A stretch of DNA of 64,000 bases, taken from Paracoccus lichenicola. GTDB taxonomy: Bacteria; Pseudomonadota; Alphaproteobacteria; Rhodobacterales; Rhodobacteraceae. How positions within the stretch are numbered: position 1 is the first letter of the stretch; every line of letters begins with the position of its first letter. Positions 1 to 64,000 of this stretch are shown in pieces. Location: NCBI RefSeq assembly GCF_009708075.1, contig NZ_WMBT01000002.1:434001-498000 (forward strand). The letters are read 5' to 3'. The notes beneath the pieces are model-generated. The model did no database searches, was not told where the DNA came from, and worked only from the letters and a program-made list of their open reading frames with translations. Position numbers and translations under genes: made by a program.

Positions 1-258
1 GGCGGCCACGAAATCGTGGCGATAGATGCCGCCGTCCACCACCAGGGCGGCGGCGACCACGGCGTCATAGGTGCCGTTCTGCGCCAGCTTCTTGGCCAGC
101 AGCGGCATCTCGAAGGCGCCGGGCACGTCATAGGCCACCACCTGGGCGCCGGGGATCAGGCGCCGCTGTTCGGCCAGGAAACCTTCGTGCGCGCGGTCCA
201 CGACATCGGAATGCCAGCGGGCCTTGATGAAGGCGATACGGGGGGTCTTGTGGGTCAT
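1..258 (-). CDS. ribH: 6,7-dimethyl-8-ribityllumazine synthase (RibH2 type), 3' end outside window
   Basis: This gene encodes lumazine synthase, which condenses 5-amino-6-ribitylamino-uracil with dihydroxybutanone phosphate in the penultimate step of riboflavin synthesis (cytosolic, oligomeric). Eighty-six N-terminal codons are visible. The hallmark segments are KARWHSDVVD near residue 12, the substrate-loop motif PGAFEMPLLAKKL, and ALVVDGGIYRHDFVA. The GGIYRHDFVA form is what I know from the RibH2 subgroup of rhizobia and Brucella; that assignment is from memory. The ATG at 258 overlaps the stop of a 17-codon leader ORF (ATGA). An FMN riboswitch lies upstream, so expression should fall when FMN is abundant. 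The C-terminus lies beyond position 1. Confidence 0.93.
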   Translation of the reverse strand, partial: MTHKTPRIAFIKARWHSDVVDRAHEGFLAEQRRLIPGAQVVAYDVPGAFEMPLLAKKLAQNGTYDAVVAAALVVDGGIYRHDFVAA

Positions 259-308
259 CTTTCAGGAACCTTACGTTTGCTTGCGTATGGTCCCAGGACA
301 CGAGCCAT
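255..308 (-). CDS. Putative 17-residue leader peptide translationally coupled to ribH
   Basis: A short ORF (MARVLGPYASKRKVPER) lies between the FMN riboswitch and ribH. It has a strong ribosome-binding site (GAGGGG, 6 nt before its ATG), whereas ribH has only a poor one. Its stop TGA overlaps the ribH ATG as ATGA, the arrangement that couples translation by reinitiation. If real, the riboswitch could act by masking the GAGGGG. No homologue is known to me and a 17-codon ORF can arise by chance, so this is an inference from spacing and signals. Confidence 0.4.
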   Translation of the reverse strand: MARVLGPYASKRKVPER

Positions 309-338
309 GACCGCCCCTCGGGAAAGGACACGGCCACG

Positions 339-466
339 GTTCTCTTTCATCCAGACTGTAACTGTCGGCCCCGGAGTTTCACCGGATCTGCTGACCCCTT
401 TGCCAAGGCGAAGGGCGCTCGCGGGCTGTAACCGCCGGTGGGGAATTGCACCCCGCCCTGAGAACG
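339..466 (-). promoter_or_regulatory. FMN riboswitch (RFN element) upstream of ribH
   Basis: On the minus strand the conserved RFN blocks occur in order: CTCAGGGCGGGGTGCAATTC, CCACCGGCGGT, AGCCCGCGAGC, TCAGCAGATCCGGTGAAACT, and GGGCCGACAGT followed by AGTCTGGATGAAAGAGAA. The closing P1 stem is GTTCTC (466-461) with GAGAAC (344-339), six perfect pairs. RFN elements bind FMN and repress riboflavin genes. No clear U-rich terminator follows, which favours translational control through the leader ORF or ribH start. Confidence 0.96.
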
Positions 467-471
467 GTCCT

Positions 472-501
472 TGCATAGCACGCAACCCCCCCTTTCGCCA
501 A
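472..501 (-). promoter_or_regulatory. Promoter for the FMN riboswitch-ribH transcript
   Basis: Read on the minus strand: -35 TTGGCG (501-496), 18 bp, -10 TATGCA (477-472). A start about 6-7 nt downstream falls at about 466, exactly the 5' end of the riboswitch P1 stem. The promoter lies just after the stop of the upstream kinase gene (508). Confidence 0.55.
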
Positions 502-507
502 GGGGTC

Positions 508-3447
508 TCAGCCGATGCGGGCCAGGGCTTCCCGGACGGCGCCGCGCAACTGCTCCTCGCCGTAGGGCTTGCACAGCAGGACGGTCTGCGCGGGGCAGCC
601 CGCAGGCAGGCTGCTGTCGCCCGTGGCATAGACGACCGCCAGCCCCGGCCGCATTTCGACCGCGCGCTGCGCCAGGTCGTTGCCGTTCATGTCGGGCAGG
701 CCCAGGTCGGTCAGCAGCAGGTCGAAGTCCTGCCCCTCAAGGCTGGCCAGCGCGGGGGCTGCCTTGCCGGCCTGCGCGACCGTGTGGCCCATCTCCTCCA
801 GCATGATGGCGGTGTCGGCGCGGATCAGGGCGTTGTCCTCGACCAGCAGGATCGACACGCGGCGGTCCCCGGCAGGTTCGGGCTGTGGCGCGGCGCGCGG
901 GGCCTCGGCCACCTGGGCTGCCTGCTGGGCATTGGCGATGACATGGCGCAACCGGCGGGCCAGGGCCTCGCGCGGATAGGGCTTCGACAGAAGCTCGACC
1001 CCCGGATCCAGCCTGCCGCCGTGAACGATGGAGTTTTCCGTATAGCCCGAGGTGAACAGCACCCCGAGGCCCGGCAGGACCTGTTGCGCGCGGCGCGCCA
1101 TGTCGCGGCTGGACAGCGTGCCGGGCATCACCACGTCGGTGAACAGCACGTCGATGTGCAACCCGCTTTCCACGACCGCCAACCCCGCCTGCGCATCGCG
1201 CGCGGTCAGCACCTTGTAGCCAAGCGATCCCAGCAGATCGACCACGGTCGCGCGCACGGCCTCGTCATCCTCGACCACCAGGATGGTCTCGGTCCCGCCG
1301 GTGATGGGACCGTCATACAGCGGCGCGTCGGCCTCCTCCTCGCTTTCCGAGCGGGGCAGATAGATGCGCACGGTCGTCCCCTCGCCCGGTTCGCTGTAGA
1401 CGGACACATGGCCGCCCGACTGCTTGACGAAGCCATAGACCATCGACATGCCCAGGCCGGTGCCGCGCCCCTCGGGCTTGGTGGAATAGAAGGGATCGAA
1501 GATCCGCTCCAGCACCTCGGGCGGCATCCCGCAGCCGGTGTCGGTCACGGCCAGCATCACGTAATCCCCCGCCGCCACATCGCCCGCGGCCTCGGCATAG
1601 GTGGTGTCCAGCTGGACATTGCCCATCTCGATGGTCAGGCGTCCGGGTCCGTCCATCGCGTCGCGGGCGTTGATCGCCAGGTTCAGCAGCGCGCTTTCCA
1701 GCTGCGCCCGGTCCACGCAGATGTTCCACAGGTTCGAGGGCACGATCACATCGACCTCGATCGTCTCGCCCAGGGACCGGCGCAGCAACTCGTCCATCTC
1801 GTTCACCAGGCGGCAGGGCTGGATCACCCGTGGCTCCAGCGGCTGGCGGCGGCCGAAGGCCAGAAGCTGGCTGGCAAGCTTGGCCCCGCGCGCCACGGCG
1901 GACAGCGCGTTCTCGACCCGCTGGTTCGCCTTGGCATTGCCCTCGACATCCTTCGACAGCATCTGAAGATTGCCCGCTATCACCTGAAGAAGATTGTTGA
2001 AATCATGCGCCACGCCGCCGGTCAGCTGGCCCATCGATTCCATCTTCTGCGACCGGTGCAGCGCGGCTTCCGTCTTGCGGTGGCGCTCGATCTCGTCGCG
2101 GACGCGGGCTTCCAGCGTTTCGTTCAACTGGCGCAACTGGTCCTCGGCCCGCTGCCGGTGGGCGATCTGGCGGTGCAGATCCTCGGCCTGGGCCTGCAAC
2201 TGCGCCTCGCCCATGCGTTGCTCGGTCACGTCGGTATGGACGCCGACCCATTCCCTGATGCCGCCCTGGTCGTTCAGCGTCGGCACGGCCCGGATCGCGA
2301 AGACGCGGTATTCGCCGTCCGCGCAACGCACCCGGTGTTCCCATTCAAAGGTGGCCCCCGCCGCAACGGCGCGGTGCCAGGCCTGGATCGTGGCGGCGCG
2401 ATCATCGGGATGGACGGCATCGGCCCAGCCATAGTCCTGGTAATCGTCGAAGCCCTGGCCGGTCAGCGCCATCCAGCCCCGCTGTTCGCCCAGCATCCGG
2501 CCATCGGCGGTGTTGGTCCACAGCACGCTGTGGATCGCCTCCACCGCCGCGCAGAAGCGGTCGTTGCTGTCGCGCAACTGGATTTCGGTCTGCTTGCGAT
2601 CCTCGATGTCGATCAGGATCATGTAGACGCCGTCGATCCGCCCGTCGCCCGCCGTGCGGGGCAGGCAGCGCATCTCGAAGGCGCGGGGGCCCTTGCCGGG
2701 CAGGTGGACGGTCGCATCGACATTCACCGTCTCGCCCGCAAGGGCGTGGTTCAGCATCTCCTCGGTCAGGGCGCCCTGCTCGGGGCCAAGGAGGTCCGAA
2801 ATCCGCTTGCCGATCACCTGGTCGCGCGTGACGCCGAAGACATCCAGATAGCACCGGTTGGCAAAGCGGAAGACCAGCGCGCGGTCCAGGAAGCCCACCA
2901 GGATCGGCAGCGCGTCGGACAGGTGGTAAAGCTCGGCCCGGCTTTCGGCCAGCGCCTCGCGCGCGCGGACGGTGTCGGTGATTTCCAGGACGGTGCACAG
3001 GACGCCATCGACGCGGGCGCCGTCCTCGCTGTGGATCGGGGTGTAGAACAGGTCGAGGACGACGTTTTCCGGGGTGCCGCTGCGGTTGAGGACCAGCGGC
3101 TGTTCGCGGAAGGCCTGCACCTCGCCCCGGAAACCGCGTTCCAGGATCTGGCGGTTCCAGTCCCAGACCTCAGGCCAGATGGCGGGAACGGTGCCGCCCA
3201 GGGCGCGCGGGTGATAGTTCCCCGCGACCTCCATGTAGCCGTCGTTGTAGATCATCACGTGATCCGGTCCCCACATGAGGACTTGCGGAATGGGCGAGTT
3301 GACCAGCGAATTGACCTTGATCCGCAGGTGCCGGGGCCAGGCGTCGATGGGACCAAGCGAGGTTTGCGACCAGTCGAACGTCCGCACCAGCTCGCCGCAG
3401 ACGCCGCCGTCGATGGGCCACGAACGGGTAAACTGCTCAATCGTCAT
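508..3447 (-). CDS. Hybrid sensor histidine kinase with three PAS domains and two receiver domains
   Basis: A 979-residue hybrid kinase without transmembrane segments, so it is presumably a cytosolic sensor. Order: PAS-like domains at about 35-165, 175-290 and 300-415; a coiled-coil linker to about 475; a DHp domain with phospho-acceptor His481 in GVAHDFNNLLQVI; a CA ATPase domain at about 585-700 (NLAINARDAM, TDTGCGMP, GTGLGMSMVYGF); receiver 1 at about 722-840 with Asp771 (LFTDVVMP); and receiver 2 at about 866-978 with Asp914 (LLTDLGLPDMNG). The HDFNN form of the H-box is typical of HWE-unlike, PAS-linked HisKA kinases of alphaproteobacteria. No separate response regulator is adjacent, so output must go through the fused receivers or an unlinked partner. 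The signal sensed is unknown. It ends 38 bp before the ribH riboswitch. Confidence 0.92.
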   Translation of the reverse strand: MTIEQFTRSWPIDGGVCGELVRTFDWSQTSLGPIDAWPRHLRIKVNSLVNSPIPQVLMWGPDHVMIYNDGYMEVAGNYHPRALGGTVPAIWPEVWDWNRQILERGFRGEVQAFREQPLVLNRSGTPENVVLDLFYTPIHSEDGARVDGVLCTVLEITDTVRAREALAESRAELYHLSDALPILVGFLDRALVFRFANRCYLDVFGVTRDQVIGKRISDLLGPEQGALTEEMLNHALAGETVNVDATVHLPGKGPRAFEMRCLPRTAGDGRIDGVYMILIDIEDRKQTEIQLRDSNDRFCAAVEAIHSVLWTNTADGRMLGEQRGWMALTGQGFDDYQDYGWADAVHPDDRAATIQAWHRAVAAGATFEWEHRVRCADGEYRVFAIRAVPTLNDQGGIREWVGVHTDVTEQRMGEAQLQAQAEDLHRQIAHRQRAEDQLRQLNETLEARVRDEIERHRKTEAALHRSQKMESMGQLTGGVAHDFNNLLQVIAGNLQMLSKDVEGNAKANQRVENALSAVARGAKLASQLLAFGRRQPLEPRVIQPCRLVNEMDELLRRSLGETIEVDVIVPSNLWNICVDRAQLESALLNLAINARDAMDGPGRLTIEMGNVQLDTTYAEAAGDVAAGDYVMLAVTDTGCGMPPEVLERIFDPFYSTKPEGRGTGLGMSMVYGFVKQSGGHVSVYSEPGEGTTVRIYLPRSESEEEADAPLYDGPITGGTETILVVEDDEAVRATVVDLLGSLGYKVLTARDAQAGLAVVESGLHIDVLFTDVVMPGTLSSRDMARRAQQVLPGLGVLFTSGYTENSIVHGGRLDPGVELLSKPYPREALARRLRHVIANAQQAAQVAEAPRAAPQPEPAGDRRVSILLVEDNALIRADTAIMLEEMGHTVAQAGKAAPALASLEGQDFDLLLTDLGLPDMNGNDLAQRAVEMRPGLAVVYATGDSSLPAGCPAQTVLLCKPYGEEQLRGAVREALARIG

Positions 3448-3552
3448 GTTGCACCGCGATGGTCAGAAGGCTCGCCGGAAACTAGCAGGGATCAGGCAAG
3501 CCGCAAGCCGCGACATGGGATGGCTTGACTTAAATCATCTTGCAGCAAGGTC

Positions 3553-4410
3553 CTAGACCGCGATGCCGTGCCGCCCCGCCAGGTCGGTGAAGAACTGCCA
3601 GGCCACCCGGCCCGACCGGCCGCCGCGCGTGGCCTGCCATTCGATCGCTTCGGCGCGCAGGGTATCGGGGTCGATCGCCAGCCCATAAGCCTCGCAATAG
3701 CCCGCGATCATCGCCAGGTATTCGTCCTGCGAACAGGGGTGGAAACCCAGCCACAGCCCGAAGCGGTCGGACAGGGACACCTTTTCCTCGACCGCCTCGC
3801 CCGGGTGGATGGCGGTGGCGCGTTCGTTGTCGATCATGTCGCGCGGCATCAGGTGGCGGCGGTTCGACGTGGCATACAGGATCACGTTGGCGGGCCGCCC
3901 GCTGATGCCCCCGTCCAGCACGGCCTTGAGCGACTTGTACTGCGTGTCGTCATGGCTGAAGGACAGGTCGTCCGAAAACAGCAGGAACCGCTTGCCCTTC
4001 GCGCGCCCCAGGATCGCCAGCAGCCGCGCGACCGATCCCAGGTCGTCGCGGGCGATTTCCACCAGCACCAGGGGCAGGCCCTGCGCCACGGCTTCGGCAT
4101 GGACGGCCTTGACCAGGGACGACTTGCCCATGCCCCGCGCGCCCCACAGCAGGGCGTTGTTGGCGCCGAACCCGCGCGCGAATTGCAGCGTGTTGTCCAG
4201 CAAGATCCGCTTGGCCCGGTCGATGCCGATCAGCTGCACCAGATCGACGCGGGCGACGGTTTCCACCGCCTCCAGCCGGTCGGGGTCGGGATGCCAGACA
4301 TAGGCGCTGGCCTCGGTGAAACTCGGCGCGGGAACGGGCGGCGGGGCCAGACGCTCCAGCGCGGCGGCGATGCGGGCAAGGGCGTCGGTATCAGTCAGGT
4401 CGCGCATCAT
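3553..4410 (-). CDS. DUF815 family P-loop ATPase
   Basis: A 285-residue AAA-type ATPase of the DUF815 family. The Walker A motif GARGMGKSS has its Lys near residue 96. The Walker B-like [10 protein letters not shown] follows about 45 residues later, and the sensor region [15 protein letters not shown] is clear. The C-terminal half carries the family-typical [18 protein letters not shown]. The biochemical role of DUF815 proteins is not established to my knowledge. The start codon overlaps the tatC stop (ATGA; ATG codons at both 4410 and 4407), so it is translationally coupled to the Tat genes. The coupling invites, but does not prove, a link to protein export. Confidence 0.9.
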
Positions 4411-5255
4411 TCGCCTTCGTCCAGCAGCCCTTCGGCGCGCAGGTCTGCATCGCGTTTCTTCTCGATGCGCCGCACGATCTGGATCGAGATCTCGTAAAGC
4501 CCGTAGATGACCGAGAACAGCACCAACTGGCTGCCCACGTCGGGCGGCGTCAGGCAGGCGGCCAGCGTCAGGATGAGAATGATGGCATAGCGGCGCGTGC
4601 CCGCCAGCGTTTCGGCCGAGACCAGCCCCGCCCGTCCCATCAGCGCCAGCGCGACCGGCAGCTGGAAGGACAGCCCGAAGGCCAGGATGAAGCGCGTGGT
4701 CAGGTTCAGGTATTCGCTGACCGAACCCTGGAACACGATCCCCGCCAGATGCGATGCCCCCTGCGCGGTGTTGGGATCGTCCGGCAGCGCCAGCGGTCCC
4801 TGCTGGAAGCCCAGGAAGAAGGAAAACACCATCGGCAGGATGACGTAATAGGCAAAGGCCGCGCCAAGCGCGAACATCAGGGGCGAGGCGACCAGGAAGG
4901 GCAGGAAGGCCCGCTTTTCGCTGCGGTAAAGGCCCGGCGCGACGAAGCGCCACAGCTGATAGCCGATCACCGGAAAGGCCAGGATGAAGCCCCCGAAGAA
5001 GGAAATGCGGATGGCGACCGTGAAGCCTTCCTGCAGCTTCAGCAGGATCAGGCCGCATTCCTGACCCCGATCCTCCAGCGCGGCGCAGATCGGCTGCGTC
5101 AGGAAGTTGTAGATCGGGTTCCAGACCAGATAGCACAGGATCATCGCCACCACGAAGGCCAGCGCGGACCAGATGATCCGGGTGCGCAGTTCCTTGAGAT
5201 GCTCGATCAGCGGGGCCGAGCTGTCGTCCAGCTCATCGACGTGTTGCGATGCCAC
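4407..5255 (-). CDS. tatC: Sec-independent protein translocase subunit TatC
   Basis: The 282-residue polytopic core of the twin-arginine translocase, which receives folded precursors through their RR signal peptides in the inner membrane. The cytosolic N-terminus holds the conserved [12 protein letters not shown], followed by six hydrophobic segments; the loop with [16 protein letters not shown] is typical. The GTG start at 5255 directly follows the tatB stop TAA (5258-5256), so the two are tightly coupled. The C-terminus is short and charged ([19 protein letters not shown]). It overlaps the DUF815 gene by 4 bp. Confidence 0.97.
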
Positions 5256-5738
5256 TTAGTGGTCCTTCATGTCCGAACGGCGGACCCCGGCGATACGGCG
5301 CGGGCTGTCGGCGTCAGCCGCCACAGGGTCGTTCGCCGCCTGCAATGCAGCAGGCACGGGGGGCGCGTCAACGGGCCGCGTGTCGGCCCCGGCATGGGCT
5401 GCGGGCGCTGCCGGGTCGGGCTTGGCGCGGACGGTCTTGTCCAGGCTGGCCTTGGGATCCCATTGCTCGAATTTCGTGGCCGCGCGGTCCAGCGCGTCCA
5501 GTCCCAGCGATTTCTTCGAGGTGAGGGACTTCAAGTCCCTGAGATCCTTGGTCACGTCATTGATGCCGGACCCCTTGGCGGCATCCTCCATCGCACTTGT
5601 GAATTCGCGTGCCATGGATCGCGCCTTGGCCGTGATCCGGCCCAGGGTATGAAACAGTTTCGGCAAATCCTCGGGGCCGATGACAACCAGCGCGACAACG
5701 CCGATCAGCAGCAGTTCGCTCCACCCGACATCCAGCAT
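5256..5738 (-). CDS. tatB: Sec-independent protein translocase subunit TatB
   Basis: A 160-residue TatB: a single N-terminal transmembrane helix (SELLLIGVVALVVIGPEDLP), the conserved Glu-Asp-Leu-Pro hinge, an amphipathic helix (LFHTLGRITAKARSMAREF) and a long Pro/Ala-rich tail. With TatC it forms the signal-peptide receptor. It lies between tatA (28 bp upstream) and tatC (directly abutting), in the usual A-B-C order. Confidence 0.96.
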   Translation of the reverse strand: MLDVGWSELLLIGVVALVVIGPEDLPKLFHTLGRITAKARSMAREFTSAMEDAAKGSGINDVTKDLRDLKSLTSKKSLGLDALDRAATKFEQWDPKASLDKTVRAKPDPAAPAAHAGADTRPVDAPPVPAALQAANDPVAADADSPRRIAGVRRSDMKDH

Positions 5739-5766
5739 TCAGGAACCCCTTTCCCGGGCTTCGGGA

Positions 5767-6030
5767 TCAGACGCGGGGTTCGTTCGAGGGGGTCACGTCG
5801 CGGGCCTCGGTTCCCGGAACGGGCTGGATCGGCTGGACCGACGGAACGGGCTTGTCGAGGGCGGCGTTGCGTTCGGCGGCCGCTTCCGTCGTGCCGTCGT
5901 TCAGGCCCTTCTTGAAGGCGGTGATGCCCTTGCCGAATTCGCCCATCAGCGAGGAAACCTTGCCGCGGCCGAACAGGACCAGGACCACGATGGCGATGAC
6001 GAGCAGTGCCATGGGGGACGGTGCGTGCAT
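5767..6030 (-). CDS. tatA: Sec-independent protein translocase subunit TatA
   Basis: An 87-residue TatA pore-forming subunit with an N-terminal transmembrane helix ([15 protein letters not shown]), the FGxGK hinge ([17 protein letters not shown]) and an amphipathic helix with FKKGL, then a flexible tail. The start may be the ATG at 6030 or the internal Met7. It is the first gene of the tatABC-DUF815 operon. Confidence 0.95.
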
Positions 6031-6085
6031 TCCAGTTCTCCAGTTCCAGAGTCAGGCCAATGACCTGGGATAAACCAATCTGCGG

Positions 6086-6114
6086 AATATAGGCCCTTGG
6101 CCGCCGCAGCGAAA
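6086..6114 (-). promoter_or_regulatory. Candidate promoter of the tatABC operon
   Basis: Minus strand: -10 TATATT (6091-6086) and a weak -35 TTTCGC (6114-6109) with 17 bp spacing, 56 bp or more before the tatA ATG. The rest of 6031-6233, between the divergent tatA and MarC genes, shows no gene. Confidence 0.3.
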
Positions 6115-6233
6115 CCCCAACTGCCACGATTCGCGGCGCGCGTCATCAATCTGCGACAAACTGACGGTATTTTGACAAGGCTGCCCCCGGCCACCCGGCT
6201 TGGCAGGGCCGGGCGTGCGGGCCATAAGGCGGC

Positions 6234-6854
6234 ATGGACCTGTCGCTGTATGTCACCGCCTTCGTCACGCTGTTCGTGGTGATCGACCCGATCGGGCTGG
6301 CGCCGGTCTTCATCGCGCTGACGCCGGGCATGGGTGCAGCAGCGCGCCGCCGCATCGGCTTTCGCGCGCTGGTGATCGCCGCGGTGCTGATGATGATCTT
6401 CGGCCTTGCGGGCGAATCGATCCTGGGCGCCATCGGGATTTCCATTTCCGCCTTCCGCATCGCGGGCGGGTTGCTGCTGTTCCTGACGGCGCTCGACATG
6501 CTGTTCGAGCGGCGCACCGAACGGCGCGAGCATCAGGGCGAGGGCGATCCCCCCGACCACGATCCGTCGGTCTTTCCGCTGGCCATGCCGCTGCTGGCGG
6601 GACCGGGGGCGCTGGCCTCGATGATCCTGCTGATGGGCGAGGCGCCGGGGATCGGCCACATGATCCTGGTGAACGGGGTGATGCTGGCGGTGCTGGCCAT
6701 CGCCATGGCGCTGTTCGTGATCGCCACCCCGCTGGCCCATGCGCTTGGCCGGACGGGCGTGATGGTCGTCACGCGCCTGCTGGGGATGCTGCTGGCCGCC
6801 TTGTCGGTGCAGTTCGTCATCGACGGGCTGAAGGGATCGGGGCTGTTCCCGTGA
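6234..6854 (+). CDS. MarC family integral membrane protein
   Basis: A 206-residue membrane protein of the MarC/UPF0056 family. It begins inside the membrane (VTAFVTLFVVIDPIGLAPVF) and has about six hydrophobic segments. Typical family motifs are IDPIGLAPVF and FPLAMPLLAGPGALASM. The function of MarC proteins is unresolved; they resemble transporters, and MarC of E. coli is no longer thought to confer antibiotic resistance. The downstream protease gene overlaps its stop by 4 bp (GTGA). Confidence 0.9.
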   Translation: MDLSLYVTAFVTLFVVIDPIGLAPVFIALTPGMGAAARRRIGFRALVIAAVLMMIFGLAGESILGAIGISISAFRIAGGLLLFLTALDMLFERRTERREHQGEGDPPDHDPSVFPLAMPLLAGPGALASMILLMGEAPGIGHMILVNGVMLAVLAIAMALFVIATPLAHALGRTGVMVVTRLLGMLLAALSVQFVIDGLKGSGLFP

Positions 6855-7420
6855 CCGATCCCGGCACCATGCAACTGGTCTATTACGGCGTGCTGCTGCT
6901 GGTGATCGGCGGGGCGATGATCTTTGAACTGGCAGGGCGCGGCGGGCAGGTGCTGCGCCAGATCATGCTGTGGGTGGTGATCTTCGCGGGCGCGGCGCTG
7001 GCCGCCGACTGGTGGATCGGGGGCAACGCCCCCCGCCAGCAGGTGCTGGACGGCGGCCGGATCGAGATCCCCGTGGGCCGCGACGGCCATTTCCACCTGA
7101 CGGCGCAGGTGAACGGGGAAACCGTGCGCTTCATGGTCGATACCGGCGCGTCCTCGATCGCGCTTGGCCCGGCGGACGCGCGCCGCGTCGGGCTGGACCC
7201 GGACGACCTGGCCTATGTCGGAACCGCCGTCACCGCGAACGGCCGGGTGCAGACCGCCCCCGTCACCATCGACGAGATCGCCATCGGCGACATCGTGGAC
7301 CGCAATGTCCGGGCTTACGTGATCGGCGCGGACCTGGACGGGTCGCTGCTGGGCATGTCCTACCTGCGCACCTTCGCGCGGGTGAGCTTCGAGGGCGACC
7401 TGCTGATCCTGGAGCGGTGA
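6851..7420 (+). CDS. Membrane-anchored retropepsin-like aspartyl protease (TIGR02281-like)
   Basis: A 189-residue protein. Two N-terminal hydrophobic segments (about residues 8-25 and 37-55) anchor a C-terminal retroviral-type aspartyl protease domain. The catalytic motif FMVDTGASSIAL lies near residue 95, and GSLLGMSYLRTF is the second conserved block; such proteins act as dimers. The GTG start at 6851 overlaps the MarC stop, which makes this the natural start despite a longer open frame upstream. The protease would face the periplasm. Its substrate is unknown. Confidence 0.85.
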   Translation: MTDPGTMQLVYYGVLLLVIGGAMIFELAGRGGQVLRQIMLWVVIFAGAALAADWWIGGNAPRQQVLDGGRIEIPVGRDGHFHLTAQVNGETVRFMVDTGASSIALGPADARRVGLDPDDLAYVGTAVTANGRVQTAPVTIDEIAIGDIVDRNVRAYVIGADLDGSLLGMSYLRTFARVSFEGDLLILER

Positions 7421-7455
7421 GATGGTGGGGTGAACCCCACCCTACGGCGGCTTCC

Positions 7456-7652
7456 GATTGGCGAAGGCCATCGCCTTCGCCACGTCGCGACATAGCCACC
7501 CACACCGCCGAGCCTCAAAGGCCCGGCCAGCGCCCGCCCCGCCCCAGGCGGGCGCTGGCCTTTCGTGGTCGCAGAGCTGAACCGTCTCTGGTGGCACCAT
7601 CGCGTAGCGGGCGGGGGAAACGTATACGTTTCCTTTTCCCGCCCGGCAAACG
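7456..7652. repeat. Structured intergenic repeat, copy A
   Basis: About 197 bp between the protease gene and phoD, matched by a diverged copy at 58460-58683. It is a string of hairpins: GGCGAAGGC/GCCTTCGCC (7460-7468/7473-7481); a perfect 14-bp stem at 7525-7538/7547-7560 (GGCCAGCGCCCGCC and its complement); and a perfect palindrome GGAAACGTATACGTTTCC (7616-7633) nested in a GGGCGGG/CCCGCCC outer stem. It sits at the 3' ends of two convergent genes, so it may also terminate transcription. A separate short palindrome GTGGGGTGAACCCCAC lies just before it (7425-7440). Confidence 0.75.
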
Positions 7653-7657
7653 GCACC

Positions 7658-9073
7658 TCAGTCCAGCGCCAGAGGCGGCGTCGGCCCGCTGTCCTCCAGA
7701 TGCCACACCGCCTGCCAGCGCCCGCCCCTGCGGTCCAGCGTCAGGTAATTGCGTTGCGCCACATAGCGGTGCCTTTGACCGGGCAGCGGCCTGATGCGGA
7801 TCGGGTGGCCCGGCAGCGGCGCCTCGCCCAACCCCGCGAACAACCCGAGCGCGCGGGCATAGGCCTTGGGCGGCGCGCGGTGCGAGATGCCCGAGGCGAC
7901 GAGCTGGTGGATCAGCATCGCCTTCGGTCCCATCTCGGCCCGGGTCGCCAGGTGGATCTCGCCCGACAGGACCGTGACCGGGGCGGTCTTTCGCATCCGC
8001 AGCACCTGCCCCAGCATCCGCCGCCATTCGTCGCGATGGGCGTGGCTTTGCCACTGGTCGCGCAGGTCGTCCTCGTAATGCTGCATCCGGGGGACGGCCA
8101 TCATCAGCGTTTCCAGCAGCGACAGCCGGGGCCCCAGCAACGGCACGCTGGACACCATGAAGACGTGATCGCCGGCGGGTTGCATGGCCTCGACCGCGTT
8201 CCAGCCGCCCGGTCCCATGATCCGGTCGCGGTGGCGTTCGGACCGCAGGTCGGGCGCCCACAGCGTGACGCCCGGCATGTCGCGCCGCCAACCGAGGTTG
8301 CGGCCCGCGGGATCCAGGAACAGGGCGGGCACGTCGGCATCCGTCGCGCCATGCTGGAACAGCAGATACATCCGCCGCGCCACGGCGAACAGCGTCCGGC
8401 CCACCGCCGAATTGGTGCGGCTTTCGGACAGCGAACCCCAGCCGTCGCAGATGTCGTGATCGTCCCAGACCGACAAGGATGGCACGGTCGCGAACAGATC
8501 CGCGCAACCTTCCGCCGCCAGCACCATGTAGCGTTCGACGAAGCTGCGTTCCAGATGCCGGGCCAGATCCTCCAGATCCGCCGCCGAGGGCCTGGCGGGC
8601 ACGTGCTTCGGCCAATCCCTTGACAGGGGATGGCCGTGGGTCGCCTCGTCGGCATAGATCTGGTCGCCGCCTTGCAGCAGCAGGGCGAAAGGCGCGCGGG
8701 CATGGTCGGCCTGCAACCGCGCCCACATCCGGTTGCGCTCGGTGGAATCGCGGTCCAGATCGCCGTTCTCCTCGCCATTGCAGGACACGAAGGCGATGCG
8801 GATGTCGCCGTCCAGGCGCGTGGCGACGGGATAGGCGCGGCCCTCCCACTGATAGCCGGGTTCGCCCGCAGCCAGCGTGAAGTCATGGCGCCAGACGCAC
8901 AGCCCCGCGACCCGGGCCAGCAGCACCGGGGCGACCGCGCCGTCCTGCGTCTCGACCGCGCCGGGGGCCGCTGCCCCCTCGGGCCGGACGGTGATCGCGG
9001 CAAGGCGCAGACCGTCGGCATCGCAGCCCCGAAAATGCAGGATCGGACCCGCGAAACCGTGTTTTTCCGTCAT
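7658..9073 (-). CDS. PhoD-like metallophosphatase
   Basis: A 471-residue protein of the PhoD-type metallophosphoesterase family, with no signal peptide visible, so probably cytosolic. The metal-binding blocks are IAFVSCNGEENGD, LLLQGGDQIYADEA and SVWDDHDICDGWG, and the late histidine motif is in VTVLSGEIHLATRAEMG. The chosen ATG (9073, MTEKHGFAG) has a GGAAG ribosome-binding site four bases upstream; the open frame extends further to 9136 but lacks a site. It lies 70 bp downstream of the AGE-family gene on the same strand and may be co-transcribed. The natural substrate (phosphodiester or phosphomonoester) cannot be told from the sequence. Confidence 0.85.
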   Translation of the reverse strand: MTEKHGFAGPILHFRGCDADGLRLAAITVRPEGAAAPGAVETQDGAVAPVLLARVAGLCVWRHDFTLAAGEPGYQWEGRAYPVATRLDGDIRIAFVSCNGEENGDLDRDSTERNRMWARLQADHARAPFALLLQGGDQIYADEATHGHPLSRDWPKHVPARPSAADLEDLARHLERSFVERYMVLAAEGCADLFATVPSLSVWDDHDICDGWGSLSESRTNSAVGRTLFAVARRMYLLFQHGATDADVPALFLDPAGRNLGWRRDMPGVTLWAPDLRSERHRDRIMGPGGWNAVEAMQPAGDHVFMVSSVPLLGPRLSLLETLMMAVPRMQHYEDDLRDQWQSHAHRDEWRRMLGQVLRMRKTAPVTVLSGEIHLATRAEMGPKAMLIHQLVASGISHRAPPKAYARALGLFAGLGEAPLPGHPIRIRPLPGQRHRYVAQRNYLTLDRRGGRWQAVWHLEDSGPTPPLALD

Positions 9074-9143
9074 GCTTCCGTTCGCGCCTTCCTGTCCCCT
9101 TGGGACGCTAGATAGGCGCTTTGACCCCGATTGCATCCCCGAA

Positions 9144-10376
9144 TCAGGATCCTAGCGGCTTTGTGTCGGCCAATGCCCGTCCATGATGCGACAGCCCGGG
9201 CACCAGCGGGAAAAGGTCCGCCTGCAAGGCATGATAGATGTCGGGCTTGCCCCCGAACTGTCCCCCGGTCGGGCCGCCGGGTTCGGGGAACCAGCCGCCG
9301 CGGTCGTGGTCGATCAGATGCGCGTCGGCAAAGCGCCACAGGCGGCGATACCAGTCCTCGTCCCCGGGCCGGGGATCGAGCTTGATCAGGGCGGCCAGCG
9401 CGCCGATGGCCTCGCACACCGGCCACCAATAGCGGTCGGGCCGGACCACGCGCCCGGTGAAATCCAGCGTATAGGCCAGCCCGCCTCCGGGCAGCCAGGC
9501 ATCCGCAAGCGCGGTTTCCACCAGCAGCCGCGCCTGTCGCGGCGCGTCGGTGGCGGGCCGCCCGGCCAGATCCCACCATTGCAGCAGCAGGCGCGCCATC
9601 TCGAAGGAATGGCCGGGGGTGGTGCCCGCCGGGCGGAACATCGGGTTGCCCTCATAGCCGGGATCGGGCCGCCAGGCGGCGTTGTAATGTTCCGGGATCC
9701 GCCAGCCGTTCCCTGCGGCCTGGCCCGCGATGAAGAACCCCAGGATCCGCCCCGCGCGGTCCAAGTATTGGCCCTCGCCCGTGGCCTCGTGCGCGGAGAG
9801 CAACGCCTCGACCCCGTGCATGTTGGCGTTCATGCCGCGATAGGTGGAAAAGACCTGCCAGTCGCGGGTGAACTCGTCGCGCAGCAGCCCGGCGGATTCG
9901 TCCCAGAACCGGTCCTCCAGCACCTGCGCGATGTCGGAAAGCAGCCGGTCGGCATCGGGATGGCCCGCCAGTTTCGCGCTGGAGGCCGCCAGCAGCACGA
10001 AGACATGGCCGTAAGCCAGCTTGGTGCCATCCGCCACCGCCCCGTCCCGCAGCGACCAGACATAGCCGCCATGCCGCGCGTCGCGATGCCCGCGCCACAG
10101 CAGGTCCATCCCCCGGTCGATGATCCCCGCCCGGTCCGCCCGCCCCGCCATCTGCCCGAGCGCATGGGAATGGACCAGCCGCGTCGTCACATGCAGTTCC
10201 AGCGGCGCGTCCGGCACGGGCCGGCCTGCCGGATCCAGCATCCGCAACCTCCCGCCCCCGGCGCTTGCGTCGAAGAAGTCCAGCGCGCGCCGGGCATCGC
10301 GGACCAGGAAACGGCGATGCGCCGGATCGTCCAGCCAATGCCCCGCGTCTTCCGCACCCAGACCTGCCCGTTCCAT
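9144..10376 (-). CDS. AGE family epimerase/isomerase
   Basis: A 410-residue (alpha/alpha)6-barrel sugar epimerase/isomerase of the N-acylglucosamine 2-epimerase / mannose isomerase family. Family blocks: TRLVHSHALG near residue 65, GGYVWSLRD, KLAYGHVFVLLAAS, NANMHGVEALL, GHSFEMARLLLQW and YWWPVCEAIGAL. The YGHVFVLLA and GHxFEMA motifs carry the catalytic His residues of the family. The ATG at 10376 follows AAGGGGG. Mannose-fructose isomerisation or a 2-epimerase activity are both possible; the sequence does not decide. Confidence 0.85.
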   Translation of the reverse strand: MERAGLGAEDAGHWLDDPAHRRFLVRDARRALDFFDASAGGGRLRMLDPAGRPVPDAPLELHVTTRLVHSHALGQMAGRADRAGIIDRGMDLLWRGHRDARHGGYVWSLRDGAVADGTKLAYGHVFVLLAASSAKLAGHPDADRLLSDIAQVLEDRFWDESAGLLRDEFTRDWQVFSTYRGMNANMHGVEALLSAHEATGEGQYLDRAGRILGFFIAGQAAGNGWRIPEHYNAAWRPDPGYEGNPMFRPAGTTPGHSFEMARLLLQWWDLAGRPATDAPRQARLLVETALADAWLPGGGLAYTLDFTGRVVRPDRYWWPVCEAIGALAALIKLDPRPGDEDWYRRLWRFADAHLIDHDRGGWFPEPGGPTGGQFGGKPDIYHALQADLFPLVPGLSHHGRALADTKPLGS

Positions 10377-10507
10377 GATCACCCCCTTGCGGCTGAACGA
10401 TGAAGGTGCCGATCCCGCGCCCGATCCGCAATCTTTTTGCCGCCCTCCCCCTTGCATCCGGCGCGGCGATTTGCCACGTCTGGACTCAGCGGGACCGGGC
10501 CCCTCTG

Positions 10508-10557
10508 GCGACAAGGCTTGTCGCGATGTCGGAACCGCATCGAGCGTGCCTCGATGC
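10508..10557 (+). promoter_or_regulatory. Two hairpins in the terC 5' leader
   Basis: The 245-bp gap between the divergent AGE gene and terC contains GCGACAAG-G-CTTGTCGC (10508-10524) and GCATCGAG-cgtgc-CTCGATGC (10537-10557), both perfect stems. TerC relatives are often controlled by the Mn2+ yybP-ykoY riboswitch, but its conserved bases are not present here. Role unknown; these could be an operator or RNA leader. Confidence 0.35.
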
Positions 10558-10621
10558 AAAGTGGCCCTTGTCCGACAAAGCCCTTGGCATTGATGCACAT
10601 CCAGCAACGATGAGGGCAAAC

Positions 10622-11623
10622 GTGGAACTGCTTCTTCTGTTATTCTTGGGCAAGCCGCTGTGGATGTGGCTGCTGTTCGTCGCCATCGTGATCGCGCTTC
10701 TGGTCTTTGACCTGGGCGTGCTGCACAAGGACGACCATGCGATCGGCGTGGCCGAAAGCCTCAAGCTGTCGGCCATGTACCTGACGATGGGCGTGCTGTT
10801 TTCGGGATTTGTCTGGTGGCAGATCGGGGCCGAGGAAAGCAAGCTCTACCTGACGGCCTTCGTGGTCGAAAAGACCCTGGCGATGGACAACGTCTTCGTC
10901 ATCGCCATGATCTTCACCTATTTCGCGATCCCGCCGAAATACCAGCACCGGGTGCTGTTCTGGGGCATCCTGGGCGTGATCGTGCTGCGCGGCCTGATGA
11001 TCGGCCTGGGCGCGACCCTGGTCGCCCAGTATTCCTGGATCCTGTATGTCTTCGCGCTGTTCCTGATCTTCACCGGCATCAAGATGATGATGGTGGGCGA
11101 CAAGCCGCTGGACATTTCCCAGAACCCCGTCCTGCGCTTCATGAAGCGGCGCATGAACGTGACCGAGGAAATCCACGGCCACGACTTCTGGGTGAAAAAG
11201 CCCGACCCGGCGACGGGCAAGCTGACGCGCTATGCCACGCCGCTGTTCCTGGCCCTGGTGATGGTCGAGATCGTGGACGTGATCTTCGCGGTGGATTCGG
11301 TGCCCGCGGTCTTCGCGATCACGGCGGATCCGTTCATCGTCTATACCTCGAACATCTTCGCCATCCTGGGCCTGCGGGCGCTGTATTTCGCGCTGGCGGC
11401 GATCATCCACCGCTTCCATTATCTGAAATACGCGCTGTCGGTCCTGCTGATCTTCATCGGGTCCAAGATCTTCGTGGCCGACCTGCTGGGTTGGGAGAAA
11501 TTCCCCGCCTCGTGGTCGCTGGCGATCACCTTCGCGATCCTGGGCGCGGGCGTGGCCTATTCGTTGTGGAAAACGAAGGACAACCGGCCCGAGCCGCAGA
11601 TCGCCCGCGCCCCCCACGAATAA
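10622..11623 (+). CDS. TerC family membrane protein
   Basis: A 333-residue integral membrane protein of the TerC/Alx family, with about nine hydrophobic helices. Acidic residues in membrane segments are characteristic: LVFDLGVLHK near residue 25, EKTLAMDNVFVIAMIF, and LALVMVEIVDVIFAVDSVPAV. Family members are implicated in manganese export and tellurite or metal homeostasis. The GTG at 10622 is preferred because GAGGG lies at the right distance; an in-frame ATG at 10610 would start inside that site. A 9-bp hairpin follows the stop. Confidence 0.9.
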   Translation: MELLLLLFLGKPLWMWLLFVAIVIALLVFDLGVLHKDDHAIGVAESLKLSAMYLTMGVLFSGFVWWQIGAEESKLYLTAFVVEKTLAMDNVFVIAMIFTYFAIPPKYQHRVLFWGILGVIVLRGLMIGLGATLVAQYSWILYVFALFLIFTGIKMMMVGDKPLDISQNPVLRFMKRRMNVTEEIHGHDFWVKKPDPATGKLTRYATPLFLALVMVEIVDVIFAVDSVPAVFAITADPFIVYTSNIFAILGLRALYFALAAIIHRFHYLKYALSVLLIFIGSKIFVADLLGWEKFPASWSLAITFAILGAGVAYSLWKTKDNRPEPQIARAPHE

Positions 11624-11636
11624 GCCGAAAACCGGC

Positions 11637-11660
11637 AAGGCGCCCCGCAACGGGCGCCTT
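11637..11660 (+). terminator. Hairpin terminator after terC
   Basis: Perfect 9-bp stem AAGGCGCCC (11637-11645) / GGGCGCCTT (11652-11660) with a 6-nt loop, 14 bp after the terC stop. The T-tract is poor, so termination may be partial. Confidence 0.55.
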
Positions 11661-11758
11661 GTCCCCGATTCTGTCCCGCAGGCGGCCTTCATGCCTTTGC
11701 ACCGGCGCGCGCTTCGTGCAGACTGTGAACAGCCCGACTTGCTGGACAAAGTGAACTG

Positions 11759-13030
11759 ATGCTTCTGGAAATCCTCATCGTCCTGCTTTTGACGATGTTC
11801 AACGGCGTCCTGGCCATGTCGGAACTGGCCATCGTGTCCGCCCGGCCCGCCCGGTTGAAGGTCATGGCCGCCGAAGGCAGCCGGGGGGCGGAAATCGCCC
11901 TGGACCTGGGGACCGAACCGGGCCGGTTCCTGTCCAGCGTGCAGATCGGCATCACCCTGGTCGGGGTGCTGTCGGGGGCGATCTCGGGGGCAACGCTGGG
12001 CGCGCGACTGTCGGCGGCGCTGATCGCCAACGGACTTTCGCCCGCGCTGGCCCAAGCCCTGGGCGTCGGCGGCGTGGTCGTGCTGATTACCTATCTGTCG
12101 CTGATCATCGGCGAACTGGTTCCCAAGCAGATCGCCCTGCGCGCGCCCGAAGGCGTGGCCGCCCGCATCGCGCCGCTGATCCTGTTCATCTCGCGCATCG
12201 CCGCGCCCATCGTCTGGATCCTGGACAAGTCGGGCAACGTGGTGCTGCGCCTGCTGGGCCAGTCGGGCGAATCCGACCGCGGCATCTCGGACGAGGAGAT
12301 CCGGGTGATGCTGTCGGATGCCCGCACCGCCGGCGTGATCGAACCCGCCGAGACCGAGATGATCGCGGGCGTCATGCGCATCGCCGACCGATCCGCGCGC
12401 GGGCTGATGACGCCGCGCCACGAAGTCGAGGCGGTGGATGTCAACGATGCGGCGGCCGAGGTGCTGCAGAAATTCCGCGACAGCCGCCGCTCGCGCCTGC
12501 TGGTGCGCGAAGGCTCGGACGACGACATCATCGGCGTTCTCAGCCTGCGCGACCTGTTGTCCGAGGATGTCACTGACCTGCGCCCCCTGGTGCAAGAGGT
12601 TCCCGTGATCCGCGAGGGCCTGCCCGCCCTGAACGTGATCGAGGAATTGAAGGCCAGCCCCGCCCACATGCTGCTGGTTTACGACGAATACGGCCATTTC
12701 GAGGGCGTGATCACCGCCATGGACCTGCTGGAGGCGATCGCGGGCGACTTCCCCGAACCCGGCGACGACGAACCCAAGGCCGTGCAGCGCGAGGATGGCA
12801 GCTGGCTGGTCGCGGGCTGGATGCCCGCGGACGAGTTCGCCGAGATGATCGGCATCAGCCTGCCCGAGGATCGCGGCTATGAATCGGTCGCGGGCCTCGT
12901 GCTGGACCGCGCGGGCGTGCTGCCCGACGTGGGCGCGCGCGTCACGGTGTCCGGCTGGCAGATCGAGGTCGTGGACCTTGACGGGCGCCGCATCGACAAG
13001 CTGCTGGTCTCGCAGCTTGCCGAAGGCTGA
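11759..13030 (+). CDS. CNNM/CorC (HlyC) family CBS-domain transporter
   Basis: A 423-residue membrane protein: an N-terminal CNNM (DUF21) domain at about 1-185 with three to four helices (ILIVLLLTMFNGVLAMSELA; ITYLSLIIGELVPKQIAL), a tandem CBS pair at about 205-325, and a C-terminal CorC/HlyC transporter-associated domain at about 340-420. Members export Mg2+/Co2+ or act in magnesium homeostasis; the older name haemolysin is misleading. The gene stands alone between terC and the convergent NCS2 permease gene (4 bp apart). Confidence 0.9.
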   Translation: MLLEILIVLLLTMFNGVLAMSELAIVSARPARLKVMAAEGSRGAEIALDLGTEPGRFLSSVQIGITLVGVLSGAISGATLGARLSAALIANGLSPALAQALGVGGVVVLITYLSLIIGELVPKQIALRAPEGVAARIAPLILFISRIAAPIVWILDKSGNVVLRLLGQSGESDRGISDEEIRVMLSDARTAGVIEPAETEMIAGVMRIADRSARGLMTPRHEVEAVDVNDAAAEVLQKFRDSRRSRLLVREGSDDDIIGVLSLRDLLSEDVTDLRPLVQEVPVIREGLPALNVIEELKASPAHMLLVYDEYGHFEGVITAMDLLEAIAGDFPEPGDDEPKAVQREDGSWLVAGWMPADEFAEMIGISLPEDRGYESVAGLVLDRAGVLPDVGARVTVSGWQIEVVDLDGRRIDKLLVSQLAEG

Positions 13031-13034
13031 GGGG

Positions 13035-14315
13035 TCAGGCCGTCCGGCGCCCGATCCCCAGCACCTGCCAGATCACCAGCGCGGCCAGCGTGGACGTGCC
13101 GATGCCACCCAGGGCAAAGCCGCCGATGGTGACGGTGAAATCGCCCGCCCCCAGGATCAGCGCGACCCCCACGGTGAACAGGTTGCGCGGGTCGGAAAAG
13201 TCCACGCGGTTGTCCACCCAGATCCGCGCCATGGCGCTGGCGATCAGGCCGAAGACCGACACGGCCAGACCCGCCAGCACCGGCGCGGGGATGGTTTGCA
13301 GGATCGCGCCGAACTTTGGCGACAGGCCCAGCAGGATCGCGATGACGGCGGCCATCGGAAAGATCAGCGTCGAATAGACCCGTGTCATCGCCATCACGCC
13401 GATGTTCTCGGCATAGGTCGTGACCCCGGTCCCGCCGCCTGCCCCGGCGATCATGGTGGCAAGCCCGTCGCCCAGAAAGCCGCGCCCGATATAGCGGTCC
13501 ATGTTCCGCCCGGTGATCGCGCCAAGCGCCTTGATGTGGCCCAGGTTCTCGGCCACCAGGACGACGGCCACGGGGGCGATCATGCTGATCGCCGTCCAGT
13601 CGAAGCGCGGCGCGGTGAAGCTGGGGATGCCGAACCAGGCCGCCTGCCCCACGCGGGAAAAGTCGATGCCCGGCACGATGCCCGCGCCGTTGCCAAGGAC
13701 CAGCACCAGCCCGTAACCGAAGGCCAGCGCGATCAGCACCGCGATCCGCCGCGTCGTGCGGGTGCCATAGGCCGACACCATCGCCATGCACAGCACGGTC
13801 GCCAGCGCGATGGCCAGATGCGCCATGGAACCCTTCAACTGGTTCACCGCCACGGGCGCCAGGTTCAGCCCGATGGAGACGCCGATGGCCCCGGTGACGG
13901 CGGGCGGCATCAGACGCTCCACCCATCCGGTCCCGGCGGCCATCACCGCCAGACCGATCAGCGCATAGACCAGCCCCGCCGCGATGATCCCGCCCAAGGC
14001 CACGCCGATGTTCGGATTGGCCCCGCCGCCCGCGAAACCCGTCGCGGCCATCACCACCGCGATGAAGGCGAAGGACGATCCCAGGTAACTGGGCACCCGG
14101 CCGCCGGTGATGGCGAAGAACAGCAGCGTGCCGATGCCCGAAAAGAACACCGCCACGTTCGGGTCGAACCCCATGATCAGCGGCGCCAGGATCGTGGATC
14201 CCGACATCGCCAGCAGGTGCTGCACGCTCATCGGGATGGCGGCGGCCAGGGGAAGCTTCTCGTCGGGAAGCACCGTTGCGCCGGTGGCCGGGCGCCAGGT
14301 CGGAAAATAGCCCAT
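13035..14315 (-). CDS. NCS2 nucleobase:cation symporter (uracil permease-like)
   Basis: A 426-residue nucleobase/ascorbate transporter of the NCS2 family in the inner membrane, with about 14 helices. The N-terminus QHLLAMSGSTILAPLIMG is the usual QH motif of the family. The substrate-binding TM10 region appears as AENIGVMAMTRVYS; the Glu followed by N-x-G-x-x is the uracil/xanthine-type signature. UraA-like length and motifs favour uracil, but xanthine is possible. The start is the ATG at 14315 with a weak GAGAAG site. The long open frame upstream of it is antisense to gcdH. Confidence 0.88.
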   Translation of the reverse strand: MGYFPTWRPATGATVLPDEKLPLAAAIPMSVQHLLAMSGSTILAPLIMGFDPNVAVFFSGIGTLLFFAITGGRVPSYLGSSFAFIAVVMAATGFAGGGANPNIGVALGGIIAAGLVYALIGLAVMAAGTGWVERLMPPAVTGAIGVSIGLNLAPVAVNQLKGSMAHLAIALATVLCMAMVSAYGTRTTRRIAVLIALAFGYGLVLVLGNGAGIVPGIDFSRVGQAAWFGIPSFTAPRFDWTAISMIAPVAVVLVAENLGHIKALGAITGRNMDRYIGRGFLGDGLATMIAGAGGGTGVTTYAENIGVMAMTRVYSTLIFPMAAVIAILLGLSPKFGAILQTIPAPVLAGLAVSVFGLIASAMARIWVDNRVDFSDPRNLFTVGVALILGAGDFTVTIGGFALGGIGTSTLAALVIWQVLGIGRRTA

Positions 14316-14369
14316 CGTCTTCTCATGTCGTGATTCTGGCGGCAGGCTTAGCCGATTGACGGACCAAGA

Positions 14370-14387
14370 CCAATCGCCTGCGATTGG
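14370..14387. promoter_or_regulatory. Perfect dyad between the NCS2 permease gene and gcdH
   Basis: CCAATCGC-CT-GCGATTGG, a perfect 8-bp inverted repeat with 2-bp spacer, centred about 66 bp before the gcdH ATG and about 64 bp before the divergent permease start. Its size suits a dimeric regulator. No regulator gene is adjacent. Confidence 0.4.
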
Positions 14388-14444
14388 GTCTTTCGGGGGC
14401 GGCCTTCCTGCCGCTAATGTCGCCGCGACCTGACGGAGGAGCAG

Positions 14445-15636
<1,192 letters not shown>

Positions 15637-15644
<8 letters not shown>

Positions 15645-16782
15645 GCCGCCGCTGAAGGGCCTGCGCGTCGTCGAACTGGCGCGCATCCTGGCCGGACCCT
15701 GGATCGGCCAGACCCTGGCAGACTTGGGGGCCGAGGTGATCAAGGTGGAATCGCCCGAGGGCGACGACACCCGCCGCTGGGGTCCGCCCTTCATCAACCG
15801 GCCCCGCGCGGACGGGACGACCGAACGGGTCGCCGCCTATTTCCACGCGGCGAACCGGGGCAAGACATCCGTGGTCTGCGACTTCAACGATCCGGCCGAC
15901 CTGGACCGGCTGCGCACGCTGATCGACGGGGCCGATGTGGTGGTCGAGAACTTCAAGGTGGGGGGCCTGCGCCGCTTCGGGCTGGACTATGACAGCCTGT
16001 CGGCGCGCAATCCCCGGCTGGTCTATGCCTCGATCACCGGCTTCGGTCAGGACGGGCCGCGCGCCAGCCAGCCGGGCTACGACTTCCTGATCCAGGGCAT
16101 GTCGGGGATCATGGACCTGACCGGCGCGCCTGACGGAGAGCCGCAGAAGGTCGGCGTGGCCTGGATCGACATCTTCACCGGACTGTATGGCGTGATCGCG
16201 GTGCAGGCGGCGCTGGCCGAACGCGAACGGTCCGGGCGCGGGCAGCATCTGGATTTGTCGCTGCTGGATTGCGGAGTGGCGGTACTGGCCAACCAGGCCA
16301 CGAACTTCCTCCTGGGCGGCACGGTGCCGCATCGGCTGGGCAATGCGCATCCCAACATCGTGCCCTATCAGCTGTTCCCCGCATCCGACGGCCACCTGAT
16401 CGTGGCCTGCGGCAACGACCGGCAATTCGCGGCGTTGTGCCGGGTGCTGGACCTGCCCGACCTGCCGGGCAATCCCGATTACGCCACCAACCCCGCCCGC
16501 GTGGCCCATCGCGGCCGGCTGGTGCCGATGCTGGCCGCGGCCACCGCGCGCCGCACCCGCGCCGACCTGATCGCCGCGATGGAGGCCGCGGGCGTTCCCG
16601 CCGGTCCCGTCAACGACGTGGCCGAGGCATTGGCCGAACCCCAGGTCGCCGCGCGCGGGTTGCGGATCGCGCCCGAAGGCATCGCGGGCCTGCGCACGCC
16701 CATCCGCTTTGGCCGCAGCGCGCTGGCCCATGACCGCGCGGCGCCTGCGTTGGGGGATGGGGACTGGCGCTTCACGCAATGA
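15637..16782 (+). CDS. CaiB/BaiF family CoA-transferase, probably glutarate-specific
   Basis: A 381-residue class III CoA-transferase. The N-terminus [18 protein letters not shown] and the [11 protein letters not shown] block are characteristic. Asp178 in [12 protein letters not shown] aligns with the catalytic Asp that forms the acyl-anhydride intermediate in formyl-CoA transferase. It starts with TTG at 15637, overlapping gcdH by 8 bp, so the two are translated together. From that pairing I infer succinyl-CoA:glutarate CoA-transferase activity, feeding GcdH; the sequence alone shows only the family. Confidence 0.88.
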
Positions 16783-16808
16783 AAAACCCCCGCCGGTCGG
16801 GCGGGGGT
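16782..16808 (-). terminator. Intrinsic terminator of the BI-1 gene (possibly bidirectional)
   Basis: Stem ACCCCCGCC (16786-16794) / GGCGGGGGT (16800-16808), 5-nt loop. On the minus strand it is followed by TTTTT (16786-16782), so it terminates the BI-1 transcript; the + strand side serves the CoA-transferase gene less well. Confidence 0.8.
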
Positions 16809-16833
16809 CAAGACTGTCAGGCTGTCGCGGCAA

Positions 16834-17580
16834 TCACTCGCGGTTGCCCATGAATTGCAGCAGGAACATGAACAGGTTCAGGAAGTCCAGATACAGCTGC
16901 AAGGCGCCCATGATGGCGGTCTTGCCGATGAAGTCGGCGTCCGAACCGGCCATGCGCAGATAGGTGTTCTTGATGTTCTGCGTGTCATAGGCGGTCAGGC
17001 CCGCGAAGATCAGGACGCCCAGGATCGAGACCACGAACTGGATCGCCTCAGATTGCATGAAGATGTTCACGATGGACGCCACGATCAGGCCGATCACGCC
17101 CATGATCAGGAAGCTGCCCCACCCCGAGATGTCCTTCTTCGTGGTATAGCCCCACAGCGACAGGCCCGCGAAGGCAATGGCCGTCACCAGGAAGGTCTGC
17201 ACGATCGAGGTGCCGGTATAGACCAGGAAGATCGAGCTGAGCGACAGGCCCATCAGCGCGGCAAAGCCGTAGAACAGCATCGTCGCCGCCGAAACCGACA
17301 GCCGGTTGATCGCGGCGCCAAAGGCAAAGACCACCAGCAGCGGCGCGAACATGATCACCCATTTCAGGGGCGAGGCATAGATCGCCGTGCCAAGCTGGGT
17401 CAGTTGCCCCGACGCATCCACGGCGGCGGCGCTGATGCCATAGGCCGCGACGGCGGTTACACCCATGCCGACCGCCATCAGCCCATAAACCTTGTTCATG
17501 TAGGCCCGCAGCCCTTCGTCGATCACCGCAGGGCGGGTGCCGACGCGCTGCGTGGTGCGGTAAGTGTTGTAATCTGCCAT
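16834..17580 (-). CDS. Bax inhibitor-1 / YccA family membrane protein
   Basis: A 248-residue protein with seven hydrophobic helices. The N-terminus (GLRAYMNKVYGLMAVGMGVTA) and the C-terminal AGLTAYDTQNIKNTYLRM...ALQLYLDFLNLFMFLLQFMG are the classic BI-1 signatures. The conserved Asp in AYDTQ is linked to pH-sensitive calcium leak in bacterial relatives. In bacteria the family interacts with FtsH or affects stress tolerance; the role here is not known. A possible promoter on the minus strand is TTGAAT-17 bp-AATATG about 45 bp upstream. Monocistronic. Confidence 0.9.
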   Translation of the reverse strand: MADYNTYRTTQRVGTRPAVIDEGLRAYMNKVYGLMAVGMGVTAVAAYGISAAAVDASGQLTQLGTAIYASPLKWVIMFAPLLVVFAFGAAINRLSVSAATMLFYGFAALMGLSLSSIFLVYTGTSIVQTFLVTAIAFAGLSLWGYTTKKDISGWGSFLIMGVIGLIVASIVNIFMQSEAIQFVVSILGVLIFAGLTAYDTQNIKNTYLRMAGSDADFIGKTAIMGALQLYLDFLNLFMFLLQFMGNRE

Positions 17581-17696
17581 CGATCTCTCCCTATGAGACA
17601 GGCCGGCGTTTGCCGGTTTATGGCCATCATATTGGCACGATACCGCCCCGATTCAATGCCGGTAAAGAGCCAGGCCGGTACAGTTTTACGCAGATG

Positions 17697-18653
17697 TTAC
17701 AAGGTGACGACGATCTTGCCGACCGACCTGCGGCTGCGCAGCAGATCGAAGGCATCCGCGATGCGGTCCAGCGGCATCGCCTCGCCCACCACGGGGGCCA
17801 GGCGGCCATCGGCGAACATGCGGAACAGGTCGGCCATGCTGTCCGACATGGCGCGGGGGTCCAGCTTGGCGTAGCCGCCCCAGTAGAAACCGTGGATCGA
17901 GATGTTCTTGACCAGCGCGTGATTGAGCGGCAGCACCGGCGGCTTGCCCCCCGCAAAGCCGATCACCAGGAAATGCCCGCCTGCGTTCATGGCGCGGAAC
18001 GCCGCCTCGCCCGCGCTGTCGCCCACCGCGTCATAGACGACATCGACGCCGCCCCCATCGCGCAGCGCGGTTTTCAGGTCGGGGCAATCCGCGCTGTCGA
18101 TCACAAGCTGGGCGCCCGCCGCACGCACCACGTCCAGCCGGTCCCGGCCGCGCGCCACGCCGATCACGCGGGCACCCATGGCCCGCCCGATCTCGACCGC
18201 GGTCAGCCCGACGCCACCCGCCGCGCCCAGGACGGCCAGCGTCTCGCCCGCGCGCAAACCCGCGCGCCCGGCCAAGGCCAGGTGGCTGGTGCCATAGGCG
18301 ATCTGGAAGCCCGCCGCCTGCTCGAAGCTCATCGCGGGCGGCAGGACCGTGCAGGCCCCGACGGGAACGCAGATCCGTTCGGCCATGGTCCCGGCGGCCA
18401 GGACGGCCACGCGGTCGCCCGGGCGAAAGCCGCTGCCTTCGGGCGCGGCGACCACCTCGCCCGCGCCCTCAAGCCCGGGGGCGAAGGGCGGATCCTGGCG
18501 TTCCTGGTATTCGCCCCGGGCCTTCAGCAGATCGGCGAAATTCAGCGCCGCCGCCCGCATCCGCACCAGGATTTGCCCCGGTCCGGGCTGCGGCACGGGG
18601 ACCTCGCGCAGGACGGGATCCCCGCCCAGCCGTTCCACCAGGGCGATTCGCAT
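17697..18653 (-). CDS. Zinc-independent quinone oxidoreductase (MDR family)
   Basis: A 318-residue medium-chain dehydrogenase/reductase of the NADPH:quinone oxidoreductase type. The GroES-like N-terminal half contains MRAAALNFADLLKARGEY and the Rossmann half contains VLGAAGGVGLTAVEIGRAMGA. The structural zinc cysteines of alcohol dehydrogenases are missing. The ATG at 18653 (MRIALVERLGG) is the natural start; the frame stays open upstream to 18776. It could reduce quinones or enones; substrate unknown. Confidence 0.88.
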   Translation of the reverse strand: MRIALVERLGGDPVLREVPVPQPGPGQILVRMRAAALNFADLLKARGEYQERQDPPFAPGLEGAGEVVAAPEGSGFRPGDRVAVLAAGTMAERICVPVGACTVLPPAMSFEQAAGFQIAYGTSHLALAGRAGLRAGETLAVLGAAGGVGLTAVEIGRAMGARVIGVARGRDRLDVVRAAGAQLVIDSADCPDLKTALRDGGGVDVVYDAVGDSAGEAAFRAMNAGGHFLVIGFAGGKPPVLPLNHALVKNISIHGFYWGGYAKLDPRAMSDSMADLFRMFADGRLAPVVGEAMPLDRIADAFDLLRSRRSVGKIVVTL

Positions 18654-18760
18654 CGTCCGGCCGTCCTCTGATCGGAATGTTTTCCCCAAGTCTCTCATCC
18701 CCTTATCCATTGGCCCCGTCCGCCTTGCAGGACCTGTCTTTTTGGTCAGAACCACCGCCA

Positions 18761-18797
18761 TTAACCAGGTTAACACTCGAAAATTGAGAAAGGTTAA
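18761..18797. promoter_or_regulatory. GGTTAA-type operator-like sites upstream of the XRE gene
   Basis: TTAACC-A-GGTTAA (18761-18773) is a perfect inverted repeat, and a further GGTTAA half-site lies 24 bp on (18792-18797), about 36 bp before the regulator start. This is a likely autoregulatory region for the downstream HTH protein, by position only. Confidence 0.35.
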
Positions 18798-18832
18798 GAT
18801 AGTGCTTCCTTAGATTGCATGAGGTGGTAACG

Positions 18833-19192
18833 ATGAAACACGGTGTAGACGTTCATGTTGGCAAGCGCATCCGGCATCGTCGCTGGATGATCGGGATGAC
18901 CCAACAGCAACTGGCCGACAAGGTCGGCATCAAGTTCCAGCAGATCCAGAAATACGAAACCGGCATGAACCGCGTCTCGGCGTCCCGGCTGTGGGACATC
19001 GCGCGCGCGGTGGATGTGCCGGTCTCGTTCTTCTTCGAGGGCCTGCACGAAACCGATGCGCCGTCCGAGGTCGCGGGCGATTTCCTGGCCGACAAGGAGG
19101 CGCTGCAACTGGTGCGCGCCTATTACACGATGCCGGTGGCGCAACGCCGCCAGATCTTCGAGCTGGCCCGCGTGCTGTCGGACGCCGCGTGA
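18833..19192 (+). CDS. XRE family helix-turn-helix transcriptional regulator
   Basis: A 119-residue regulator. The HTH (about residues 12-66: GKRIRHRRWMIGMTQQQLA, FQQIQKYETGMNRVSASRLW) is followed by a short C-terminal region with FFFEGLHE and a helical RAYYTMPVAQRRQIFELARVL. This architecture is widespread in alphaproteobacteria, often as single-domain regulators of unknown target. The ATG at 18833 is preferred over 18815 because GAGGTGG stands 6-12 bases before it. Confidence 0.88.
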   Translation: MKHGVDVHVGKRIRHRRWMIGMTQQQLADKVGIKFQQIQKYETGMNRVSASRLWDIARAVDVPVSFFFEGLHETDAPSEVAGDFLADKEALQLVRAYYTMPVAQRRQIFELARVLSDAA

Positions 19193-19259
19193 CCTGCTGA
19201 CGGCGCGGGCGATCCCCGCGCCGCCGCATCTTCGACGCATCACCCCCTTCGCCGCCACT

Positions 19260-19309
19260 GGCAGGACGCCCCTGTTCGGGTTAGTCCTGCCCTTGGATCG
19301 GAACAGGGG
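19260..19309 (+). promoter_or_regulatory. Candidate H-type pseudoknot covering the hisN ribosome-binding site
   Basis: Stem 1: GGCAGGAC (19260-19267) with GTCCTGCC (19284-19291), eight perfect pairs. Stem 2: CCCCTGTTC in the stem-1 loop (19269-19277) with GAACAGGGG (19301-19309), nine perfect pairs. The stems cross, giving loops of 1, 6 and 9 nt. Stem 2 contains the hisN Shine-Dalgarno AGGGGG (19305-19310); the ATG is at 19316. A separate GGCGCGGG/CCCGCGCC hairpin (near 19202-19222) may end the XRE transcript. Confidence 0.45.
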
Positions 19310-19315
19310 GCAGCG

Positions 19316-20104
19316 ATGCGGGACGCGCAGGACATCATCGACACGGCGCACCATATGGCCGACGCCGCCCGCGCGGCCATCCTGCCCTTTTTCCGCACCG
19401 ACCTGGCGGCGGACAACAAGTGGCAGACCGGATTTGATCCCGTGACCGAGGCAGACCGCGCCGCCGAACGCGCCATGCGCGACGTGCTGGCCCGCCGCCG
19501 CCCCGACGACGCCATCCTGGGCGAGGAATACGGGGCCACCCCTGGCACCAGCGGGCTGACCTGGATCCTGGACCCCATCGACGGCACTCGCGCCTTCCTG
19601 TGCGGCGCGGCCAGTTGGGGGGTGCTGATCGGGGTGTCGGACGGGCAGGACATCATCTATGGCCTGATCGACCAGCCTTACACCCGCGAACGGTTCGAGG
19701 GCGGCTTGGGCCAGGCGCGGCTTTTGTCGGATGCCGGGGAACGCCCCCTGGCGGTGCGCGACGCGCCCCTGTCCCGGGCCACGCTGCTGACCACCTATCC
19801 CGAGGTCGGCACCCATGACGAAGGCGCGGCCTTCCGGCGCGTCGCGGCGCAGGTGCGGCTGACCCGATATGGCCTGGACTGCTATGCCTACGGCCTGCTG
19901 TCCCTGGGCCAGGTGGATCTGGTGATCGAGGCCGGGCTGCAATCCTATGACATCGCCGGGCCGCTGGCCGTGGTCCGCGCGGCGGGGGGCATCGTCACCG
20001 ACTGGCATGGCAGGCCTGCGCAGGGGGGCGGCCAGGTGATCGCCGCCGCCACCCCTGCCCTGCACAGCGCCGCGCTTGCCCTGCTGAACGGGGGCGCCGC
20101 ATGA
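19316..20104 (+). CDS. hisN: Histidinol-phosphatase, inositol monophosphatase family (HisN)
   Basis: A 262-residue Mg2+-dependent phosphatase of the inositol monophosphatase fold. Metal-binding motifs: EADRAAERAMRDVL, GEEYG, the signature WILDPIDGTRAFLCG, and the C-terminal QSYDIAGPLAVVRAAGG. The pattern (DPIDGTRAF, DIAGPLAVV) matches HisN, the histidinol-phosphatase of alphaproteobacteria and actinobacteria, acting in the penultimate part of histidine synthesis; an inositol- or nucleotide-phosphatase role cannot be excluded. It overlaps mgtE by 4 bp. A possible pseudoknot masks its ribosome-binding site. Confidence 0.85.
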   Translation: MRDAQDIIDTAHHMADAARAAILPFFRTDLAADNKWQTGFDPVTEADRAAERAMRDVLARRRPDDAILGEEYGATPGTSGLTWILDPIDGTRAFLCGAASWGVLIGVSDGQDIIYGLIDQPYTRERFEGGLGQARLLSDAGERPLAVRDAPLSRATLLTTYPEVGTHDEGAAFRRVAAQVRLTRYGLDCYAYGLLSLGQVDLVIEAGLQSYDIAGPLAVVRAAGGIVTDWHGRPAQGGGQVIAAATPALHSAALALLNGGAA

Positions 20105-21492
20105 CCGACCAGACCCCCATCCCCGACGACCAGGCCGCCGACGACGAGGACTTCCTGCCCCGGCGCGAGTTGCTGGACCGGATCGACGCGGCCATCCAGG
20201 CGGGCGACGCCGCCCTTCTGAACACGCTGCTGGACCCGATGCACGGCGCCGACATCGCCGACATCATCGAGCGCCTGACCCCGGCCGAACGCCGCGCCTT
20301 CCTGACCCTCTATTCCGGAGAGATCGACGGCGAGATCCTGTCCGAGATCGACGATTCGATCCGCGACGAGGTGATCGAGCAGCTGCCCCCCGAGGTCGTG
20401 GCCGAGGCCGTCCGCGAGATGGACAGCGACGACGTGGTGGACCTGGTCGAGGACATGGACGAACCGGAACGCCAGGAAATCCTGGCCGCCCTGGACGCCA
20501 CCGACCGCGCCGCCGTCCAGCAGTCGCTGGCCTATCCCGAGAACTCTGCCGGGCGCCTGATGCAGTCCGAGGTCGTGACCGCCCCCGAGCACTGGACCGT
20601 GGGCGAGGCCGTGGCCTTTCTGCAATCCGAGGAATGGCTGCCCGAGCAGTTCTATCACATTGTCCTGGTCGATCCGCGCCGCCATCCGCTGGGCTATGTG
20701 ACGCTGGGCCGGTTGCTGGCGTCCAGCCACGCCACCCCCCTGCACGACATCACCGAGGACAGCTTTCGCACCATCAGCGCCTTCGCCGACGAAGGCGACG
20801 TGGCCTATGTCTTCAACCAGTATCACCTGATTTCCGCCCCCGTTGTGGACCGCGACGACCGGCTGGTGGGCATCATCACCATCGACGACGCCATGTCCGT
20901 CCTGGACGAGGAACACGAGGAGGACATCCTGCGCCTGGCGGGCGTGGGCGACGAAAGCCACGTGTCCGACGGCCCGCTGGCCACCGCGCGGCAGCGCCTG
21001 CCCTGGCTGGTCGTCAACCTGTTCACCGCGTCCCTGTCGGCCATCGTGATTTCCCGGTTCGAGGATACGATCGCGGCGCTGGTGGCCTTGGCCGCCTTGA
21101 TGCCCATCGTCGCCTCGACCGGGGGGATCGCGGGCACGCAGTCGCTGGCGGTGGCGGTGCGGGCGCTGGCCACGCGCGAACTGGGCCGGGCCAACGCGCG
21201 GCGGGTGGTCATGCGCGAACTGGTGGCGGGGATGCTGAACGGCGTGTGCCTGGCGCTGATCCTGGGGGTCGCGGGTTGGCTGATCTTCGGCGACGTCCGG
21301 CTGGGCATGGTCCTGGGGGCGGCGATGATCGTGAACCAGATCGTCGCGGCCCTGGGGGGCGTGCTGGTGCCGCTGACGCTGAACAAGCTGGGCCTGGACC
21401 CGGCGCTTGCGTCGGGCACATTCGTCACGACGATGACCGACGTGATGGGCTTCTTCGCCTTCCTGGGCCTTGCCACGCTGGTGCTGCTGTGA
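20101..21492 (+). CDS. mgtE: Magnesium transporter MgtE
   Basis: A 463-residue MgtE channel. The N-domain (residues about 25-150, ALLNTLLDPMHGADIADIIE, PEVVAEAVREMDSDDVVDLV) and the CBS pair (about 155-275) gate the channel by cytosolic Mg2+. The C-terminal membrane domain (about 300-463) includes the pore motif ALMPIVASTGGIAGTQSLAV. It sits between hisN and 5-FCL with 4-bp overlaps on both sides, so the three genes form a translationally coupled operon. The reason for the mixed grouping is unclear; HisN needs Mg2+. Confidence 0.95.
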   Translation: MTDQTPIPDDQAADDEDFLPRRELLDRIDAAIQAGDAALLNTLLDPMHGADIADIIERLTPAERRAFLTLYSGEIDGEILSEIDDSIRDEVIEQLPPEVVAEAVREMDSDDVVDLVEDMDEPERQEILAALDATDRAAVQQSLAYPENSAGRLMQSEVVTAPEHWTVGEAVAFLQSEEWLPEQFYHIVLVDPRRHPLGYVTLGRLLASSHATPLHDITEDSFRTISAFADEGDVAYVFNQYHLISAPVVDRDDRLVGIITIDDAMSVLDEEHEEDILRLAGVGDESHVSDGPLATARQRLPWLVVNLFTASLSAIVISRFEDTIAALVALAALMPIVASTGGIAGTQSLAVAVRALATRELGRANARRVVMRELVAGMLNGVCLALILGVAGWLIFGDVRLGMVLGAAMIVNQIVAALGGVLVPLTLNKLGLDPALASGTFVTTMTDVMGFFAFLGLATLVLL

Positions 21493-22031
21493 GCGAGGAC
21501 AAGGCTGCATTGCGCAGCCGCGCCCTGGCCGCCCGCGCGGCGGGGGGCGACGGGGACGCGCTGACCCGCCACCTGGCCGCCGCCCTGGCGCCGCATCGGG
21601 GCAAGATCCTGGCGGGCTATTGGCCGATGCGCGGCGAACCCGATCCCCGGCCCGCGATGGCGGCCCATGACGGTCCGGTCTGCCTGCCGGTGGTGCCAGG
21701 CAAGGCCGTGCCGCTGGTCTTCCGTCGCTGGGACGGCGAAGCCTTGGTGCCCGGTCCCTTCGGCACGTCCCATCCCCCTGATTCGCAGCCCGTCCTGCGG
21801 CCCGACGTGCTGATCGTGCCGCTTGCGGGTTTCGACCGGGGGGGCAACCGCATCGGCTATGGCGGCGGCTATTACGACCGGACCCTGCAATTGCTGCGCG
21901 AAACAGGGGACGCGACCGCCATCGGCCTGGCCTTCGCGGTCCAGGAACTGCCCGCGATCCCCGCAGATCCCTTCGACCAGCCGCTGGATCTGATCGTCAC
22001 CGACCGGGGTCTCATCCGCCCCCTGCGCTGA
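21489..22031 (+). CDS. 5-formyltetrahydrofolate cyclo-ligase
   Basis: A 180-residue enzyme that converts 5-formyl-THF to 5,10-methenyl-THF with ATP. Motifs: LAGYWPMRGEPDPRP (ATP/substrate region), LRPDVLIVPLAGFDRGGNRIGYGGGYYDRTL (metal/phosphate loop GYGGGYYDR), and ATAIGLAFAVQE. The start is GTG at 21489, overlapping the mgtE stop (GTGA). The open frame continues upstream inside mgtE but is not used. Last gene of the hisN operon. Confidence 0.93.
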   Translation: MSEDKAALRSRALAARAAGGDGDALTRHLAAALAPHRGKILAGYWPMRGEPDPRPAMAAHDGPVCLPVVPGKAVPLVFRRWDGEALVPGPFGTSHPPDSQPVLRPDVLIVPLAGFDRGGNRIGYGGGYYDRTLQLLRETGDATAIGLAFAVQELPAIPADPFDQPLDLIVTDRGLIRPLR

Positions 22032-22487
22032 TCCCGGGCGGCTTGTGGCAGATTTGCATCGGCTGTGCAAAAGCGGTGGACGAGTTGGGGACAAGCCTGT
22101 GGATAAACCGGGGACCGACCTCGCCAAGCCCCTGCCCCGGCCCGCGGAATCGCCCCCACGGCCCTGTTGACGACCGCGCCCCGCCCCTGTCTGTGAGCGA
22201 ATCTTCCGGTCCCCGAAAGACCCCCGAGTCAAGCCGGATCGTGCAAGTTATCCCCAGATAAAAGACGTTGCATTGCTTGCCGAGCAGGATCAATCTTGTG
22301 ATCTGCGGCGTTGGTCATACCAGATGTGGTGGCAGGTGGGTCCATAACCACCAAGACCCGTCGCTTCGTGATTTCGACCTGTCGGGCGGTGCCGCCGCCC
22401 GGACCCATCGTTGCGGCGATGGGGCGGCCGCTTGCCGCCTGGCGCAAGTCGCGGTTCGGGGACGACGAAAAGGAAAGGGCCACGGGC
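22032..22487 (+). promoter_or_regulatory. Long nrdJ upstream region with DnaA-box-like sites
   Basis: 456 bp without a supported gene. It contains TGTGGATAA (22098-22106), the exact complement of the DnaA box TTATCCACA, and TTATCCCCA (22248-22256), one base off; a TTTGCA/TGCAAA inverted repeat lies at about 22053-22071. E. coli nrdAB is known to be DnaA-regulated, so these may be regulatory sites. No cobalamin riboswitch signature was found. Confidence 0.35.
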
Positions 22488-25400
22488 ATGAAGATCGAAC
22501 GGCGTTTTACCACCCCTCAGGGGGGCGCATACGGCGACATCGCCTTCGCGACGACCACCAGCGAGATCCGCAACCCCGACGGCACCGTCGTTTTCCGCAA
22601 CACCTCGGTCGAGGTGCCGCAGGGCTGGAGCCAGGTCGCCAGCGACGTGATCGCCCAGAAGTATTTCCGCAAGGCCGGGGTGCCTGCCGCCCTCAAGCGC
22701 GTCAAGGAAAAGGACGTTCCCGAATTCCTGTGGCGCAGCGTTCCCGATGAAACTGCCCTTGCCGAACTGCCCGAAGACCGGCGCTACGGCGGCGAGACCA
22801 GCGCGCGGCAGGTGTTCGACCGCATGGCCGGGGCCTGGACCTATTGGGGATGGAAGGGCGGGTATTTTTCCACCGAAGAAGACGCCCGCGCCTATCACGA
22901 CGAGATGCGCTTCATGCTGGCCCGCCAGATGGCCGCGCCGAACAGCCCGCAATGGTTCAACACCGGGCTGCACTGGGCCTATGGCATCGACGGCCCGTCG
23001 CAGGGGCACTTCTACGTGGACCACAAGACCGGCAAGCTGGTGAAATCCGACAGCGCCTATGAACATCCGCAACCCCACGCCTGCTTCATCCAGTCGGTCA
23101 GCGACGACCTGGTGAACGAGGGCGGCATCATGGATCTGTGGGTCCGGGAAGCGCGGCTCTTCAAGTATGGATCCGGCACCGGCACAAACTTTTCCTCGCT
23201 GCGCGGCGAAGGGGAACGGCTGTCGGGCGGCGGCAAGTCCTCGGGGTTGATGGGCTTCCTGAAGATCGGCGACCGGGCGGCGGGCGCGATCAAGTCGGGC
23301 GGCACCACGCGCCGCGCGGCCAAGATGGTGATCTGCGACATGGATCACCCCGACATCGAGGCCTTCATCAACTGGAAGGTCATCGAGGAACAGAAGGTGG
23401 CAAGCTTGGTCGCCGGGTCCAAGGCGCATGAAACGAACCTGAACGCCATCTTCGCCGCGATCCGCGACGGCGACGGCGAGACCGATCCCGCCCGAAACGA
23501 CGGCCTGAAAGCCGCCATCCGCGCCGCCAAGCGCGCGATGATCCCGGAAACCTACATCAACCGCGTGCTGCAATACGCGCGCCAGGGCTTCGACAGCATC
23601 GAGTTCCCGACCTATGACACCGACTGGGACAGTGAGGCCTATGTCAGCGTGTCGGGCCAGAACTCGAACAACTCGGTCCGGGTGACGGATGCCTTCCTAC
23701 AAGCGGTGCGCGACGACGCCCCGTGGGAGCTGCTGCGCCGCACGGATGGAAAGGTCGCCAAGACCATCAGCGCCCGCGAGTTGTGGGACCAGGTGGGCCA
23801 CGCCGCCTGGGCCTGCGCCGATCCCGGCATCCAGTTCCACGACACGGTGAACGCCTGGCACACCTGCCCCGAGGACGGGCCGATCCGCGGCAGCAACCCG
23901 TGCAGCGAATACATGTTCCTGGACGACACGGCCTGCAACCTGGCCTCCATGAACCTGCTCACGTTCTTCGCGGATGGCCGGTTCGACGCCGACGCCTATG
24001 TCCACGCCACGCGGCTGTGGACGGTGACGCTGGAGATCAGCGTGCTGATGGCGCAGTTCCCGTCCAAGGAGATCGCGCAGCGCTCCTACGACTTCCGCAC
24101 GCTGGGCCTGGGTTACGCCAATATCGGCGGCCTTCTGATGAACATGGGCCTGGGCTATGACAGCGACGGGGGCCGCGCGCTGTGCGGCGCCTTGACCGCG
24201 ATCATGACAGGCGTGGCCTATGCGACCAGCGCGCGGATGGCGGCGGAACTGGGGGCCTTCCCCGGCTATGCGAAGAATGCCCAGCACATGCTGCGCGTGA
24301 TCCGCAACCACCGCGCGGCGGCGCACGGCACCGGCGCCTATCAGGGCGTGAACGTCGCCCCCGTGGCGCTTGACGCCGACAACTGCCCCGACGCCCGCCT
24401 GGTCGCCATCGCGCGCCAGGCCTGGGACGAGGCGCTGGCCCTGGGCGAGGATCACGGCTTCCGCAACGCCCAGACCACGGTGATCGCGCCGACCGGCACC
24501 ATCGGCCTGGTCATGGACTGCGACACCACCGGGATCGAGCCGGACTTCGCGCTTGTGAAGTTCAAGAAGCTGGCGGGCGGCGGTTACTTCAAGATCATCA
24601 ACCAGTCGGTCCCCGCCGCGCTGACCAAGCTGGGCTACACGCCCGCGCAGGTCGAGGAGATCGTGGCCTACGCCGTGGGCCATGCCACCTTGGGCAACTG
24701 CCCGGGCATCAACCACACCGCCCTGACCGGCCACGGCTTCGGCCTGGCGGAAATCGAGAAGATCGAGGCCTCGCTGGCCACGGCCTTCGACATCCGCTTC
24801 GTCTTCAACCAGTGGACCCTGGGCGAGGATTTCTGCAAGGGCACCTTGGGCATCCCCGCCGACAAGCTGGCCGACCCGACTTTCGACCTGCTGCGCCACC
24901 TGGGCTTCACCCGCGCCCAGATCGACGCGGCCAACGACCATGTCTGCGGCACCATGACCCTGGAAGGCGCACCCTATCTGCGTGCGGAACACCTGTCCGT
25001 CTTCGACTGTGCCAACGCCTGCGGCAAGACGGGCAAGCGTTACCTGTCGGTCGAAAGCCATATCCGCATGATGGCGGCGGCGCAAAGCTTCATCTCGGGC
25101 GCGATTTCCAAGACCATCAACATGCCCAACAGCGCCACCATCGCCGACGCGCTTGCGGCCTACGAGCTGTCCTGGTCGTTGGGCATCAAGGCCAATGCGC
25201 TCTATCGCGACGGTTCCAAGCTGTCGCAGCCGCTGGCCTCGGCCCTGGTCGAGGATGACGAGGAGGCCGAGGAGATCCTGGCGACCGGCAATCCGCAGGA
25301 AAAGGCCGCCGTGATCGCCGAGAAGATCGTCGAGCGGATCATCGTCAAGGAGGTCGTGCGCAGCCACCGCGAGAAACTGCCGCAGCGCCGCAAGGGCTAT

Positions 25401-26075
25401 ACCCAGAAAGCTGTCGTGGGCGGGCACAAGGTCTATCTGCGCACCGGCGAATACGACGACGGGGCCTTGGGCGAAATCTTCATCGACATGCACAAGGAAG
25501 GCGCGGGCTTCCGGGCGATGATGAACAACTTCGCCATCGCCGTGTCGGTGGGCCTGCAATACGGCGTGCCGCTGGAGGAATTCGTGGACGCCTTCACCTT
25601 TACCCGGTTCGAGCCCGCGGGCATGGTGCAGGGCAACGACAGCATCAAGAACGCCACCTCGATCCTGGACTACGTCTTCCGCGAACTGGCCGTGTCCTAT
25701 CTGGACCGCACCGACCTGGCGCATGTCAAACCCGAAGGCGCCCGCTTCGACGACATGGGCGGCGGCGAACGCGAGGGGCTGAACCTGGCCCCGGTCAGCG
25801 AGCAGTCGGAACTGAAGTCGCTGACCATGCTGAAGCAGATCAGCAGCGCGGGCTATCTGCGCAAGCGTTTGCCGCAGGATCTGATGGTGTTGCAGACAGG
25901 GGTGTCGGCCGCGGCGATCCTGTCGGCCGAGCCTGCGGCGATCGACCTGCGCGCCAAGGCCCGGATGCAAGGATACGAAGGCGATCCTTGCGGCGAATGC
26001 GGGAACTATACGCTGGTGCGGAACGGGACCTGCATGAAGTGCAATACGTGCGGGGGGACAAGCGGGTGTAGTTGA
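22488..26075 (+). CDS. nrdJ: Vitamin B12-dependent (class II) ribonucleotide reductase
   Basis: A 1195-residue adenosylcobalamin-dependent reductase that makes deoxyribonucleotides. Cys199 ([12 protein letters not shown]) and Cys483 (TACNLASMN) form the redox pair; Cys472 in SNPCSEYMF is the thiyl-radical cysteine. The 11-residue spacing of the last two equals that of characterised class II enzymes. The C-terminal extension ends in a Cys-rich tail ([19 protein letters not shown]) that is likely zinc-binding or redox-shuttling. The ATG at 22488 follows AAGGAAAGG; the frame is open upstream to 22311 without support. No nrdAB was seen nearby, so this may be the main reductase. Confidence 0.96.
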
Positions 26076-26353
26076 GGGGCCTCCCGCAAGCCAGGGCCGG
26101 TGATGTCGGCCAAACCTCGGCGCACGGGAATCGGCGATCTGTTCCCAAGGACGCGGATCTTCTTGCATCGCCCTGACGTGTCGTGAACCGCTTCTTGGCG
26201 AACATGCAGCGGCGCCATGACCGGCCGTTATGCCCACGCAGCATCTTGCCTTGCGGCACGATTGCTGAAAAAAGCGGGCTTGTAATGCCCGCGAACGGAT
26301 TTTCGCCAGGGCGCTGACTTTAATTAGTAACCTTGTTCCATGTTGAGAAAGTA
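26076..26353. other. Gap after nrdJ, no gene seen
   Basis: About 280 bp with no convincing coding region. GCGGGC-ttgtaat-GCCCGC (26274-26292) is a small hairpin. The last 60 bp are AT-rich (TTTAATTAGTAACC) and probably hold the promoter of the next gene. Confidence 0.4.
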
Positions 26354-27460
26354 ATGAGTTTCCCGAAGATCGCACTTATCTACGTTATCGATCCCCCCGC
26401 ATTGACCATCGAAGCGATCCTGCTGTCGGCTTCGATTTGCCGGCACCTTCCGAATGCCGACATCATCGCATACTGCCCCGAGGAAAAGATCGACCGGCTA
26501 CCTCCGCAACTGCGCGAGTATCTGGAACGCACCGGAACGCGCATCGCGACGATGCCCACCGAGGGCGCGTTCGCCCCTCGCTACAAGCAGGGCAACAAGC
26601 TGCTGGCGGCGGCGCAGCCCCGTGTCCATGATTTCACCATCTTCCTGGATACCGACATCGTCGTCTGGCAGCCGTTCGACCTGGCCGGAATGGTCGAAGC
26701 CGGCACGGTTTCAGCCGCGCCCGAGGGACGCTATACCTGGGGCAAGAAGGCGGGCTACTGGGAAACGGCCTATGGCGTCTTCGGCCTGCCTGTTCCCGAG
26801 GATCGCGTGAAGCTGGCCCGCACCGGCGTCATGTCGCCGCCCTACTTCAATGCAGGCGTGGTGGGTTTCCCGACCGGCTTCGGCAAGCTCTGGCTTGAAA
26901 CGGCGCAGGAACTGGACCGCGACATCCATGCCGTCTCGGGCCGCCGTCCCTGGCTGGACCAGATCGCCCTGCCCATCGCCATGCGGCGGGCAGGCCTGGA
27001 CCACAAGCACCTGGATGACCGGTTCAACCTGTCAACCTCGCACACGCCCGTCTCGGAAACCATGCCGGTGAACCGCAAGGCGAAGAAGCAAAGAGAGATC
27101 GACCGGCTGAATGCCATGGATCCCTTCCTGATCCACTATCATGCGATCGGTTCCTTGAAGGACCTGCGCTATGCCGGTTATGCGGACGACCTCCTGCAGG
27201 AGTTCACCATCTTCCGGTCCTTGGAAGAGCTGGACTGGAAGAAGCACATCGACTTCGATCCCAAGGCGGTGATGGCCGAATTCTGGGCGCTGAAGAAGAT
27301 CCCCAGCAAGGAGCGCACGGCAGACCAGCGCAAGCAGTTCGCGGTGGTCCACAAGCGCAAGGAACAGTTCAAGGCAGCCGGCCGCCATCCCGACAAATTC
27401 GCCAATGTCTGGCCTGCCTCGATCATACCGGGCACGGAATCCCGCCGGAAGATCGGATAG
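26354..27460 (+). CDS. Putative GT-A fold glycosyltransferase
   Basis: A 368-residue protein that reads like a GT8-type nucleotide-sugar transferase. An N-terminal Rossmann-like segment (PKIALIYVIDPPALTIEAIL) is followed by the metal-binding DxD-type motif in FTIFLDTDIVVWQPF (near residue 100), then PPYFNAGVVGFPTGFGKLW, WLDQIALPIAMRRAGL and FLIHYHAIGSL, which correspond to the acceptor and late His motifs of such enzymes. There is no signal peptide. The ATG at 26354 is the first in frame; a TTG at 26333 is also in frame. It stands alone between nrdJ and the CRISPR array, and its base composition is less GC-biased than its neighbours, so it may be acquired. Family assignment is by motif only. 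Confidence 0.55.
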   Translation: MSFPKIALIYVIDPPALTIEAILLSASICRHLPNADIIAYCPEEKIDRLPPQLREYLERTGTRIATMPTEGAFAPRYKQGNKLLAAAQPRVHDFTIFLDTDIVVWQPFDLAGMVEAGTVSAAPEGRYTWGKKAGYWETAYGVFGLPVPEDRVKLARTGVMSPPYFNAGVVGFPTGFGKLWLETAQELDRDIHAVSGRRPWLDQIALPIAMRRAGLDHKHLDDRFNLSTSHTPVSETMPVNRKAKKQREIDRLNAMDPFLIHYHAIGSLKDLRYAGYADDLLQEFTIFRSLEELDWKKHIDFDPKAVMAEFWALKKIPSKERTADQRKQFAVVHKRKEQFKAAGRHPDKFANVWPASIIPGTESRRKIG

Positions 27461-27732
27461 GCACCCCTGTCCCGTCCGATCCATTTTGCTATCTGCATGT
27501 CCCGCCCGGACGGATACCGAGATGGACACCTTCCGCAAAAGGCGGTCTATCGGATCAATCCAGCGCCCGTGCTTCGAGTTGGTTCGTCCGGCCGGTCCGC
27601 GGATCAGCGATGCGGTCGAGACCGGCCTTGGCCTGACCGGCCGCGGCGGAGTCCTGCAGTTTACCCGGCAGAAGACGGGCGAGCCGGCATCTGTGCCTTG
27701 GACGTGCCCTCTGCCCACCTGTGCAGCGCGGA
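27461..27732. other. Trailer-side flank of the CRISPR array, no gene seen
   Basis: About 270 bp between the glycosyltransferase-like gene and the last, degenerate repeat. Short open frames run into the array but resemble nothing I recognise. No tRNA fragment or terminal inverted repeat is visible. Confidence 0.4.
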
Positions 27733-30700
27733 TGATCATCCCCGCGGGTGCGGGGGAATAGTTACAGCAGTGCCAAAGGCCGGGTTTGCAAGGCGGTTCA
27801 TCCCTGCGGGTGCGGGGAACAGGATTGCCACTCGGCATGGCTGTCCTTGATCGTCGGTTCACCCCCGCGGGTGCGGGGAACAGGGCAACTCGCACGGGTG
27901 CGTGCATCTGGGATGCGGTTCACCCCCGCGGGTGCGGGGAACAGAACTGACCGTGGCGACCGCCGTGGAAATAATGCGGTTCACCCCGCGGGTGCGGGGA
28001 ACAGAATTACCCACGCTAGATGAACTGCGTCAACTGCGGTTCACCCCCGCGGGTGCGGGGAACAGTAATAATCATTAACCCTCTTTTTCTCGACAGCCGG
28101 TTCACCCCCGCGGGTGCGGGGAACAGTTGATCAAACGGCTCTCCATCCCGGCTGGCGCCGGTTCACCCCCGCGGGTGCGGGGAACAGACCGAAATGTTCC
28201 GTGCTGCGTTTGGTCAATACGGTTCACCCCCGCGGGTGCGGGGAACAGCCAACCTTGCCGCTTCCATTCAGGACATCGACCGGTTCATCCCCGCGGGTGC
28301 GGGGAACAGTGCCTCCAGGGTCATCGCCAGACGGATGATAGCGGTTCATCCCCGCGGGTGCGGGGAACAGCCCCACAAGGCGCAACCCGTCCGCCTCGGG
28401 ATCGGTTCATCCCCGCGGGTGCGGGGAACAGGGGTCGATCTTGACCCCCACCGCATCCACGCGCGGTTCATCCCCGCGGGTGCGGGGAACAGGACGGGCG
28501 GGTGGGAAGCCCGCCATACCACATCGGTTCATCCCCGCGGGTGCGGGGAACAGGCCCACAAGCGCCGTGACCCGATAGCGATAGCCGGTTCATCCCCGCG
28601 GGTGCGGGGAACAGACGCGCAGGCCCGCGTCAAGCTCTTTCGTCTTCGGTTCATCCCCGCGGGTGCGGGGAACAGATGCGGTCAGGACGGGCGGCGTTGA
28701 AGCCGCGCGGTTCATCCCCGCGGGTGCGGGGAACAGTTATGGTCGCAACCCGGGGGTCTGACCTATGGCGGTTCATCCCCGCGGGTGCGGGGAACAGGTG
28801 CCCATGGCCGACCTGAACCCCCATCACCGCGGTTCATCCCCGCGGGTGCGAGGAACAGTTGCACGCGTAAAAGGCGAAAAATTCATTTACCGGTTCATCC
28901 CCGCGGGTGCGGGGAACAGACCTGCCGAGATGATGACCGAGCCGGGCGTGACGGTTCATCCCCGTGGGTGCGGGGAACAGATGGCCTGCCCCGCCTGGAA
29001 CGCCGGTTCGGCCGGTTCATCCCCGCGGGTGCGGGGAACAGTGCGTGTGCAGCCACAGGCCCAGGTCGTCCATCGGTTCATCCCCGCGGGTGCGGGGAAC
29101 AGCCATTCGCCTTGGCCTTTCTGCGGGCCTGCCGCGGTTCATCCCCGCGGGTGCGGGGAACAGCGCGCCGCCGCCCTTCGGCAGTGCATGGCAGACGGTT
29201 CATCCCCGCGGGTGCGGGGAACAGACCTCCTCCTGCTCGGCCATGACGGCCCTGATCGGTTCATCCCCGCGGGTGCGGGGAACAGAAGCGCCCGCATCGC
29301 GGTGAGCGTGAACTGTTCGGTTCATCCCCGCGGGTGCGGGGAACAGGACTATCTGATCGCCACCGCTTCCAATGAAGCCGGTTCATCCCCGCGGGTGCGG
29401 GGAACAGCTTACGCGTTCATCTTTGCTTTCCTGTGCGATCGGTTCATCCCCGCGGGTGCGGGGAACAGAGCGACTCGCCGATCTCGCTGATCACCTTGGC
29501 CGGTTCATCCCCGCGGGTGCGGGGAACAGGCTAACATGACCGTCCTCTACCGTCTGACCGTCGGTTCATCCCCGCGGGTGCGGGGAACAGCTGACCAGAT
29601 CGAACCGCAGGTCCGACTCAGACGGTTCATCCCCGCGGGTGCGGGGAACAGATCCTGGAAATCACGCGGGCCGATGCGCAAGCCGGTTCATCCCCGCGGG
29701 TGCGGGGAACAGTCGTAGCGGGTGCCGTCTGCCCGCCATTGTGCCGGTTCATCCCCGCGGGTGCGGGGAACAGTTTCCATTCCTCCACAAAGGCAGCTTC
29801 GATGCCGGTTCATCCCCGCGGGTGCGGGGAACAGGCGAGATACCCGCCCGCGCCGTCGCTTGCCACCGGTTCATCCCCGCGGGTGCGGGGAACAGCGGTC
29901 GTGCCGGCCGTTGAACGAAAACACGAACGGTTCATCCCCGCGGGTGCGGGGAACAGCAGGTCAGGGACCATGGCGGGCGCGCCGTCTGCGGTTCATCCCC
30001 GCGGGTGCGGGGAACAGGGCATGATCGTCGTCATGCTCGGCCGTCCAGCCGGTTCATCCCCGCGGGTGCGGGGAACAGATCCACTCGGCGACCTGGGGAA
30101 TGAACGACAGCGGTTCATCCCCGCGGGTGCGGGGAACAGAACGCCTCGGCAGACATTCCGCGCGGGACTGCCGGTTCATCCCCGCGGGTGCGGGGAACAG
30201 ACCGCCCGCCTGCCCCATCCATCAGGGGATAGCGGTTCATCCCCGCGGGTGCGGGGAACAGGAAGGCCAGAACGTCGGCAAGCTGCCGATCACCGGTTCA
30301 TCCCCGCGGGTGCGGGGAACAGTATTCCGAGCGGAACGCGATGGATGGGGCCAGCGGTTCATCCCCGCGGGTGCGGGGAACAGATTGAAGAAGGCCGGAC
30401 GTTGGCGCGTCCGGCCGGTTCATCCCCGCGGGTGCGGGGAACAGAACCGGCACCTGGGTCGCAGGCGCGCCCTCACCGGTTCATCCCCGCGGGTGCGGGG
30501 AACAGACACGAAATGAATTGCCCGTTTTCAACGAATGCGGTTCATCCCCGCGGGTGCGGGGAACAGATACCACATGGAATAGGTGTTGGCCCCGACGTCG
30601 GTTCATCCCCGCGGGTGCGGGGAACAGCCACATGCGGCCCCATTGCACGGTGATCGCGCCGGTTCATCCCCGCGGGTGCGGGGAACAGCCAATATCGTCT

Positions 30701-33700
30701 CGATCTATTCCACGCCATACCGGTTCATCCCCGCGGGTGCGGGGAACAGATGAAATCTTGCCACTCAACGTTAGGCGTTTTCGGTTCATCCCCGCGGGTG
30801 CGGGGAACAGTTGTATCGAATTCCGAATTCGACTTTAGGAGCCGGTTCATCCCCGCGGGTGCGGGGAACAGTGCATCAGCCGTTCCATGTTCATGGCCGC
30901 TTTCGGTTCATCCCCGCGGGTGCGGGGAACAGTGGTCCGGGGGCGTCCCCCGTTCCTCACTCAGCGGTTCATCCCCGCGGGTGCGGGGAACAGGTTCAGG
31001 CCGTGGTGCTGGTGTCCGTGTACGCCGGTTCATCCCCGCGGGTGCGGGGAACAGGTCTTGATGCGCTTGGCGTCAGACACTTTTCGCGGTTCATCCCCGC
31101 GGGTGCGGGGAACAGAGGATTTGATCAGCACCCCGCCGCGCATCAAGCGGTTCATCCCCGCGGGTGCGGGGAACAGTCGATATTGGCAAGGGAGACGGTG
31201 ATACCGTTCGGTTCATCCCCGCGGGTGCGGGGAACAGAAGGGCGATCACGGCGATGGTGAAGGCCACTGAGGTTCATCCCCGCGGGTGCGGGGAACAGGG
31301 CCCCCGTTAGTAAGCGCGGCGCCCAGGCCGCGGTTCATCCCCGCGGGTGCGGGGAACAGGGGCGGCGCGGGGGGCGGTCATTGTGCCTCCGCGGTTCATC
31401 CCCGCGGGTGCGGGGAACAGGTGCTGCAACCTGTAGATTAGCGGCGTTAACTCGGTTCATCCCCGCGGGTGCGGGGAACAGGACGAGATGGGCGGCCGCA
31501 AGAACCGCGTCGGCGGTTCATCCCCGCGGGTGCGGGGAACAGTGAGCGAGGCTGAACTGGATCAAGCGGGAGTGCGGTTCATCCCCGCGGGTGCGGGGAA
31601 CAGGGCACCACCTGAGAGGTTCGCAATGGCTCTGCCGGTTCATCCCCGCGGGTGCGGGGAACAGTGGCCTTTTCGCTTCAATGTGTTTTTCAAAGGCGGT
31701 TCATCCCCGCGGGTGCGGGGAACAGCCTCGATGCGCTGCGGAACAACCCGCTGCGGCCGGTTCATCCCCGCGGGTGCGGGGAACAGGCTCGCGAAGCTTA
31801 GCGAAGGCAGCGGTTTTCCGGTTCATCCCCGCGGGTGCGGGGAACAGGTAACGATCAAGAAACATTTCACGCATACGGCCAGTTCATCCCCGCGGGTGCG
31901 GGGAACAGCGTCAGATCGTGCCCATTCGCGCGTCCACCATCGGTTCATCCCCGCGGGTGCGGGGAACAGTTGCGGTATTCCCTGTCGCTGGGCGGGTCGA
32001 ACGGTTCATCCCCGCGGGTGCGGGGAACAGTTGACCCACTGGACCACTTCGTAGATGTCCCCCGGTTCATCCCCGCGGGTGCGGGGAACAGGGTATAGAC
32101 GGTGATGGTGTTCATCAGATGCGCGGTTCATCCCCGCGGGTGCGGGGAACAGGAGGTGGAAGCGAAGCTGGCCCGCTCGAACATCGGTTCATCCCCGCGG
32201 GTGCGGGGAACAGTCAGGCTCCGTGACGGACGAACAGGTGACGCGCGGTTCATCCCCGCGGGTGCGGGGAACAGCTGCGCGGCTCGGGATCGACGGTTCT
32301 GGACGACGGTTCATCCCCGCGGGTGCGGGGAACAGCCGGGCTTGTCCGAGTCATGTCCTGCGCGCATCGGTTCATCCCCGCGGGTGCGGGGAACAGCCGC
32401 AAAGCGAGGGCTGTATTGCGTAATTCTTCGGTTCATCCCCGCGGGTGCGGGGAACAGGAGGGAACGGCGTGCGGCACACGGCCAGGATACGGTTCATCCC
32501 CGCGGGTGCGGGGAACAGCATCGCAAACCCCTGCGGACGGTCCTCTGCGCCGGTTCATCCCCGCGGGTGCGGGGAACAGGTCCGGCCTGGACAGTTTCAC
32601 AGGGGCCGCGTCGGTTCATCCCCGCGGGTGCGGGGAACAGACTAGGTGCCATTGCACTACGAATATGGCTGACGGTTCATCCCCGCGGGTGCGGGGAACA
32701 GATCCGATCCGGTCACGGGGGCATGATGAGGCGCGGTTCATCCCCGCGGGTGCGGGGAACAGGAGGCGGTCGTTCAGTATCAGATGCTATAAAACGGTTC
32801 ATCCCCGCGGGTGCGGGGAACAGTTGTCCGTCATGAAGTATTCTGCCGACACGATCGGTTCATCCCCGCGGGTGCGGGGAACAGCCCATCAATGGTGATC
32901 CCCACGTCCTGCACCGCGGTTCATCCCCGCGGGTGCGGGGAACAGGCCCGAGTGGCACCGGCGCCGATGAATGATGGCGGTTCATCCCCGCGGGTGCGGG
33001 GAACAGGCACCCGTTCAGCGTGCCAGCGGTTTCCACGGCGGTTCATCCCCGCGGGTGCGGGGAACAGGACCGCGCCCTGATGCACGAATCACTCAAGGCC
33101 GGTTCATCCCCGCGGGTGCGGGGAACAGAAGGCGCTGTGGCTGTGGGGGCGTCTCAAGGACGGTTCATCCCCGCGGGTGCGGGGAACAGGGGGCCGTCCT
33201 ATTGGAATGACGCCTCGGTGGCGGTTCATCCCCGCGGGTGCGGGGAACAGTCCTTTGTATCCTCATCCGGGTTTTTCGGACGCGGTTCATCCCCGCGGGT
33301 GCGGGGAACAGGCGCGGGGGGTTCATGCCAGCAGATGCGCAAGCGGTTCATCCCCGCGGGTGCGGGGAACAGGACGGCAAGCCCAAGCACGGCTGGCAGG
33401 CCCGCGGTTCATCCCCGCGGGTGCGGGGAACAGAGCCTATATTCCTGCGCCGCTTCCTCATCCGACGGTTCATCCCCGCGGGTGCGGGGAACAGTAAGAA
33501 GCGCGTGAGAAAAGCAATCCGGGAGGCGGTTCATCCCCGCGGGTGCGGGGAACAGTCCCTTGAAGTGATGCCCCGCGTGACGGTCAACGGTTCATCCCCG
33601 CGGGTGCGGGGAACAGGTCATTCTCCTTGAAGCGCCGCCCAGGATGCCCGGTTCATCCCCGCGGGTGCGGGGAACAGATATCCCCGTCATGCACACGGGC

Positions 33701-36301
33701 AACCTTGCGCGGTTCATCCCCGCGGGTGCGGGGAACAGACGGTATGCTCTGCCCATCGAATAGCAGACGCCGGTTCATCCCCGCGGGTGCGGGGAACAGT
33801 CGTTAGTCTGCACGAGGGCGAGGCCATCACGCGGTTCATCCCCGCGGGTGCGGGGAACAGCCGGTTCAGGTTGTCCCGCACCCACGCCTCGGCGGTTCAT
33901 CCCCGCGGGTGCGGGGAACAGTGGGGCGTTGTCGTCAAGCTGCCCATTGACGCCGGTTCATCCCCGCGGGTGCGGGGAACAGGTGTAGGCCGGACGCTGC
34001 ACCCCGGCGCGGGACGGTTCATCCCCGCGGGTGCGGGGAACAGATTGGGAGTTACGCCGTAGCGTGGCCCTGCCCCGGTTCATCCCCGCGGGTGCGGGGA
34101 ACAGCTGCTCAATTCCTCGACCTGCTTTTCATACACCGGTTCATCCCCGCGGGTGCGGGGAACAGGTCACATACGGATACGGGGCCGTTTCCGTCGCCGG
34201 TTCATCCCCGCGGGTGCGGGGAACAGTTCTCGGTGTCGGTCTGGTAGCGGTCTGCCAGCGGTTCATCCCCGCGGGTGCGGGGAACAGCGGTTCATCTCGC
34301 CTTGCGAAATGACGCCCTGCGGTTCATCCCCGCGGGTGCGGGGAACAGCAGCGATGCACCGACCTACCAGATCGGCCACCCGGTTCATCCCCGCGGGTGC
34401 GGGGAACAGTCGCTGCTGTCTTCGGAATAACCCTGATTTTCCGGTTCATCCCCGCGGGTGCGGGGAACAGCCCAATTCCCGCAGCCGCTCAAGGCTCATC
34501 GCCGGTTCATCCCCGCGGGTGCGGGGAACAGTTTGTATTGACGTGGACAAATGTCCATGACACCGGTTCATCCCCGCGGGTGCGGGGAACAGGGGACGGG
34601 CACGGCCAAGCTGGTCCTGGTCGCCGGTTCATCCCCGCGGGTGCGGGGAACAGGAGGCTGACGCCCTCGCCGCAATGCAACATCGCGGTTCATCCCCGCG
34701 GGTGCGGGGAACAGGCCAATATCGACATGGCCAGGAAAACTGCTGCCGGTTCATCCCCGCGGGTGCGGGGAACAGCTCACGCGGACGGCAAGAAACGTGC
34801 GGCCCTGCGGTTCATCCCCGCGGGTGCGGGGAACAGTCGGTCATCCCGATGGCCTCGCGCAGCTGCGCCGGTTCATCCCCGCGGGTGCGGGGAACAGCAT
34901 TTGCATGCCTGCTTCAGCTGGCGGCGGACCGGTTCATCCCCGCGGGTGCGGGGAACAGTCGCGCAGGGTCAGGTCGCTGCGCAGCTTGGCCGGTTCATCC
35001 CCGCGGGTGCGGGGAACAGATCGGTTCGCCCGCAGGTCGGTCGTGTGTGGACGGTTCATCCCCGCGGGTGCGGGGAACAGGTAACCCCTGCGCTTCAATT
35101 CAGCGACCAAGGCGGTTCATCCCCGCGGGTGCGGGGAACAGTCGTGGCCGGTCCTGGAAAGCGCCTCGACCTGCGGTTCATCCCCGCGGGTGCGGGGAAC
35201 AGTCTGAAACGCGGCCAGTAAGGGTTTCTATCGACGGTTCATCCCCGCGGGTGCGGGGAACAGTCGGCTTGCCGACATAGATACGCGCATTGACGCGGTT
35301 CATCCCCGCGGGTGCGGGGAACAGCAACTGGCAAACAGAGGAACCCTCATGTCCAGCGGTTCATCCCCGCGGGTGCGGGGAACAGTAACGTCTCGCCTCC
35401 AGAACGTCAGTTTCCAGCGGTTCATCCCCGCGGGTGCGGGGAACAGGGCATTGGCGCGGTCAGGCTGTCCGCAGGTGTCGGTTCATCCCCGCGGGTGCGG
35501 GGAACAGGCCATCGCGGGCCGCTACGTCCGCAACACCGGCGGTTCATCCCCGCGGGTGCGGGGAACAGGAAAAATCTGCGAATTGGAAGTCCATCGGTGA
35601 CGGTTCATCCCCGCGGGTGCGGGGAACAGTCAGCCACCAGATTGCGGCTCTGCGTCTCCATCGGTTCATCCCCGCGGGTGCGGGGAACAGGGAAGATGCG
35701 GGACAGCCATCCCATGATCAGGCGGTTCATCCCCGCGGGTGCGGGGAACAGGTTGTCCAAGCCATCGAGGACGGCAAGTCCATCGGTTCATCCCCGCGGG
35801 TGCGGGGAACAGGCTTTGACCATCTGAACGATGGACTAGGCTACCGGTTCATCCCCGCGGGTGCGGGGAACAGAGCCGGGCAAGACGGACTACCTGAACG
35901 CCCGGCGGTTCATCCCCGCGGGTGCGGGGAACAGTCCTCACCGAAGCTGGCCATATCTAACGTCTGCGGTTCATCCCCGCGGGTGCGGGGAACAGGCCGC
36001 GCGGGAGGAGGGCGCGCGGATGCCTATGCGGTTCATCCCCGCGGGTGCGGGGAACAGGTTATAGACCAGCGGGGGACCGGCAGTCAGCCCGGTTCATCCC
36101 CGCGGGTGCGGGGAACAGTTTTGTCTATGCCGGAAATGCAGCGTCGGCAGCGGTTCATCCCCGCGGGTGCGGGGAACAGTGCGCCGACCGGAACAAGGGC
36201 CTGAAACCCGTCGGTTCATCCCCGCGGGTGCGGGGAACAGCGAATGAAGCCTTGGAAGAAGGTGAAAAACGTCGGTTCATCCCCGCGGGTGCGGGGAACA
36301 G
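27733..36301 (-). CRISPR. Type I-E CRISPR array, about 141 repeats and 140 spacers
   Basis: A 29-bp repeat (on the + strand starting CGGTTCATCC, core CCCCGCGGGTGCGGGG, ending GAACAG) recurs with 61-bp period; spacers are mostly 32 bp, with a few of 31-33. By tracking the phase I count 135 repeats from 28098 to 36273 plus six at the low end. The complement (CTGTTCCCCGC...GATGAACCG) is the standard I-E orientation, so transcription is on the minus strand and the leader is at 36302, next to cas2. The low-coordinate end is the trailer: its last repeat (27733-27762) is degenerate, and the next eight carry CATCCCT or CACCCC variants. Internal point variants include repeats near 28830, 28950, 31271 and 31880. 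crRNAs are cut by Cas6e from the 6-bp-stem hairpin. Confidence 0.99.
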
Positions 36302-36357
36302 TCTTGTTGCAGCTTATTGATCCACCAACGAAAACTCAATCGGCTCCAGCGTACCGA
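36302..36357 (-). promoter_or_regulatory. Very short CRISPR leader between cas2 and the first repeat
   Basis: Only 56 bp separate the annotated cas2 stop from the first repeat. On the minus strand a promoter TTGAGT-17 bp-TAAGCT ends 9 bp from the repeat. GATCAATAAGCTG resembles the IHF consensus with mismatches, at the distance where IHF bends the I-E leader during spacer integration. The same bases can be read as an extension of cas2 after a one-base shift. Confidence 0.5.
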
Positions 36358-37576
<1,219 letters not shown>

Positions 37577-37580
<4 letters not shown>

Positions 37581-38280
37581 GCAGGACGTGCCCGGCGGAT
37601 CATCATCAGCCCGTGGCCGAAGGATTTCGCGCGCCCGAACCCCTGCGCCATGCGGTCCAGAAACAGCGCGGGATCCTCAAGGCGGATCACCCCCGACAAA
37701 TCCAGCACCCCAAATTGCGGCTGCCCCCGGCGCGGACCGCGATGATCGGGCAGCGCGACCACGGAGTAATCCGCCACCTCGGCGAGTTCGACGGCGAAAC
37801 CGGCGCGCGTCCCCTGCCCCTCCAGCCAGGCGCGGCCCGCGGTTCCGGCGGCGGCCATGCGCGCCTCGGCCCGCGCGCCCTTGGGCAGGTCGCGGATGGC
37901 GTGCATGACCACGTCGTCATGCTTGCGGCGCTCCTTGCCCGATGCGGTCGTCTCGCCGGTCTTGCGGGTGCGGGTGGCGTTGGCGCGCAGCACGAAGTCC
38001 AGCCGGTCGCCGGGGGCAAGGGCGGGCGCGAAGTCCTTGACCTCGGGTTGGTCGAAGAAGGGGGAATCAGCCGGGCGGCGGCGCGACAGGACGAAGAAAC
38101 GGCCGTTCCCCTCGGACCGCCACAGGAAATCGCGCGGGGCATCGGGATCGCCCGCGAAGGCCGACCACAGCAGGCGGTGATGGGCGTCCTGCGCGCGGCC
38201 GCGTTCCTCGGGGTCGATCAGGCGCTTGAGGGCCTCGACCGAGGGGGCGCGCGACAGCGTCAGGCGCGACAGATAGAGGC

Positions 38281-38284
<4 letters not shown>
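37577..38284 (-). CDS. cas6e: CRISPR RNA endoribonuclease Cas6e (CasE/Cse3)
   Basis: A 235-residue RAMP protein that cuts pre-crRNA below the repeat hairpin and stays on the crRNA 3' end in Cascade. The N-terminus MSLYLSRLTLSRAP and His35/His36 in AQDAHHRLLW mark the region of the catalytic His. The C-terminal glycine-rich loop is GFGRAKSFGHGLMMIRRA, typical of Cas6e. It overlaps cas5e and cas1 by 4 bp. Confidence 0.95.
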
Positions 38285-41993
<3,709 letters not shown>

Positions 41994-42013
41994 TAGACAT
42001 ACTCCATGAAGGA

Positions 42014-42047
42014 CAAAAGAAAAGGCCCGCGCCAAAGCACGGACCTT
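42014..42047 (-). terminator. Intrinsic terminator directly upstream of cse1
   Basis: Minus strand: 11-bp stem AAGGTCCGTGC (42047-42037) with GCGCGGGCCTT (42032-42022), two G-U pairs, TTTG loop, then TTCTTTTG. The U-tract ends 20 bp before the cse1 TTG. It would end any transcript coming from the cas3 side before the Cascade genes, either as an attenuator or as the end of a small RNA. Confidence 0.75.
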
Positions 42048-42094
42048 GCCCTCATCAGGAGAACGGCATAAGCTGTTCCTGTCCGGATGAGGGC
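42048..42094 (-). promoter_or_regulatory. Hairpin abutting the cse1 terminator (possible attenuator partner)
   Basis: Inverted arms GATGAGGGC (42086-42094 on +) and GCCCTCATC (42048-42056) with inner pairing (GGAAC/GTTCTCC). It touches the terminator stem without a gap. Tandem leader hairpins of this kind are typical of attenuators or of a structured small RNA with its own terminator. Confidence 0.5.
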
Positions 42095-42170
42095 TTATTC
42101 AGGTATTTTCAGCACTGGATTTGCCTCACTCCTTTGCTGCGCCAACAGCGGGTTGATGTTCGGGCCTACC

Positions 42171-42197
42171 AGCCTCGGGATTTGCAGTCCCGAGGCT
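42171..42197. promoter_or_regulatory. Perfect 10-bp dyad in the cas3-cse1 gap
   Basis: AGCCTCGGGA (42171-42180) / TCCCGAGGCT (42188-42197), 7-nt loop. It could be a weak cas3 terminator, an operator, or part of a structured RNA. No T-run follows on the minus strand; CTCTTTC follows on the + strand. Confidence 0.45.
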
Positions 42198-42253
42198 CTT
42201 TCAATCTGCTATAAGGGTTGGCGCCCTGTCAAGAGCCATCTTTCTGTAGTCAC

Positions 42254-42276
42254 TTATCCCCACCCTGCGGGGAACG
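42254..42276 (-). repeat. Solitary degenerate CRISPR repeat between cas3 and cse1
   Basis: Minus strand GTTCCCCGCA-GGGT-GGGGAT matches the array repeat (GTTCCCCGCA-CCCGC-GGGGAT) in the first ten bases and in the right arm, in the same orientation as the array. The handle end (AAGTGA instead of GAACCG) has diverged. It is flanked by a 12-bp direct duplication GTGACTACAGAA (complements of 42287-42298 and 42242-42253); the first copy contains the cas3 stop codon. Confidence 0.6.
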
Positions 42277-42294
42277 TTCGAAGCCCTTCTGTAG

Positions 42295-44820
42295 TCACGG
42301 GCCATCCCCGTGCGAGGATCTTCCAAACAATAGCCCCAAATCCGTATCGTAGGCTAGCCCTTTGAAGATAGCGCTATCATCGCCCACGACACACAGCGTC
42401 ACCGAAGCCTTGCGCCAGTCCGGCCAGTCCTTGCGGAAACCGGCCAGTTCCGGACCCTCCTGATCCGGCAGATCCAGCCCGGCCAGCCTCTTGGCGCTGG
42501 CGGACACCTCGCTCAGCGCCTCGGCTTCGGCGGTGGCGTGGGCATCGGCCGGATCCGCGTCTCCCGACCAGAACCGCAGCCGACCGCCCTCGCGGCGCAG
42601 CAGCAGCAGGGTCCGCGTCGGCTGCCCCAGCCGGGTCGGGTATTCGGCATCGTCGGAACCGCCGCCGCCGTCGCGATAGCCTTCCTCGATCCGTATCGTC
42701 GCCTGGCGCGCGTGGCTGCTGCGGGCGTGGCCTTCGCCGATGGTTTCCAGTTCGGCACCCTCCAGCGCGGGGGGCACCGGGCGGGCGTCGGGACCATGTA
42801 CGGTCTCGATCAGGGCGCGCAGGTTGTCGGGCGCGCGGATGGCGCCCGTCTCGGTCAGAACCGCAGCGGTGCGCCATTGATCCGCCAGGGGATAGACCCA
42901 GGCCCCGCGATCAAGGACGCCGTGCAGCCAGCGGTCATCCGTGACCGTCTCGGGATCGGGCGCCACGACATGCAGCACCGGCCCCGGCACAGGTCGCAGG
43001 TTTGCCGGACGCAGATCCATGTGCCGCCACAGCCGCCCGGCCCGCTGGATCAGCGAGGCGATGGGGGCAAGGTCCGACACCATCACGTCGAAGTCGAGAT
43101 CGAGCGAGGATTCCAGCACCTGAGTCCCCACCAGCACCCGCCCCTCGCGGCCCGTGCCGTCGCGGCCGAAACGGGCCATCATCCCCGCCTCGACCCGCTT
43201 GCGGTCGGCCAGCGTGAAGCGCGCGTGCAGAAGATCGGCGTCAATGCCCCGTGCCCGAAGTGCGGCCACGGCGGCGATCGCATCGTCCACGGCATTGCGC
43301 ACCCAGACGCAGGCCGCGCCAGCGGCAGCATGGCGGGCCAGCAGGTCCAGCGCGGCATCCGCATCGGGCAGGCGGTTGACCGCGACATCGCCCTTGGTCA
43401 TTTCCGGCGGGTCGAAGCTGCGGACCGATGCGCCTGCGGGGATCGACAGGCTGGGATAGGCGGGATCGCGATCCTCGGCAAAGGGTTGCCCGGTCCCTTC
43501 GGCAAAGGCGCGCGACAGCCGCGCCCGCAGATCCAGCGGCAGCGTCGCCGTCAGCAGGATGGCCGAGCCGCCCTGCATCGCATGAAGCCGCAGCAGGGTG
43601 GCCAGTTCGTGGGCCATGTAAGGCTCGCCCAGTTCATGCGCTTCGTCCACGATCAGGATCTTGCGCGACAGGCCCCAGTTGCGCAGCGTGGCAAACCGCG
43701 TGGGCAGCACCGCCAGCAGCGCTTGGTCGATGGTGCCCACGCCCACATCCGCCAGCAATGCGCGCCGCCTGCTGGCCGCCAGCCAGTCGCCGCAGACCGG
43801 ATCGTCCGAACCGGGGGCCGTGTTGCGCACGTCCCGGAATTCGACCGACAGCCCCGCCCGGCCATGGGCCAGCGTCAGCGAGGGCACGTCTTGGAACAGG
43901 CCGCCGACGACCTTGCGCGCGCGGCGGAACATCGCGTCCGCCGTCGCCATGGTCGGCAGCGCGACATAAAGCCCCTGCCCCTTGCCCGCGCACAGCATCC
44001 GTTGCGCCAGGATGAAGGCGGCCTCGGACTTGCCGGCGCCGGTCTCGTCCTCGATGATCGCCAGCATCGGTCCGGGCGGCAGTTCTATGTCGCGCGCGGC
44101 CTTCTGCATGGGGCGCAGCCTGAAATCGAACAGCGGATCGGCCTTCGGAGAAGGCGGCAGCAAGCCGGCGGCGCGCAGGGCATCCGGTGCACGTTGTCGG
44201 GCATCGGCAAGGTATTCGGCCAGCGTCGGACCAGCGTTCCGCGGCGCGAACCATTCCGCGTTTGATCCGACCCAATCGGCAACCGTCGTGACCCCGGCCA
44301 GAAACCATGTCAGGGTCTTCGCCTCGCGCTGGCGCATCCCTTCCAGCGTGGCCCCCGGCCACAGATCGAGGCAGGCGCGCACGAAAGCCGTCGCATCCGC
44401 GCGCGCCTCGGCGCCGGCGCGGTCGCGCATCTGCCTCCAGTCATGGTCCATCGCTCTTGGCGGCCTGCCATGATGGCCGGCAGTGGCGGCCACGAGGGGG
44501 CGCAACGCATGAAAGCCGCCGCCCAGCCGATCTGCCAACAATCCCTCGATCTCGGGATCACGCAGCCAGGCTTCGGTCACTTCCCAGTGCCGTCTGTCCT
44601 GAACCGTGCCGTTCAAAAGCATGTCGCGGAACACGCGTCCGATCTTGCCCAGATCGTGCAACGCGATCAGCAGGCAGAACAGGTCGCGCCGAGGGTGATC
44701 GGCCAGCAGAACCTCGGCCACGGCCGCCACGTCCAGCATGTGATAGACTGCAGGATGCGCGGGCAGCCCCGGTTCGACAGGGCTTTTCCCCGGCCAGCGT
44801 TCGATCTGCGCAAGCTGCAT
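42295..44820 (-). CDS. cas3: CRISPR-associated nuclease/helicase Cas3 (type I-E)
   Basis: An 841-residue HD nuclease-helicase that degrades DNA bound by Cascade. HD domain: His22 and His27 (AHPAVYHMLD), the His55-Asp56 pair in LIALHDLGKIG, and further AATAGHHGRPP. Helicase: Walker A DETGAGKSEA with Lys264, DEAH box at 392-395 (VDEAHELGEPY), motif III LLTATLP, and motif VI QRAGRLWRH. The ATG at 44820 follows AGAGGA. It is separated from cse1 by about 300 bp of regulatory-looking sequence, whereas all other cas genes overlap. Confidence 0.96.
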   Translation of the reverse strand: MQLAQIERWPGKSPVEPGLPAHPAVYHMLDVAAVAEVLLADHPRRDLFCLLIALHDLGKIGRVFRDMLLNGTVQDRRHWEVTEAWLRDPEIEGLLADRLGGGFHALRPLVAATAGHHGRPPRAMDHDWRQMRDRAGAEARADATAFVRACLDLWPGATLEGMRQREAKTLTWFLAGVTTVADWVGSNAEWFAPRNAGPTLAEYLADARQRAPDALRAAGLLPPSPKADPLFDFRLRPMQKAARDIELPPGPMLAIIEDETGAGKSEAAFILAQRMLCAGKGQGLYVALPTMATADAMFRRARKVVGGLFQDVPSLTLAHGRAGLSVEFRDVRNTAPGSDDPVCGDWLAASRRRALLADVGVGTIDQALLAVLPTRFATLRNWGLSRKILIVDEAHELGEPYMAHELATLLRLHAMQGGSAILLTATLPLDLRARLSRAFAEGTGQPFAEDRDPAYPSLSIPAGASVRSFDPPEMTKGDVAVNRLPDADAALDLLARHAAAGAACVWVRNAVDDAIAAVAALRARGIDADLLHARFTLADRKRVEAGMMARFGRDGTGREGRVLVGTQVLESSLDLDFDVMVSDLAPIASLIQRAGRLWRHMDLRPANLRPVPGPVLHVVAPDPETVTDDRWLHGVLDRGAWVYPLADQWRTAAVLTETGAIRAPDNLRALIETVHGPDARPVPPALEGAELETIGEGHARSSHARQATIRIEEGYRDGGGGSDDAEYPTRLGQPTRTLLLLRREGGRLRFWSGDADPADAHATAEAEALSEVSASAKRLAGLDLPDQEGPELAGFRKDWPDWRKASVTLCVVGDDSAIFKGLAYDTDLGLLFGRSSHGDGP

Positions 44821-45149
44821 GACATTTGTTCCTCTGACCTTGCAGAGCTTGCAACAGACGATCCATGATGGGCAAGAACAGGCCGCGCGGTTGCCGATCT
44901 CTTGCCATGCAAGCCATAGGGGCGTCGTCGCCCGGGTCCACATGGCAATGGGCGATGGCGGCCGGACGCGATGCTGCTCTTTGATGACGCACCCCAGCAT
45001 GAAGCGATCACGCAGGCTCGGGGCATGGCTTGTGACGTGCCCATCGCGGGCCGTCGGCGTGAGCGGATGCCGGCGGCTCATCCCCAGGGCAGCATCAACA
45101 GCCTGCACGCCGATGGAAGGCGTTCGGCGGATACGCCCGGCACCCTGCA
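44821..45149. other. Upstream region of cas3, no gene seen
   Basis: About 330 bp with several overlapping open frames but no recognisable product. It probably contains the cas3 promoter and decayed island sequence continuing from the integrase remnant on its right. Confidence 0.4.
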
Positions 45150-45389
45150 TATCCAGATGGTTCCCCCGCTGTGTCAGCCAGGAGGCCGCGACCATGAACC
45201 GCTGGAAAACGGAAGCGCATGGGAGATGTCTGTCTGCTGGAATTGCCGCACTGTTCGTCCACGGATTGCGCAAGGCATGTGCCCACCGATCGGCGGAGGC
45301 TGGCGCAACTCTGCACGAGATCATGGTCGAGCGGGCATGAAACGCTGGCCGAAGTCAAGCGATACACCAAAAAGGTGCAGCTGCCCTGA
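45150..45389 (+). pseudogene. Tyrosine recombinase (phage-type integrase) C-terminal remnant
   Basis: In one frame the sequence reads SRWFPRCVSQEA, then VHGLRKACAHRSAEAGATLH, the HxLR active-site box of tyrosine recombinases. After EIM a one-base loss shifts frame; the next frame continues SSGHETLAEVKRYTKKVQLP and a stop, the GHxTLAEVxRYT box with the catalytic His and Tyr. The N-terminal two-thirds cannot be found. It is a decayed integrase about 110 bp from a tRNA-Glu 3' end, the usual int-att layout of an integrative island. Confidence 0.75.
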
Positions 45390-45500
45390 CCGGCAACGCG
45401 CTGGATCGGCTCGCCTGATCCGGGGTTTTGGCCAACCTCCCGAACAGGTTAGCCAGAGTTATGTAGAAAGACTTTAAAAAAAGTGGCTTTCTGGATTTCG

Positions 45501-45575
45501 TGGCAGCCCGTAGGGGAGTCGAACCCCTCTTTTCAGGTTGAAAACCTGACGTCCTAACCGATAGACGAACGGGCC
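45501..45575 (-). tRNA. tRNA-Glu (anticodon TTC)
   Basis: 75 nt with encoded CCA. Acceptor GGCCCGT/ACGGGCT (one G-U pair); D region TCTATCGGTTAGGAC; anticodon stem-loop CAGGTTTTCAACCTG with anticodon TTC; T-arm GAGGGGTTCGACTCCCC. All arms pair. The 3' end faces the integrase remnant. Confidence 0.97.
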
Positions 45576-45770
45576 ACTTTCCGGCGCTGCCGGTCTTTCC
45601 CGGCGGCGTGGGGCGGTGTTTAGGCAAAGCCGCAGGGGGGCGCAAGGGGAAAAATCCACCCTTCGGACAAAATTTTCGGCAAGGCGGATGCGGGTCGGCC
45701 CTGCCCTGCCGCGCGGTTCTTGCAGGGGCGCGCCGGGGGCTGTAAACCCCGGCCAACGAAAGGAAACGTC

Positions 45771-46058
45771 ATGTCGATCACCGAGGATCAGGCCCGCAAG
45801 GTCGCCCATCTGGCGCGCATCGCGGTCGATGACGCCGCTTTGCCGGCGCTTGCCCGCGAACTGAACGGCATCCTGCATTTCATGGAACAGTTGTCCGAGG
45901 TCGATGTGACCGGCGTCGAACCCATGACCGGCGTCACCCCCATGCGCCTCAAGCGGCGCGAGGATGTCGTGACCACCGGCGGCATGGCCGACAGGATCCT
46001 GTCCAACGCCCCCGACGCCCGCGAGGGCTTCTTTGCCGTCCCGAAGGTGGTGGAATGA
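45771..46058 (+). CDS. gatC: Asp-tRNA(Asn)/Glu-tRNA(Gln) amidotransferase subunit C
   Basis: A 95-residue GatC, which clamps GatA and GatB in the tRNA-dependent amidotransferase. Motifs: [14 protein letters not shown] and [20 protein letters not shown], then [12 protein letters not shown] and [15 protein letters not shown]. The ATG follows AAAGGAAA. A GCCGGGG/CCCCGGC hairpin lies just before it (about 45730-45753). It overlaps gatA by 4 bp; gatB is not in this window. Confidence 0.96.
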
Positions 46059-47536
46059 GCAACCTGAACAGCCTGACCATCGCGGACGCGCGCGACGCCC
46101 TGCGCAAGGGCGACACCACGGCCGTCGAGCTGACCGAAGCCTGCCTGACCGCCATCGAGGGGGCGGGCGCGCTTAACGCCTTTGTCCACAAGACGCCCGA
46201 AATGGCGCGCGCCATGGCCCGGGCCGCCGATGCCCGTATCCAGGCGGGGGACGCGACCGCGCTGACCGGGATCCCCCTGGGCGTCAAGGATCTGTTCTGC
46301 GTGAAGGGCGTGCCCAGCCAGGCGGCCAGCCGGATCCTGGAAGGCTTCCGCCCGGAATACGAATCGACCGTCACGCGGAACCTGTGGGACGCGGGCGCGG
46401 TGATGCTGGGCAAGCTGAACCAGGACGAATTCGCCATGGGGTCCGCCAACGAAACAAGCTGCTATGGCCCGGCGGTGAACCCGTGGAAGGTCGATGACCG
46501 GCCCCTGACCCCGGGCGGAAGCTCGGGCGGGTCGGCGGCGGCGGTGGCGGCGGACCTGTGCCTGGCCGCGACCGCGACGGATACCGGCGGGTCGATCCGC
46601 CAGCCTGCGGCCTTTACCGGCATCGTGGGGCTGAAGCCCACCTATGGCCGGGTCAGCCGCTGGGGGGTGATCGCCTATGCCTCGTCCCTCGACCAGGCCG
46701 GGCCGCTGACCAAGACGGTGCGCGACGCGGCGATCATGCTGGGGGCCATGGCATCCGTCGATCCGCAGGATTCGACCAGCGCCGACGTGGCCGTTCCCGA
46801 CTATGAATCCCTGCTGACCGGCGACATTCGCGGCAAGCGCATCGGCATCCCGCGCGAATACCGCGTGGACGGGATGCCGCCCGAGATCGACGCCCTGTGG
46901 CACAAGGGCGCGGACATGCTGCGCGACGCGGGGGCCGTCATCGTGGACATCAGCCTGCCGCACACGAAATACGCGCTGCCCGCCTATTACGTGATCGCCC
47001 CGGCCGAGGCGTCGTCGAACCTCGCCCGCTATGACGGGGTGCGCTATGGCCACCGCGCCAAGCTGGGCCAGGGCGACGGCATCACCGAGATGTATGAAAA
47101 GACCCGGGCCGAGGGTTTCGGCCCCGAGGTTCAGCGCCGCATCATGATCGGCACCTATGTCCTGTCGGCAGGATTCTATGACGCCTATTACAACCGCGCC
47201 CGCAAGGTCCGCGCGCTGATCAAGCGCGACTTCGACATGGCCTTCGCGGACGGCATCGACGCGATCCTGGCGCCGACGACTCCGTCCGCCGCCTTTGGCC
47301 TGGGGGCCATGGACGGCGGCGATCCGGTGCAGATGTATCTGAACGACGTGTTCACCGTGACGCTGAACCTGGCCGGGCTGCCGGGGATCGCGGTGCCGGT
47401 GGGGCTGGACAGGCAGGGGCTGCCGCTGGGCCTGCAACTGTTCGGGCGTCCCTTCGAGGAAGGCGAATTGCTGAACCACGCGCTTGTCCTTGAACGCGCT
47501 GCAGGATTTGTGGCCAAGCCCGATCGCTGGTGGTAG
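46055..47536 (+). CDS. gatA: Asp-tRNA(Asn)/Glu-tRNA(Gln) amidotransferase subunit A
   Basis: A 493-residue amidase-signature enzyme that releases ammonia from glutamine for tRNA amidation. The Ser-cisSer-Lys triad is Lys78 ([10 protein letters not shown]), Ser156 ([12 protein letters not shown]) and Ser180 ([10 protein letters not shown]). [13 protein letters not shown] and [11 protein letters not shown] are further family blocks. Coupled to gatC. Confidence 0.97.
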
Positions 47537-47567
47537 GGTCGCAAGCATGGCAGGTCATGGAGGCACG

Positions 47568-47963
47568 ATGCGCGGCTGTCTGATCCTTTCGGTGCTGGCG
47601 CTTGCCGGCTGTGGCGAACACCTGGGCTGGAACCCGAACTACAATTTCGGCCCGACACGTTATGGCCAATACCGCGCCACGCGGGAAGCCGCGCTGGTCA
47701 CGAACGTCGAATCGCCCAAGACCATTCCCGTGGCCCGGCCCTTCTATGCGCCGACGGGCGCGGACATCGCCGGGCGCAGCCCGGTGCCGATCCCGCCCAC
47801 CATGGGGGTGGACCGCGTGCGGGTGGTCAAGAAGGTCCAGACGGTCCCCGTCCGGCCCGCCCCGGTCGTGACGATCCCCGCCATGCGCACCGTCCGCGAT
47901 CCGAACGCGCCGGTCCTGATCGTGCCCCCCTCCATGCGCAGGGGCGACCAGCCGCCGCTGTGA
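47568..47963 (+). CDS. Small predicted lipoprotein, function unknown
   Basis: A 131-residue protein with a lipoprotein signal (MRGCLILSVLALAGC; lipobox LAGC, Cys15) and a Pro-rich mature part containing RPFYAPTGADIAGRSP and ends DQPPL. The ATG is preceded by GGAGG. No family is recognised. It lies 31 bp after gatA and overlaps the amidase gene by 4 bp, so it may act in the envelope with that enzyme. Confidence 0.7.
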   Translation: MRGCLILSVLALAGCGEHLGWNPNYNFGPTRYGQYRATREAALVTNVESPKTIPVARPFYAPTGADIAGRSPVPIPPTMGVDRVRVVKKVQTVPVRPAPVVTIPAMRTVRDPNAPVLIVPPSMRRGDQPPL

Positions 47964-48631
47964 CCGGGGGTTTTCCCAGTCCCAACCATGGCGACCGCCG
48001 GGGCCAGCGCCCCGAACTGGTCGTGCTGCACTATACCGGCATGGCCGACACGGCCGAGGCGCGCGCGCGCCTGTGCGATCCCGGGGCCGAGGTCAGCGCC
48101 CATTGGCTGGTCCACGAGGATGGCCGCCTCGATCCCCTGGTCCCCGAGGATCGCCGCGCCTGGCACGCGGGCGCGGGATCCTGGCAGGGGCGCGACGACG
48201 TGAACTCGCGCAGCATCGGGATCGAGATCGCCAATCCCGGCGACCGCCCCTTCCCGTCCCGCCAGATGGATGCGGTGGCGGGGCTGCTGCGCGGCATCAT
48301 GTCCCGCTGGCGGATCGGACCCGAGGGCGTGATCGGCCATTCGGACATGGCCCCCGACCGCAAGATCGACCCCGGTCCCCGCTTCGACTGGCAGCGCCTG
48401 GCCTGCGAGGGGCTGGCGCTGGCCGGCGGCCCAGGTGCGGATGCCCCGCTGGAGACCAGCCTGACCCGCATCGGCTATCCCCTTGTGGACCCGGCCACGC
48501 GCCTTGCCGCCTTCCGGCTGCGCTTCCGCCCCTGGGCGCAGGGTCCCGAGACCGAGGCCGACCGGCGCACCGCCGCCTTTGTCGCGGCGGCTGTCCGGTC
48601 GCGCTATTCGGCGGCGACCGGTTCCAGGTAA
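47960..48631 (+). CDS. N-acetylmuramoyl-L-alanine amidase (Amidase_2 family)
   Basis: A 223-residue zinc amidase of the AmiD/AmpD type that cleaves the MurNAc-L-Ala bond of muropeptides. Zinc ligands: His24 (VVLHYTGM), His127 (VIGHSDMAPD) and Asp137 (RKIDPGPRF). SIGIEIANPG is typical. No signal peptide is visible, so a cytosolic AmpD-like role in muropeptide recycling is likely. The GTG start overlaps the lipoprotein gene stop. Its 3' end overlaps the convergent thioesterase gene by 28 bp. Confidence 0.9.
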   Translation: MTGGFPSPNHGDRRGQRPELVVLHYTGMADTAEARARLCDPGAEVSAHWLVHEDGRLDPLVPEDRRAWHAGAGSWQGRDDVNSRSIGIEIANPGDRPFPSRQMDAVAGLLRGIMSRWRIGPEGVIGHSDMAPDRKIDPGPRFDWQRLACEGLALAGGPGADAPLETSLTRIGYPLVDPATRLAAFRLRFRPWAQGPETEADRRTAAFVAAAVRSRYSAATGSR

Positions 48632-49023
48632 CGTTCCAGGCCCGCGCGGATGTCGTCGGGCCAGGGCGTGGACTTGTGGTTTTCCAGAGAGGTCAGGACG
48701 ATCTTCTGGCGGATGGTCCAGATCACGTCCGGGCCGACAGTCACCACCGTTTCCAGATCCAGCGAGGACCGCCCCACGTTGCGCACATGGACGTTGAAGG
48801 TCAGCACGTCGCCATAGACGGCGGGCTTGGTGAACAGGATGTTCATCGACAGCGTGGGCAGACCCAGCTTGCGCTCGAACATGATCTCTTTCCAGGTGAT
48901 GCCGAAGGACGCGAACATCGCCTCGTTCACATCGACCAGCATCGACAGGTAGGCGGGGTGATAGGCGATGCCGGTCAGGTCGCAATCGCCGAAGCGCAGC
49001 GGCTTGGACAGGGTAAAGGGCAT
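48604..49023 (-). CDS. 4-hydroxybenzoyl-CoA thioesterase-like hotdog protein
   Basis: A 139-residue single hotdog-fold acyl-CoA thioesterase of the 4HBT group. The segment RFGDCDLTGIAYHPAYLSML contains the Asp/His region of the active helix. The ATG at 49023 follows AAAGGA; the frame is open to 49095. It is divergent from the aromatic monooxygenase operon and shares its regulatory region, so it probably hydrolyses a CoA thioester of that pathway. Confidence 0.85.
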   Translation of the reverse strand: MPFTLSKPLRFGDCDLTGIAYHPAYLSMLVDVNEAMFASFGITWKEIMFERKLGLPTLSMNILFTKPAVYGDVLTFNVHVRNVGRSSLDLETVVTVGPDVIWTIRQKIVLTSLENHKSTPWPDDIRAGLERYLEPVAAE

Positions 49024-49069
49024 GGGGCGGTCCTTTGCGGGCAGTGGCGGCAGGCGCAAGCGCCATTGG

Positions 49070-49185
49070 TTTACGCTTGAAGCATATCGCTGCACGGTTT
49101 CCTGTCAACAACGGCAACTGACGGGCAACCAGTCGCAGAATACTGTTGACAGACGCGTGCCGCCATAATTTTATACCTAAAGCAT
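49070..49185. promoter_or_regulatory. Divergent promoters with paired operator-like sites
   Basis: Rightward: TTGACA (49146-49151), 17 bp, TTTTAT (49169-49174). Leftward: TTGACA (complement of 49103-49108), 16 bp, TATGCT (complement of 49081-49086). A related 16-mer, TTTACGCTTGAAGCAT (49070-49085) and TTTATACCTAAAGCAT (49170-49185), overlaps each -10 and is spaced exactly 100 bp apart. TTTA-N4-TAAA symmetry suits the MarR-type regulator at the end of the cluster. Confidence 0.6.
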
Positions 49186-49220
49186 CTGCCCCCGCCGCAT
49201 CGATACAAGGAAGCCTGGAC

Positions 49221-51497
49221 ATGAAGATCGCCGTTCTCGGGGCTGGCCCTGCCGGCCTTTACTTCGCCATCACCATGAAGCTGCGCGACGCGGGCCACGA
49301 CATCACCGTCTATGAACGCAACCGACCCGACGACACCTTCGGATGGGGCGTGGTGCTGTCGGACGAGACGATGAACAACTTTGCCGGCAACGATCCCGTC
49401 AGCGAGGCGATGATCCGCGACAGCTTCGCTTATTGGGACGACGTGAAGGTCGTGCGGGGCGACGACTCCATGACCTCGGGCGGGCACGGATTCGCGGGCA
49501 TCGGGCGGATGAAGCTGCTGGTTCTGTTGCAGCAGCGCGCCCGGGATCTGGGGGTGGACCTGCGCTTCCAGGCGGATCTGGACGGGGCGGCGCTTGAGAA
49601 CCTGCGCGCCACGCATGACCTGGTGGTGGCCGCCGACGGGCTGAACTCGCGCACGCGGCAGACCCATGCCGACCGCTTCGGCGCGCGGATCGACATGCGG
49701 CACAACCATTTCGTCTGGCTGGGCACCCGGCAGAAATTCGACGACGCCTTCACCTTCATCTTCGAGAAGACCGAGCACGGCTGGATCTGGGCGCACGCCT
49801 ATCAGTTCGACGCCGACACCGCGACCTTCATCGTGGAATGCGGGCCGGAAACATTCGACGCCTTCGGGTTCGCCAACCTGTCCCAAGCCGACAGCATGGC
49901 GCTGTGCGAAAGGATCTTCGCGCGCCACCTGGGCGGCCACAAGCTGATGTCGAACGCCAACCACATCCGCGGTTCCGCCTGGATCCGCTTTCCGCGCGTG
50001 ACTTGCGAAAACTGGCATTTCGACAATGTGGTGCTGTTGGGCGATGCCTCGGCCACGGCGCATTTTTCCATCGGCTCGGGCACCAAGCTGGGCATGGAAA
50101 GCGCCATCGCCCTGGCCGACGAGTTGAACGCGGGCAAGCCGCTGGACCAGGCCCTGGCCGATTACCAAACGGCGCGGCAGTTGCAGGTGCTGCGCGTGAC
50201 ATCCGCCGCGCGCAATTCGACCGAATGGTTCGAGGAGGTCGAGCGGTATCTGGACCTGGACCTGACCCAGTTCACCTATGCGCTGCTGACCCGCAGCCAG
50301 CGCATCGGGCATGAAAACCTGCGCCTGCGCGACCCCGAATGGCTGGCCCAGGCCGAGGCCTGGTTCCAGGCCAAGGCGGGCAGCCAGTCCACCCGCCGCC
50401 CGATGTTCGCGCCCTTCCAGCTGCGCGACATGCGGCTGACGAACCGCGTCGTCGTCTCGCCCATGGCGCAATACAAGGCGCAGGGCGGCCATCCGACCGA
50501 CTGGCACTTCGTCCACTACGCCGAACGCGCCAAGGGCGGCGCGGGGCTGGTGTTCACGGAAATGCTCTGTGTCAGCCCCGAAGGCCGGATCACGCCGGGC
50601 TGCCCCTGCATCGGTCCCGATCAGGAAGCCGCGTGGCGTCGCCTGACCGACTTCGTCCATGCCGAGACGGATGCGAAGATCTGCGCCCAGATCGGCCATG
50701 CGGGGCGCAAGGGATCCACGCGCATCGCCTGGGAAGGCATCGACAAGCCGCTGGCGGACGGCAACTGGCCGCTGATGTCGGCATCCGCCCTGCCCTATCT
50801 GCCGGAAAGCCAGACGCCCAAGGCGATGGACCGCGCCGACATGGATGCCGTGAAGGCGCAGTTCGTCGAGGCGGTGAAGACCGCCGACCGCGCGGGCTTC
50901 GACATGCTGGAAATGCACGCGGCGCACGGCTATCTGCTGGCCTCCTTCATCTCTCCGGTGACGAACCGCCGGAGCGACGACTACGGCGGCAGCCTGGAAA
51001 ACCGCCTGCGCTATCCGCTGGAGGTCTTTGCCGCCATGCGCGCCGCCTGGCCGGACGCCAAGCCGATGACGGTGCGGATCTCGGCCCATGACTGGGTGGA
51101 TGGCGGCGTCACTCCGGCGGACGCCGTGCAGGTCGCCCACGCCTTTCACGACGCCGGGGCGGACGCGATCAACGTGTCCTCGGGCCAGACGGACAAGGCG
51201 GAACAGCCGGTTTACGGGCGCATGTTCCAGGCGCCCTTCAGCGACCGCATCCGCAACGACCTGGGCGTGCCGACGCTGGTGGCGGGCAACATCTATGAAC
51301 CCGACCACGTCAATTCGATCCTGATGGCGGGACGGGCGGATCTGGTGCTGCTGGCGCGACCGCATCTGGCCGACCCCTATTGGACGCTGCACGCGGCGGT
51401 GGAGCTGGGCGATACCGAACAGGCCTGGCCCGCACCCTATGAAGGCGGGCGGCGGCAGGCCAACACCCTGGCCGAACGCGCAAGGGCCATGGCATGA
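49221..51497 (+). CDS. Bifunctional aromatic-CoA monooxygenase/reductase (salicylyl-CoA 5-hydroxylase / 2-aminobenzoyl-CoA type)
   Basis: A 758-residue fusion. Residues 1-390 are a group A FAD monooxygenase: [10 protein letters not shown] dinucleotide motif, [17 protein letters not shown], and the second FAD motif [18 protein letters not shown]. Residues about 395-758 are an Old Yellow Enzyme-type FMN oxidoreductase: [40 protein letters not shown] and [13 protein letters not shown]. This fusion is known from 2-aminobenzoyl-CoA monooxygenase/reductase of Azoarcus and is annotated elsewhere as salicylyl-CoA 5-hydroxylase. The ATG at 49221 gives the canonical flavin-binding N-terminus. First gene of a seven-gene operon. 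Substrate not decided by sequence. Confidence 0.9.
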
Positions 51498-52219
51498 CGC
51501 TGGCGGGCCGCAAGGCGCTGGTCACGGGCGGCGGGTCAGGCACGGGCGCGGTCATCGCGCGCAGGCTGGCGGACGCAGGGGCCGAGGTCACGGTCTGCGG
51601 CCGCCGTCCCATCGACGCGGCCCCCGGCATCCGCGCGCAGATCTGCGACATCACCGATGAGGGTGCCGTGCAGGCGCTGTTCGCGACCGGTCCCTTCGAC
51701 ATCGTGGTGGCAAATGCCGGGGCGTCCGACAGCGCGCCGCTGACCCGCACCACGCTGGACCAGTTCCGCGCGATGATCGACGCGAACCTGACCGGCAGCT
51801 TCCTGACGATCCGAGAGGCCCTGCGCACCATGGAGGGCGATTGGGGCCGCGTGATCGCCATTGCCTCGACCGCGAGCCTGAAAGGCTATGCCTATGTCGC
51901 GCCCTATGCGGCGGCCAAGCACGGCGTCCTGGGCCTGGTCCGGTCGGCAGCGTTGGAGGTCGCGCGGAAGGGCATCACCGTGAACGCAGTCTGCCCCGGC
52001 TTCCTGGACACCGAAATGACCCGGCGGTCCATCGACACCATCGTCGCCAGGACCGGGCGCAGCCCCGATGAGGCCCGCGCGTCCCTGGCCGCGACCAACC
52101 CCATGGGGCGCCTGGTCCCGCCCGCCGACGTGGCCGAGGCGGTGCTTTGGCTTTGCGCGCCCGGATCAAGCATGGTCACGGGCCAGGCGATTTCCATTTC
52201 CGGCGGAGAAACACCATGA
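51494..52219 (+). CDS. SDR family NAD(P)-dependent oxidoreductase
   Basis: A 241-residue classical short-chain dehydrogenase: [15 protein letters not shown] cofactor loop, [12 protein letters not shown], the Ser in [12 protein letters not shown], the YAAAK catalytic pair, and [13 protein letters not shown]. In this operon it likely acts on a hydroxyacyl-CoA or alicyclic keto/hydroxy intermediate produced by the monooxygenase. It overlaps both neighbours by 4 bp. Confidence 0.9.
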
Positions 52220-52641
52220 ACCTGCAAAATCCCCCCCGCTCTCCGCATTCCTTCCTCAATCCCGAAGGCTGGGTGCCGGCCAAGGGCTATGCCAACGGCG
52301 TGATGGCCCAGGGCAAGGTGATCTTCACCGGCGGGTTGATCGGCTGGAACGGCCAGCAGCAGTTCGAGCATGTGGATCTGGTCGGCCAGTTCGAACAGAC
52401 GCTGCGCAACATCGTCGCTGTCCTGGAAACGGCGGGCGCGCGGCCCGAACATCTGGTGCGCCTGACCTGGTACATCACCGACAAGGCGGAATACCTGTCC
52501 AACCTCAAAGAGATCGGCGCCGCCTATCGCCGCGTGATCGGCCGCCATTTCCCGGCCATGGCCGTGGTGCAGGTCGTGGCCCTGATCGAGGACGCCGCCA
52601 AGGTCGAGATCGAGGCGACGGCGGTGATCCCCCATGACTGA
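52216..52641 (+). CDS. RidA family (YjgF/UK114) protein
   Basis: A 141-residue RidA-fold protein with GVMAQGKVIFTGGLIGWNG, FEQTLRNIVAVLETAG, HLVRLTWYITDKAEYL and the C-terminal VQVVALIEDAAKVEIEATAV. Family members hydrolyse enamines/imines. Here, downstream of an aminobenzoyl-CoA-type oxygenase, it could deaminate an enamine ring product. The Arg of canonical RidA is not evident at the usual C-terminal place, so it may belong to an Rid subgroup. ATG overlaps the SDR stop. Confidence 0.88.
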   Translation: MNLQNPPRSPHSFLNPEGWVPAKGYANGVMAQGKVIFTGGLIGWNGQQQFEHVDLVGQFEQTLRNIVAVLETAGARPEHLVRLTWYITDKAEYLSNLKEIGAAYRRVIGRHFPAMAVVQVVALIEDAAKVEIEATAVIPHD

Positions 52642-53008
52642 CTGGCCCACGCCCGACGACCGCCCCGTCATCCTGACCGTCGCCCGCCCCGCGGACGCGG
52701 GCATGGGCATGACCGTCTTCGGCGGCTGGATCATGGCGCAGTTCGACCATGCCGCAGGCCGCGCGGGCCGCAGCGTGGCGGGTCCCTGCCTGATCCGGGC
52801 GGTGCACGAGATGGTGTTCCACGCGCCCCTGCCCGTGGGGTCCGACCTTGCCGTTCATGCCCGCGTGGCCCGGATTGGCCGGACATCCTTCACGCTGGAC
52901 CTGGCGGGGATCGCGGACCCCGACGGCGCGCGCGTCCTTGTCGCCACCGCCCGCGTCGTCATGGTCGCCACCGACAAGGCGGGCAGCCCGCGCGCGCTTG
53001 CCGCCTGA
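52634..53008 (+). CDS. Acyl-CoA thioesterase, YciA-like hotdog fold
   Basis: A 124-residue hotdog thioesterase. TVARPADAGMGMTVFGGWIM matches the N-A-x-G-x-x-F-G-G region of YciA/BACH enzymes (with MGMTVFGG), followed by FHAPLPVGSDLAVHARVARI. It probably releases CoA from a pathway intermediate. It overlaps the RidA gene by 8 bp. Confidence 0.85.
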   Translation: MTDWPTPDDRPVILTVARPADAGMGMTVFGGWIMAQFDHAAGRAGRSVAGPCLIRAVHEMVFHAPLPVGSDLAVHARVARIGRTSFTLDLAGIADPDGARVLVATARVVMVATDKAGSPRALAA

Positions 53009-53034
53009 ACGAAACCCAAGGGAAAGGAAACATC

Positions 53035-53457
53035 ATGGAAAAGGTCGTCCCCGTCGTCACCCGCGCCAGCGAGCTTGGCGAACAGACCGCGCAATCGGGC
53101 GATTGCGTGCGCAAGTCGGGCGTCAGCCCGCAGCACACCCCCGCCACCAAGATCTGGTTCGGGCGGGTCAGCAACGAACCCGGCCACCGCTCGCCCCCGC
53201 ACCACCATGAGCATTGCGAGACCGGCGGCTATGTCCTCAAGGGCCACGGGCGCATCTATTTCGGCGAGGATTACCGGGAGTTCGTGGACATGCATGAAGG
53301 CGACTTCGTCTTCGTGCCGCCCTTCATGAAGCATGTCGAGGTGAACATGAGCACGACCGACGAACTGGTCTGGCTGACCTGCCGCACGCCCGACAACCTG
53401 GTCACGAACTTCGACGACGTGCCCGACAGCCAGCTTCAGGGCTATCGCCGCGCATAG
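53035..53457 (+). CDS. Small cupin-domain protein
   Basis: A 140-residue single-domain cupin. Motif 1 is PPHHHEHCETGGYVLKG, with the His-x-His ligands and the Glu; motif 2 is EGDFVFVPPFMKHVEVN, with the late His. All four metal ligands of a mononuclear site are present. It may be a dioxygenase, isomerase or sensor; in an aromatic operon a metal-dependent ring-opening or isomerising role is conceivable but unproven. 26 bp after the thioesterase gene, with GGAAAGG before the ATG. Confidence 0.8.
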   Translation: MEKVVPVVTRASELGEQTAQSGDCVRKSGVSPQHTPATKIWFGRVSNEPGHRSPPHHHEHCETGGYVLKGHGRIYFGEDYREFVDMHEGDFVFVPPFMKHVEVNMSTTDELVWLTCRTPDNLVTNFDDVPDSQLQGYRRA

Positions 53458-53467
53458 GGACGGATCC

Positions 53468-54307
53468 ATGAAACTTCTCCGTTACGGCGCCTCCGGCGCC
53501 GAAAGGCCCGGCCTGCTGGATGCCCAAGGCCAGATCCGCGACTTGTCGGCCTATGTGCCCGACATCGCGGGCGACGCGCTGGCGCCCAATGCCCTGGCGC
53601 GGCTGGCCACGCTGGACCCCGCCGACCTGCCGCCGGTCACGCCCGACCGCCTCGGCCCGCCGGTCGCGGGCGTGGGCAAGTTCCTGTGCGTCGGTCTCAA
53701 CTATGCCGACCACGCGCGCGAAACGGGCAAGGAACCGCCCGCCGAACCCGTCCTGTTCGCCAAGGCCGTCAGCGCCATCTGCGGACCCTACGACGACGTG
53801 CAGATCCCGCGCGGGTCCGACCGCACCGACTGGGAGGTCGAGCTGGGCATCGTCATCGGCACCCGCGCGAAATACGTGGATCAGGCGCGGGCGCTGGATC
53901 ATGTCGCGGGCTATCTGCTGGTCAACGATGTCAGCGAACGCCGCTTCCAGTCCGAACGCGGCGGGCAATGGACCAAGGGCAAAAGCCACGACACCTTCGG
54001 CCCGATCGGTCCCTGGCTGGTCACCAAGGACGAGATCGGCGATCCCCAGGCCATCGACCTGTGGCTGGACGTGGACGGCCAGCGCCGCCAGACCGGCAAC
54101 ACCCGCACGATGATCTTCGGCGTGGCGCATCTGGTCAGCTATGTCAGCCAGTTCATGACGCTGCTGCCCGGCGACATCATCGCCACCGGCACGCCGCCGG
54201 GCGTGGGCCTCGGCATGACGCCGCCCACCTTCCTGCGCGAAGGCCAGGTCGTCACCCTCGGCGCGGCGGGTCTGGGCGAACAGCGTCAAAGGATGGTGCA
54301 GGCATGA
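53468..54307 (+). CDS. Fumarylacetoacetate hydrolase family protein
   Basis: A 279-residue FAH-fold hydrolase. The N-terminal MKLLRYG...GLLDAQGQIRDLS and FLCVGLNYADHARETG, the metal ligands in DWEVELGIVIG, the loop DVSERRFQSERGG, and the C-terminal LLPGDIIATGTPPGVGLGM resemble the subgroup often called ureidoglycolate lyase or 2,4-diketo-3-deoxy-L-fuconate hydrolase. It would hydrolyse a C-C bond of a diketo acid. Its partner SDR overlaps by 4 bp. Confidence 0.88.
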   Translation: MKLLRYGASGAERPGLLDAQGQIRDLSAYVPDIAGDALAPNALARLATLDPADLPPVTPDRLGPPVAGVGKFLCVGLNYADHARETGKEPPAEPVLFAKAVSAICGPYDDVQIPRGSDRTDWEVELGIVIGTRAKYVDQARALDHVAGYLLVNDVSERRFQSERGGQWTKGKSHDTFGPIGPWLVTKDEIGDPQAIDLWLDVDGQRRQTGNTRTMIFGVAHLVSYVSQFMTLLPGDIIATGTPPGVGLGMTPPTFLREGQVVTLGAAGLGEQRQRMVQA

Positions 54308-55092
54308 ACGCGCAAGACACGCTGCGGGCGATGACCGACCTGACGGGCAAGACCGTCATCGTCACCGGCGGCGGGCGGGGCCAAGGCGCCGCCCACGCCG
54401 AACTGCTGGCCGCCGCCGGCGCCCATGTCCTGATCTGCGACGTGCTGGAAGCCGAGGGCGAGGCCCTGGCCGAACGCTTGGGCGAGAAGGCGCGCTTCCT
54501 GCGCCTGGACGTGACGGATGCCGAGGCCTGGGACGGCGCGGTCAGGACCGCCGTGGACTGGACCGGGCGGCTGGACGTGCTGGTCAACAACGCGGGCATC
54601 ATCAACCGCAAGATCATCCGCGACATGACGCCGGACGAATGGCGCCGCGTGATCGACGTGAACCTGACCGGCGCCTTTCTGGGCATCCGCGCCGCAGCCC
54701 CCGCGATGCGCCAGGGCGGCAGCATCGTCAACATCGCGTCGAACAGCGCGTTCTCGGGGCACTACGACCCGGCCTATACGGCCAGCAAATGGGCCTTGCG
54801 CGGGCTGACCCGGACGGCGGCAATGGAATATGCCGAAAGCGGCATCCGCGTGAACGCCATCTGCCCCGGCCTGATCGTGACGGACCTGAACCGCAACTCG
54901 CCCCATCTGGGACCGATGATCGGCATCACCCCCATGGCACGGGCGGGCGAGGCCGATGAGGTCGCGCAACTGGTGCTGTTCCTGGCCTCCGACGCATCAA
55001 GCTTCATCACGGGCGAGGATGTCGTGATCGACGGCGGCTTCACCGCAGGCGCCGCCTATCGCCGCGTGGCGCGCGAGACCGGCATCCTCTAG
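54304..55092 (+). CDS. SDR family oxidoreductase
   Basis: A 262-residue classical SDR: TGGGRGQGAAHAEL, NNAGIINRKIIRDMTPDEW, Ser in IASNSAFSGHY, catalytic YTASK, and VNAICPGLIVTDLN. Coupled to the FAH gene. FAH-SDR pairs occur in 2-keto-3-deoxy-sugar acid pathways, but here the pair sits inside an aromatic-CoA operon. The open frame upstream lies within the FAH gene and is not used. Last gene of the operon. Confidence 0.88.
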   Translation: MNAQDTLRAMTDLTGKTVIVTGGGRGQGAAHAELLAAAGAHVLICDVLEAEGEALAERLGEKARFLRLDVTDAEAWDGAVRTAVDWTGRLDVLVNNAGIINRKIIRDMTPDEWRRVIDVNLTGAFLGIRAAAPAMRQGGSIVNIASNSAFSGHYDPAYTASKWALRGLTRTAAMEYAESGIRVNAICPGLIVTDLNRNSPHLGPMIGITPMARAGEADEVAQLVLFLASDASSFITGEDVVIDGGFTAGAAYRRVARETGIL

Positions 55093-55097
55093 CAGCG

Positions 55098-55123
55098 AAG
55101 GCCCGCCCCTATCGGCGGGCCTT
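55098..55123. terminator. Bidirectional terminator shared by the SDR and MarR genes
   Basis: Perfect 10-bp stem AAGGCCCGCC (55098-55107) / GGCGGGCCTT (55114-55123) with a 6-nt loop. The right arm also encodes the last codons of MarR, whose stop TAG lies in the loop. Confidence 0.65.
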
Positions 55124-55591
55124 GTGCCGGATGTCCAGCATGATCGAGATGCCGCGCGCCGCGTCCGCCTCGGTCACGTCGGCGAACAACTCGTTGATCC
55201 ATCCCAGATGGCGGGCCGTCATCTCGCGCATCAGTGCCGCGCCCGTGTCAGAGATGCGGACCCGGAAGGCGCGGCGGTCGTTTTCCACCGTCTCGCGTTC
55301 GGCCATGCCGTCGGCCACCAGCCGGTCCACGATGCCGGTGACATTGCCGTTCGACACCATCAGCTGCTGCGACAGTTCCGTCATCCGCAACCCGTCCGGC
55401 GCGGCCAGCAGCGCGGCCAGCACGTCAAAGCGCGGCAGCGTCATGTCGTATCCCTGCCGCAGCCGTTCGCGCAGGTCGCTTTCCACATGGCGCACCGCCT
55501 TCAGCATCTGCAGCCACAACCGCAGGCGCTGACGCGCCGTTGCCGTGTCGGCCTGCGCACCAGGGGCCGCGCCCAACTCGTCCGGTTCCAC
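55109..55591 (-). CDS. MarR family transcriptional regulator
   Basis: A 160-residue winged-helix regulator: LPRFDVLAALLAAPDGLRMT, SQQLMVSNGNVTGIVDRLVA as the HTH, and the wing around NDRRAFRVRISDTG. MarR proteins commonly sense aromatic acids or their CoA esters. It is convergent with the catabolic operon and is the likely repressor acting at 49070-49185. Its own upstream region (55592-55660) is AT-rich. Confidence 0.9.
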   Translation of the reverse strand: MEPDELGAAPGAQADTATARQRLRLWLQMLKAVRHVESDLRERLRQGYDMTLPRFDVLAALLAAPDGLRMTELSQQLMVSNGNVTGIVDRLVADGMAERETVENDRRAFRVRISDTGAALMREMTARHLGWINELFADVTEADAARGISIMLDIRHKARR

Positions 55592-55659
55592 CTGCCCTGC
55601 CCCTCGGTAAGCCGATCCAACGAAATTCGATCAAGAAATCATTTTGAACCCGAAATAAT

Positions 55660-55900
55660 CCTTGACCAGATGCGGCCCCTTGTCAACCTGCGGACCAGGG
55701 CGGCGTCCATCATCGCGGCCCTGGCCGCCGCCCCGTCGCGGGCCTCCAGCGCGGCCACGATATAGTCTGCGGGCATAGCTAAGGGTTACATCCGCCTTGA
55801 AGATGTCGCTTCCGCCCGAGCGCGGGCAACGTGGCCGAGTTCCACTTGCCCTCGACCAGCGCCCCTCGTCGGTCAGGCAGCGCAGCGCTTCGCGCACCGA
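55660..55900 (-). pseudogene. GntR/FCD-type regulator remnant
   Basis: Minus-strand pieces of a GntR regulator: SVREALRCLTDEG (end of the winged helix), then after a shift LVEGKWNSATLP, and further on the FCD-tail sequence DYIVAALEARDGAAARAAM. Most of the ligand-binding domain is missing and the frame is broken. The SVREAL...LTDEGLV pattern is diagnostic for GntR. Confidence 0.55.
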
Positions 55901-55902
55901 AG

Positions 55903-56130
55903 GTGACCGTGTCGGACGCGCAGAACCCCAAGCGCGACCTGTCCCGCATCGTCCTGCCCCCTGCCGTGTTCCTGCATGAGAAAGAAAAGGTGGACCGCCC
56001 CTGACCAAATGCGCTCACCCATATCCTGGACACCACCATCAACGAACACTTCGGCAACCCGGCCTCGACCATCGGGCTGATCGTGCAGGGCAGCACCCGT
56101 GACGGCGTGATCCGCGCGCTGAACAATGGC
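55903..56130 (+). pseudogene. Unidentified decayed coding remnant
   Basis: One + strand frame reads VTVSDAQNPKRDLSRIVLPP and onward to a stop at 56002-56004, then continues in the same frame TTINEHFGNPASTIGLIVQG and STRDGVIRALNNG. The codon choice and amino-acid pattern look protein-like, but I do not recognise the family. It overlaps the GntR remnant on the other strand, so one of the two may be chance. Confidence 0.3.
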
Positions 56131-56195
56131 ATCGCGTGGCAGCGGCGATGGCCGTCGCCAGATCGAAGGCCGTGCAGCGGTGATTGCCGATCCGC

Positions 56196-56591
56196 CTACT
56201 GCACCCGCTGCCAGGTGCCCGCGTTGCGGCAGATCATCATGATGCAGCCGCCCACGTCCAGCAGGTCGCCCCGCAGCGTCAGGCGGGCGGTATAGCTGCG
56301 CCCGGTCTCGGGGTTGATGATCCGGCCCTTGCCATAGCTTCCCCCGCCGGTCGCCACCACATCGGCCAGGATGGCCGCGCCCAGATCGCCGGCCTGGACC
56401 GCCTGGCCCTGCGCGTCGAAGGTCCGCACCACCGTTCCGCACAACCCGCCCCCGCAAGGCAGGATCTCGACATGCCCGAAGCCGCCATCGCGCCCTGGCT
56501 GGGTGCGCCAGATCCCGGCCAGGGGATCGGCGGCCAGGGCGGGCTGACCCAGAAAGGCAAGGGCGGCAAGGGCAAGCAGGGCGGTCTTCAT
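56196..56591 (-). CDS. Secreted DUF2147 domain protein
   Basis: A 131-residue protein with a Sec signal peptide (MKTALLALAALAFLGQPALA, cleaved before ADP), and a DUF2147 lipocalin-like domain: LAGIWRTQPGRDGGFGHVEI, GGGLCGTVVRTF, GKIINP-type GKGRIINPETG, and VGGCIMMICRNAGTWQRV. Periplasmic; function of the family is unknown. The ATG at 56591 is chosen for the signal peptide; a longer frame reaches 56894. Confidence 0.82.
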   Translation of the reverse strand: MKTALLALAALAFLGQPALAADPLAGIWRTQPGRDGGFGHVEILPCGGGLCGTVVRTFDAQGQAVQAGDLGAAILADVVATGGGSYGKGRIINPETGRSYTARLTLRGDLLDVGGCIMMICRNAGTWQRVQ

Positions 56592-57056
56592 CCCCCAAGC
56601 ATAATGCGGGCGGGCCTTGCTGGCAAAGGAACAATCTTTCCATGCATCCCGCTTATGGACATCATTCCGACAATGCATTCGGTCGATACGCCGACGCGGT
56701 GTTTCGTGCCTGAAGGACCGACAGGAACCGCGCCCATGAACCGGCCTTTTTCCGGCAGCGGCCTTTCCGCCGCCCTGACCGAATCCGACCCTTCCCGCCT
56801 GACCGAGACGGCCAAGTTCCGCCGCCTGCTGACGGCCGCTCGCCTGCCTGTCCTGCCGCGTGCTGACCCAAGGCGACAGCGGCAGCCACCGCATCTTCGT
56901 GGGCAGGATCGAGGAAGCCCGCCTCGCCCCCGGCGGCGCGCTGGTTCATGCGCGCTCGCGGTTCCACAGGTTGCAGGCGGCGCAATAGCGTCGGCGGGGA
57001 CGCGTTGACCCCATGCCCCGGCCATGATTGGCTGGCGGCATCGAAAGGACATCGCC
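56592..57056 (+). pseudogene. Non-coding stretch with a flavin reductase remnant (56863-56988)
   Basis: Within this 465-bp stretch, 56863-56988 reads LTQGDSGSHRIFVGRIEEAR and ends in ALVHARSRFHRLQAAQ and a stop, resembling the C-terminus of flavin:NAD(P)H reductases (GDHxIFVGRV). The preceding 150 bp are coding-like in another frame (starting MNRPFSGSGLSAAL) without a recognisable product. The gene is clearly broken. Confidence 0.45.
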
Positions 57057-57491
57057 ATGGCCCGCCATTCCCCCGATCCTGACCGGCTTGACCGCTTCAC
57101 CGAGGCGCAGGACGGTCCCTACGACATCGCGCTGGCGGAACTGCGGCAAGGGCGCAAGCAAAGCCACTGGATGTGGTTCATCTTCCCGCAACTGCGCGGG
57201 CTTGGCCGGTCGGCGATGTCGCACCACTACGGCATCGCGGATCTCGACGAGGCGCGGCGCTATCTGGCGCATCCCGTCCTCGGCCCGCGCCTGATCGCCT
57301 GCGCCGAGGCCGTGCTGGCCCATGGCAACCTTCCGGCCGAGCGGATCATGGGCGGGATCGACGCGGAAAAGCTGCGATCCTCGGCCACGCTGTTTGCGGC
57401 GGTCGAGAATGCCCCGCCCGTGTTCCGCCGCATCCTGGACACCTTCTACGATGGCCGTCCCTGCCCCGTCACGGTGGACAGGCTGTCCTGA
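57057..57491 (+). CDS. DUF1810 family protein
   Basis: A 144-residue DUF1810 protein, a family distantly related to NADAR-type enzymes. Conserved blocks: DRFTEAQDGPYDIALAELRQ, SHWMWFIFPQLRGLGRSAMS, HYGIADLDEARRYLAHPVLG and FYDGRPCPVTVDRL. The ATG at 57057 has GAAAGGA upstream. No function is established. 62 bp before the EamA gene. Confidence 0.88.
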   Translation: MARHSPDPDRLDRFTEAQDGPYDIALAELRQGRKQSHWMWFIFPQLRGLGRSAMSHHYGIADLDEARRYLAHPVLGPRLIACAEAVLAHGNLPAERIMGGIDAEKLRSSATLFAAVENAPPVFRRILDTFYDGRPCPVTVDRLS

Positions 57492-57553
57492 GGCCCTTTC
57501 GTCTGCCCGGCGTCCGGCCTATGGTCCGACCGCTTGGGGCGAAGGGGGAAACC

Positions 57554-58447
57554 ATGTCGGGCAAGATCGGGATTGCCGCCTCGGGCGGGCGCTCGGACTT
57601 TGGCCAGGGCCTGGCCTGGATGGCGCTGGCGATGGCGTCCTTTATCGCCATGTCGGTGGGGTCGCGCGAACTGGCCGCCACGCTGTCGATCCGGCAGGTG
57701 CTGTTCTTCCGGGCGCTGGTGGGGCTGTTCGTGATCCTGGCCGTCGGACGCAGCCTCTTTCCCGAGGTGCGCCGCGCCGCCCGGTTCCGCCTGCACCTGT
57801 GGCGCAACCTGGTCCATTTCACCGCGCAGTATTTCTGGACGGTCGGCGTGGTGCTGCTGCCGCTGGCCTCGGTCTTCGCGCTGGAATTCACCATGCCGAT
57901 CTGGGTGACGCTGTTCGCCTGGTTGCTGCTGAAGGAACGGCTGAGCGGGCCGCGCCTGCTGGCCAGCGCGGGCGGGTTCCTGGGCGTCATGGTGATCGTG
58001 CGCCCGGGCTTCGGCATGGTCGATCCCGCCGCCATCCTGGTGCTGGTCGCGGCGGCGGGCTATGGCCTGTCGATGATCCTGGTCAAGCAGCTGACGCATC
58101 ATGCCTCGCCCGGGGCCATCGTGGTCTGGATGATCCTGATCCAGTTGCCGCTGGGGCTGATCGCCGCGCTGACCGACTGGCGGCCCGTGGCGCTGACGGA
58201 TGTGCCCTGGATGCTGCTGGCGGGCATGGGGGCGCTGTCGGCGCATTACGGCATGGCGCAGGCGCTGCGGCGGCTGGACGCCTCGGTCCTGGTGCCCATC
58301 GACTTCCTGCGCGTGCCGCTGGCGGCGCTGGTGGGTTACGCCCTTTACGCCGAGGCGATCGACCTGTGGGTGTTTTTGGGCGGCGGCATCATCCTGTTGT
58401 CGAACTTCCAGGCGATGATGGCGGAACGGCGCAGGGCTGTCGCGTGA
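57554..58447 (+). CDS. EamA/DMT family transporter
   Basis: A 297-residue drug/metabolite transporter with ten predicted helices in two EamA repeats (about 20-150 and 160-290). Family-typical: FTMPIWVTLFAWLLLKERLS at the end of repeat 1 and LDASVLVPIDFLRVPLAALV in repeat 2. The direction and substrate of transport are unknown. ATG follows AGGGGG. Confidence 0.88.
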   Translation: MSGKIGIAASGGRSDFGQGLAWMALAMASFIAMSVGSRELAATLSIRQVLFFRALVGLFVILAVGRSLFPEVRRAARFRLHLWRNLVHFTAQYFWTVGVVLLPLASVFALEFTMPIWVTLFAWLLLKERLSGPRLLASAGGFLGVMVIVRPGFGMVDPAAILVLVAAAGYGLSMILVKQLTHHASPGAIVVWMILIQLPLGLIAALTDWRPVALTDVPWMLLAGMGALSAHYGMAQALRRLDASVLVPIDFLRVPLAALVGYALYAEAIDLWVFLGGGIILLSNFQAMMAERRRAVA

Positions 58448-58459
58448 GGGTCAAGGCCG

Positions 58460-58683
58460 GATTGGCGAAGGCCATCGCCTTCGCCACGTCGCGCCATATC
58501 AACCTGAACCGCCGGGCCTCGAAGGCCCGGCCAGCGCCCGCCCCGCCCCCGGCGGGCGCTTCTCGCCCCCCTGGGTCGGGCGCTGGCCTCTCGTGGTCGC
58601 GGGGCTGCACCGTCTTTGGTTGCACCGTCGCGTGGCGGTCGGGGGAAATGCTCGGCGCATTTCCTGATCCCGCCCGGCCAGCT
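58460..58683. repeat. Structured intergenic repeat, copy B
   Basis: Diverged partner of 7456-7652. The first 33 bp (GATTGGCGAAGGCCATCGCC onward) are nearly identical; CCGGGCCT/AGGCCCGG, GCGCCCGCC/GGCGGGCGC and GGAAATGC (58644-58651)/GCATTTCC (58657-58664) keep the hairpins. A roughly 22-nt insertion lies in the right arm of the central stem. Again between convergent genes (EamA and the sugar-binding protein). Confidence 0.75.
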
Positions 58684-58688
58684 TTGGA

Positions 58689-59636
58689 TTAGAACGGACT
58701 GTCGGGATAGTAATAGCTTTCCGCATTCTCGGGCGTCACCAGCACCGAGCCGATGATGAAATCGCCCGACACCGGCGCTTGCGACACAAGGCCCACTGCC
58801 GTGATCTCGATGGCGGTGGCGATCATCGCGGGGGGATAGGTGACGTTGGCGGGGATCATCGCGTCGCCGTCCATGGTGCGCTTGATCATCTCCTTCATGC
58901 CCGCGCCGCCCAGGACGAACTTGATGTCGTCGCGGCCCGCCGCCTCGATGGCGCCCAGGACGCCCACGGCCATGTCGTCGTCGGACGCCCAGACCGCGTC
59001 GATCTGCGGATGCTTGGACAGGAAGTCCTGCATCACGGTGAAGGCCTTGTCGCGGTTCCAGTCGCCGTGTTCCATGCCCAGGATCTCGATGTTCTTGCCC
59101 TCGATGGCGGCCTGAAAGCCCTCGACGCGTTCGTTGTCGATGGTGGTGGGGATGCCGCGCAGCACGACGATCTTGCCGCCCTCGGGCAGGGCGCTGGCCA
59201 TGTATTCGCCCGCCACGCGCCCGAAGCCGGGGTTGTCGCCCGCGACATACAGATCCTCGATCCCCTCCTGCGACAGGCCGCGATCAACCACGGTGATCCA
59301 GGCGCCGGAGGCCTTGACGTTCTGGACCGGGCCGGTCAGCGGTTCGGATTCGAAGGGCAGCACCACGAGCGCGTCGATGTTGCGGGTGGCCACCATGTCC
59401 TCGATGTCGTTGACCTGCTTGGCCGGGTCGGACGCGGTCGCCAGCACGAAGTCCAGCTGCGGATAGGTTTTCTCCAGCCGGTCCACGGCGGCTTGCGCGA
59501 AATAGTTCATGCCGCCCGCCCAGCCATGGGTCGCCGCCGGGATCGACACGCCGATCACCTTGGTTTCACCGTCCTGCGCGAACGCGGGCGCGCCCAGTGC
59601 CACGGCCAAGGCCAGTCCCGATACGAAATGCTTCAT
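58689..59636 (-). CDS. Sugar ABC transporter periplasmic substrate-binding protein
   Basis: A 315-residue type I periplasmic binding protein: signal peptide MKHFVSGLALAVALGAPAFA, then VIGVSIPAATHGWAGGMNYF, IDALVVLPFESEPLTGPVQN, VVDRGLSQEGIEDLYVAGDN and DAVWASDDDMAVGVLGAIEA. It resembles ribose/xylose/inositol-type CUT2 receptors. Last gene of the operon, with GGGAGGG before its ATG, which would allow high expression. The exact sugar is unknown. Confidence 0.9.
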   Translation of the reverse strand: MKHFVSGLALAVALGAPAFAQDGETKVIGVSIPAATHGWAGGMNYFAQAAVDRLEKTYPQLDFVLATASDPAKQVNDIEDMVATRNIDALVVLPFESEPLTGPVQNVKASGAWITVVDRGLSQEGIEDLYVAGDNPGFGRVAGEYMASALPEGGKIVVLRGIPTTIDNERVEGFQAAIEGKNIEILGMEHGDWNRDKAFTVMQDFLSKHPQIDAVWASDDDMAVGVLGAIEAAGRDDIKFVLGGAGMKEMIKRTMDGDAMIPANVTYPPAMIATAIEITAVGLVSQAPVSGDFIIGSVLVTPENAESYYYPDSPF

Positions 59637-59661
59637 GGTTTCCCTCCCATATGAACCCGGC

Positions 59662-60651
59662 TCACGCGCGGGCCTTGCCTTCGCGCTGCAACACCACAGC
59701 GAGAACGATGATGGCCCCCTGAATCGCGCCGTTCAGGTAAGGCGATACGAAATCCGTCAGGTTCAGCAGGTTGCCGATCAGCGTCAGGATCAGCACGCCG
59801 ATCACCGTGCCCCAGACCCGCCCGAAGCCGCCCTTCAGCACCGTGCCGCCGATGATCACGGCGGCGATGGCCTCCAGTTCCCACAGCATCCCCGTCGCGG
59901 ATGAGGCCGACCCGAGGCGCGGCACGTACATGATGGTGGCGATGCCGACCAGCAGGCCAAGCGCGGCATAGGTCGTCAGCCGCACCCGGTCCACGCGGAC
60001 CGAGGAATACTTGGCGACCTGTTCGTTCGACCCGATGGCCGCGCAATGGCGGCCGAACGCGGTGGACCGCATGACGATCTCTCCGATCACGACCACCACG
60101 GCAAAGACGATGATCGGCCAGGTGATGCCGAAGATGCCGCCGTAATAGACCGGCTGGTAGAGGCTGCGCAGGGTGAAATCCAGCGACAGCGTGCCCCCGT
60201 CGGCCAGCCATGTGACCAGGCTGCGATAGATGCCCATGGATCCCAGCGTGACGATAAAGGCCTCGATCCCCAGGCGTGTGATGAGGATGCCGTTCAGCAG
60301 CCCCGCCGCCAGTCCTGCCAGCAGGGCCACGGCCATGCCGACCAGGATCACGGTGACGCCCGCGCCCATCGTGGGCACGAGGCTGTTCATCACCAGGATC
60401 ATCAGCCCGGCGATGAAGGCCGCCATGGATCCGACCGACAGGTCCAGGCCCCCCGCCGTGATCACGAAGGTCATGCCCACGGCGATGATGCCGATGAAGG
60501 CCGAGCGGGCCAGCACGTTGGTCACGTTGTCCCAGCCGAGGAAATTGGGGTTCATCAGCGCGCCCGCGACGACCAGCAGGACCAGGGCCAGGATCGGGCC
60601 GATCACGGTCATGCGGATGCGGCGGGGGGCGGTGGCGGTCGCGTCGCTCAT
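59662..60651 (-). CDS. Sugar ABC transporter permease (CUT2 type)
   Basis: A 329-residue RbsC-like permease with eight to ten helices. Motifs: AFIGIIAVGMTFVITAGGLD LSVGSM region, LLNGILITRLGIEAFIVTLG, FGRHCAAIGSNEQVAKYSSV (the EAA-like contact loop), and GGTVLKGGFGRVWGTVIG. The ATG at 60651 overlaps the ATPase stop by 4 bp. Confidence 0.93.
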   Translation of the reverse strand: MSDATATAPRRIRMTVIGPILALVLLVVAGALMNPNFLGWDNVTNVLARSAFIGIIAVGMTFVITAGGLDLSVGSMAAFIAGLMILVMNSLVPTMGAGVTVILVGMAVALLAGLAAGLLNGILITRLGIEAFIVTLGSMGIYRSLVTWLADGGTLSLDFTLRSLYQPVYYGGIFGITWPIIVFAVVVVIGEIVMRSTAFGRHCAAIGSNEQVAKYSSVRVDRVRLTTYAALGLLVGIATIMYVPRLGSASSATGMLWELEAIAAVIIGGTVLKGGFGRVWGTVIGVLILTLIGNLLNLTDFVSPYLNGAIQGAIIVLAVVLQREGKARA

Positions 60652-62135
60652 GCGGGTTCCCCTTGCGTGGCCACGCCCATGGCCAGCTTGACGATGGCGT
60701 CCTCGGTCGCATCCGCGCCCAGTTCGCCCGTGATGCGGCCATGGCGCATGACCAGGATGCGGTCGGAGAGGCCGATCACCTCTTGCATTTCCGAGGAGAT
60801 CACCACGATGGCGCGGCCCTCGGACGCAAGGCGGCGGATCAGGACATACATCTGCTGCTTGGTGCCGATGTCGATGCCGCGTGTCGGCTCGTCGATGACG
60901 ATGATCCGCGGATCGGCCAGCAGGGTCTTGGCCAGCAGCAGCTTCTGCTGGTTGCCGCCCGACAGGTTGCCCACAAGCGCGCCGCGATGGCCGCGGATGT
61001 CGAAGTCGGCAATCGCCTGGTCCAGCGCGCGGTCCTCGGCCCCGGTGTCGATCAAACCCCGGTCGAACTTTGCAAGCGCCTGCAAGGTCAGGTTCTCGCG
61101 CAGCCCCTTGCCCAGCAGCAGGCCCCGCGTCTTGCGGTCCTCGGTCAGGTAGCAGAGGCCCAGTTCCTGCGCCTGCCAGGGGTGGTCGATGCGGGCGGGT
61201 CGGCCGAAGATGCGGACCTCGCCCGTGGCGGGGCGCAACCCGCACAGCCCCTCGAAGGTCTCGGTGCGGCCCGATCCGATCAGGCCCGCGACGCCCAGGA
61301 TCTCGCCCCGGTGCAGGGTGAAGCCGATGTCGCGGGAAAAGCCGGGGACGGTCAGGTTCCTGACCTCAAGCGCGACCTCTCCGGGCGTCCCGGTCTTGGC
61401 GGGGAACAAATCCGACATCTCGCGGCCCACCATGGCGTTCGCCATCGCGTGCTGGTCCATGGCCGCCGCCTCGCCCGTCCAGACCACGCGGCCGTCGCGC
61501 ATGACCGTCAGGTCGTCAGCGATCTGTTCCACCTCGTCCAGCTTGTGGGACGTGAACAGCACCGCCGTCCCCGCCTGCCGCAGCGCGCGGACCTGGCGCA
61601 GCAGGATCGCGGTTTCCGCGCGCGTCAGCACGGCGGTCGGTTCGTCCATGACCAGCACGCGGGTTTCGCGCAGCAGGGCCTTGGCGATTTCCACCATCTG
61701 CTTGTCGCTGTTGGACAGCGAGGACACCACGCGGTCGGGCGCCACGCGGCATTCCAGCCGGTCCAGAAGCTCGCGCGTCCGGGCGCGCATGGCGGGCTTG
61801 TCGAGAAACGGGCCGTGCTTCACCTCGCGGCCCAGGAAGATGTTCTGTTCCACCGTCAGCTGTTCGGCCAGGTTGAATTCCTGGTGGATCATGGAAATCC
61901 CCTGCGCCTCGGCCTGGCCCATGTCGGCGAAGCTGACCGGCCGGCCGTCCAGAGCCACCTGCCCCGACGAGGGCGGCTGGTATCCCGCCAGGATCTTCAT
62001 GGTGGTCGATTTGCCCGCGCCGTTTTCCCCGATCAGCGCATGGACCCGGCCGGGGCGCAGCGCGATGTCCACGTCGTGCAGCACCTCGATCGGGCCGAAG
62101 CTGCGGCTGACGTTTTTCAGGGCAAGGACGCTCAC
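60648..62135 (-). CDS. Sugar ABC transporter ATP-binding protein (tandem ABC, CUT2 type)
   Basis: A 495-residue RbsA/XylG-type ATPase with two ABC domains. Domain 1: Walker A GENGAGKSTTMKIL (Lys42), signature VVSSLSNSDKQMVEIAKALL (degenerate), Walker B VLVMDEPTAVL. Domain 2: atypical Walker A GLIGSGRTETFEG, signature LSGGNQQKLLLAKTL, Walker B IIVIDEPTRGIDIG. Such asymmetry is normal for CUT2 ATPases. It overlaps both neighbours by 4 bp. Confidence 0.94.
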   Translation of the reverse strand: MSVLALKNVSRSFGPIEVLHDVDIALRPGRVHALIGENGAGKSTTMKILAGYQPPSSGQVALDGRPVSFADMGQAEAQGISMIHQEFNLAEQLTVEQNIFLGREVKHGPFLDKPAMRARTRELLDRLECRVAPDRVVSSLSNSDKQMVEIAKALLRETRVLVMDEPTAVLTRAETAILLRQVRALRQAGTAVLFTSHKLDEVEQIADDLTVMRDGRVVWTGEAAAMDQHAMANAMVGREMSDLFPAKTGTPGEVALEVRNLTVPGFSRDIGFTLHRGEILGVAGLIGSGRTETFEGLCGLRPATGEVRIFGRPARIDHPWQAQELGLCYLTEDRKTRGLLLGKGLRENLTLQALAKFDRGLIDTGAEDRALDQAIADFDIRGHRGALVGNLSGGNQQKLLLAKTLLADPRIIVIDEPTRGIDIGTKQQMYVLIRRLASEGRAIVVISSEMQEVIGLSDRILVMRHGRITGELGADATEDAIVKLAMGVATQGEPA

Positions 62136-63274
62136 GGCGTCACCCAGGCGGCATCGTCGCGGGACGAGCGGATGCAGGCGTCGATGAAGCGCATCCCGGC
62201 AAGGCCTTCCTCAAGCCCCGGCAGCAGGTCCAGATCCGGCGCGCGTTGACTGGCTTGCGCGGCCCGGATCGCCCGCGCGGCGCCGGTGTAGATGTTGGCG
62301 AATCCTTCCAGATACCCTTCCGGGTGGCCGCCCGGCGTGCGGCTGACGGCGTTGGCCGCATCCCCTGCCCCCGCGCCCTTGCGGGTCAGCAGGCGCTTGG
62401 GTTCACCAAAGGGCGTGTACCACAGGTAGTTCGGATCCTCCTGCCCCCATTCCAACCCGCCTTTTTCGCCGTAAACCCGCAGGCGCAACCCGTTCTCGTT
62501 GCCGGGCGCCACCTGCGAACACCACAGCATCCCGCGCGCGCCGTTGTTCAGGCGCAGCAGGATATGGGCGTTGTCGTCCACCCGCCGCCCCGGAACGAAG
62601 CTGTGCAGGTCCGCCGACAGGCTTTCGACCGTCAGGCCGGTGACGAAGCAGGCGAGGTTATGGGCGTGCGTTCCGATATCCCCGATGGACCCGCCCGCGC
62701 CGCTGCGTTCGGGATCGGTGCGCCATTCGGCCTGCTTGTTGGTGCCCGTGGCCTCGGCCGCCTCGGTCAGCCAGTCCTGCGCGTATTCGACCTGCACGAT
62801 GCGGATCCGGCCCAGATCCCCCGCCGCGATCATGGCGCGCGCCTGCCGGATCATCGGATAGCCGGTGTAATTGTGCGTCAGGATGAACAGCGCGTCCGAG
62901 GCCCGGATCGCGGCTTCCAGTTCAGCCGCCTGCGCCATGGTCGCGGTCAGCGGCTTGTCGCAGATCACGTGGATGCCGCGCCGCAGGAAGGCCGCGGCGG
63001 CAGGACCATGGACGTGGTTCGGGGTGACGATGGCGACGGCTTCGATCCCGTCGGGACGCGCGGCCTCGGCCCCGGCCATCTCCTCGAAGCTGCCATAGCA
63101 GCGGTCGGGGTCCAGACCCAACGCCACGCCGCTGTCGCGCGACCGCTCGGGCGTCGAGGACAGGGCGCCTGCGACCAGATCATATTCCCCGTCGATGCGC
63201 GCGGCGATGCGGTGGACCGCGCCGATGAAGGCGTCCTTGCCGCCGCCGACCATGCCCAGCCTGATGCGCGCCAT
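62132..63274 (-). CDS. Gfo/Idh/MocA family oxidoreductase
   Basis: A 380-residue NAD(P)-dependent sugar/inositol dehydrogenase-like protein. The Rossmann N-terminus RIRLGMVGGGKDAFIGAVH and the AIVTPNHVHGPAAAAFLRRG, HVICDKPLTATM (EKP-type motif with the catalytic Lys) are clear; GGSIGDIGTHAHNLACFVTG carries the Asp/His of the active site. ATG at 63274 is preferred to the GTG at 63277 because of GGGGA spacing. Operon position implies it oxidises the imported sugar or a derivative. Confidence 0.9.
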   Translation of the reverse strand: MARIRLGMVGGGKDAFIGAVHRIAARIDGEYDLVAGALSSTPERSRDSGVALGLDPDRCYGSFEEMAGAEAARPDGIEAVAIVTPNHVHGPAAAAFLRRGIHVICDKPLTATMAQAAELEAAIRASDALFILTHNYTGYPMIRQARAMIAAGDLGRIRIVQVEYAQDWLTEAAEATGTNKQAEWRTDPERSGAGGSIGDIGTHAHNLACFVTGLTVESLSADLHSFVPGRRVDDNAHILLRLNNGARGMLWCSQVAPGNENGLRLRVYGEKGGLEWGQEDPNYLWYTPFGEPKRLLTRKGAGAGDAANAVSRTPGGHPEGYLEGFANIYTGAARAIRAAQASQRAPDLDLLPGLEEGLAGMRFIDACIRSSRDDAAWVTP

Positions 63275-64000
63275 CACGAGATCCCCAGCATCCGGCGGTT
63301 CGCGGCATCATCCGTGCCGCCGCCCGCGAAGTCGTCGAAGGCGGTTTCCGTCACGCGGATGATGTGGCTGCGCACGAATTCGGCGCCTTCCCGCGCGCCA
63401 TCCTCGGGGTGCTTGAGGCAGCATTCCCATTCGACCACCGCCCAGCCGTCGAAATCGTTGGCCGCCATCTTGGAAAAGATCGCGCCGAAATCGACCTGCC
63501 CGTCGCCCAGCGACCGGAACCGCCCGGCGCGGTCCACCCAAGGCTGGAACCCGCCATAGACGCCCTTGCGCCCGGTCGGGTTGAACTCGGCATCCTTGAC
63601 GTGGAACATGCGGATGCGGTCCTTGTAGATGTCGATGTTGTCCAGGTAATCCAGGCATTGCAGGACGTAATGCGACGGGTCGTACAGCATGTTGGCCCGC
63701 GCGTGGCCCCCCACGCGGTCTAGGAACATCTCGAACGTGTCGCCGTCGTGCAGATCCTCGCCGGGGTGGATCTCATAGCAGATGTCCACGCCGCAATCCT
63801 CGGCATGATCCAGGATCGGGCGCCAGCGGCGGGCGAGTTCGTCAAAGGCGGTTTCCACCAGGCCCGCCGGGCGCTGCGGCCAGGGATAGACGAAGGGCCA
63901 GGCGAGCGCGCCGGAAAAGCTGCCCATGGCGGTCAGGCCCAGGTTGCGGCTGGCGGTCAGCGCCTTTGTCACCTGATCCACCGCCCATTCCTGCCGCGCC
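63274..64000 (-). CDS. Sugar phosphate isomerase/epimerase (TIM-barrel, AP endonuclease 2-like), 5' end outside window
   Basis: At least 242 residues of a xylose isomerase-like TIM barrel, open to the window edge. Motifs: FDELARRWRPILDHAEDCGV, DICYEIHPGEDLHDG (metal-ligand Glu/His), ANMLYDPSHYVLQCLDYLD, RIRMFHVKDAEFNPTGRKG, and WAVVEWECCLKHPEDGAREG. The Glu, Asp, His, Glu ligand series of the family is present. First visible gene of the sugar operon; its stop TGA overlaps the next gene's start region. Confidence 0.88.
   Translation of the reverse strand, partial: ARQEWAVDQVTKALTASRNLGLTAMGSFSGALAWPFVYPWPQRPAGLVETAFDELARRWRPILDHAEDCGVDICYEIHPGEDLHDGDTFEMFLDRVGGHARANMLYDPSHYVLQCLDYLDNIDIYKDRIRMFHVKDAEFNPTGRKGVYGGFQPWVDRAGRFRSLGDGQVDFGAIFSKMAANDFDGWAVVEWECCLKHPEDGAREGAEFVRSHIIRVTETAFDDFAGGGTDDAANRRMLGIS

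Follow-up and report, generated by a model that had tools for sequence, protein, structure and literature searches.

The window, that is, the whole 64,000-nt stretch of Paracoccus lichenicola contig NZ_WMBT01000002.1 that was analyzed, carries a type I-E CRISPR-Cas locus whose cas genes and array all lie on the minus strand, in the order cas3, cse1 and onwards to the array. The cas3 ORF occupies positions 42295–45324 as listed, and an annotated cas3 stands at the equivalent place in plasmid relatives; cse1 (casA; 40545–41993) matches PF09481 and probably starts with the TTG codon at 41993, as judged from its relatives. The names of the cas genes other than cse1 are presumptive, being taken from the order of the genes and from plasmid relatives that carry annotation. 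The array (27732–36301) contains 128 exact copies of the repeat CTGTTCCCCGCACCCGCGGGGATGAACCG from 28281 to 36301, together with variants from 27732, and has a period of 61 nt, which gives ordinary spacers a length of 34 on the scale used here for guides (handle end to the GTTCCCC of the second degenerate repeat). The gap between cas3 and cse1 is neither an ordinary array nor a lone repeat: it holds two diverged repeats, without near-identical, regularly spaced copies. Read along the minus strand, the gap comprises (i) a first degenerate repeat (psiR1); (ii) a guide (psiS); (iii) a second degenerate repeat (psiR2) ending in AAG; (iv) a second copy of the first 11 nt of the guide; and (v) a TTGACA hexamer.

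The psiR2 repeat (42253–42275, minus strand; GTTCCCCGCAGGGTGGGGATAAG) is the one reported in the original prediction, and it lies in array orientation as described there. The hairpin arms are kept (predicted folding energy −11.1 kcal/mol) and the loop is changed, again as described; the 5′ handle is lost, and AAG stands in its place at the 3′ end. The repeat had been considered solitary, with no second pseudo-repeat, which proved incorrect: psiR1 (42298–42325, minus strand; ending in ATCCTCGCACGGGGATGGCCCG) lies within the last codons of cas3. It is more degenerate than psiR2 and has a handle-like ATGGCCCG (42298–42305) of the form ATG..CCG, the array handle being ATGAACCG. Its hairpin folds at −9.4 kcal/mol. 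Neither hairpin is stronger than expected from shuffling, with equally good folds in 34 of 200 shuffles for psiR1 and 16 of 200 for psiR2.

The 22-nt guide (TGACTACAGAAGGGCTTCGAAC; 42276–42297, minus strand) is located between the two degenerate repeats. Its candidate target (protospacer; 42221–42252, minus strand) abuts psiR2, covers a −35 hexamer and is flanked by the type I-E PAM AAG (42253–42255, minus strand), which is placed 5′ of the protospacer on the non-target strand and is shared with the end of psiR2. Guide and target are identical at positions 1–11 and match at 13 of 22 positions overall. The 12-bp direct duplication that takes in the cas3 stop was observed as originally described, with copies of GTGACTACAGAA at 42242–42253 and 42287–42298, and corresponds to the seeds of guide and target, each with one flanking G. 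The guide itself had been hypothesized as about 32 nt running downward from about 42245; we rejected this placement because that stretch is the PAM-flanked target, the end of psiR2 has no handle and no third repeat was seen. A search of the genome with the seed, leaving position 6 free, returned 3 further sites. One of these, at C54:4993, has AAG beside it but lies inside a 398-aa ORF (presumably Hint-like) and was read as a chance match, and a known RNA family was set aside, each of the 5 Rfam matches in 41500–42800 being below its gathering score.

The anatomy was then sought in related cas3–cse1 regions. Relatives of cse1 were collected from 21 of 394 genomes of the family, from a further search with at least 79 loci among the matches listed, and from 16 of 125 genomes of the genus; in addition, 40 plasmid records contained cse1, of which 5 were taken, one being the same place as locus L104. 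The 108 loci, including the window, were reduced to 85 once loci sharing an identical final 150 nt had been combined, and the addition of 4 plasmid loci and the removal of 2 array-like regions (L047 and L049) gave 87 scanned regions. Exclusions made by hand were L001 (the window again), loci with a contig end near cse1 (L071, L076, L088, and L098) and partial loci (L017, L019, L022, and L116). The scan required a handle-like 8-mer, an 11-nt pair 36–100 nt apart with at most 2 mismatches besides position 6, a PAM (AAG, ATG, or AAA) and a psiR2 start. Its criteria were widened after further gaps had been viewed by eye, so that the count is not blind, and the controls were run under identical criteria; earlier, stricter scans had given 15 of 85 loci (chance and array matches included) and then 17 accepted loci.

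The full anatomy was found in 24 of the 87 regions at a psiR2 score of at least 8, and in 0 of 1740 local shuffles, 0 of 75 cse1 coding stretches and 0 of 87 reverse strands at the same threshold. Conservation in sister type I-E loci, the absence of which was to count against the original prediction, thus extends to 24 of 87 related regions. The PAM of the passing loci was AAG in 21, ATG in 2 and AAA in 1; when any trinucleotide was allowed before the second copy, AAG accounted for 21 of 66 locus–trinucleotide matches and the runner-up for 3. A looser psiR2 threshold gave 25 of 87 real regions, along with 15 of 1740 shuffles, 2 of 87 reverse strands and 5 of 75 coding stretches. The 25th match (L058), which has a weak psiR2 and lies inside cas3, was set aside as chance, as was L003 from an earlier scan. 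Cultured strains with the module include P. aestuarii DSM 19484 and Rhodobacter capsulatus DSM 1710. The nearest cse1 relative of the window (L023, 93%) is without the module. Among 24 more distant loci (of the 30 from L117 to L146), an earlier version of the scan, with the target within 75 nt and AAG, ATG, AGG, or GAG as PAM, matched only array repeats (L120 and L141).

Guide–target matching is private to each locus. Almost all loci have a seed of their own, the one shared case being that of L080 and L082, and just 2 of 552 cross-locus guide–target pairs reach 8 of 10 matches. Within loci, positions 2–5, 7, and 11 of the guide match the target in 24 of 24 cases, position 1 in 22, and positions 8–10 in 17–21; the scan selected on positions 1–11 except 6, and position 6 and those from 12 onward were free of selection. 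Position 6 is matched in 6 of 24 loci, which is the chance level, position 12 in 9 and position 18 in 9, with 20 of 24 matches at each of positions 13 and 14 and 15–18 of 24 at positions 15–17. Mismatches are concentrated at positions 6, 12, and 18, the pattern expected of a guide paired within Cascade; in the pairing described for CreA-loaded Cascade, positions 6 and 12 are free (PMC8501985). Farther along the guide, pairing tapers off. The published CreA works with seed positions 1–5 and 7–11 (PMC8501985), all of which match in the window. A full match at these positions was found in only 9 of the 24 loci, including the window, and the other 15 have 1 or 2 mismatches within them, at position 8, 9, or 10 and in two loci at position 1. 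This argues against simple identity with haloarchaeal CreA, which would not tolerate such mismatches.

The guides fall into discrete lengths. The 24 psiS measure 22 nt (8 loci), 23 nt (4), 28 nt (2), 33 nt (1), 34 nt (8), and 35 nt (1), so that every value falls at 22, 28, or 34 or one base to either side. Parsimony on a quickly built cse1 tree (86 rows) requires a minimum of 10 changes of length class, and shared descent alone therefore does not explain the lengths; gains and losses are indistinguishable in this count. Cascade takes up more Cas7 subunits on longer guides, and spacer lengths have been described as multiples of six (PMC6828817). In type I-B of Haloarcula hispanica, spacers of up to 24 bp repress without cleavage or priming (PMC10989794). 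The short guides, such as the 22-nt guide of the window, would probably be assembled into short Cascades with fewer Cas7 subunits.

The target site is a putative promoter, PcreT (42202–42232, minus strand), with TTGACA at 42227–42232, 20 nt into the target. The −10 element in the window is weak or doubtful, the candidates being CAGATT (at 18 nt) and TATAGC (at 13 nt), and no site reached 9 of 12 in a promoter scan of the window. A promoter-like site for creA was also looked for in the window, and none was found. Downstream of the hexamer lie, all on the minus strand, a 5′ hairpin with a 10-bp stem (42172–42196), as good as which none of 300 shuffles was; a mini-ORF, GTG CTG AAA ATA CCT GAA TAA (42095–42115), which is preceded by a Shine–Dalgarno (SD)-like sequence and contains the rare codon ATA; a long 3′ hairpin predicted by folding (42048–42094); and, just before cse1, an intrinsic-terminator-like hairpin with an 11-bp stem and a T-rich tail (42015–42047). 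We designate the RNA that would be transcribed from this insert the CreT candidate. Its predicted folding energy is −83.7 kcal/mol, compared with a shuffle mean of −61.4 kcal/mol (z = −5.3).

An insert between target and cse1 is present in 22 of the 24 loci, where the distance from target start to the cse1 anchor codon is 191–508 nt (251–362 nt in 20 of the 22). Its recurring content is TTGAC with a −10 element, a 5′ hairpin, a second hairpin, an SD, a mini-ORF, and a 3′ hairpin. The uninterrupted 5′ stem of 10–13 bp beats shuffles in 10 of the 22 loci, and two more give p values of 0.03–0.04; in the remaining 10, some of which have interrupted stems, it is no better than shuffles. The SD sequence GGAGG appears in the consensus of 13 aligned loci. 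Mini-ORFs of 3–6 sense codons were listed by eye for 17 of the 22 loci, those of L006, L042, L115, and L213 being read directly off the gap sequence; L054 and L099 have longer or ambiguous ORFs, and L027, L073, and L080 have no clear one. Near the target, 13 of these 17 loci have TTGAC together with a −10 that matches at 3 or more of 6 positions. In addition, the sequence AAAATACC is shared between target and cse1 by 7 of the 24 creA loci, and is found in 1 of the 65 others in the last 350 nt.

Most of the mini-ORFs form two groups. The first, NTG nnn AAA ATA CCy, includes the window, L005, L024, L039, L056, and L104, with L054 in a longer frame; the second, ATG GGT nnn ATA TAA, includes L035 and L115 plus looser relatives. 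The codon ATA makes up 10 of the 65 sense codons in the 17 mini-ORFs, compared with 20 of 1907 surrounding trinucleotides; 7 of the 17 have no ATA, and L027, L079, and L099 have ATG or ACA where their relatives have ATA. In 212 ORFs of the source genome, filtered by GC content by codon position, which may itself favor GC-ending codons, ATA and ATC occur at 0.77 and 47.98 per 1000, respectively; usage taken from the longest ORFs (5.06 and 27.99 per 1000) was set aside because it looked spoilt by false ORFs. A tRNA tally of the genome gave no clear count for Ile-CAU. Two AUA codons are present in the haloarchaeal CreT by which tRNA-Ile(CAU) is sequestered (PMC8501985), and an ORF that is very short, with a strong SD and UAA as its stop, can exhaust the tRNA for its final codon (PMC8708949). 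These features suggest a bacterial toxin RNA that relies on the AUA codon, a type seen only in haloarchaea in the literature covered; the CreT candidate may instead act through a stalling peptide or an RNA-level effect.

We consider it likely that the gap contains a type I-E CreTA module, in which the CreT candidate is controlled by a CreA guide. The guide–target half of this interpretation is strongly supported by the sequence comparison; repression by the guide and toxicity of the RNA are predicted steps. A transcript running out of cas3 would be cut by Cas6e at psiR1 and psiR2, and the product, CreA RNA, would consist of an 8-nt 5′ handle, the 22-nt guide and a 3′ hairpin. CreA would be loaded into Cascade, probably in a short form with fewer Cas7 subunits, and the complex would bind the AAG-flanked target abutting psiR2, an arrangement that is directly visible in the window. 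With pairing largely confined to the seed (positions 1–11 in the window), the −35 element would be blocked without cleavage by Cas3. The silenced product would be a structured RNA whose mini-ORF, with its rare AUA codon, would be translated into MLKIPE. Loss or inhibition of Cascade would allow this RNA to be made, and growth would slow, most likely through the tying up of tRNA-Ile(CAU) or of ribosomes, so that the cell would come to depend on its own CRISPR system.

The CreTA module is already published for type I-B, type I-F and, in Citrobacter rodentium, type I-E, and the comparisons made here refer to the available parts of the cited papers. In Haloarcula hispanica and Halobacterium hubeiense (type I-B; PMC8501985, and Li et al. 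2021 as cited there), as in the window, (i) degenerate repeats lie beside the guide, H. hubeiense having two psiR; (ii) psiR1 is the better repeat at the handle and psiR2 at the 3′-handle part; (iii) a PAM-adjacent seed pairs at the promoter of the toxin or toxin candidate; and (iv) a short ORF with rare codons (AUA or AGA) is accompanied by a hairpin. By contrast with these systems, the present loci are type I-E and mostly from Rhodobacterales, and the target abuts or closely follows psiR2, its PAM in the window being the psiR2 3′ end; the haloarchaeal toxins have two consecutive rare codons, whereas the window mini-ORF has a single AUA, and seed mismatches occur here in 15 of 24 loci. The C. 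rodentium module (PMC12055562) shares the subtype, the cas3–casA gap and a PAM-adjacent target near the toxin promoter, and its toxin must be translated, as is predicted for the mini-ORF here; however, its toxin ORF measures 96 bp, contains no rare codons and lies on the strand opposite to creA, whereas creA and creT are co-directional here and the mini-ORFs have 3–6 sense codons. The Acinetobacter module (type I-F; PMC10097628) also lies between cas3 and the first Cascade gene and has two psiR and a mini-ORF with an SD, but its creA and creT are divergent and its toxicity stems from the RNA sequence and a start-codon hairpin rather than from rare codons. Titles and abstract openings of the mostly open-access papers listed yielded no such module for Paracoccus, Rhodobacter, or Rhodobacterales. 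Within the passages covered, we saw no report of a bacterial AUA-type CreT or of guide-length steps.

CreR RNAs, which regulate cas genes in types I-B, I-E, and V-A (Liu et al. 2023, as cited in PMC13131331 and PMC12737573), offer the second interpretation: the guide would repress the cas operon's own promoter, the insert RNA would be a 5′ leader and the mini-ORF a leader peptide or attenuator. Like the RNA considered here, CreR as presented in those papers is a crRNA-like guide with limited complementarity to a promoter of the cas locus, and CreR is published for type I-E (PMC13131331; for type I in general, PMC12737573). It suits L026 and L211, where guide and target are found at the promoter directly before cse1 without a toxin-like insert, and the guide can there act only on that promoter. 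Moreover, TTGAC occurs in the last 130 nt before cse1 in 3 of 17 mini-ORF loci versus 28 of 63 loci without creA, as if the target promoter were the cas promoter; when a −10 element is also required, however, the difference falls to 2 of 17 against 11 of 63, and the argument that the cas operon uses the target promoter is weak. CreR in the available descriptions carries no toxin, whereas between target and cse1 of the window a structured RNA is predicted, together with a terminator-like hairpin (42015–42047), and the hairpin argues for separation. The 251–362 nt before cse1 in 20 of 22 insert loci, usually with an SD and a mini-ORF, also speak against CreR, and the AUA enrichment and the shared AAAATACC would need another explanation. 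We regard CreR as unlikely for the window; given the weak case for a shared promoter and the terminator-like hairpin, CreTA was kept first and CreR second. The original prediction had placed the two side by side. A crRNA-like guide of this class is well supported by the conserved anatomy, the locus-private matching, the PAM and the Cascade-periodic mismatches, but their equal standing is not, because a toxin-like RNA between target and cse1 fits CreTA better.

It is also conceivable that the gap is a relic, that is, a mini-array decayed from a repeat–spacer duplication and without present function. L028, L061, and L214 look decayed by eye, and the module is scattered on the cse1 tree, its presence requiring 20 parsimony changes (16 of them forced by well-supported branches) with clustering no greater than that of shuffled labels. 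Against this, the seed match, PAM and handle are retained while the rest diverges, and the tolerated mismatches fall at Cascade-silent positions; a relic therefore appears very improbable. Chance resemblance combined with an unrelated 12-bp duplication, for which the coding (5 of 75) and reverse-strand (2 of 87) matches at the looser psiR2 threshold could be adduced, is contradicted by the empty shuffle, coding and reverse-strand controls at the threshold passed by 24 of 87 regions and can be practically dismissed.

Returning to CreTA, a stray repeat here becomes a testable candidate for an addiction module, and type I-E systems, most of them from Rhodobacterales, repeatedly show this layout, each locus with a guide and a target of its own. 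The rule of guide, target and PAM detects such modules even though the guides have almost no common sequence, and the naturally short guides, graded by 6 nt, may be a means of repressing without cleaving. A more elaborate and rather doubtful version, which we put forward tentatively, is an addiction switch with two outputs. Here a shortened Cascade would repress a single promoter, from which an RNA toxin with an AUA codon would be expressed and, through transcriptional read-through, the Cascade operon as well; the guide would have been cut in whole Cas7 steps (to 22 or 28 rather than 34 nt), with Cas7 stoichiometry fixing a length that permits binding but no cleavage by Cas3; and the target would derive from a duplicated repeat–spacer unit whose handle became the PAM.

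Two minor observations concern the placement of these elements. Locus L104, whose plasmid coordinates are those of P. aestuarii DSM 19484, belongs to the same genus group as the window. In the window, the cas3 stop forms the first 3 nt of the guide and psiR1 codes for the final cas3 codons, so that a Cas6e cut at psiR1 would strip the cas3 mRNA of its stop.

In the related cas3-cse1 region L115, the second degenerate repeat (psiR2) upstream of cse1 was represented by an intact full-length repeat, with AAG and then the target copy after it. This arrangement looks like an early step in which a duplicated repeat and spacer become guide and target. The module also differed between strains of a single species: in Rhodobacter capsulatus, it was present in strain DSM 1710 (L099), whereas in strain SP108 (L087) the gap was 91 nt long and the scan returned no match.

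On plasmid pTAV1 of Paracoccus versutus (L212), 2 degenerate repeats spaced by 34 nt were located approximately 120–205 nt upstream of cse1, and the guide-target scan upstream of cse1 revealed no matching target for this pair. In a Sneathiellales MAG (L089), the same scan found no guide-target pair upstream of cse1, despite a hairpin and a mini-ORF (ATG ACC ATC AGG ATA TAA) there, both of which resemble those of CreT, the toxin-like RNA candidate.

In the window, 2 strong hairpins (42015–42094) lie 22–101 nt 5' of the probable cse1 start, the second of which is terminator-like; the pair is possibly an attenuator of the cas operon. The CRISPR array (27732–36301) is very long, with 128 exact repeats in addition to variants; at its distal end, a block of repeats shares one substitution and a single repeat is out of the 61-nt register. 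A tRNA-Glu gene (45501–45575), located immediately 5' of cas3 and on the same strand, may mark the site at which the CRISPR locus integrated.
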